Shown piece by piece: positions 1-34,920 of a DNA stretch of 34,920 nucleotides. The notes below the pieces were generated by a model. It was not told the origin of the DNA and did not search any database. It saw only the letters and a program-made list of their open reading frames with translations. The first letter of the stretch is position 1. Each line of letters begins with the position of its first letter. The position numbers and the translations under genes are program-made. The DNA is from an uncultured delta proteobacterium (GTDB lineage Bacteria; Myxococcota_A; Polyangia; Polyangiales; Polyangiaceae), in contig CAITRH010000094.1 in the NCBI GenBank assembly GCA_903894755.1, positions 1 through 34,920 on the forward strand, read 5' to 3'.

Positions 1-5
1 CGCAT

Positions 6-113
6 GGGCAAGGAGGATGTCGAGGGAGAGGGGGTTGGGGGTGAGGTCTACGCGACATTGGGGCGCGGAAGCGGTAGATCGGACCTGCGGTTTTCAAGAT
101 GGGTTTGGTTTAG
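6..113 (+). repeat. Dispersed repeat, copy 1 (right half of palindromic element plus flank)
   Basis: This stretch matches 14349-14456 base for base at a constant offset of 14343, with about five mismatches in 108 positions. It contains the right arm of the palindromic element seen complete at 14201-14393 and about 60 bp of sequence beyond it. The shared part therefore extends past the palindrome itself. The innermost 31 bp (81-111) recurs a third time in inverted orientation at 34805-34834. The left half of the palindrome may lie outside the window. No gene is seen in 1-159. Confidence 0.9.
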
Positions 114-159
114 CGGGCCATTGTTCATGAAATAAGGAAGGATGTCGTAGAAACGGCGG

Positions 160-1011
160 TCAGTCAGGACGTCGCTTGGCTTGCTCCCAATACTGATCCA
201 ACACCTCCAGCGGAAGGTGCGCGGCGGCCCCCGGATCGCCCCAGCCACCATGTTCTTCTCGCACCCGCTGTTCGACAAATGCAAAGCGCTTCGTAAACTT
301 GGCGATCGTGCCGCGAAGCGCCCCTTCGGCGTCCAGATGGAGCTGCCGTGCTAGATTGACCAGCGCAAACAACACGTCCCCCAACTCTTCCTCCATGGCC
401 GCCGTGTCCGAAGAGGCAAGAGCCTTGTCGAGCTCCCCCAGTTCCTCGGTCACCTTGGCCCGCGAGCCGGTCGCATTGGGCCAATCGAACCCCACCCGCG
501 CTACCTTCTCCCCAATGCGTTGCGCCCGGGTCAGTGCAGGAAGACTCCGAGGTACCCCGTCTAGGATTCCCTGTCCCTGCTTCTTCTTCGCCTTGAGTTT
601 CTCCCAATTGCGCAACACCTCGTCGGTCGTGGTCGCGTCGATCTCACCAAACACGTGCGGATGACGCTCGACAAGCTTGTTCACAATCCCTGCCACCACA
701 TCGTCAATGGCAAAGCTCCCCTCGCGACGTGCAAGCTCGGAGTGAAACACGATTTGCAACAGGAGATCCCCTAGCTCCTCGCGCAGCGACAGGCGGTCGC
801 CCGAGTCGATCGCGTCAAGGACCTCACAAGCCTCTTCCAGCACGTACTTGCGAAGGGTAAGGAACGTCTGCTCGCGATCCCATGGGCAGCCTTCTGGGGC
901 AAGAAGACGTCGCATGACTCCAACGAGCCAAGGAAGACTGGCGCCGTCTTGGCGTTCCAGGGAAGCCACCTCGCGAGGCTTGTCTTCGTCGAAGCTTTCG
1001 AGGTCGCTCAT
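160..1011 (-). CDS. mazG: Nucleoside triphosphate pyrophosphohydrolase MazG
   Basis: A 283-residue all-alpha NTP pyrophosphohydrolase, which hydrolyses (d)NTPs to NMP plus pyrophosphate and is generally regarded as a housecleaning enzyme. The first MazG domain carries the CPWD motif (residues 42-45) and the metal-binding ExxE/ExxD pattern: EEACE near 59-63, then EELGD near 78-82. A second MazG domain follows, with EELGEL and EEELGD, so both repeats of the long MazG form are present. The length is close to the E. coli protein (about 263). Its start overlaps the stop of the upstream dehydrogenase by ATGA (1008-1011), indicating translational coupling. It is the last gene of a three-gene reverse-strand operon. 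Confidence 0.93.
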   Translation of the reverse strand: MSDLESFDEDKPREVASLERQDGASLPWLVGVMRRLLAPEGCPWDREQTFLTLRKYVLEEACEVLDAIDSGDRLSLREELGDLLLQIVFHSELARREGSFAIDDVVAGIVNKLVERHPHVFGEIDATTTDEVLRNWEKLKAKKKQGQGILDGVPRSLPALTRAQRIGEKVARVGFDWPNATGSRAKVTEELGELDKALASSDTAAMEEELGDVLFALVNLARQLHLDAEGALRGTIAKFTKRFAFVEQRVREEHGGWGDPGAAAHLPLEVLDQYWEQAKRRPD

Positions 1012-1820
1012 TCGATCCCCCCGAAGCGCTCGCCAAGCTTCAACATGTGTCCTGCAGAAAGGCGCAACACAGTACGTACGGCTCCTGGTGCGTACCGCGC
1101 CAAGGCCTGCGCTAGCTTGCCATGGAGCGAGACGATGACCTCGGGACGGCGCGCTTCGATCCCACGTACCATTTGCTCCGCTGCAACGTCGACAGGGACC
1201 ACCAACAGGGAAGGCATCGGTTCGGTGCTCTTGGATTGAAACACGCCATGGGAGTCGACCCTTCGAAACTCGCTTTCGATGAAACCAGGTGCCACGTGGG
1301 TGACGGAGATCCCGGCTTCAGACAGCTCGATCCCCAACGTCTCGGAAAGCGCCCGCACCGCGAACTTGCTCATGGCATAGGCGCTCCAACCGGGAGTCAC
1401 CACGTACCCGTTGATACTCCCCACGATGGCGATCCGTCCCTTGCTGCGCTTGAGGGGGGCGAGGGTTGCCTTTACGGTACGCAAGACTCCAAATACGTTG
1501 GTCTCGAACTGACGGCGGTAGTCGTCGAGGGACAAGGATTGTACAGTGCCTCGCACTCCGAAGCCTGCGTTGGCGATGACTGTATCGAGTTGCCCAAACT
1601 TTCCGAGGGCCTGCTCCACCGCATGTTCGATATCCCCGTCGCGGGTGACATCGGCGGCTACTGCAAGGGCCCCCTGAGGTGCGTGGCGAAGGAGCGCTTC
1701 GAGGCGATCGAGGCGACGGGCGAGAAGGACCAGGCGAGCGCCTCGGGCGGCATAGGCCCGCGCGAGGGCGGCGCCGATACCAGAGGAGGCGCCCGTGATG
1801 AGAACGACTGAGGACGACAT
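1008..1820 (-). CDS. Short-chain dehydrogenase/reductase (SDR)
   Basis: A 270-residue classical SDR, predicted to be a cytosolic NAD(P)-dependent oxidoreductase. The N-terminal Rossmann motif TGASSGIG, the IANAG motif, the catalytic serine in IVGSING and the YAMSK (YxxxK) motif are all visible. The substrate cannot be told from the sequence. I chose the ATG at 1820 because the protein then begins directly before the first beta strand. A longer frame using TTG at 1868 overlaps the methyltransferase stop as TTGA and would add 16 residues with no family counterpart, but it cannot be excluded. The gene lies between the methyltransferase and mazG in the same orientation. Confidence 0.9.
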   Translation of the reverse strand: MSSSVVLITGASSGIGAALARAYAARGARLVLLARRLDRLEALLRHAPQGALAVAADVTRDGDIEHAVEQALGKFGQLDTVIANAGFGVRGTVQSLSLDDYRRQFETNVFGVLRTVKATLAPLKRSKGRIAIVGSINGYVVTPGWSAYAMSKFAVRALSETLGIELSEAGISVTHVAPGFIESEFRRVDSHGVFQSKSTEPMPSLLVVPVDVAAEQMVRGIEARRPEVIVSLHGKLAQALARYAPGAVRTVLRLSAGHMLKLGERFGGIE

Positions 1821-1864
1821 GACGGCATCATGCCCTGTCGGGGGGGTCGAACGCCAGGGTTGCG

Positions 1865-2602
1865 TCAAAGGGGGAGCTTACGGAGCACGGCGACGTAGAA
1901 CCCGGCAAAGAACTTGGCGGGGGTGTCGGCGAGGGCCCACTCGAGGTGCCTGAGGACATCGCGCAACACCGGGACGCGCATGACGGCGGCGGCGGGGGTG
2001 ACGATGCGCACTCCACGTGCGTTCTCGAGGACGAGGCTGGGGGGGAGGATCTTTTTGATCCTCCACGGCGGGTCGAACCGCGTGTAGACGTCGCTTTCTT
2101 TGGTGGTGTCATTGATCCTTTGGTCCGGGCCAAAGCGCTTGAGGAGCCCTCGCAGACTGAGGGGGTTGTAGAACTCGGCCAGCACGACGCCTCCGGGACG
2201 GGTGACACGGGCCATTTCGGCCAGGGCCAGTCCGATGTCAGGAACATGCGCCAAGACCTTGAAACTGCAGGTGACGTCGAAACTCGCGTTGGGAAAGGGA
2301 AGGTGCGTGACGCTTCCTTCGATGACGTCGAGGCCGCGTTCTCGGGCAACGGCGAGCATGCCGGGCGAAAGGTCGAGCCCTTTGGCGCTTCGGGCAAAGG
2401 TGGTGAAGCGCTCGAGCAAGAGCCCCGTGCCACATCCGCACTCGAGCAGGTCGTGGCCCGTGCCGTATTGGGCGGTCAGCGACACCTCGATATCGTCGAG
2501 GAGCGCGTGGTAGCCGTACGGGTCGGCGGGACGGCGGTGGGCCTCGTACGAGCGGGAAAACTCATCGTAATAGGCGCGGGTAGCTTCGCGATGGTCCGAC
2601 AT
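1865..2602 (-). CDS. Class I SAM-dependent methyltransferase
   Basis: A 245-residue methyltransferase with the glycine-rich SAM-binding motif I (LECGCGTG) around residues 54-61. An acidic second-strand end (GLDLSPGM) and a motif-IV-like segment (FDVTCSFKVLAHV) follow. This is the Methyltransf_11/25 type of small-molecule or lipid methylase. The N-terminal YYDEFSRSYE segment is typical of UbiE-like and related enzymes. The acceptor substrate cannot be assigned. It is the first gene of the reverse-strand operon with the dehydrogenase and mazG, and it diverges from the small-protein gene at 2785 across a 182-bp intergenic region. Confidence 0.88.
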   Translation of the reverse strand: MSDHREATRAYYDEFSRSYEAHRRPADPYGYHALLDDIEVSLTAQYGTGHDLLECGCGTGLLLERFTTFARSAKGLDLSPGMLAVARERGLDVIEGSVTHLPFPNASFDVTCSFKVLAHVPDIGLALAEMARVTRPGGVVLAEFYNPLSLRGLLKRFGPDQRINDTTKESDVYTRFDPPWRIKKILPPSLVLENARGVRIVTPAAAVMRVPVLRDVLRHLEWALADTPAKFFAGFYVAVLRKLPL

Positions 2603-2656
2603 GGGGCCGGCTTAGTACAGGTTCGGCTTGCGGCGCGAATTTCCCCGCTCGACCTC

Positions 2657-2684
2657 TTGACGCACCACGACAAGGTCTTAGACT
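2657..2684 (+). promoter_or_regulatory. Candidate sigma-70-type promoter
   Basis: TTGACG (2657-2662) is followed after 16 bp by TAGACT (2679-2684), in the divergent intergenic region about 100 bp before the small-protein gene at 2785. The -35 box matches the consensus at five of six positions and the -10 box at four of six. It was found by eye only, with no supporting conservation. Confidence 0.4.
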
Positions 2685-2784
2685 GGGCTGTACAAACGAG
2701 CGCACCGGGACGCAAGAAGTCGTCATTGAGGCGTGCGCTCGACCTAAGGTGGCATGCAAGACAGCACCACAAAGGGAGATCATC

Positions 2785-3093
2785 ATGGAAGTAACGAAGC
2801 TTGAGAGTCGCCAGCCCTCGTATCTTTTTCAGATGTCCGACATGCTGAAGGCATGGGACCAGAAGCTCGAGACGCTGCAGAAGAAGGGGACCGACACGGT
2901 CGCGGAAGTCCGAAGTGACTGGCACCGGATTACGGCGGACCTTCGACAAGAGCGCCTGCGTGTCGACCACGACGTGGAGCGGCTGAAGGGCGCAAGCGGA
3001 GAGAGCCTCCGGGATCTGAAACAGAGTTTCGCGCGAGCCTGGCGCGACCTCTCCAACGGTTACCAAAAGGCAGTTACGAGTCTGAAGTCTTGA
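2785..3093 (+). CDS. Small helical phasin-like protein
   Basis: A 102-residue charged, almost wholly alpha-helical protein with no signal peptide or membrane segment. The heptad-like spacing of Leu, Trp and Val (for example MLKAWDQKLETLQ and DLKQSFARAWRDL) suggests a long amphipathic helix or coiled coil. The ATG at 2785 is chosen because GGGAGA lies just upstream; an in-frame ATG at 2749 has no such site. The neighbouring gene at 3183 is also small, helical and phasin-like. A role on polyhydroxyalkanoate granules or another hydrophobic surface is only inference, and no family motif identifies it. Confidence 0.7.
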   Translation: MEVTKLESRQPSYLFQMSDMLKAWDQKLETLQKKGTDTVAEVRSDWHRITADLRQERLRVDHDVERLKGASGESLRDLKQSFARAWRDLSNGYQKAVTSLKS

Positions 3094-3182
3094 GTACGGT
3101 TGCTTGTGCAGGTGGGCCTGTGCGCCATGCGGGCGCTTCGGTTTTCCCCTGCTGTTTAGGCCATCACGTTGAGGAGTTAGCT

Positions 3183-3416
3183 ATGAACACCACTGAAACC
3201 ACCAAAGAAGTTGTCTCGAGCGCCCGTTCCGTCGTTGGGAAGATCTATGAGGTCGGCACCGGTTGGGTTGCCATGGGCATTGGCTTTGGACGGTCCACCC
3301 TCCAGCAAAGCGCCCACACTCTCGAGACCGGCGCGCAAGTCCTTGACTCCGTGGTCACCAAACTGACCAAGAAGGATGCCGCTGCCGAAAAGCCGAGCGA
3401 CGAACCGAAGGTCTGA
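3183..3416 (+). CDS. Small phasin-like protein
   Basis: A 77-residue protein preceded by a good ribosome-binding site (GAGGAG at 3171-3176). A central helix rich in small and hydrophobic residues (GTGWVAMGIGFGRSTL) is followed by an amphipathic helix and a charged, disordered tail of about 15 residues. This layout, a mildly hydrophobic helix with a Gly/Ala-rich turn, resembles short phasins that coat polyester granules. It lies 90 bp after another small helical gene on the same strand, so the two may be co-transcribed. A phaR regulator gene is present at 17211 in the same window but is not linked. The function is inferred, and weakly. Confidence 0.68.
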   Translation: MNTTETTKEVVSSARSVVGKIYEVGTGWVAMGIGFGRSTLQQSAHTLETGAQVLDSVVTKLTKKDAAAEKPSDEPKV

Positions 3417-3468
3417 ACCTCCGCTTTTCTAAGCAACGCGACTTGCCTCCGTAGCATCGGACGGCACC

Positions 3469-3840
3469 GTGAACACCCGATCCCTTCTAGAAGCCTCCCG
3501 TATCTCCCCCACGGCCACCCAAAAAATGGCCGAGTTCCACGCCGACGTGGTTGCCGAAGTCCAGGCCACCGTTGCACGCGACCCTGTCGTCGTGGTTGGC
3601 ATGTCCCAAAACCCCCACGTAAAGAATGTGCGCAGAGCCCTCAAGGACGCTGCCATCGAGTTTACCTACCTCGAATACGGAAGTTACTTCTCCCAGTGGA
3701 AGCCGCGGCTCGCCATCAAGCTGTGGAGCGGCTGGCCCACGTTCCCTCAGGTCTTTGTGCGCGGGGTTCTCCTCGGAGGCGAAGACCTGACCAAAGCCGC
3801 CCTGGCGGACGGCACCTTGAAAGCGCGGCTGGCCCAGTAA
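3469..3840 (+). CDS. Glutaredoxin-fold protein lacking all cysteines
   Basis: A 123-residue protein whose last 85 residues follow the glutaredoxin fold. PVVVVGMSQNP corresponds to the first strand and active-site loop, GWPTFPQVFV to the conserved cis-proline segment, and VLLGGEDLTKAALADGTL to the glutathione-side GG motif and last helix. The active-site loop, normally CGFS or CPYC, has no cysteine, and none exists anywhere in the protein. Thiol redox chemistry is therefore impossible. A binding or scaffold role is more likely, possibly through retained glutathione-contact residues. The start is a GTG at 3469; an ATG at residue 20 is an alternative. The phosphorylase gene begins 29 bp downstream. 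Confidence 0.82.
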   Translation: MNTRSLLEASRISPTATQKMAEFHADVVAEVQATVARDPVVVVGMSQNPHVKNVRRALKDAAIEFTYLEYGSYFSQWKPRLAIKLWSGWPTFPQVFVRGVLLGGEDLTKAALADGTLKARLAQ

Positions 3841-3869
3841 CCCACCCCCAGTAACCCAACCCCACCACC

Positions 3870-5216
3870 ATGGCGCGCTCTCTCGTCGAGCTCCTCACCG
3901 CCAAACGCAACGGCGAAACCCTCACCTCGAACGATCTGCACAGGGTGATCCAAGGGTATCTCGACGGCGCGTTTGCCGACTACCAGATGTCGGCGCTCCT
4001 CATGGCCATCTTCTTTCGCGGTCTCGACGAGACCGAGATGGTTGCACTCACCAACGCGATGCTCCACTCGGGTAAGGTCCTCGACCTGTCCTCGATCCCG
4101 GGGGTCAAGATCGACAAACATTCGACCGGTGGGGTGGGTGACAAGATATCCATTTGTCTGGGCCCTATGGTTGCCGCATGTGGCGTCCGGGTCCCGTCGC
4201 TTTCGGGACGGGGCCTGGGACACACGGGGGGAACCCTCGACAAGCTCGAAGCCATCCCGGGATTCCGCACGGACCTCAGCGTCGAGCAGTTCCTTCGCGT
4301 GGTCGGTGACGTAGGGACGTGCATGATGGGCCCTACATTGGACATCGCACCGGCAGACAAACGCATGTACGCCCTGCGCGACGTGACCGGCACCGTTGAA
4401 TCGCTCCCGCTTATTGTGGCGTCCATCCTTTCGAAAAAGCTGGCCGAGGGGGCGGACGGGCTAGTTCTGGACGTAAAGGTGGGGCGCGGAGCGTTCATGA
4501 AGGATCTCCCCCAGGCGCAGGCCCTTGCCGAAGCCTTGGTGCGTGTGGGGACTGGCGCAGCAAAACGTGTGGTCGCGCTGCTCACCAACATGGACACTCC
4601 GCTTGGACATGCCGTCGGCAATGCTCTGGAGACACGAGAGGCCTTGGAGGTGCTCCAGGGAGGAGGCCCAGATGACGTCGTCGAGTGCACCTACGCTCTG
4701 GGCGTCGAAATGCTGCTTCTGTCGGGAACGGTCTCTGGAAGCGCCGAAGCGACTGTCATGCTTCGGAACGCCGTGTCGACAGGTCGAGCCGCAGAGGTGA
4801 TGGAACGCATGATCGCTGCCCAAGGTGGAGATCCCCGTGTGGTTCGCGATCCGCAGCGCCTCCTGTTGGGCGTGGGCCCTGAAGTGGTTCGGGTGGCTGC
4901 CTACCGAACGGGGGTGGTGACCGACGTGGACCCACTCGCTATCGGACTTGCCAGCGTAGCTCTGGGGGCTGGAAGGGCTCGTGCCGATCAGGCTATCGAT
5001 CCTGCGGTAGGGATCTGCGTCGACGCCAAACCTGGAACCCAGGTAAAGGCGGGCGATACGCTTGCGCGGCTTTTCGTAAGGAAGGGGTCCGATGCCGACA
5101 GCGTACGGGAGCGGGTGCTGTCGGCCTTTGCTCTTGGGGATGAGGCTCCTGTGCCCAGGCCTCTTGTGCTTGGACGTGTGCCCGTCAGCTCGCGAGCTGC
5201 TGATCGCGATCCTTGA
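3870..5216 (+). CDS. deoA: Thymidine / pyrimidine-nucleoside phosphorylase
   Basis: A 448-residue enzyme of the thymidine phosphorylase family (E. coli DeoA about 440, Bacillus Pdp about 433). It cleaves pyrimidine (deoxy)nucleosides with phosphate to the free base and (deoxy)ribose-1-phosphate in nucleoside salvage. The family signature KIDKHSTGGVGDK, the SGRGLGHTGGTLDKLE loop and the SILSKKLAEG segment are all visible. The C-terminal half carries the pyrimidine-phosphorylase C domain (AVGICVDAKPGTQVKAGDTLA). The sequence alone does not separate thymidine-specific from broad pyrimidine activity. Its last 32 bp overlap the end of the convergent gene at 5185-5583. Confidence 0.93.
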   Translation: MARSLVELLTAKRNGETLTSNDLHRVIQGYLDGAFADYQMSALLMAIFFRGLDETEMVALTNAMLHSGKVLDLSSIPGVKIDKHSTGGVGDKISICLGPMVAACGVRVPSLSGRGLGHTGGTLDKLEAIPGFRTDLSVEQFLRVVGDVGTCMMGPTLDIAPADKRMYALRDVTGTVESLPLIVASILSKKLAEGADGLVLDVKVGRGAFMKDLPQAQALAEALVRVGTGAAKRVVALLTNMDTPLGHAVGNALETREALEVLQGGGPDDVVECTYALGVEMLLLSGTVSGSAEATVMLRNAVSTGRAAEVMERMIAAQGGDPRVVRDPQRLLLGVGPEVVRVAAYRTGVVTDVDPLAIGLASVALGAGRARADQAIDPAVGICVDAKPGTQVKAGDTLARLFVRKGSDADSVRERVLSAFALGDEAPVPRPLVLGRVPVSSRAADRDP

Positions 5217-5583
5217 GCTGCTGCCCATCGACCTCGGGCTGGCAAACGCTGGGCAGCGCTGCGTTGGCACTCGGAGCGGGCTCGAGAACGCGCATCTCCG
5301 AGAGCGGCACAGCCTCTATGAGCGGGCCTTCAATGGCATCGAGGACCACGTCCACCATCTCGCCCGCGGCTCCGTTGATGAGGCGGACAATCCCATGAAC
5401 CCCTTCCACACTCGCGTCATGCAGCTTGTGGAACCCGCGTATGGGTGTTCCCACCAGCGGGATCTGTTCAAGCGCGTCAAAAGGCACCCGAGCGACATCC
5501 TTCTGTACCCGCTCCATTAGAATCGACCCGCGTTCCACTGCAGTCTGAACCGTGCGCTTGAATTCACGAGATACCTGCGTCAT
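5185..5583 (-). CDS. Small helical protein of unknown function, possibly phasin-like
   Basis: A 132-residue protein starting at ATG 5583 with GGAGG a few bases upstream. The reading frame stays open to 6090, but the longer versions run through the ribE region and lack such a site. The first 85 residues form amphipathic helices with a Gly/Pro-containing break (EQIPLVGTPIRGFHKLHD) and a hydrophobic segment (GIVRLINGAAGEMVDVVLDAIE). The tail is low-complexity and polar. No signal peptide is seen. The pattern recalls the small phasin-like gene at 3183, but the family is not recognised. It converges on and overlaps the phosphorylase gene by 32 bp. Confidence 0.65.
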   Translation of the reverse strand: MTQVSREFKRTVQTAVERGSILMERVQKDVARVPFDALEQIPLVGTPIRGFHKLHDASVEGVHGIVRLINGAAGEMVDVVLDAIEGPLIEAVPLSEMRVLEPAPSANAALPSVCQPEVDGQQLKDRDQQLAS

Positions 5584-5799
5584 GACATGCCTCCATTCGG
5601 GACCCCAGCGAACGTCATCGCCGCTATCGAGCCCACGTCGTACGCGCCAATCGCCTCGCCTCGGCGAACCCGAGTGGTCGATCCAGTGTGCGTACAGATG
5701 TACCAAGTAATGCGGTCTCCGAGGCGGTCCGTCAAGATGCCGCACTGCAACAAAGCCAAGCAACTTTACGATTAGGGCGTCTGCGCCTACGACAGCCGC

Positions 5800-6444
5800 G
5801 TGTTTACCGGTCTTATCGAAGAAAAGGGGATCCTTCGGCGGCGCGCTGAGCGGGGTCCCGGGGCGCGCCTCAGCATCACCTGCAAGCTTGGCGAGAGGGA
5901 GCCTTTGGTCCTTGGCGAGTCCATCGCCGTCGACGGCTGCTGCCTCACGGTCACATCCTTCGACACCACGAGCTTCGAGGTCGACGCCTCCGCAGAAACG
6001 CTCTCGAGAACCACCTTGGGGCCGCTTGCCATGGGCTCCTTGGTCAATCTCGAACGCGCCACCAAGCTGGGCGCCCGCATGGGAGGCCACATCGTCTCAG
6101 GCCACGTCGACGGGGTCGGGACCGTCACCAGCCGCCGCTCCGTGGGCGACGCTCTCGAGGTGACCTTTGAGATCGCCGGTTCCCTTGCGCGCTTCGTGGC
6201 GGAAAAAGGCTCCATTGCGGTCAATGGTGTAAGCCTCACCGTGAATCGAGTCGACCCGAGCCACTTTGCCGTCGCGCTGATCCCCGTGACCCGCGGCGCC
6301 ACGAATCTGGACGGCTTGACCGTGGGACAGACGGTCAACCTGGAAGTCGACCTACTGGCGCGTTACGTTGCGCGTTTTCTCGAGACCGGGCAGCGCTCCG
6401 ATGCAGCTTGGATGGACCGTTTAGGCCGCGCCGGCTACCTGTAA
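5800..6444 (+). CDS. ribE: Riboflavin synthase, alpha subunit
   Basis: A 214-residue riboflavin synthase, which dismutates two 6,7-dimethyl-8-ribityllumazines to riboflavin plus the pyrimidinedione. It begins with the hallmark MFTGLIEE from a GTG start at 5800. It contains the two tandem lumazine-binding barrels, the second opening at GGHIVSGHVDGVG near residue 98, and the inter-barrel GVSLTV motif. The length is normal for the trimeric enzyme. It is the first gene of an operon with ribBA, 6 bp downstream, and the overlapping gene at 7590. The upstream 216 bp show no FMN riboswitch consensus that I can recognise. Confidence 0.95.
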   Translation: MFTGLIEEKGILRRRAERGPGARLSITCKLGEREPLVLGESIAVDGCCLTVTSFDTTSFEVDASAETLSRTTLGPLAMGSLVNLERATKLGARMGGHIVSGHVDGVGTVTSRRSVGDALEVTFEIAGSLARFVAEKGSIAVNGVSLTVNRVDPSHFAVALIPVTRGATNLDGLTVGQTVNLEVDLLARYVARFLETGQRSDAAWMDRLGRAGYL

Positions 6445-6450
6445 CCCACC

Positions 6451-7593
6451 ATGCGACCCATCGATCCTAAGCTTCTCGAACGCATCAACGGCGCCATCGC
6501 GGACATCCGCGAAGGCAAAATGGTGATCCTGGTCGACGACGAAGACCGCGAAAACGAGGGGGACCTCACCATGGCCGCCGAATTCGTCACCCCCGAAGCC
6601 ATCAACTTCATGGCTAAACACGGCCGCGGCCTCATCTGCCTCACCCTGACCGAAGAACAGGTCGAACGCCTGCGGCTCCCAATGATGCAGAGCCCGGGAC
6701 GTCCCGGTCCCCCCCTCGGTACAGCGTTTACCGTCAGCATCGAGGCCGGTACGGGCGTCACCACAGGCATCAGCGCCGCCGATCGAGCCCACACGGTTCG
6801 CGTGGCCTCCAACCCCCACTGCCGTCCTGAAGACCTGGTGACTCCCGGCCATGTGTTTCCGCTCCGAGCCCGCAAAGGCGGTGTCTTGGTTCGCACGGGC
6901 CAGACCGAAGGAAGCGTCGACCTGGCACGTCTTGCCGACCTGACCCCTGCGGGCGTGATCTGCGAGATCATGAATGACGACGGCTCCATGGCGCGCATGC
7001 CGGACCTCGAACGCTTTGCAGAAACCCACGGGCTTCGCATCGTGACGGTGGCAGATACGATCCAGTACCGTCTGGTCACCGAGCGTCTCGTGCAACGCGT
7101 GCAGGAGACCCACTTGACCCTCGATCAGACGGGGACCGATTGGCGCGCCCTTCTCTACGAGAGCACCATCGACGGCCGCGAGTTTTTAGCCTTGATCAAA
7201 GGGGAGCCCACGTCGCACGCGGCGCCGCTTTGCCGGGTGCACTCGGGGTCGAACGTTGCCGATCTGTTTGCATCCACGGCCCGCGACGGGGGACGGCACT
7301 TACGCGAGGCCATTGCGAGGATCGAGACCGAGGGGTGCGGCGTGGTGGTGTATCTGCCAGCGCGGGGAGAAACCAAGAGGGAGCTGCAAGCGTACATGTC
7401 GCAACGCGCCGCGGCGCCGACGACATGGACCGAGCTGCCGCTGCGGGAGTTCGGGCTAGGCGCGCAGATTCTGCTCGACCTAGGGCTTCGACGCATTCGG
7501 CTCCTGTCGAACAACCCACGAAAGATTGCAGGCATCCATGGGTTTGAACTGGAGGTCGTCGAGCGCGTGCCACTGACCTCCATGGGACCATGA
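6451..7593 (+). CDS. ribBA: 3,4-dihydroxy-2-butanone 4-phosphate synthase with degenerate GTP cyclohydrolase II domain
   Basis: A 380-residue two-domain protein. Residues about 5-205 are a complete RibB domain that makes the four-carbon precursor of riboflavin from ribulose 5-phosphate. DDEDRENEGDL, FTVSIEAGTGVTTG, GHVFPLRA and HNDDG-type (MNDDGSMAR) motifs are present. Residues about 225-375 align with GTP cyclohydrolase II at RVHS and at GLGAQILLDLG and NNPRK. The three zinc cysteines are gone, however: the usual RVHSEC...CDCG segment reads RVHSGS...ARDGG. The RQEGR motif is also altered. The second domain is probably inactive, so cyclohydrolase II must be encoded elsewhere. The gene overlaps the next one by ATGA. 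Confidence 0.92.
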   Translation: MRPIDPKLLERINGAIADIREGKMVILVDDEDRENEGDLTMAAEFVTPEAINFMAKHGRGLICLTLTEEQVERLRLPMMQSPGRPGPPLGTAFTVSIEAGTGVTTGISAADRAHTVRVASNPHCRPEDLVTPGHVFPLRARKGGVLVRTGQTEGSVDLARLADLTPAGVICEIMNDDGSMARMPDLERFAETHGLRIVTVADTIQYRLVTERLVQRVQETHLTLDQTGTDWRALLYESTIDGREFLALIKGEPTSHAAPLCRVHSGSNVADLFASTARDGGRHLREAIARIETEGCGVVVYLPARGETKRELQAYMSQRAAAPTTWTELPLREFGLGAQILLDLGLRRIRLLSNNPRKIAGIHGFELEVVERVPLTSMGP

Positions 7594-8540
7594 AGCCGCC
7601 CAAGAAGACTCTATGCGTGTTCGTGGCAACGCGTCTCGAGGACGTGCCTGCAGGGTGTCTCCGCTATGCCAGTGTGGATGGCTCGGTCCCTGGGGCCGTG
7701 GTGACATGGGACCACCACGTGACTGGGGAGGCGATCAACCTGGACGCGATGCCCAAGGTGATCGGCCCCGACAGGCTGGACGGGCTGGACGGCGTGGGAA
7801 CGACCTTGGCCGACACAGATGCGTTGGCGAGTGTGGTGGCAGTCCTGTTACAGGGGAGCATTCCCATGCAGGTGCGTTCGGTGCTCGAGGCAGCGTCGTA
7901 CCGCTGCGATCACCTGAAGAAGCACCCGGGGGTGAGTGCCGAGGACGATCTGCTTGGACGTGGACTTCACGGCTATGTGAGCGATCGCTTGGCGACAGCA
8001 GGTGCGGACCGAAGTAATCGGTTTGGGTCCCTCTGTCATGAGGTACTGGAGGCCGTGGTGCGAGGAGACGCGCTGCCGTTCGATCGGAGCACCGAGGAGC
8101 GCAATCTGGCACGAGTGGCGAAGCTCGACGCGGCGGGGCGCATTCGCAGGGGGCAACGAGTGGGGATTGTGGACCTGCGGGGCGAGGGAGGCGTCGCCGT
8201 CGAGGCGCTTTACACGAGGATCGTCGAGCCGGTAGCCCTGATTGTGGGAGATCACGTCGATGGGGGACGTCGCTACACTGTGGGGGTCAACCCTGGGTCC
8301 GAGCACGCGCCGACGACGTTGGAGCCGTGCCTGATCGCGCTGGCGGCCCTCGAGTTTTCCCATGGAGCCCCGGCGTTGCGTGCCGAGCCGACGCCCGGTG
8401 CGGAAAACTGGGGCGGACGTCGCACTGTGTTTGGCTCCCCCTGGAATTACGGATCACGGCTCGACATCGACGAGGTGGTTCAGGTGCTCGAAGCCTTCTT
8501 GACCCGAGCGCCCGCTGCGATTAAACGCTCCTCAACATGA
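7590..8540 (+). CDS. Protein of unknown function with DHH-like motif, coupled to ribBA
   Basis: A 316-residue soluble protein whose start overlaps the ribBA stop (ATGA at 7590-7593), implying co-translation. Residues 40-43 read WDHH and residues 75-79 read DTDAL. These resemble the DHH and DxDA metal motifs of DHH/DHHA1 phosphoesterases. The C-terminus (NWGGRRTVFGSPWNYGSRLDIDEVV) is loosely like a DHHA1 nucleotide-binding loop. The order and spacing of the motifs are not those of a standard DHH enzyme, so this is a weak resemblance. The context suggests a flavin-related or nucleotide-phosphoester role, which is inference only. Confidence 0.8.
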   Translation: MKPPKKTLCVFVATRLEDVPAGCLRYASVDGSVPGAVVTWDHHVTGEAINLDAMPKVIGPDRLDGLDGVGTTLADTDALASVVAVLLQGSIPMQVRSVLEAASYRCDHLKKHPGVSAEDDLLGRGLHGYVSDRLATAGADRSNRFGSLCHEVLEAVVRGDALPFDRSTEERNLARVAKLDAAGRIRRGQRVGIVDLRGEGGVAVEALYTRIVEPVALIVGDHVDGGRRYTVGVNPGSEHAPTTLEPCLIALAALEFSHGAPALRAEPTPGAENWGGRRTVFGSPWNYGSRLDIDEVVQVLEAFLTRAPAAIKRSST

Positions 8541-8833
8541 TGCGTCTTTCCCTCTGGACCGCTCTCGTATGCTGCGCAATCCTGACCGCCTGCAGCTCGG
8601 ACAACGCCATCGACCTCCAGGCAAGTCGCCAATCGAACGGAGGTTGCGGCTCGGGGTGGGGGACCAAAGCCGCCGGTGCTGCCTGTTCGTCAGCCGAGGA
8701 ATGCTCCTCCGCCTGCTGTCCATGCAGCACTGGAGGCAAGTCGTGGTCTGCGTCGTACTGCACAGGCACTTGCTCCACTGAGGCAAAAGCCTGCGAGGTC
8801 ACCCGCGACGATGCTTCTCGCTGCAGTCCCTGA
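8537..8833 (+). CDS. Small cysteine-rich lipoprotein
   Basis: A 98-residue protein with a lipoprotein signal peptide: a hydrophobic stretch WTALVCCAIL, then the lipobox LTAC with Cys19 as the lipidated residue. The mature part has ten further cysteines in about 80 residues, spaced as in small disulfide-knotted secreted domains (AACSSAEECSSACCPCS, then CTGTC). No enzyme motif is visible. The start overlaps the preceding stop (ATG at 8537, TGA at 8538-8540), so it is probably translated from the riboflavin operon message. It is expected to be anchored in the cell envelope. The function is unknown. Confidence 0.75.
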   Translation: MMRLSLWTALVCCAILTACSSDNAIDLQASRQSNGGCGSGWGTKAAGAACSSAEECSSACCPCSTGGKSWSASYCTGTCSTEAKACEVTRDDASRCSP

Positions 8834-8850
8834 GGACCCGTTCACGAGCC

Positions 8851-9066
8851 ATGAAAAACGATCGGACCGCACGGAACGAGACACGAGCACGCAGATGGGT
8901 GGTCGTCGGCCTGGTGCTCATCGCGCTGGGCCTCGCGATCGCGTCCTCGTGGGACCCTACCGCTGGAGGCCTGGTGCTCTTGGCTGGTTGGGGCACCGGC
9001 CTTTGGTCGTTGCATCGGTACGGGCGCACCGGTGCACAGGCGATGGCCGAGGAGCTGGAGGGCTGA
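8851..9066 (+). CDS. Small two-helix membrane protein
   Basis: A 71-residue protein with a positively charged N-terminus (KNDRTARNETRARR). Two hydrophobic segments follow: about residues 16-32 (WVVVGLVLIALGLAIAS) and about 38-53 (AGGLVLLAGWGTGLWSL), then a short cytoplasmic-looking tail. It starts 17 bp after the Cys-rich lipoprotein and may be the last gene of the same transcript. Its family is not recognised, and nothing in the sequence points to a specific role. Confidence 0.6.
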   Translation: MKNDRTARNETRARRWVVVGLVLIALGLAIASSWDPTAGGLVLLAGWGTGLWSLHRYGRTGAQAMAEELEG

Positions 9067-9098
9067 ACCTGTGCGGCCTCGCGGTGCGGGTCCATCGG

Positions 9099-9290
9099 CC
9101 TCGCGGTGCTCCTCATATGGTCACGTAGTGCTGTTCTGTGGACCTCTCGGTGCTCCTTATATGGTCACGTAGTGCTGTTCTGTGGACCTCTCGGTGCTCT
9201 TTGTAGGGTCACGTAGTGCTGTTCTGTGGACCTCTCGGTGCTCTTTGTAGGGTCACGTAGTGCTGTTCTGTGGACCTCTCGGTGCTCTTA
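9099..9290 (+). repeat. 44-bp direct tandem repeat, about 4.4 copies
   Basis: Copies begin at 9121, 9165, 9209 and 9253 (the last truncated near 9290). A partial leading copy lies at 9099-9120, giving an exact 44-bp period. The units are nearly identical; the main variation is TTATATGG versus TTGTAGGG at the unit end. Each unit can pair GGTCAC with the imperfect GTGGACC about 20 bp later. There are no spacers, so this is not a CRISPR array. The rest of the 385-bp gap (9067-9451) holds no gene that I can support. Confidence 0.95.
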
Positions 9291-9421
9291 TCGTATAAGG
9301 GGGGGTGAGGGTCCGAGAGAACGATAGAGCGTCTCGCTTCGGCCCGGCCGTGCTACGGCTGTCCGCATTGTTACTCAAACGAGGGCCTGGTTGATGTTGC
9401 TGTCCGTCCACGAGATGCTCC

Positions 9422-9447
9422 ACCTGCAGGCCCCCTGAGGGGCAGGT
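9422..9447 (+). promoter_or_regulatory. Hairpin over the ribosome-binding region of the sensor gene
   Basis: CCCC (9431-9434) can pair with GGGG (9439-9442), and ACCTG (9422-9426) with CAGGT (9443-9447), with a four-base bulge on the left arm. The right arm ends five bases before the GTG start at 9452 and contains the only purine-rich candidate ribosome-binding sequence. It could hinder initiation. This is a by-eye inference with no covariation evidence. Confidence 0.3.
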
Positions 9448-9451
9448 CCAC

Positions 9452-11491
9452 GTGTTTGAAGGTCCCATTCTGGTCATCGACCGCGACGCGAGCAGTCGGC
9501 AGGCGCTGACCGAGACGCTTCGCGGCGCCGCGCTTGCTCATCGAGCCGTTTGCTCCTGCAGCGAAGTCGGTTCCCAGCCTCCGCCATCACTGATCCTTCT
9601 CGACCTCGATCCGCCCAACAGTTGCGACGACGTGCAGGTGCTTCGGGATTGTCCGCACGTCCGCGGCGTGCCGATCCTGGCCTTGGCGTCGCTCGACGAC
9701 GAGTCAGAGGTCGCCAAGGCGTTTGCGAGTGGCGCCGATGATTTCCTTCGCAAGCCCTTCAAGCCCATCGAGCTCATCGCGCGCATTCGTGGGCAACTTC
9801 GCTTGCGCGCCGTGGTCGACCAGCTCGCAAGAAAAGAAAAGGACGCGCTCCTAGTCCTCGAGCTCACCCAAGCGCTCGCATCCAACCTCGACTTTCGAAG
9901 CATCTTGTTCACCGTGGTCCAGCGCATCGCCGAGGTCGTCGGCGTGGACCGCGCCTCCATCGTGTTGGTCCAAGAAGAGGGCGACGTCGGCTATGTCGTG
10001 GCGGCGTCGGACGACCCACACCAGCGCGATGTCCCCATTGACATGGCCAACTACCCCGAGATCCACGAGGTCATCGGGAGCCGTGTGCCGCTCATCGTGA
10101 CCGACGCGAGTCCCCTTCCTGGGACTGAGACCTTCCATGCGCTGGCCATTCTTCCCATCCTCTACGAAGGGAGAGCCCTGGGGGTGCTCGGCCTACGCGC
10201 CAGACGTGCCTTCACCTTTGGCCCTCACGAAATCGCACTCTGCACGACGGTGACCAACGCGATGGCGGTGGCGCTTCGCAACGCACGGGTCCTCCAGTCG
10301 CTTCGCGACCAGACCACCCGATTCTCGGTGGCGCGTATCGAGGCGGAGCGACGGGTTCAAGCTCTCGAGCGCTACGCCGACTTCTTCGAGAGCGCTGCGG
10401 ATGGCATCATCGTCTGTGATCGCCGCGGACGGGTCCTGTTCTCCAACCCGCGCGCAAGGACCATCACCGGTTATACCGAAGGGGACTTTCGAGACGGTGG
10501 TGTTGGAACCATTGTCACTCCCGAGGACCTGCCCGCGGCCCGTTTGCTTCGGGACGGATTTGCACGAGGGGTATTTCCCCAGGGAGTCGACCTGGCCATC
10601 ACCAAGGGAGATGGAGCGACGGCGATCCTCAGCCTCAACTTCAACCCGCTGCGTCGTGAAGACGGGCTTGTGCTCTGCTCATTTCGCGAGGTGACCGAAG
10701 AGCGCGCGACGGCGCAGGAGCTACTGCAGACCAAGAAGTTCCTCGAGAGTGTCATCGACTCGTCGGTCGACGCCATCGTGAGCGCCGACGTTGCGGGGGT
10801 GATTCGGACGTTCAACCGCGCTGCCGAGCGTCTCTTCGGCTGGTCGTCGGTCGAGGCTGTGGGCAGGGACATGAGCACGTTGTATCCCGAGGGGGTGGCG
10901 CAGGAGATCATGGCGAAGACGCGGGCGGAGGGGGGACGGATCGACGGGCTTCGAACGACCATCGTCGACCGTGGGCTTACGTGGATTCCGGCTTCTGTTT
11001 CCGTGGCGCTGCTGTTCGAGCCGGCCTCGTCCGATTCGGAACGGCCGTCCTCACGTCGAGGGTCGCGTCCCAACGTACGGGGGGTCGGCTCGGTAGCGAT
11101 TTTCACCGATCTTCGCGAGCGGGTACGCATGGAGCAGAGGCTACAGCAAGCGCAGGAGCAGCTTCTCGTGCAGGAGCGCGCGGCCATTGTCGCGGAGCTT
11201 GCGGGGACTGCGGCCCACGAGCTCAATCAACCGCTGACGAGCGTGCTCGGGTATGCGGAGCTTCTGAGGCGGCGTCTCGACCCCTCGAGCCCGTCGTACG
11301 CGGCTGTCGAGGTGATCGTCACGGAGGCCGAGCGGATGGCCGAGATTGTGCGCAAGATCGGCAAGATCACGAAGTACGAGACCAAGGTCTACGTGGGCCA
11401 GGCGAGGATTCTCGATCTCGAACGTTCGGCTCCTCCGTCTGGAATTCTTCCCGACGACGCGGGTTCCGATCCTTCCAAGGCATCGAGCTAG
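9452..11491 (+). CDS. Hybrid sensor: receiver-GAF-PAS-PAS-HisKA, no ATPase domain
   Basis: A 679-residue cytosolic signalling protein starting at GTG. Residues about 4-115 are a response-regulator receiver, with D10/D12 in the acidic pocket, Asp51 as likely phosphoacceptor in ILLDLD, and Lys101 in RKPFKP. A GAF domain (about 135-285) and two PAS domains (about 310-420 and 427-560) follow. A HisKA dimerisation helix carries the phosphoacceptor-type motif AAHELNQPL, with His589. The protein stops about 90 residues later, and no N, G1, F or G2 box of a HATPase_c domain is present. It cannot autophosphorylate alone. It may be phosphorylated by another kinase or act as a phosphotransfer partner. 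No membrane segment is seen. Confidence 0.9.
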   Translation: MFEGPILVIDRDASSRQALTETLRGAALAHRAVCSCSEVGSQPPPSLILLDLDPPNSCDDVQVLRDCPHVRGVPILALASLDDESEVAKAFASGADDFLRKPFKPIELIARIRGQLRLRAVVDQLARKEKDALLVLELTQALASNLDFRSILFTVVQRIAEVVGVDRASIVLVQEEGDVGYVVAASDDPHQRDVPIDMANYPEIHEVIGSRVPLIVTDASPLPGTETFHALAILPILYEGRALGVLGLRARRAFTFGPHEIALCTTVTNAMAVALRNARVLQSLRDQTTRFSVARIEAERRVQALERYADFFESAADGIIVCDRRGRVLFSNPRARTITGYTEGDFRDGGVGTIVTPEDLPAARLLRDGFARGVFPQGVDLAITKGDGATAILSLNFNPLRREDGLVLCSFREVTEERATAQELLQTKKFLESVIDSSVDAIVSADVAGVIRTFNRAAERLFGWSSVEAVGRDMSTLYPEGVAQEIMAKTRAEGGRIDGLRTTIVDRGLTWIPASVSVALLFEPASSDSERPSSRRGSRPNVRGVGSVAIFTDLRERVRMEQRLQQAQEQLLVQERAAIVAELAGTAAHELNQPLTSVLGYAELLRRRLDPSSPSYAAVEVIVTEAERMAEIVRKIGKITKYETKVYVGQARILDLERSAPPSGILPDDAGSDPSKASS

Positions 11492-11497
11492 GCGGCC

Positions 11498-11815
11498 ATG
11501 GAGCTCGCGAGTCTGAAGCTGGTGGAGACGTCCGACGGGGTTCGTTTCGAGGTGCGAGCGAAACCACGGGCCTACAAAAGCCGACTGATGGGGGTGGTGG
11601 ATGGCGAGCTGCAAGTGGCTTTGACGGTCGCACCGGTGGATGGCAAGGCCAATAAGGCGCTCATGCACTTGCTGGCCGGAGCGCTTGGCGTGGGCAAACG
11701 CGACATCTCGCTACTCCGGGGGGCGACGGGACGGCTCAAACTGGTGGAGGTTCGCGGGCTGTCTGCGGAGGTCCTTCGGGAGCGTCTCGCGCAGGACAAA
11801 GCACAACGCACTTGA
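11498..11815 (+). CDS. DUF167 / YggU family protein
   Basis: A 105-residue protein of the YggU (DUF167) family. The family pattern is visible as VRAKPRAYKSRLMGVVDGELQVALTVAPVDGKANKALM, then a helix with LGVGKRDISLLRGATGRLKLVEV. The fold is a small alpha/beta domain of unknown biochemical role; homologues occur across bacteria, archaea and eukaryotes. It starts 6 bp after the sensor gene and ends 31 bp before glpD, so it is probably in the same transcript. No anomaly is seen. Confidence 0.9.
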   Translation: MELASLKLVETSDGVRFEVRAKPRAYKSRLMGVVDGELQVALTVAPVDGKANKALMHLLAGALGVGKRDISLLRGATGRLKLVEVRGLSAEVLRERLAQDKAQRT

Positions 11816-11846
11816 CCAAAGCTTGCGCGTCTGCGGAGATCGGAAC

Positions 11847-13454
11847 ATGCCGACCAAGCTGCGCGACACGAATCTGAAGAAGCTCGAAGACCACCCGTAC
11901 GACGTGCTGGTGCTGGGAGGTGGCATCAACGGTGCCGTTTCCGCCGCAGCACTCGCGGGTCAGGGGGCGAAGGTGGGGCTCATCGACAAGGGCGACTTCG
12001 CGTCCTTCACAAGTCAGGAGTCCTCCAACCTGGCGTGGGGCGGGATCAAGTACATGGAGACGTTCGAGTTTGGACTGGTGCGCAAGCTGTGCTTGTCGCG
12101 AAACCACCTGATTCGAAGTTTCCCGTCGACCGTGCAGGAGATCCGGTTCTACACGACGCACACCCGTGGGTTTCGTCACGGCCTCTTGAAGCTGTTCTTC
12201 GGAACCTGGTTTTACTGGCTCATAGGAAACCTCTTCACGAAAACGCCACGTCTCTTGTCGACCCGAGCGATGCAGCGCGACGAGCCCATCGTGCGGGTGA
12301 CCGACGCCGACGGTGGCTTCGAGTACTCGGACGCGTACCTGTACGACAACGACGCTCGGTTCGCGTTCAACTTCGTGCGCACGGCGATGAACTACGGTTG
12401 CTCTGCGGCCAACTACGTAGAGGCACTAGGGGCCGAGCGGGGCAAGGACGGACTCTGGAGCATTCGGGCGCGCGACGTGCTGACGGGACGCGAGTTTGTG
12501 ATCCGCTCGAAGGTGGTGATCAACGCGGCCGGTCCTTTCGTGGATTCCTTCAACTCCGTGGTGGGTCAGAAGACGCGTCACCACCATGTGTTTTCCAAGG
12601 GGATCCATTTGATCGTGCGCAAGCTGACGCCGCACAAAAGGGTGCTGACCTTCTTTGCCGACGATGGCCGGCTCTTCTTCGTGATCCCGATGGGAGTCCG
12701 CACGTGCATCGGCACGACGGACACGAAGGTGCAGAGTCCACACACCGAGGTGACTTCGGAGGACCGCCGTTTTGTCCTAGACAACATCAACAAGAGGCTG
12801 CTGCTCGACGCGCCGCTGACGGAAGACGACGTGATAGCGGAGCGCTGCGGGGTACGTCCGCTGGTCGTAGCTGGGGAGGGGGATGGGACGACCGATTGGA
12901 TGCTGTTGTCACGCAAGCACGCCGTGGAGGTGGATACGGAGCGGAAGTTCATCAGCATTTTCGGAGGCAAGCTGACCGATTGTCTCAATGTGGGCGAAGA
13001 GGTTTGCGGGTTCGTGACGGGGCTTGGGGTTGCGCTGCCGCACGCGGGACGTCGCTGGTATGGGGAGCCCTCGGAAGCGGTTCGCGAGGAGTTTTTCCAT
13101 CAAGCGACGCTGATGGAGCTTGACAAGATGACGTGTCCGAGCTCGTCGGAGCCACTGAGCACGCGCCTATGGCGACGTTATGGGGCGGAGGCGATCGTGC
13201 TTCTCGAGACGATGCGGAGGGATCCTGCGATGGCGGATCTACTGATCGAGGGGGCGGAGTATATCCGCTGCGAGATCGAGCAAGCGGCGCGTCGGGAGAT
13301 GGTGACGAAGCTCGATGATTTCCTTCGGAGGCGTTCGAAGATCGCGCTGGTAGTGCGCAAAGAGACGCTTCGTCACGCGCCTGGGATGGAGGAAGCGTGC
13401 GCTATCCTTTTTGGGAGCGAGGCGAAGGCGAAGTACGACGAGTATTTTGGCTGA
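11847..13454 (+). CDS. glpD: Aerobic glycerol-3-phosphate dehydrogenase
   Basis: A 535-residue FAD-dependent enzyme that oxidises sn-glycerol 3-phosphate to dihydroxyacetone phosphate and passes electrons to the quinone pool at the inner membrane. The dinucleotide-binding motif VLVLGGGINGAV lies near the N-terminus. The family segment SSNLAWGGIKYME, the VINAAGPFVD segment, the IGTTDT motif and the FGGKLTD motif are all present. A C-terminal helical domain begins near residue 400. The ATG at 11847 is used because the Rossmann strand begins about 18 residues later and GGAGAT lies upstream; the frame is open further upstream only across the YggU gene. No glpF or glpK lies nearby. Confidence 0.93.
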   Translation: MPTKLRDTNLKKLEDHPYDVLVLGGGINGAVSAAALAGQGAKVGLIDKGDFASFTSQESSNLAWGGIKYMETFEFGLVRKLCLSRNHLIRSFPSTVQEIRFYTTHTRGFRHGLLKLFFGTWFYWLIGNLFTKTPRLLSTRAMQRDEPIVRVTDADGGFEYSDAYLYDNDARFAFNFVRTAMNYGCSAANYVEALGAERGKDGLWSIRARDVLTGREFVIRSKVVINAAGPFVDSFNSVVGQKTRHHHVFSKGIHLIVRKLTPHKRVLTFFADDGRLFFVIPMGVRTCIGTTDTKVQSPHTEVTSEDRRFVLDNINKRLLLDAPLTEDDVIAERCGVRPLVVAGEGDGTTDWMLLSRKHAVEVDTERKFISIFGGKLTDCLNVGEEVCGFVTGLGVALPHAGRRWYGEPSEAVREEFFHQATLMELDKMTCPSSSEPLSTRLWRRYGAEAIVLLETMRRDPAMADLLIEGAEYIRCEIEQAARREMVTKLDDFLRRRSKIALVVRKETLRHAPGMEEACAILFGSEAKAKYDEYFG

Positions 13455-13518
13455 GACGAAATCTGCACGATCGCACTTGCGTTCTTGGGGCCTGGCAGGC
13501 TAGGTTCTTCCTGGTCAG

Positions 13519-13592
13519 GCGCCCGTAGCTCAGCTGGATAGAGTGTCGGCCTTCGAAGCCGAATGTCGCAGGTTCGAGTCCTGCCGGGCGTA
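13519..13592 (+). tRNA. tRNA-Arg (anticodon TCG)
   Basis: A 74-base cloverleaf. Acceptor arm GCGCCCG pairs with CGGGCGT (first pair G-U), followed by discriminator A. The D stem is GCTC/GAGT. The anticodon stem TCGGC/GCCGA encloses the loop CTTCGAA with anticodon TCG. The T stem GCAGG/CCTGC encloses TTCGAGT. The 3' CCA is not encoded. It lies 64 bp after glpD and directly before a stretch of gene debris, a common setting for integration next to tRNA genes. No second copy of its 3' end was found in the window. Confidence 0.95.
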
Positions 13593-13655
13593 CGAAACAC
13601 ACCAGTGTTTGACTGGTCTCGCGCTTCCATACGCCGTACCGCCGCGGTTAAGCCT

Positions 13656-13770
13656 CTGACCTCCTGGCACGGTATCCTCGTCGAGTTGTTGAACATCATC
13701 CAGGACCAAACGACGGAATTGCAGCGACTGCGTGATGAAAACGAGCAGTTGCGCAAAGAAATTGCGGAGT
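13656..13770 (+). pseudogene. Coiled-coil fragment, probably a transposase N-terminus
   Basis: An open stretch downstream of the tRNA encodes WHGILVELLNIIQDQ, then a charged coiled coil rich in Leu and Glu (LQRLRDENEQLRKEI). This resembles the N-terminal leader of several transposase families, in which such a coil precedes a KGEQGKP-type segment. Here the similarity ends abruptly near 13770, where the PglX remnant begins in another frame. No plausible start codon with a ribosome-binding site is seen; the open frame extends back into the tRNA. The assignment to a transposase is from memory of family appearance and is uncertain. Confidence 0.35.
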
Positions 13771-13777
13771 TTACAGG

Positions 13778-14203
13778 GTCGGAGGTTGGCCTAACTACCG
13801 CGATCCCATCTATTGGCGTCTGCGAGGCAAGCTGGATGTGCCCAAGGAGCGCTTTATCAGCTATCCCGGGTGCGAGTCCGCCGAGGACAAGGGTCCAGTG
13901 TACGGGTGGGCGGGTTGGAATCATTTGCAACAGGCGCAGGCGCTGGCGGCGCTTTACCAGAAGCGCAAGACGGAGGAGACCTGGGACAAGGAGCGACTGA
14001 CGCCGGTACTTGCGGGGGTGTTGGAGCTATTGCCGTGGGTGAAGCAGTGGCACAACGAGCCGAGCGAGGAGTTCGGGGGGCTGCGGCTGGGGGACTACAT
14101 CGAGGAGTTTGTGGACAGCGAGTGCCACGGGCTTGGGCTGACGCGGGAGGATTTGCGGGGGTGGCGTCCTGCGGAGAGGAAGGGGAGGAAGAAGAAAGGC
14201 TAG
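13778..14203 (+). pseudogene. pglX: C-terminal remnant of a BREX-type PglX DNA methyltransferase
   Basis: An uninterrupted frame of about 140 codons encodes YWRLRGKLDVPKERFISYPG, followed by YGWAGWNHLQQAQALAAL and LLPWVKQWHNEPSEEFGG. I recognise this as the C-terminal (DUF7008-like) tail of PglX, the adenine methyltransferase of BREX phage-defence systems, whose full length is over 1,000 residues. The methyltransferase core (Asn-Pro-Pro-Tyr motif) is absent, and no other BREX gene is nearby. A GTG at 13838 could start a 121-residue product, but no ribosome-binding site supports it. The left edge abuts a coiled-coil scrap in a different frame. The stop codon is the first base triplet of the palindromic element. 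Confidence 0.68.
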
Positions 14204-14393
14204 ACCTCACCCCCCCCGCCCCCCTCTCCCTCGACATTCCGCTTGCCCATACGGGCAAGCAGGATCGTCTTCGAGAGAGGGGGGAGGAGAGCCACTTGTA
14301 CAGCGGTTCCGAGCCCCCTCTCTCGAAGACGATTTTCCTGGCCCGAACGGGCAAGGAAAATGTCGAGGGAGAGGGGGTTGGGGGTGAGGTCTA
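14201..14393. mobile_element. 193-bp palindromic MITE-like element
   Basis: The ends are perfect 14-bp inverted repeats: TAGACCTCACCCCC at 14201-14214 and its complement at 14380-14393. The inverted similarity continues inward for about 80 bp per arm around a spacer of about 30 bp (about 14283-14312). The arms contain secondary hairpins (CTTGCCC/GGGCAAG). The outer bases TA...TA could be a TA target duplication, as for mariner/IS630-type MITEs. The element encodes no protein. The right arm and its flank recur at 6-113. As RNA it would form a very stable hairpin. Confidence 0.8.
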
Positions 14394-14456
14394 CGCGACA
14401 TTGGGGCGCGGAAGCGGCAGATCGGACCTGTGGTTTTCAAGATGGGTTTGGTTTAG
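14349..14456 (+). repeat. Dispersed repeat, copy 2
   Basis: About 95% identical to 6-113 at constant offset. It comprises the right arm of the palindrome plus about 63 bp of flank. Its 3' edge abuts the AGGAGG ribosome-binding site (14455-14460) of the lipoprotein gene at 14466, so the repeat supplies the leader of that gene. The inner core is 14424-14454. Confidence 0.9.
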
Positions 14457-14465
14457 GAGGCTCCC

Positions 14466-15614
14466 ATGCGACTTGCCCTGGTTTTCGCGCTTGTAGCCTC
14501 CCTCGGCGGCGCATGCTCCTGCCGCCGTCCCGCCCCAGGGCAAAGCTCGGTCCCTTCAGCCTCCTCGGCCTCTTCTAGCAACTCGGGGTCGCATGCACTG
14601 CCTTCGCCCGCTTCTGCCGGCGAGGCCACGGTCCATGTGGTGGACGTAGGAACTGGGCTCGCCATATTCGTGGAAGGGCCCGACTTCACGCTCGTGTACG
14701 ACGCAGGCAGCAACGACGACCTCCGCGACGAGCGTCACAACCGTTTTATCGCCTACCTTCGTGCGGTGCGCCCCACACTGCGCGCCATAGACCATGTCAT
14801 CTTGAGTCATGCCCATCGGGATCATGTCGAGCTGCTCGCTGATGTCGTCAGCAAGTACGAGGTTCGCGAGGTCTGGGAGCCCGGTGTGCTCTACAAGCCG
14901 TGCGCCTACCTACGTTTTCTCAAGGCGGTCTCGGAAAAACCAAACATCGTGTACCACACCGCAGCCAGTCCCCCAGGTTCCCGCAGCGTGGAGCTTCCCA
15001 AAGCCACCTGTGGAGTCCAAGGCGAGCTGAGACTCCCCTACGGTTCCCGCATCACCGCGGGCATGAAGGTCCCGCTCGGTGCCAGTGGCTTCATGACGTT
15101 CCTACATGTCGACGATCGACGGCGCGACGACATCAATGCCAATAGCCTTGTGGTACGTCTCGACCTTCTGGGAAGCAGCGTATTGCTTGCAGGCGACGCC
15201 GAAGCTGGCAAAAGGGCGCTCCCTACAGATGCACCTCTTGGCAGCTCGGTTGAGGGAAAACTCCTGGCGTGTTGCCGGGCGTCCATCGACACCGACGTGC
15301 TCGTGGTGGGACACCATGGAAGCAAGACCTCGTCGCGGACTGCGTTTCTCGAAGCTGTCTCGCCTTCCATCTCGGTTATTTCAGCCGGTCCCTTCCAGTA
15401 CGACCATGTCCAGCTTCCCGACATCGAGGTGGTCACCGAGCTGTCGCGACGGGGAAAGGTGTTTCGGACCGACCTCAACGACAGCACCTGCGCTACCCAG
15501 CGAGAGAAGATTGGACGCGACGCGGATGGACATGCTGGAGGCTGCGACAATGTTCGTGTCACGCTGCGGAAGGGGCAGCCCCCGCGAGCGGCCTATTGGA
15601 CTGGCCACGACTGA
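14466..15614 (+). CDS. ComEC-like metallo-beta-lactamase-fold lipoprotein
   Basis: A 382-residue exported protein. A hydrophobic signal ends in SLGGAC, with Cys17 as probable lipid anchor, followed by a Ser/Ala/Pro-rich linker to about residue 55. The rest is a metallo-beta-lactamase domain of the ComEC/Rec2 type: VVDVGTGLAIFV at the start, the metal motif HAHRDH, NANSLVVRLDLLGSSVLLAGDAE with the bridging Asp, and GHHGSKTSS near the end. ComEC homologues are DNA-uptake channels with a predicted nuclease domain; here only the hydrolase domain exists, placed outside the inner membrane. A secreted phosphodiesterase or nuclease role is inference. AGGAGG lies six bases before the ATG. Confidence 0.88.
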   Translation: MRLALVFALVASLGGACSCRRPAPGQSSVPSASSASSSNSGSHALPSPASAGEATVHVVDVGTGLAIFVEGPDFTLVYDAGSNDDLRDERHNRFIAYLRAVRPTLRAIDHVILSHAHRDHVELLADVVSKYEVREVWEPGVLYKPCAYLRFLKAVSEKPNIVYHTAASPPGSRSVELPKATCGVQGELRLPYGSRITAGMKVPLGASGFMTFLHVDDRRRDDINANSLVVRLDLLGSSVLLAGDAEAGKRALPTDAPLGSSVEGKLLACCRASIDTDVLVVGHHGSKTSSRTAFLEAVSPSISVISAGPFQYDHVQLPDIEVVTELSRRGKVFRTDLNDSTCATQREKIGRDADGHAGGCDNVRVTLRKGQPPRAAYWTGHD

Positions 15615-15639
15615 GTTGAGTTGCGGAGAGCAGCACGCT

Positions 15640-16218
15640 CTAAAGAGCGAGATGAAAGTGAGGCTCGGCACTGGTGCGCTCGTCGATCAGCGACGCGCCG
15701 GGCTCTTCGGAGACAGCAGCTCGCAATGCGGCCTCGTGAGCCGGCGTCATGTCAAAGGAACGCACGTCAGCGGCACCGGACTTCAAGTGCTTGGAAACGA
15801 AGACGCCTCGGGCGACCTGTGCGCCGATGCAATCGCGTACGGCATGGACCACGCGCTTTCGGGAGAGTCCTTTTGATGTGGCGTCGCGGTAAGCGTCACG
15901 GACCTCGACAACGGCCTGGCGGTTTTCGTAAAGCGCTACGAGGTCGTCGCCATGGGCCAGCTTCTCGACCATGAGGTCGGCTTGACGTTCTGGGGTTCGG
16001 GTTCCGCCGGTGACCACGAGACGTCGTCGGGTCGCCTTGTGGTACCGGGCGGCGATGCGTGCGAGGCGCTCCACGCCACTACCGGTCAGGCGGACATTGC
16101 GCGCGCGGACTTCGACATGGGCACCGGTACATAGGCGTCGCATCCTCGCTTCGACAGAATGGGCCGAGGGGGCGAGGAGCAGGAACGCAGCAGTCAGAAG
16201 GATAGGGGTTCGTTTCAT
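15640..16218 (-). CDS. Secreted M15-like peptidase (D-Ala-D-Ala carboxypeptidase fold)
   Basis: A 192-residue protein with a Sec signal peptide (LLTAAFLLLAPSAHS, likely cut near residue 21). The C-terminal half carries the metal-ligand pattern of the M15/Hedgehog-like peptidase fold: SKHLKSGAADV (His144, Asp151) and EPHFHL (His187/His189). Before it lies VVTGGTRTPERQADLM, the SGxRTPxxQ-type strand and helix of this fold. It would act on peptidoglycan peptides in the periplasm; the exact bond is unknown. Its ATG overlaps the stop of the ABC ATPase gene by ATGA (16215-16218), so the two are translationally coupled. The ATG at 16218 is preferred over 16245 because the signal peptide then starts properly. 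Confidence 0.82.
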   Translation of the reverse strand: MKRTPILLTAAFLLLAPSAHSVEARMRRLCTGAHVEVRARNVRLTGSGVERLARIAARYHKATRRRLVVTGGTRTPERQADLMVEKLAHGDDLVALYENRQAVVEVRDAYRDATSKGLSRKRVVHAVRDCIGAQVARGVFVSKHLKSGAADVRSFDMTPAHEAALRAAVSEEPGASLIDERTSAEPHFHLAL

Positions 16219-17135
16219 GGGCCTTGAATGCCAGGCGCCTGCCACGGCGGCCGGGAGCCGTCAATGCCGTTCGACGCATGCCGCATGGGGAGGAAAAATC
16301 GGTCTCCAGTGACGTCGTTGAGGCCGACATAGAGGTCGGCGGAAAACGTCTCGCGCAGGCGTCGGTAGGTCATGACCTCGGCGACGGGACCGCAGGCAAG
16401 CAGCTCCCCGTTTTTGAGGAGAGCGACACGGGACGCGTACGAAGCGGCGAGGTTTAGGTCATGGAGCACCACGACACAGGCGAGCTGTTTCAGTTTTGTT
16501 TGCTCGACAAGAAGCTCGCAGAGGTCGACTTGGTGGCGGACATCGAGGAATGCCGCAGGCTCGTCGAGCAGAAGGACCCGGGGTTCTTGCGCAAGGGCCC
16601 GGGCGATCGCGACTCGTTTCTGTTCGCCTCCACTTAGTTCGTGCACCAGGCGCGACGCGAGGCTCTCAAGGTCACAGCGATCCAAGGCGGCGTCTACAAT
16701 TTTGCGGTCGTGGGCGCCGGCGAGCATCCAGCTGCCTTGATGCGGGGCGCGTCCCATGGTCACGACATCCCGGACCGAAAACCCAAGGGCAATCGTCTCG
16801 TTTTGGGCGACTACGGCCACGGTGCGGGCCAGATGTCGCCGGTCCATGCGGGCCATGGGCTCTCCGAAGAGAAGCGCCTCGCCTTCGTAGGGACACAGCG
16901 AGCCTGACGCCACGCGAAGAAGAGTCGACTTGCCCGCACCGTTAGGACCGAGCAAACAGACGATTTCGCCAGGCGTTGCGACGAAGTCGACCTGTCGCAG
17001 CGGCTCGCCATCACCACGGGCATAGCGCGCCGACACTTTACGAAGCTCGATTGCCGCGCTGCCGAGGTCAGGTGAGGCGTCAGGTGAGGCGTCAGGTGAG
17101 GCGTGAGGCGCGTTTGGGCTCGTCATCATTGCCAT
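16215..17135 (-). CDS. ABC transporter ATP-binding protein, FecE/BtuD/HmuV type
   Basis: A 306-residue ATPase. The Walker A motif GPNGAGKST (63-71), the Q-loop segment VVAQNE, the signature LSGGEQKRVAIARAL, the Walker B LLLDEPAAFLD and the switch HDLNLAASYA are complete. The sequence style is that of the siderophore, haem and cobalamin importers. No permease or substrate-binding gene is adjacent, so its membrane partner must be encoded elsewhere. The N-terminus has an extra tail of about 25 residues with repeated SPDA units, encoded by a 12-bp tandem repeat (17067-17102). Several ATGs (17135, 17129, 17126) could start it. Confidence 0.9.
   Translation of the reverse strand: MAMMTSPNAPHASPDASPDASPDLGSAAIELRKVSARYARGDGEPLRQVDFVATPGEIVCLLGPNGAGKSTLLRVASGSLCPYEGEALLFGEPMARMDRRHLARTVAVVAQNETIALGFSVRDVVTMGRAPHQGSWMLAGAHDRKIVDAALDRCDLESLASRLVHELSGGEQKRVAIARALAQEPRVLLLDEPAAFLDVRHQVDLCELLVEQTKLKQLACVVVLHDLNLAASYASRVALLKNGELLACGPVAEVMTYRRLRETFSADLYVGLNDVTGDRFFLPMRHASNGIDGSRPPWQAPGIQGP
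17067..17102. repeat. 12-bp tandem repeat, three perfect copies
   Basis: GTCAGGTGAGGC is repeated three times head to tail. In the reverse-strand ABC ATPase gene it encodes SPDA-type repeats in the N-terminal tail. As 12 is a multiple of three, copy-number changes would keep the frame. Confidence 0.95.
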
Positions 17136-17210
17136 TCTGCGTTACTGTACGCCTCATCTTCCCGAAACGAAGCCGAAACGCAGCCACGCGGCTGTAAAAG
17201 GAGTCTAATC

Positions 17211-17831
17211 GTGGACACGAATCCCGAAGTCCCCACTCCGCCGTCCGCAGAACGCGCCCGACGGGTGATCAAACGATATTCCAATCGTAAGCTCTACGAC
17301 ACCAAAGATAGCCGCTACGTCACGCTCCTCCAGATCGCTGAAATGGTGCGCACTGGAGAAGAGGTCCAGATCATCGACAACAACTCGAAAGAGGACCTCA
17401 CCGAGGTGACCTTGGCCCAGATCATCTATGAGGAACAAAAAGCTCACGCGCGAAGTGTGCCTCTGCAAACGCTCAAAGAATTGATTCACACCCGCACCGA
17501 AAAAGTGCTCGAGGGCCTCCGCGAGGGCCCCATCGGACGGCTCATTCCAGGCGGCGCAAAAGACAAACCCCTCGAAGCCAAAGCTGAAGACGACCCGAAG
17601 AAGCCCACCCTGGTCGACCAGGCCAAGGAAAAGTTCGAGGACATCCAAAACCAAGTTGACGAGCGTATCCAAGCGTTTTGGGGTAATTTCCGCCCCTTCG
17701 AGCAGCTCCAAACCGAGGTCAAACGCCTCGCTGAGCGCATCGAAGAACTTGAACGTCGTCTCAAGGGGACCGCTCAGAGCCCCGACGAAACCAAAGCCAG
17801 CTCCAAAAAAGACGGCGCGTCCCCAAGCTGA
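17211..17831 (+). CDS. phaR: Polyhydroxyalkanoate synthesis regulator PhaR
   Basis: A 206-residue protein whose N-terminal domain (about residues 17-80) is the PHB/PHA accumulation regulator DNA-binding domain: VIKRYSNRKLYDTKDSRYVTL, then the IAEMVRTGEEVQIIDN and LTEVTLAQIIYEEQ segments. The remainder is helical and charged, ending in a coiled coil (VKRLAERIEELERRL). PhaR proteins repress phasin and PHA synthesis genes and are titrated off DNA by nascent polymer granules. The start is the GTG at 17211 with AAAAGGAG upstream; an open extension back to 17103 lacks family similarity. It is divergent from the ABC ATPase gene. No phaC synthase is nearby, but phasin-like genes lie at 2785 and 3183. 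Confidence 0.9.
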   Translation: MDTNPEVPTPPSAERARRVIKRYSNRKLYDTKDSRYVTLLQIAEMVRTGEEVQIIDNNSKEDLTEVTLAQIIYEEQKAHARSVPLQTLKELIHTRTEKVLEGLREGPIGRLIPGGAKDKPLEAKAEDDPKKPTLVDQAKEKFEDIQNQVDERIQAFWGNFRPFEQLQTEVKRLAERIEELERRLKGTAQSPDETKASSKKDGASPS

Positions 17832-17911
17832 CCCCGGGAATACATCACCACCTCGGCGGTTGCGCCCACAAGGCTCCTCCTTCTTGTCTTAGAGCCCGGA
17901 GATTTTGCAGC

Positions 17912-18553
17912 ATGCATGCGCCCGATTCGAACGACGGCTTCACCGAGGAAGTGCTGGGTCATGTCGATGGACTTTATGGCGTCGCATGTCGCCTGACCCG
18001 AAACCCAACGGAAGCCGAAGACCTCGTTCAAGATGTCCTTCTTCGCGCGATGCGGGGACGACAGACCTTTCTCGTGGGCACCAATCTCCGTGCTTGGCTG
18101 TTCCGCATCCTCATGAACACCTTCATTAACAAGTACCGTCGTGGCGGGCTTGAGCGCTCCGTGCTCGAGGGGCCCGACGCCGACCCATTGGCGGACGGTT
18201 GGGTGAGCGCGTCCACGATGCGTCAGCTTCGCGACCCGGAGCAGGAGATGCTCCTTCCGCTGGTCGAAAAGGAAATCCAACGCGCGCTCGATGCGCTCCC
18301 TACGGATTTCCGGATGGTGGTACTTCTCTGCGACGTGGAAGAGTTCTCGTATGAGGAGGCGGCGCGTATCATCGGCTGCCCCCAAGGGACCATCATGAGC
18401 AGGCTGCATCGGGGGAGAAAACTTTTGCAACGTGCGCTCTACGAGCATGCGTTGGCTATGGGGATTATCAAAGCAGAAAGCCGCGTCGGAGAGGGGACCA
18501 GCGCGCCAACGGACCTTGCAGCGTATCGCGCTCGCAAGCGAGGTGTCGCATGA
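17912..18553 (+). CDS. ECF-family RNA polymerase sigma factor
   Basis: A 213-residue sigma factor. Region 2 is visible as YGVACRLTRNPTEAEDLVQDVLLRAMRG and then LRAWLFRILMNTFINKYRR. Region 4 is visible as ALDALPTDFRMVVLLCDVEEFSYEEAARIIGCPQGTIMSRLHRGRKLL, a helix-turn-helix. The domains of larger sigma-70 proteins are absent. The last bases overlap the start of the next gene (ATGA, 18550-18553), which encodes its probable anti-sigma factor. It presumably directs an envelope-stress or similar regulon; the signal is unknown. The C-terminal tail of about 35 residues after region 4 is unusually long and basic. Confidence 0.93.
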   Translation: MHAPDSNDGFTEEVLGHVDGLYGVACRLTRNPTEAEDLVQDVLLRAMRGRQTFLVGTNLRAWLFRILMNTFINKYRRGGLERSVLEGPDADPLADGWVSASTMRQLRDPEQEMLLPLVEKEIQRALDALPTDFRMVVLLCDVEEFSYEEAARIIGCPQGTIMSRLHRGRKLLQRALYEHALAMGIIKAESRVGEGTSAPTDLAAYRARKRGVA

Positions 18554-19377
18554 CCCGCCCATTATCTCGCGCAACAAGCGTTTGCCGCGAACAATCTAGA
18601 CTTCTTGGTCCTTACGCCGACGGTGAGCTCGAGCCGGGATGCCAGTGCGCGCTCGAAGATCACGTCGCAGAATGTAGCTTCTGCTCGGAACAGTTGGGGC
18701 TGTTGCGAGCGTCGCGTGTGTCGATGCAGCGTGTGGTTCACGCGCCGGTCCCCAGTGCACTCCGCGCGCGTCTCATGACCGCCCTTGCGGCAGAACAAGA
18801 CCGAGAGCGAGCTCGAAGCGACACGGGTTCTTCACGCGGTAAAACGGCCTGGCGAGCGTTGGTCCCGCTGGCAACTGCCGCTGCGTTCGCGCTGGCTTGG
18901 GGGGTCTTCGAGCGACGGTCCGCGAACTCCAGCCAGGTCAACGACCTGTTGGCCGACCTCGTTGCCGAGCACTCACAGCCGCTTCCTCCCGATGCCACCG
19001 ATCCAAAGGCCGTGCGCAATCTCGAGAAATACGTCGGGGTCCCCGTGCAGGCGGGACGGTTCGAGCGGGTTGGAGCCACGTTCGTTGGCGGTCGGGTTCT
19101 TCCCCTCCATCAGCAGCGGGCCGCCATGCTCCAGTACGTGGTCGGAACAGGGGACAACGCGCGTCGGGTGAGTGTCCTCGTGTTCGACCCCCAGCGCATT
19201 CAGGTGAACCACGCCGAGTTCGCCCCTCGAGCCGTGGGATCGTCCCAGGTGCAGGTCGGTACCGCCAAAGGCTACTCGGTCGCTCTCGCCGAACGTGCTG
19301 GCGTTGGGTATGCCCTCCTCGGGGACCTCGATGCAGAAAAAAGCGCGCAGTTTGCCGCCACCGTATACGACGAATAA
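18550..19377 (+). CDS. Zinc-finger anti-sigma factor
   Basis: A 275-residue membrane protein. The N-terminal cytoplasmic anti-sigma domain carries the ZAS pattern HVAECSFC (HxxxCxxC, residues about 37-44) with an upstream Cys12. A single hydrophobic helix lies near residues 100-116 (ALVPLATAAAFALAWGVF). The periplasmic part is about 155 residues. It would hold the coupled ECF sigma factor inactive at the membrane and release it on an envelope signal. The gene overlaps the sigma gene by four bases and is followed 11 bp later by a lipoprotein gene. The direct partner assignment rests on this coupling. Confidence 0.88.
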   Translation: MTRPLSRATSVCREQSRLLGPYADGELEPGCQCALEDHVAECSFCSEQLGLLRASRVSMQRVVHAPVPSALRARLMTALAAEQDRERARSDTGSSRGKTAWRALVPLATAAAFALAWGVFERRSANSSQVNDLLADLVAEHSQPLPPDATDPKAVRNLEKYVGVPVQAGRFERVGATFVGGRVLPLHQQRAAMLQYVVGTGDNARRVSVLVFDPQRIQVNHAEFAPRAVGSSQVQVGTAKGYSVALAERAGVGYALLGDLDAEKSAQFAATVYDE

Positions 19378-19388
19378 CCTCCGCTCTC

Positions 19389-21029
19389 GTGAGCCGTCTT
19401 CTCGCCGCGATCCTCCTCCTCCTCGCCCTTAGCCTCAACGGCTGCCGTTCTCGCAAACCTCCTCCGCCTGCTCCTACGGTCCAAGCCGCCACCGAGCTCG
19501 CTCCCGCTCCCGCACCAGAACGCCTGCTCGCCGAAATCGCGGTCCTTTCCCCCTCGTCCCTCTGGACCCAACTCCAACACGCCTTCGGGGCCTCCCTCAC
19601 CGCGATCGCCCCCACCGTCGATCTCCTCGTCTGTTCCGCTGCCGGACTCGACCCTGCCCTCGGCGAGCTGCTCGATATGGACTCCCCCGCCTATGGCGCC
19701 GTCTTGGAGAACCCAGGTCCTCTCGGCTTTGCCATCGCAGTCCGCGTCAAAGACCGCACGCGTCTCGAAACCGTCCTCGCCGAGTCGGGAACATGGAGCG
19801 ACAAGGAAGGGCTCAAGACCTTCAAGAGCAGAAAAACCCTCCCTCTCGAGCTCGCGTTGGCAGGCTCCTACTTGGTCCTCGCCTCCACCCCTGCAGACCT
19901 GGAACAAGCCAGCGCCTTCGTCGTTGCCACGCTCGCTCGCTTGCCACCTCCGACCGGCGCCGTCGAAGCGAGAGTCCCTCGTGCAGCTCTCGGCACCCTC
20001 TGGACCCTTGCGGTCCGCGAGTGGTCCGGCGTCAAGACCCTGCTGCTCGAACAAGACAAACGCATGCGAGACTCCCATGGAGGCCGTCCCCCCGACTTCG
20101 GCGACCCCGCGGCTCTCTTGGCGGGCGTCGACGCGTTCATCCAGCGACGTTTGACGGCCCTCGCCGACCTTGACGAAGCCCGCCTACGTGTCGAGGCCAA
20201 CGACGCACGGGTGACGCTCGATGTCACCCTAAAGCCCCGTCCCCAAGGCCCCGCGTTCGCTTTCTTCGCCGCCATGCGTCCAGGAGACCTGAGCCCACTT
20301 CGAGGCGTCTCGGCCGATGCCGCAGCGGTACTCGTGGTCCGCGACGACCCTGCTACACGCGCCAGCGACGCGGCAGACATGGGCGATTTCCTCGAACGAG
20401 GGCTTGGACCCCGTCTCGCCAAAGGCGATCTCAAAAAGCTTCGACGCTCGCTCGACGGCTGGGCGGCTGGACGAGGCGATTGGCTCACGACCTCCCTTGT
20501 GCTTGGGGAAGGCAAGTCGCTGGCGCTCAGGACCCCTTCGGAAAACGACGCTGCCCTGTCCGCCCTGCGTCAGGGACTCGAGCTGGCCGAACGCCCTGGT
20601 TTCCGCGAGCCTCTAAAAGTCCTGTTGAGCATTCAGGATCAGTACCGCGGCACCTTAGGGGTCCCGGGCCTAGGGGGCGTCGACGTGGTCACGTTCCGCC
20701 GTCCCAAGGGCCGCGGCAAATCATGGCGTGTTGGATGGCTCAAACGCCAGACCGAAGCCCGTGTGGTGCTCACCGAAGGGGGGACCGAATCGCTGCGCGC
20801 TGGCCTGGCCCCGCCCCGCACGCTGGAGGACGACCCGAGCATGAAGCGTCTGTTTGGCATGACCGACGTGACCTTTGCGTTTCTGGTCCAGCCGGCGCGT
20901 CTCGAGCCAGGTCAAGGCGCAAGCGAGCCGGCGATGCTGCTCCATGGAAGACGCGAGGGGGACGGGTGGATTCGGGTCGAAGTGCCCACGTCAGCGCTGG
21001 GAAGGCTGGCGCGGGGGCGGGGCTTTTGA
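19389..21029 (+). CDS. Large lipoprotein of unknown function
   Basis: A 546-residue protein starting at GTG 19389. The signal sequence LLAAILLLLALSLNGC ends in a lipobox, with Cys19 lipidated, and is followed by a Pro/Ala-rich linker. The mature part has no enzyme motif that I recognise. It shows alternating strands and helices with repeated FAIAVRVKDRTRLETVL-like segments. Its frame remains open back to 18897, but that would run through the anti-sigma gene. The 11-bp gap to the anti-sigma gene suggests one transcript, so it may be part of, or sensed by, the same envelope response. That link is inference. Confidence 0.8.
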   Translation: MSRLLAAILLLLALSLNGCRSRKPPPPAPTVQAATELAPAPAPERLLAEIAVLSPSSLWTQLQHAFGASLTAIAPTVDLLVCSAAGLDPALGELLDMDSPAYGAVLENPGPLGFAIAVRVKDRTRLETVLAESGTWSDKEGLKTFKSRKTLPLELALAGSYLVLASTPADLEQASAFVVATLARLPPPTGAVEARVPRAALGTLWTLAVREWSGVKTLLLEQDKRMRDSHGGRPPDFGDPAALLAGVDAFIQRRLTALADLDEARLRVEANDARVTLDVTLKPRPQGPAFAFFAAMRPGDLSPLRGVSADAAAVLVVRDDPATRASDAADMGDFLERGLGPRLAKGDLKKLRRSLDGWAAGRGDWLTTSLVLGEGKSLALRTPSENDAALSALRQGLELAERPGFREPLKVLLSIQDQYRGTLGVPGLGGVDVVTFRRPKGRGKSWRVGWLKRQTEARVVLTEGGTESLRAGLAPPRTLEDDPSMKRLFGMTDVTFAFLVQPARLEPGQGASEPAMLLHGRREGDGWIRVEVPTSALGRLARGRGF

Positions 21030-21065
21030 CAGGTAAACTGGGGAGCGCGATGAAGAAGCCCCCTA

Positions 21066-21192
21066 AAGTGCTGCGGGTCGGTCCCGAAGTGCTGCGGGTC
21101 GGTCCCGAAGTGCTGCGGGTCGGGTCCCGAAGTGCTGCGGGTCGGTCCCGAAGTGCTGCGGGTCGGTCCCGAAGTGCTGCGGGTCGGTCCCT
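21066..21192 (+). repeat. 21-bp direct tandem repeat, six copies
   Basis: Copies of AAGTGCTGCGGGTCGGTCCCG begin at 21066, 21087, 21108, 21130, 21151 and 21172. The third copy has one extra G, making it 22 bp; the last ends CCT instead of CCG. The array lies in the 172-bp gap between two convergent genes. An ATG at 21050 with GGGGAG upstream would read through it as repeats of PEVLRVG, shifting at the extra G into a serine/arginine/alanine repeat. The array contains no spacers or obvious hairpin. Confidence 0.95.
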
Positions 21193-21201
21193 AAGTGGCG
21201 C

Positions 21202-22308
21202 TCACTTCAGCAGGGAGCGAACCCAGGCATCCTCCACGGTCGACTCGGGAAACGTGACCACGTCGCCGTCCGCTTTGCGTCGCGTCATCGGACACGCTGG
21301 AAAGGCGGCTGCGAACCTCTTGTTGGCGATCTTCTTGCCGGTGGTCCGCTGGAACACCGTGAAGTCGTCCGTGTAGCGCGTTTTGGCCACGGTAAAGGTT
21401 TGGTACGGGCAGTTGCCCGCCCCGGTGCGCTCCCAAGCGTTGTGGACAATCAAGTCGACGTCGCTCAGGGTGCGGACAGCCCCTTTGTCGCCGACGAAGC
21501 GGACCCAATGGCCCGTGTCTGCGATGAGCGCCGAGCGCGCGCTTGTCCTCGTTTCTTCTGTCGGGATAAACTTGACAGGGCCTCGGGTGATGTTGCGAAG
21601 CAGCTCCCAGAGGACACTCTGGGCTTTGATGCTGAACGTGAGATCGAGGGAAGCGCCCTCGGACGACGTCGCCTTTGCGGCGAACGGGAAGACGGCGTTT
21701 TTTCCCACGACCTGGTCGACGGTAGCGGCGCCTAGAAGTGCGATGAGGTCGATTTCGACGGGCCCTTGCGAGAACTTTTGCCCTGCCACCTCCAGCGTAT
21801 CTCCCGGCTCTCCTTTGAGGGTCGCTCGAAATTTCGCCGAGCCTGGCAGGGTGCGGAACGTCGCGCTCCCCTCGCAGTTGGTAGTGTCGGCGCAACCGAA
21901 GTCGTCCGAGCCGCTTGGTCCAGCCGTTCCGCTCGCCAATCGAACTTTCGGTGGGGTCGCCACGCGGTCGATCAGGACCGAGCCGGTGGCGCGGCACGTC
22001 TGGAGGGCATTGAGCTTCGCCTCGATCTTCACCTCGAGGGTTGCCTTGCCCACGGGCACCTCTTTTAGAGGCACATCGAACGACCCTTTGGACTTGCCCG
22101 ATATGGACTTGCCACTGAGCGCAGCAAAGCCGGTGACGCCAGAGAAACTGATCTTGCCATCCTTTGCACAGGGGTTTTCGACGGTGACGGTGATCGTGGT
22201 GGTTGTGGCGGCGGTGGTGACTTTGGCCTCCGTTGGTTTGCCTCCGCAAGCACACAGGGTCAGTGCGACAGCCAAAATTTCGAGGGGTAGGTGAGTACGT
22301 TGGTGCAT
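21202..22308 (-). CDS. Lipoprotein of unknown function
   Basis: A 368-residue exported protein. The signal peptide LEILAVALTLCAC ends in a lipobox, with Cys21 the likely lipid anchor, followed by a short threonine-rich stretch (TTAATTTTITVTV). The mature protein appears beta-rich, with several Cys pairs, and contains no motif that I recognise. It is convergent with the lipoprotein gene at 19389, from which a tandem repeat separates it. It is divergent from the TPR lipoprotein at 22441. Confidence 0.82.
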   Translation of the reverse strand: MHQRTHLPLEILAVALTLCACGGKPTEAKVTTAATTTTITVTVENPCAKDGKISFSGVTGFAALSGKSISGKSKGSFDVPLKEVPVGKATLEVKIEAKLNALQTCRATGSVLIDRVATPPKVRLASGTAGPSGSDDFGCADTTNCEGSATFRTLPGSAKFRATLKGEPGDTLEVAGQKFSQGPVEIDLIALLGAATVDQVVGKNAVFPFAAKATSSEGASLDLTFSIKAQSVLWELLRNITRGPVKFIPTEETRTSARSALIADTGHWVRFVGDKGAVRTLSDVDLIVHNAWERTGAGNCPYQTFTVAKTRYTDDFTVFQRTTGKKIANKRFAAAFPACPMTRRKADGDVVTFPESTVEDAWVRSLLK

Positions 22309-22399
22309 AGGCGCACCCTAACCGTCTTCTTGTCGGAGCTCGCCGAAAAGCGTAGCGAGCCAAGCAAAGCGCCAACAGGCTCGCGGGCCTTCTCCCCTG

Positions 22400-22429
22400 T
22401 GGACTTCCCGACGCAGGCTCTCGTAGACT
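22400..22429 (+). promoter_or_regulatory. Candidate promoter abutting a start codon
   Basis: TGGACT (22400-22405) and TAGACT (22424-22429) are separated by 18 bp. The -10 box ends 11 bp before the ATG at 22441, so transcription would begin only a few bases ahead of it. No ribosome-binding site precedes that ATG, which would fit a near-leaderless message. It was found by eye only. Confidence 0.3.
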
Positions 22430-22440
22430 CCGCCTCAATT

Positions 22441-23370
22441 ATGAAGAACCCGAGGATCGGAAAGTGGCTCCGAGTGGCGGTGCTCGTAGGGCTCACGGGA
22501 TGCAGTCGCGACGCTATCGAGGCGGTCAACCTCGCCAACGAAGCTGACGAGCTGAAGAAGACGAACATCGACGGTGCCATCGACAAGTACGAAGCGGCAT
22601 CGGAGAAGGACCCGAGCAACCATCGGATCCTCTGGAAACTTGCCCTTGCGTATCAGAAGAAAGACGACTGGGCCAAGGTCGGTTCCACCTGCGCCAAGGC
22701 GGAGGCCGCCGACGAAAAAAGCAACAAGCGAAAGACCTTTGCCAGCTACCACTTTCTACATGGCCACGCGCTCCTCGCCCTTGCAGGCAAGGGGAACGGG
22801 GGGTGGGCCGACGCGAAGGGACCTCTGACCACGGCGGTTCAGATCGATCCAAACTACGCCGAGGCTTACCGGGATCTCGGCGACGTATTGCTTCATCTCG
22901 ACGACGAACAAGGGGCTCTCGAGCATTACACGAAGGCCGCGATGACTCGTCCAGACCACCTCGAATACTATGTTCCTCTGGCCGATCTTTATCGTCGTCT
23001 CGGGCTGCTTGATCTGTCCGCGCAGGTTCTCAAGGAGGCGCTCGGGTTTGCCAAAGCGGGCGACGAGCAGCTCTTTTCAATTCACGCACTTCAGGGGTTT
23101 CTTCTCGAGCTGAAGGGCGATCTCCCCGGGTCTCTTGCCGCCTACGAGCTCGCCAAGAAGGCATGTGGCGACTGCGACAAGCACCGAGAGGCGTACTTCT
23201 ACCTCGGGTCGGCGTATTTCCAGGCCGGCGCGTCTCGCAAGACGGAAGCGTTGCAGCAGCTTCGGGCGTTTTGGAAGACGGCGTGCGTGGGCGGGTTAGC
23301 GGCCCGTTATGGCGACCAGTGCGCTCAGGCCCGCGAGATCGGGCAAAAGCTCGGAGAGAGCTTCAAGTAG
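22441..23370 (+). CDS. TPR-repeat lipoprotein
   Basis: A 309-residue protein. The signal peptide WLRVAVLVGLTGC ends in a clear lipobox with Cys21. The mature part consists of tetratricopeptide repeats, recognisable as AIDKYEAASEKDPSNHRILWKLALAYQ, LTTAVQIDPNYAEAYRDLGDVLL, and ALEHYTKAAMTRPDHLEYYVPLADLY, with further degenerate units to the end. It would be an envelope-anchored protein-protein interaction scaffold. It precedes the giant TPR gene by 111 bp on the same strand, suggesting a shared transcript or function. The ATG at 22441 is chosen because it starts the signal peptide. Confidence 0.85.
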   Translation: MKNPRIGKWLRVAVLVGLTGCSRDAIEAVNLANEADELKKTNIDGAIDKYEAASEKDPSNHRILWKLALAYQKKDDWAKVGSTCAKAEAADEKSNKRKTFASYHFLHGHALLALAGKGNGGWADAKGPLTTAVQIDPNYAEAYRDLGDVLLHLDDEQGALEHYTKAAMTRPDHLEYYVPLADLYRRLGLLDLSAQVLKEALGFAKAGDEQLFSIHALQGFLLELKGDLPGSLAAYELAKKACGDCDKHREAYFYLGSAYFQAGASRKTEALQQLRAFWKTACVGGLAARYGDQCAQAREIGQKLGESFK

Positions 23371-23481
23371 ACCAAGTCCACCGCAACACTCGCCCTCACG
23401 CCTCCCCCTCTGATAGCGTGGCGTCGCGCGGAGTGGTCGAGCCACATCGACCCTGCCTGCAGGAGATTCTGAGGCGATCCT

Positions 23482-26400
23482 ATGGAACTGCACGAGCGGC
23501 TGACGCAACTCGAAAACATTCGTGATTGGCCGGGACTCGCCGAGGAGCTCGAAAAGGCCCTCGCTTCTACCGGAGCGAATCCCGAGAAGGCCGCCTACCA
23601 CCTGCGCTTGGGACGGGTGCAAGCGCACAAGATCCTAGCCGGTGTCAAGGCCATCAAGCACTTTCAAGATGCCTACAAGCTCAATCCAGAGCTCGCTGAA
23701 AGCCTTTCGGCCGCACGCGCCGTGTTCTGGGACCTCGCCAAACATCCGAAGGTACAAAGACTTCTTGACCACGAGCTAAAGGACGCGTTGTCGCCCGCCC
23801 GTGCGAGCGCCATCTTGCTGGAGCTCGGTGACGTCAGCTCGGACATGGGCGACGACGATCGAGCTCTCATGGCCTACGCGAAGAGCTTGGCGGAGAGCGG
23901 AGGGAAGAATCTCGAGGCCAGCGCATGCCTCGCCGACGCCCAGATCGACCCGGCCCATTGGCAAGAACGTCTGGCCGAGCTCCTTCGCGCCTCGAACAGC
24001 GAGGACGACGTCACGAGCAAAGGGCGTCTCCTTCTTCGCGCCGCTCGTCTGGCTCGCCGTTTTGCTCCCGAAGAGTACGAAGCCCTCTTGACCCGCAGCT
24101 ACGAGACCGACCCTCTGTCGGTACAGACGGCGGCTCTCTACGAAGGACTTCTTGCCGACGACAACCGCCTCGACGCGCTCGAAGCACTGCAAAACCGGCT
24201 GCTTGACGCCACAGGAGACCGGGCCACTCGCGCCCTTCGTGCCGGCGTTTTTGGCGCACGCTGGGTTCAGCGTCATCAAAACGTCGACGTTGGCGTGCGG
24301 TTTCTCGAGGACGCACTTCGCAACGATCCGCTCCAAGAGGCGGCGTTCTTCTACCTCCGTGAAGCTTACGGTCGTCAGGCGGGGGCTTGGGGACGGGTCA
24401 TTGCGCTTGCTGAAGAGTCGACGCGCGCAAGGACCGACGCAGTCTATCTCCTCGCCCAGATCGGCCTGATCTGCTGGCGCGAAATGAACGACCTGGCAGG
24501 GGCTCGAAAGGCATTTCAGCGTCTGGCCGAAGTCCAGCCGGACCACTCCACGCTTCGAGAGTTCGAAGCCGAGGTCGGAGCCGAGGTTGGAGTCTTGGCC
24601 ACCACCCGCGAGGTTGACGTCTTAGCTGCCGTGGCTCCGTCCGTTGCTCCAGCGGCTGCTGCCGCGGAGGCCCCAACGACTCCGCCACCGGCGCTGCAAG
24701 AACCGGAACGTCCGACCGCACCACCACCGCCGCCGCCGCAAGTGGTGGACGACCCGAAGATCGGCGAGCTTCGCGCCCTTCTCGAAAAACAGGAGGCTGC
24801 CAAACGCTACAACGAGTTCGTCAAGACCCTTGTTGCGCTCTCGGCGCTGGTCCCGAGCGCCGCGGAGAAGATCGCGCTTCTCGGCAAGGCGGCCGACCTT
24901 TACGTGGGACGTTTTGCGAACCAGGCCGAGGCGGTGAAGGTCTACGAGCAGATCCTCGCGATCGACCCTGAGCACCCGGCCGCGAGCGACTTCCTACGCT
25001 CCGCCTACGAACGTCGACGCGACTGGGAGAGCCTTCTGGGGCTGCAGCGACGCGAAGCTGTGCGTCTTGTCCGCGGTCCTGCACGAGCCGCCAAGTTTCT
25101 CGAGATAGCGAAGCTTGCGACCGAGCGGGTGAGGAAGCCCGAGATCTGCAGCGAGCTTTGGAACGAGGTCCTTGCGAGCGACGACAGCAACGTGGACGCG
25201 ATCATGGCGCTCGCCTCCATCCATGAGCGCGCCAAGGACTATGTGTCGTTCGCCAGCGTTCTCGAGAAGCAGGTCGGCATCACGGTCGACGCTCCCGCGA
25301 AGATCCAGCTGCTTGCAAAGCTCGGTGCCCTCTATGGCGATCGTCTGGCCAACGACGACGGTGCGGTTGGGGCTTGGCGCGCGCTCCTGGCGCTCGATCC
25401 CAACGATCGGCGGGCCCAAGACGCGCTCAAGAAGAAGTACCTCGCGCTTGGCCGGTGGGACGATCTCGAGGTCTTCTATGTGGAGTCGGGCAAGTGGGAC
25501 GAGCTCATTCGCACTCTCGAGCAACAAGAGGCCAAGGAGACCGCGGCGGAGGCCAAGACCAGTCTCCTTTTCAAGCTCGCGCAACTCTGGGCCGATCGCA
25601 AACAGCGTCCAGAGCGCGCGGCGAAGAACTACGAGAAAGCGCTCGAGATCGATCCATCGAGTCTTCGAGCTGCCGAGGCGCTGATCCCGATCTACACGGC
25701 GGCCAACCAGCCCAAGCCTCTCGCGTCGGTTCTCGAGGTCAAGCTCCGACACGAGGCGGATCGTCACGAGCGTCTCTTGCTCCTCCGCGAGGTTGCGGCG
25801 TTGTACGAAGGGAAGGTCAAAGAGCCGGTCCTCGCTTTCGAGCGTTACTGCGCGGCTTTCGATCTGTTTCCCGGCGACGAGCAAACCCGCACCGATGCGG
25901 AGCGAGCTGCGCGTGCGACGTCGAGTTGGGAGACGCTCATCACGAGTTACCGCGCTGCGATCACGAGCGCCGACAGCGAAAACGACCTGGAGACCGGCAC
26001 GGCGATCCGGTTGAAGCTTGGCCGCGTGCTGGTCGACGAAGTGCAGCGGATCGACGAGGCCCTCGAGGTTTACCGCGCTGTGTACGATGCCGAACCGGAG
26101 CATCCGGAAGCTCTGAGCGCGCTCGAACGCCTTTACCGTCAGACCGAGCGGTTCCCCGAGCTCCTTGGAATTTACGAAAAGAGGCGGGACCTTACGAGCG
26201 AGCCCGAGGAAAAGAGGGCGATCCACTACTCCATCGCCAAGCTGTACGAAACCGAAGTGCGCGACCGCGCAAAGGCCATCGAGACCTACCAAGCCATTCT
26301 CGAGGACGATCCGAGCGAGGGACCGGCTCTTGCGGCGCTTGACGTACTCTATGCGGAGCTTGGCCAGTGGCAGCCCTATGCGGAGACGCTTCGATGTCGG

Positions 26401-29400
26401 ATCACTCTCGAGGCAGACGAGCGTGTACTTACGGACATCAAGTTCCGGCTGGGGCAAACGCTCGAGAAATATCTATCGGACCCGGCGGGGGCACTTGAAA
26501 ACTACCGCGAGATCCTGGCAGTAGATGCGGGTCATGAGGGGGCGAGGCTCGCTCTCGAGGCGCTTCTGCTCGTCCCCGAGCTGCGGGCCGACGCTGCCGA
26601 GACGCTGGAGCCCATTTACGAGCAGCGCGGCGACTGGGAGAAGCTGATTTCGACGCTCGAGACGCTCTGCACCCATGAGGGGGACACCTCGCGACGCGGG
26701 GCACTTCTAAGGAAGATAGCGCATGTTTGCTTTGGGGAGCTCAAGGACCATGCGCGGGCGTTTTCCTCCCTTGCGACAGCGCTTCGCGAGGATCCCAAGC
26801 AGCTTGATATTCGCGCCGAGATGGAGCCCATTGCGGCCGCGTCGAACCGTTGGGATTCGCTGGTAGCGCTGTACGCAGCGATTGCAGCGGAGCTGGACGA
26901 TCAAGAGCTGGCTCGCGACTACTGGCTGCGCATTGCGGCTATTGACGAGGACCGCGAGCTGACCGACGACGCAGCGGGGGCGTACGGTCAGGTTCTTGCG
27001 CTTGATCCGACCGATGCAGAGGCGTTGGGGTCCCTTGAGGCGCTGTTCCGACGGACGGAGCGTTGGAACGAGCTGATAGCGGTGCTTCAGCGACGCATTG
27101 CACGGACTGACGAGGCCGTTCTCAGCGAGGAGCTTCTGAGTCAGATCGCACGGATTTACGATGAGAAGCTTGGCAAGCCCGCGGAGGCTATTGAAGCATT
27201 CCGCAAGGTGCTCGAGCAGGACCCCGCGAGCATGCGGGGGCTGACAGCGCTTGACGCCCTGTTTTTGCGACAGTCGATGTGGACCGAGCTTGCGGAGAAC
27301 CTAGACACGCAGCTTTCGCTTGCAAGCACCGATGACGCGCAGCTTGCATTGATGTTGCGGCTTGCGGCGCTTCGGGAACGGGAGATGGGCCAGGTTGATG
27401 TGGCCATCGAGGGATACCGTGCTGTGCTTGAACGCGAGTCGAGCAGTGCGGAAGCGCTCACGGCACTGGAGCGTCTTGGGCAGCAAGCGGCGCACGAGGG
27501 GCTCATTGCGGATCTTCTCGAGCCGTTCTACCGTCACCATGGAGATCACGCGAAGCTGATTGGGGTTCACGAGGTCCAGATACGTCTAGCTCCAGATTCG
27601 GACCGACGGGTGGAGTTGCTACATCAGGTTGCACAGCTCCATGAAGACGCAGCGGGCAATTTGTCGGCGGCGTTCGACACGTATGCGCGGGCACTGGCAG
27701 AGGATCCCGCGGGGGAATCGGCGCGAGCCCAACTGGACAGGGTAGCGAGGGAGGCGGGACGTCTTCAGGATCTTGCACAGGTACTTCAGCAGCAAGCCGC
27801 GCGGGTTCAGGAGTCCGCGCTTGCCGCCGAGCTGTTTACCGCAAGTGCGCAGGTCTACGAGGTAGATCTTGGCGAGGTGGACACCTCCATTGGGCTGCAT
27901 CGAAAGGTTCTCGAGCTTGACGCAGCGAATCTAGCCGCTGCGGAGGCACTCGAGCGCCTTCTGCGAGGGGCCGGGCGTTACCAAGAGCTATCGGCCATAT
28001 TGCAGCGGAAGTCAGAGATCCTGGTGGAGGTGGATCTTCGGAAGGAGGCACTTTTCCAGGCGGCGTCCATCGAGGAAGACATGCTGCAACGGCCTGAGGA
28101 GGCCATTTCGGTTTACAACAAGGTACTCGAGCTCGACGCAGAGGACTCGGGGGCACTTGACGCGTTGGTGCGGCGTTACGCAGGTCTTTCACGTTGGCAG
28201 GACCTGCTTGCGACCTATGCGCGCAAGGTTGATCTTGTGGTGGACACGACGGAGAAGAAGGCCATCTACTTTGCGGTGGGGGCGGTCTACGAGCGCGAGC
28301 TGACCGATGGGGCGCGGGCGATTGCGACGTACGAGCGGATCTTGGAGCTCGATCCGGAGGATGTAGCTGCGTTGGCCCGTCTTGATGTGCTCTATGAGCA
28401 GGGGAGCAACTGGCAAGAGCTTCTTGGAGTTTTGGGGCGTGAGAGCGAGCTGGCCGTGGAGCCTGCGCAGTCGCTGGGGTTTCGCTATCGGATTGCGGCG
28501 CTCTACGAGAAGCGTCTTGGGGATGTCGCCAGGGCGGTGGAGCTCTATCAGGAGATCCTCATCACGCAGAGCGACCATGGGCCGACTCTAGAGGCGCTTG
28601 AAGGGATCAAAGACGGCACTGCAGAACCGTTAGCAGCTGCAGCGGTGCTCGAGCCCGTGTACGAGGCGGCGAGCGACTGGGGACGATTGATTCGGGTGCA
28701 CGAAGTACAGGTGACGCACGCGAGTGATCCGTTCCAAAGAGTCGAGTTGTTGCATCGCATTGCAAGGCTTCACGAGGAAGCGCTGGGGGATGCTGCGTCA
28801 GCTTTTGCGACGTTTGCCAGGGCGCTCGTGTTGGACAATGGGAACGAGGCAACGCTGACGAACCTGGAACGTCTTGCGCAGCTTCTTGGGCGTTGGTCCG
28901 AGGTGACGGGGCTTTACGATGCGGAGCTTGACAAGCTTGTTGGGGCCCCCGATCGTTTCGTGGAGCTTGGACTGAGGGAGGCGCAGATCTTCGAGGTCCA
29001 AGTGGAGGACCTTGACAGTGCGATCGCACGTTACCGCAGGGTTTGTCAGGTCGAGCCCGAGAACCAGAATGCCATACGATCTCTCGATCGGCTGCTGTCG
29101 CAGACGGAGCGTTGGTCCGAGCTCGCGGGGGTGCTCGCCCTCGAGGCAGAGACAGCCCCGACGGACGACGAGGTTCTTGAGTTCAAGTATCGGCTAGGTC
29201 AAGTTTATCAACTTCGCCTGGGAGACCTAGGGCGCGCGATTGGGTCGTACCGCGATGTACTGAGTGCGGCGCCCGAGCATGGGCCGTCACTGGAGGCTCT
29301 CGAGGGGCTCTTTGCTTCGGGAGTCCAGCAGGCGACCATCGCCGAGCTTCTCGAGCCGCTCTACAGACAGAGTGCGGAATGGGAGAAGCTAGCGCGGGTA

Positions 29401-32400
29401 TACGAGGCACTGCTTGCTGATACGCACGGACAGGAAGACCGGCTGGCGTCCTATTACCGTCTCGGGGAGCTCTACGAAGAGAAGCTTTTCGATGCGGCGC
29501 GGACCCTGGATGCTGCAACGCGGGCGCTCAAGGAGTACCCGTTGGACGAGAAAGCGGGGGACGACACGCAACGTCTTGCCGGGACTGTGGAGGGGGGCTG
29601 GGAGACACTTGCGAACGCGTACGCGGACATCATCGATGAGCGCGCAAACGAGCCCGCGGTACAGGCGCCCATCGGGCGTCGTCTTGCACGGGCGTATGAA
29701 GACGAGCTGGGGGATGTAAGCAAGGCAGAAGAGACGTACAAGTATGTACTGTCTGTGGATCCACTGGATGTCGAGACGCTGACCAATCTCGATCGCATTT
29801 ATGTGTCTCTGGAGGCATGGTCCGACCTTGCGAGGATCTTGGAGCAGCGTGTTTTGGCAAGGGCCGAGCGCTTCGAGTTGGTGGAGCTGTATGCGCGCCT
29901 CGGGGAGGTTTACGAGGAGCGATTGGGGGCAATGGACCCAGCGATCGTGGCGTACCGGCGGATTTTCGACGAGCTCGAGCCAGCGCATGAAGGGGCCATT
30001 GCGGCACTGGCGCGGATTTACGAGGCGCGTGGGGCGTGGACCGAGCTTGACGTAGTCTACCAGCGAGAGCTTGCCAATGCGTCGGGCGACACAGAAGAAG
30101 CTTCCATTCGGGCAAAGCTTGCTCAGCTGGCGGCCAGCAAGCTGCACTTGCCGCAACGGGCGATCGACACGTGGAAGATCGTGTTGGATCTTCGCGGGGA
30201 GGATCCGGAGGCGTTGGCTGCGCTAGCGACGCTGTACGAAGGGGAGCAGGCGTGGGCGGAGCTTGTGGACGTATTGGAGCGGGAGCACGACATTGCATCG
30301 ACCGATGAGGATCGGGTCAATCTGTTGTCAAGGCGAGCCCGAGTGTTCTGCGACAAGCTGGCGCGCGATGACCAGGCGTTGGACGACTACGGTCGCATTC
30401 TGGATGTGGATTCCTCGAACCTTGCGGCACTTCGGGCCATGGCAGCCATTCGTCGTCGTCAGGACGACCCGCAGGAGCTGGTTGCAGCACTTACGCAGAT
30501 TGTCGACCGCGCTGAGGCGATGTTGGACGGCGAGGAGCTGAAAGAGCTCTATCGCGAGCTCGGCAGGACCTACGGACAGCGACTGGAGCAGTCCTACGAT
30601 GCTGCGGAGTCTTGGCGAAAGCTTCTCCAAGTGGGACAGGACTTCGAGGCGTTCGATGCTCTCGAGGCTATTTACAGGACTGAAGAGCGCTGGATTGATG
30701 TCATTGAAGTGAAGATGCAGCGTGCCAAGGCTCTCGAGGAGCCTGCCGCACGCATTGAGGAGCTTCGTGGTGTAGCGGGTCTGTGGCGTGATGTCGCGGG
30801 AGAACCCGACTCGTCGCGAGTTGCCTACGAAAAGATATTGGAGATTGCACCGACGCACGACGAGGCGTATGCGGAGCTTGAGAAGCTCCACACGGTAGCG
30901 TCGCGTTGGGAGCCGCTTATCGAGCTGTACCTCGGGCGTTTCGAGACCCGCGAGCAAGTGGTGGAGGGCGACGCTACGCGCCATCCAACTGCGGAGAAGA
31001 CGGAGCTGCTTCGTAAGATTGCGAAGGTGTTCGAAGAGCGGCTCGACGACAAGAACCAGGCATTCGACGCGGTGATGAACGCGTTTGCGCTGGACATCCA
31101 CGATCGGGAGACAACCCGTTACCTCGAGAAGCTTGCACAGGCGACGGGACGTTGGGCGGAGGCGCTACAGAACGCCAATGGAATGCTCAAGGTCGAGACG
31201 CAGCACGCGGAGAAGATTCGTCTCTGCCTGCATCTGGCCAAGTGGTACGGCGACGACCTGGGACATCCTGAGTATGCGCAGCCCTATTATGGGCAGATTA
31301 TTCAGATCGACCCGAACAATGTGGGAGCCATGCGGCAGCTCGCTGCGCTCCACCGAAAGGCTGGCAATCACCAGCAGGTGGGGGTCACGCTGACACGGGC
31401 GCTCGATGTTGCGGTACAGGACACAGACCGCAAGGAGATCATGGTGGATCTTGGCGAGCTGCTCGATCTTCAGATGAAGGAGACCGACCAGGGACTCGCG
31501 TTCTTTCACCGAGCGCTCGAGGTCGATCCTGGGTTCTTGCCGGCCCTCGAGAACCTGGAACGCATCTTTGCAGCGCGCAACTCGCACCGCGACCTTGTCG
31601 ATGTGCTGCATCGGAAGGTCGCTGCGCTGACCGAACCCGAAGCGCTGGTGCAGACCAAGCTGCGCATTGGCACTATCTACGAGACGCTTGGAGAGCACGC
31701 TCGTGCGGCGCAAGTTTACCGTGAGGGGTTGGAGCTCGACCCGGTGCATCTTGCGACCTTGCGAGGGTTGGCACGCGTCTATGAAATCCTCGAGCAGTGG
31801 ATTGAGCTGGTCAAGGTGCTCGAAACCGAGCTCGAAGTGGTGGCCACGGAGCGCGACCGGATTGACCTTTCGCTGCACCTAGCGAGCCTGCAAGAACAGC
31901 GGTTTCTCAAACCCGAGCTCGCCGCACTGCGTCTTGAGCAGGTGCTGGAGGTCGACCCGAACCACGAGGACGCCTGCGTGTCACTCGCCCGGTGCTACCG
32001 CAAGTTGCGCCAATGGCCTGACTACATTGCGGCCCTGGAGCGTCACATCTCGGCGACGTCGGACCGCAAGACCAAGAGCGATCTGTATGCGGCGATGGCC
32101 CAAGTGTACGCAGAGGAGCTCGAAGATACGGAGCGAGCCATCGACGCCTATCGGAACATCATCGAGCTTGACGAACGGAATGTTCCTGCTCTCGAAGCGC
32201 TGGCAAAGCTGTACGAGAAGCAGGAGGATGCCGCGCAGTCCATCGACTACATGACCCGTGTTGCCGAGCTCACGACCGAGCCTAGGCTGCGGGTCGAGGC
32301 TTTTTTCCGCATTGGAAAGGCCATCGACGACAAACTGGGGGACCGGGTGACGGCCCAAGAGCGCTTTGAGCTGGTGTTGGATCTAGACCCAACCCATGTG

Positions 32401-34806
32401 CAGACGCTGGCGGCACTGCGGGCGATTGCCCACGATGGGGGCGATTACGACAAAGAGGCCCGATACCTGGATCAAGAGCAGGCCAATACGGCCGCGCCGC
32501 GTCCCAGGTCCAAGCTTCTCGTGGAGCTTGGAAGGCTCCGCGAAGAGGTGCTTGGGGACCATGAAGGGGCCGTTGTGGCCTGGGAAGGGGCCATGGAGCT
32601 CGACCCGGAGAACGAGGACGCTGCAGCCCCCTTGTCGGACGAGTACATCCGCCAGGAGGCTTGGGACAAGGCCGAGACCCTCCTCGAGCTTCTGGTGCGC
32701 AAGGGCAGCCGCCGTGAGCGTCACGAGCAGCACGTGCTTCAGAACAAACTGGGGCAGGTTTGTGCCGCCCAGGGCAAGGATGACAAGGCTCTCAAGGCGT
32801 ACCAGGCGGCGCACCAACTCGATTTGACCGACCAGACCAGCACACGTGGCCTCGCGGAAGTCTGTTTCCGTCTCAAGGACTGGCAAGCCTCTCTCACGAA
32901 TTTCCAGAAAGTGCTGACCTCACTGGGCGACCAGGAAACAGAGGAGCGTGCCAATGTCTACTTCAAGATTGGCTGTATCAAACGGGAGCAGGGCCAAGCC
33001 AAGCAGGCCATCAGCAACTTCGAGAAGGCTTTGGGGGTCGAAACGGGGCACAAGGCCACGCTGGACGCGCTCGTAGCCCTCTATGTGGACCTCAAACAGG
33101 TCAAGCAGGCGGTCGAGTACAAGCGCCAAATTCTAGACCAGGTGTTGGAAGGCCCCGAGCGCTTCAAGATCCTCTGGGACATTGCGGACCTGTGGCAGGA
33201 CCAGGACAAGAATCCGCAGAGTGCCTTGGAGGCCCTCGAAGAGGCTCGTGAGATCGATCCGCAAAACAGTCCCCTCTTGATGCGCATGTTGCAGCTTTAC
33301 CAGACTACCGAAAGCTGGCGGAAAACCATCGATACCCTGCAGGCCATCGCTGACCTCGAGAAAGATCCCGGGCGCAAGGCCAAGCAGCTCTACGCCATGG
33401 CCCAGCTCTATCGCGACAAGGAGGACAACCAGGACAAGGCCGTGGAGCTCTTCGGCGAGGCACTGGACCTCAATCCATCCTACTTGGAAGCCTTCGAGCG
33501 CATCAATCGGCTCCTCAACGACCGCAAAGACTGGAAAGCCCTCGAACGTGCGTTCCGCAAGATGCTTCGACGCCTCAAGGTCGCCAATATCGACAATCCC
33601 GAGCTCCAGTTCAGTCTCTGGCACAGCCTCGGCATCATCTACCGCGACCGCATGAAGGAATTCGTTCACGCCATCGAAGCGTTCAAGATGGCCACCACCT
33701 ACCAGCCCAATAACGCCAATGAGCGGCAGATCCTTGCCGAGCTCTATGAGGTGACGGACAACCTCGAGGCGGCTATCAGCGAACACTCCTTGGTGCTCCA
33801 GCGTGAGCCCTCCCGTGTCGAGCCTTATCGGAGTCTGTACAAGCTGTACCAAAAGTCCCATGAATACGATCGCGCCTGGTGCATGTGTTCTGCATTGGCG
33901 TTCCTGGACAAAGCCGACGAAGACGAGCGACGCTACTTCGAAGACTACCGTCCCAGAGGCATGATCCAGGTGAAGTCCAAGCTCGACAACGAGCAATGGG
34001 TCAAGAACCTGTTCCACAGGGACGAGAACCTGTACATTGGTAAGATCTTCGAAATGATCACCCCTTCCGCGATCCAAGCCAAGCTTGCCCAGCTCAAAGA
34101 CTCCAGGCAGCTCCCTGCGCTCGACAAACGCTTCAAACAGGATCCGGCTACCAGCACGGTGACCTTCGCAAAAACCTTTGGATGGGCCGCAAGTGTGCTC
34201 GGCATTCAGCTCCCCGATCTCTATGTCCGTAACGACGTCCGCGGCGATCTCTTGGCAGTGCCCTCCAATCCACCGGCCAGCATCGCAGGACAGAACGTCC
34301 TCACAGGCTACAAACCCGAGGAGCTCGTGTTCATCGTCGGCAAGCACCTCGCGTACTACCGCGGTGAGCACTACATCCGCAATCTGTTCCCAACGCTCAA
34401 TGAGCTGAAAATGCTGCTCTTTGCAGGGATGAAGATCGTCTTGCCGGACTTCTCTGTCCCCGCCGACATGGGACAGGCCGTGCTCATCACCGCCCAGGAG
34501 CTTGCGCGCTACATGCAGCCCCTTCCTCGCGAGCAGCTCAAGATCGTGGTGCAGAAGTTCGTCGACGATGGCGCTCGGGTCGACCTGAAACGATGGCTGC
34601 AAACCATCAACGTCACTGCGCTTCGGGCCGGGCTGCTGCTCTGCGGCGACCTCGAGATCGCCGGCCGGATGATCGAACAAGAGCCGCAATTTCCTGGCGA
34701 CCTCACCAAGGACGACAAAATGAACGAGCTCCTCGTCTTCTCCGTCAGCGAGCAGTACTTCGCGCTCCGCAAGACGTTGGGGATCGCGGTCGGCAACGCG
34801 TCCTAA
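23482..34806 (+). CDS. Giant tetratricopeptide-repeat protein with C-terminal peptidase-like domain
   Basis: A single uninterrupted frame of 3,774 codons starting with MELHERLTQL after GAGGCG. No signal peptide is seen. Residues 1 to about 370 are TPR-like. A proline-rich linker, including a PPPPPP run, spans about residues 374-420. About 36 tandem double-TPR modules then run to about residue 3475. Each carries a W-x-x-L-type helix and a LELDP-type turn, with a usual spacing of 71-73 residues. Four modules are longer, about 89 residues, and carry LLEPxY. The last 290 residues are globular, with FIVGKHLAYYRGEHY (3617-3631) and RAGLLLCGDLEIA, resembling an M48 peptidase without HExxH. A cytosolic scaffold role is inference. 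Confidence 0.93.
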   Translation: MELHERLTQLENIRDWPGLAEELEKALASTGANPEKAAYHLRLGRVQAHKILAGVKAIKHFQDAYKLNPELAESLSAARAVFWDLAKHPKVQRLLDHELKDALSPARASAILLELGDVSSDMGDDDRALMAYAKSLAESGGKNLEASACLADAQIDPAHWQERLAELLRASNSEDDVTSKGRLLLRAARLARRFAPEEYEALLTRSYETDPLSVQTAALYEGLLADDNRLDALEALQNRLLDATGDRATRALRAGVFGARWVQRHQNVDVGVRFLEDALRNDPLQEAAFFYLREAYGRQAGAWGRVIALAEESTRARTDAVYLLAQIGLICWREMNDLAGARKAFQRLAEVQPDHSTLREFEAEVGAEVGVLATTREVDVLAAVAPSVAPAAAAAEAPTTPPPALQEPERPTAPPPPPPQVVDDPKIGELRALLEKQEAAKRYNEFVKTLVALSALVPSAAEKIALLGKAADLYVGRFANQAEAVKVYEQILAIDPEHPAASDFLRSAYERRRDWESLLGLQRREAVRLVRGPARAAKFLEIAKLATERVRKPEICSELWNEVLASDDSNVDAIMALASIHERAKDYVSFASVLEKQVGITVDAPAKIQLLAKLGALYGDRLANDDGAVGAWRALLALDPNDRRAQDALKKKYLALGRWDDLEVFYVESGKWDELIRTLEQQEAKETAAEAKTSLLFKLAQLWADRKQRPERAAKNYEKALEIDPSSLRAAEALIPIYTAANQPKPLASVLEVKLRHEADRHERLLLLREVAALYEGKVKEPVLAFERYCAAFDLFPGDEQTRTDAERAARATSSWETLITSYRAAITSADSENDLETGTAIRLKLGRVLVDEVQRIDEALEVYRAVYDAEPEHPEALSALERLYRQTERFPELLGIYEKRRDLTSEPEEKRAIHYSIAKLYETEVRDRAKAIETYQAILEDDPSEGPALAALDVLYAELGQWQPYAETLRCRITLEADERVLTDIKFRLGQTLEKYLSDPAGALENYREILAVDAGHEGARLALEALLLVPELRADAAETLEPIYEQRGDWEKLISTLETLCTHEGDTSRRGALLRKIAHVCFGELKDHARAFSSLATALREDPKQLDIRAEMEPIAAASNRWDSLVALYAAIAAELDDQELARDYWLRIAAIDEDRELTDDAAGAYGQVLALDPTDAEALGSLEALFRRTERWNELIAVLQRRIARTDEAVLSEELLSQIARIYDEKLGKPAEAIEAFRKVLEQDPASMRGLTALDALFLRQSMWTELAENLDTQLSLASTDDAQLALMLRLAALREREMGQVDVAIEGYRAVLERESSSAEALTALERLGQQAAHEGLIADLLEPFYRHHGDHAKLIGVHEVQIRLAPDSDRRVELLHQVAQLHEDAAGNLSAAFDTYARALAEDPAGESARAQLDRVAREAGRLQDLAQVLQQQAARVQESALAAELFTASAQVYEVDLGEVDTSIGLHRKVLELDAANLAAAEALERLLRGAGRYQELSAILQRKSEILVEVDLRKEALFQAASIEEDMLQRPEEAISVYNKVLELDAEDSGALDALVRRYAGLSRWQDLLATYARKVDLVVDTTEKKAIYFAVGAVYERELTDGARAIATYERILELDPEDVAALARLDVLYEQGSNWQELLGVLGRESELAVEPAQSLGFRYRIAALYEKRLGDVARAVELYQEILITQSDHGPTLEALEGIKDGTAEPLAAAAVLEPVYEAASDWGRLIRVHEVQVTHASDPFQRVELLHRIARLHEEALGDAASAFATFARALVLDNGNEATLTNLERLAQLLGRWSEVTGLYDAELDKLVGAPDRFVELGLREAQIFEVQVEDLDSAIARYRRVCQVEPENQNAIRSLDRLLSQTERWSELAGVLALEAETAPTDDEVLEFKYRLGQVYQLRLGDLGRAIGSYRDVLSAAPEHGPSLEALEGLFASGVQQATIAELLEPLYRQSAEWEKLARVYEALLADTHGQEDRLASYYRLGELYEEKLFDAARTLDAATRALKEYPLDEKAGDDTQRLAGTVEGGWETLANAYADIIDERANEPAVQAPIGRRLARAYEDELGDVSKAEETYKYVLSVDPLDVETLTNLDRIYVSLEAWSDLARILEQRVLARAERFELVELYARLGEVYEERLGAMDPAIVAYRRIFDELEPAHEGAIAALARIYEARGAWTELDVVYQRELANASGDTEEASIRAKLAQLAASKLHLPQRAIDTWKIVLDLRGEDPEALAALATLYEGEQAWAELVDVLEREHDIASTDEDRVNLLSRRARVFCDKLARDDQALDDYGRILDVDSSNLAALRAMAAIRRRQDDPQELVAALTQIVDRAEAMLDGEELKELYRELGRTYGQRLEQSYDAAESWRKLLQVGQDFEAFDALEAIYRTEERWIDVIEVKMQRAKALEEPAARIEELRGVAGLWRDVAGEPDSSRVAYEKILEIAPTHDEAYAELEKLHTVASRWEPLIELYLGRFETREQVVEGDATRHPTAEKTELLRKIAKVFEERLDDKNQAFDAVMNAFALDIHDRETTRYLEKLAQATGRWAEALQNANGMLKVETQHAEKIRLCLHLAKWYGDDLGHPEYAQPYYGQIIQIDPNNVGAMRQLAALHRKAGNHQQVGVTLTRALDVAVQDTDRKEIMVDLGELLDLQMKETDQGLAFFHRALEVDPGFLPALENLERIFAARNSHRDLVDVLHRKVAALTEPEALVQTKLRIGTIYETLGEHARAAQVYREGLELDPVHLATLRGLARVYEILEQWIELVKVLETELEVVATERDRIDLSLHLASLQEQRFLKPELAALRLEQVLEVDPNHEDACVSLARCYRKLRQWPDYIAALERHISATSDRKTKSDLYAAMAQVYAEELEDTERAIDAYRNIIELDERNVPALEALAKLYEKQEDAAQSIDYMTRVAELTTEPRLRVEAFFRIGKAIDDKLGDRVTAQERFELVLDLDPTHVQTLAALRAIAHDGGDYDKEARYLDQEQANTAAPRPRSKLLVELGRLREEVLGDHEGAVVAWEGAMELDPENEDAAAPLSDEYIRQEAWDKAETLLELLVRKGSRRERHEQHVLQNKLGQVCAAQGKDDKALKAYQAAHQLDLTDQTSTRGLAEVCFRLKDWQASLTNFQKVLTSLGDQETEERANVYFKIGCIKREQGQAKQAISNFEKALGVETGHKATLDALVALYVDLKQVKQAVEYKRQILDQVLEGPERFKILWDIADLWQDQDKNPQSALEALEEAREIDPQNSPLLMRMLQLYQTTESWRKTIDTLQAIADLEKDPGRKAKQLYAMAQLYRDKEDNQDKAVELFGEALDLNPSYLEAFERINRLLNDRKDWKALERAFRKMLRRLKVANIDNPELQFSLWHSLGIIYRDRMKEFVHAIEAFKMATTYQPNNANERQILAELYEVTDNLEAAISEHSLVLQREPSRVEPYRSLYKLYQKSHEYDRAWCMCSALAFLDKADEDERRYFEDYRPRGMIQVKSKLDNEQWVKNLFHRDENLYIGKIFEMITPSAIQAKLAQLKDSRQLPALDKRFKQDPATSTVTFAKTFGWAASVLGIQLPDLYVRNDVRGDLLAVPSNPPASIAGQNVLTGYKPEELVFIVGKHLAYYRGEHYIRNLFPTLNELKMLLFAGMKIVLPDFSVPADMGQAVLITAQELARYMQPLPREQLKIVVQKFVDDGARVDLKRWLQTINVTALRAGLLLCGDLEIAGRMIEQEPQFPGDLTKDDKMNELLVFSVSEQYFALRKTLGIAVGNAS

Positions 34807-34834
34807 ACCAAACCCATCTTGAAAACCGCAGGTC
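34805..34834 (-). repeat. Dispersed repeat core, copy 3 (inverted)
   Basis: Thirty bases are the exact reverse complement of 82-111. The match begins inside the TAA stop codon of the giant gene (34804-34806). Beyond 34834 the sequence diverges from the other copies. The same core in copy 2 (14424-14454) has one mismatch. Confidence 0.9.
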
Positions 34835-34853
34835 GGACCCGCGACACCCGCGA

Positions 34854-34882
34854 CCTAGGGTTACCCACCCTAGGCTGTTTTG
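34854..34882 (+). terminator. Candidate intrinsic terminator of the giant TPR gene
   Basis: CCTAGGG (34854-34860) pairs perfectly with CCCTAGG (34868-34874) around a 7-base loop, followed by CTGTTTTG with a run of four T. It lies 48 bp after the stop codon. A second hairpin, GCCCC/GGGGC at 34887-34899, lacks a T run. Confidence 0.5.
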
Positions 34883-34920
34883 ATTCGCCCCTTCGGGGCT
34901 GCCAATCAACGCTCGTCACC

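Follow-up and report, generated by a model that had tools for sequence, protein, structure and literature searches.

The giant gene of the window, here the whole 34,920-nucleotide stretch of DNA that was analysed from an uncultured delta proteobacterium, raises two questions: what kind of TPR protein does it encode, and why do modules of one greater length recur along its solenoid? The original prediction had drawn attention to these longer modules and knew of no described protein with such a layout. The observation is confirmed and proves stronger than claimed, and the interpretation placed on it is partly supported. From its position, size and type, the protein very probably belongs to the known GltI/AgmK family; what appears to be undescribed is the layout alone, as no account of periodic long modules was found in the literature searched.

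The gene product is a TPR alpha-solenoid, with many Pfam TPR families matched far above cut-off and helical pairs present in the AlphaFold2 model. An iterated module profile divides the 3,774-aa protein into approximately 45 modules with a usual step of 71-73 residues, and the 72-residue module, which corresponds to two TPRs, makes up most of the protein. This usual step had been read from a W-x-x-L landmark, and it stands, although the landmark itself occurs in only part of the modules. Only four steps of 89 residues (267 bp) are present, at residues 960-1048, 1264-1352, 1641-1729 and 1875-1963. The modules following them begin at 26626, 27538, 28669 and 29371 and carry their W/H landmarks at 26635, ~27547, 28678 and 29380, no more than 3 bp from the ends that had been predicted for four longer steps (about 26632, 27547, 28676 and 29380). 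Each long step contains one LEPxY and the motif is found nowhere else in the protein, in agreement with the inserted helix originally proposed as common to these steps and now recognized as a homologous extra helix. Successive long modules are spaced 4, 5 and 3 modules apart. The count of four odd steps is correct for the 89-residue length, however a conserved 85-residue step (residues 584-668) had been missed.

Features of the giant gene and its surroundings, by window position, are as follows.
22291..23370, plus strand: small TPR protein of 359 aa, immediately upstream of the giant gene
23482..34806, plus strand: giant TPR scaffold gene, an open reading frame of 3,774 aa with TPR families, homologues phylum-wide and gltG upstream in 39 genomes
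24589..24789, plus strand: Ala/Pro-rich variable linker joining the N-terminal modules to the main solenoid, from sequence and length variation in homologues
25231..25485, plus strand: 85-residue module, residues 584-668, a further odd step, kept at 85 in nearly all homologues
26359..26625, plus strand: long module 1, 89 residues (960-1048), from module parsing
26536..26628, plus strand: extra-helix segment 1, LEPIY, predicted helices 1019-1028 and 1035-1049 (AlphaFold2)
27271..27537, plus strand: long module 2, 89 residues (1264-1352), from module parsing
27448..27540, plus strand: extra-helix segment 2, LEPFY, predicted helices 1323-1332 and 1339-1353 (AlphaFold2)
28402..28668, plus strand: long module 3, 89 residues (1641-1729), LEPVY, predicted helices 1700-1711 and 1716-1729 (parsing and AlphaFold2)
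29104..29370, plus strand: long module 4, 89 residues (1875-1963), LEPLY, predicted helices 1934-1945 and 1950-1963 (parsing and AlphaFold2)
33988..34803, plus strand: C-terminal alpha/beta domain, residues ~3503-3774, AlphaFold2 pLDDT 92.5, common to shorter paralogues

The inserted segment of the 85-residue module (25231-25485) differs from that of the long modules; this module occurs in nearly all homologues and is absent from one of them, L068.

Across 41 proteins, comprising the window protein and 40 homologues, step lengths are sharply bimodal, with 72 residues counted 1,071 times and 89 residues 132 times, and a third peak lies at 85 residues (37 times). In the same proteins LEPx[YF] occurs 108 times in the 172 long tails versus seven times elsewhere, an enrichment of approximately 365-fold per residue. 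In the window protein, modules sharing a phase with respect to the long steps resemble one another more closely than expected from permutation (z = 4.7, 0 of 5,000), in a comparison that used a 66-residue module core from which the insert was left out, and this phase similarity is significant in most homologues as well. Autocorrelation at an offset of four modules is modest in the window protein (p = 0.02) because the spacing varies, making phase alignment the stronger test.

Averaging of module similarity over 34 proteins places the modules that follow long modules in a class of their own, type B, with the signature EvQl.ha.Dp.rRVeLLhrIArlyEd ... AF.tyaRAL recurring at each block. The special relationship predicted between the segments after 27547 and 28676 is borne out, both being type B, and the modules at 26626, 29371 and, more weakly, 25702 share the class of those at 27538 and 28669.

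The type-B modules are the following.
25702..25917, plus strand: type-B module (residues 741-812) that lacks the 17-residue insert and precedes the first post-long module by four modules
26626..26841, plus strand: type-B module after long module 1, from the module similarity matrix and type-B profile
27538..27753, plus strand: type-B module after long module 2, from module similarity and type-B profile
28669..28884, plus strand: type-B module after long module 3, from module similarity and type-B profile
29371..29589, plus strand: type-B module after long module 4, from the module similarity matrix and type-B profile

A type-B profile trained without L068 and L071, two divergent homologues with a strict period of four, ranks exactly the post-long modules first in both of them (6/6 in L068 and 5/5 in L071). 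The type-B class and these period-4 members together give a repeating unit of approximately four modules, or eight TPRs, and module sequences thus support a true higher-order repeat with a block of about this size. The original prediction was right that such a repeat exists, however the block is not of about five modules; a clean five-module duplication is ruled out by the 4-5-3 spacing and by the strict spacing of four in L068 and L071.

The block order that was to be compared among homologues is widely conserved. The comparison drew on 40 long homologues of ~3,350-4,680 aa, sampled across the phylum and read fully or nearly so, in which 4-5-3 spacing is found in 33 (34 of 41 with the window protein) at identities from 64% down to ~30% and often near that lower end. 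Most members are hence not exactly periodic. Three other homologues have five or six long modules: six in L068 and five in L071, strictly four modules apart in both, and spacing of 4-4-4-5-3 in L070. Two more (L034 and L061) show the pattern only in part, and L052 and L067 do not yield reliable step lengths. In some distant members LEPxY is lost and the 89-residue length stays. Shorter paralogues in the same genomes (~1,540-1,940 aa) resemble the giant protein in having 72-residue modules and the common C-terminal domain, but no 89-residue step was found in them, so the long-module feature belongs to the giant form.

Such a pattern could be a relic, in which a four-module unit that chanced to include one odd helix was duplicated in tandem and the resulting blocks are kept by descent and folding constraints, with no special role. 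The duplication signal that this requires is clear. In L070 module similarity at an offset of eight averages 96 versus ~53, which on the module sequences reflects two blocks recently duplicated in tandem, and the 4-5-3 pattern would fit later gain and loss of single modules. Within the window gene, the blocks show only faint repetition at the nucleotide level (60-71% over ~40-50 bases, and two further short pairs), indicating that the block duplication is old. Descent alone accounts less well for the preservation of both the 17-residue length and its position at ~30% identity, while the length of the N-terminal linker varies freely, with steps of ~130 to >500 at the place of the Ala/Pro linker among homologues; we therefore regard a relic as an unlikely explanation. 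The L070 homologue is 4,677 aa long, and its two-block duplication spans eight modules.

The predicted structure gives the long modules a physical counterpart. AlphaFold2 modelling of residues 955-2115 (pLDDT 89.3, pTM 0.39), a check proposed with the original prediction, yields five helices rather than four in each long module, the extra segment comprising a short helix of 10-12 residues, a loop and a LEPxY helix of 14-15 residues. Local structure in this model is reliable and its overall shape is not. The TPR superhelices of O-GlcNAc transferase and LGN align with parts of the solenoid model (6eou, Z 18.9, rmsd 19.7 over 343 residues; 6hc2, Z 18.0, rmsd 18.1 over 301 residues), and alignments of known TPR superhelices run through the first long module at large rmsd, neither showing nor excluding a bend; bending of the superhelix at the long modules is plausible on this model. 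The O-GlcNAc transferase and LGN TPR domains are much shorter than the giant protein, and we know of no periodic odd helix in either. Designed consensus TPR arrays (CTPR; 9qhb, 8bu0), which likewise form a TPR superhelix and are the best sequence matches to the giant protein among solved structures, differ from it in their uniform 34-residue repeats, with neither a higher-order period nor extra helices.

An extra helix at fixed positions could serve docking or geometry. Distinct docking surfaces were suggested originally. On such a reading, each long module together with its type-B module would form a site for a partner, such as GltG, the Agl motor or MreB, that binds repeatedly along the scaffold. 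The recurrence of a type-B sequence signature at each block would suit such a role, as would the reported function of GltI as a scaffold for several partners. Against this, conservation in type-B modules and at long junctions does not exceed that of other modules (p = 0.78 within the family and p = 0.89 within the phylum), and the 89-residue length outlasts LEPxY in some distant members. Docking is consequently not favoured, and we consider it improbable. As junction sequence conservation is average but length and position are fixed, a geometric role for the long modules is favoured instead.

The genomic neighbourhood suggests the system in which this geometry would operate. GltI (AgmK, MXAN_4863) of Myxococcus xanthus is a giant TPR protein that lacks a signal peptide or membrane segment and is encoded downstream of gltG, in the gene order gltD-E-F-G-H-I; it has been described from Myxococcales only (PMC3169522). 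It is also reported to be a large scaffold that connects AglQ, GltG and MreB (PMC13104615). The window protein is alike: no signal peptide or transmembrane segment is evident from its sequence, the highest 19-residue hydropathy being 1.57, which fits the GltI/AgmK type. The giant gene lies beside gltG in most relatives; in 39 genomes gltG precedes it in the same orientation at a gap of 0.8-3.6 kb (median 1.4 kb). Of the 71 genomes that have the C-terminal domain, 67 contain GltG, versus 38 of the 70 without it, counts that are uncorrected for relatedness. In two genomes (G104 and G058) the GltE and GltG models find matches among the genes upstream of the giant gene, separated by a protein of GltD size, and in G104 the upstream genes also match GltC and GltF/CglF models; these NCBIfam matches fall below curated cut-offs. 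The small TPR gene directly upstream in the window occupies an equivalent place in G058, G104 and G136. The window genome itself differs, as its giant gene (contig C94) is not downstream of gltD-E-F-G and is unlinked from gltC-G. A gltC-D-E-G cluster is found in this genome on contig C533 (L093, 1085-10615), although in 39 other genomes gltG is linked to the giant gene. The GltJ model gave no match above cut-off in the genomes searched, and the window contig ends after the giant gene.

That the protein is instead another giant TPR protein merely neighbouring glt genes in many Myxococcota would accord with the sub-threshold scores of the Glt neighbour genes, the lack of linkage in the window genome and the failure to find an adjoining gltJ, but is distinctly unlikely given that the gene takes the same place as GltI in gltD-E-F-G-H-I (PMC3169522) in the 39 linked genomes and that its product is of the same size class (GltI is reported at 4,132 aa), composed of TPRs and without an evident signal peptide or transmembrane segment. 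Membership in GltI/AgmK is likely, not proven.

We favour, with moderate confidence, a GltI/AgmK-type gliding scaffold built as a four-module repeat of repeats, in which one extra helix per turn would set the geometry. The giant gene would encode a TPR scaffold located in the cytoplasm and belonging to the Glt/Agl machinery of myxobacterial gliding. Its solenoid consists of 72-residue two-TPR modules grouped in blocks of approximately four, each beginning with a type-B module and ending with a module that carries the extra LEPxY helix. A superhelical turn of TPRs comprises 7-8 repeats (PMC4191447; PMC7885266). As eight TPRs thus amount to approximately one turn, we infer that the extra helix marks each superhelical turn, where it may reset pitch or curvature; the outcome would be a spring or ruler, divided into segments and fixed in its geometry, with a mechanical role in gliding. 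Because the positions of the extra helices are kept phylum-wide, the spacing of long modules is probably part of how this cell-movement scaffold is shaped. The specific proposal that the odd helix count exchanges the concave for the convex face, or resets the pitch, at every turn to give the gliding motor its segmented spring or ruler is offered tentatively, as a reading of low probability. If true, such a spring or ruler would govern both the mechanics of the gliding motor and its spacing, a design undescribed for any TPR protein. GltI belongs to the most poorly understood components of the bacterial focal-adhesion machinery, and the phylum-wide, position-fixed pattern of odd helices provides defined sites to remove or shift, making the idea of a shape-based scaffold testable. 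A natural superhelix with built-in markers, roughly one per turn, could also be of use in the study and design of repeat proteins.

The C-terminal domain is present in 98 of 98 sampled family genomes and in 71 of 141 genomes phylum-wide, with domain-sharing paralogues counted. It matched no Pfam family in a Pfam search and gave weak Foldseek matches to ZMPSTE24, BlaR1, HtpX and BepA. The HExxH zinc motif of M48 was not found in the domain, the corresponding place reading GKHLAYYRGEH. As a lead only, the domain may represent a degenerate M48-type metallopeptidase fold that serves for binding.

Elsewhere in the window, a tRNA-Arg gene (13519-13593) overlaps or lies beside predicted open reading frames, and six copies of the 21-bp unit AAGTGCTGCGGGTCGGTCCCG (21066-21197) adjoin a minus-strand open reading frame (21202-22308). 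An intergenic 44-bp tandem repeat of 4.4 copies with 94% matches is located at 9099-9291; ten other places in this genome carry related copies, identifying it as a member of a dispersed repeat family.
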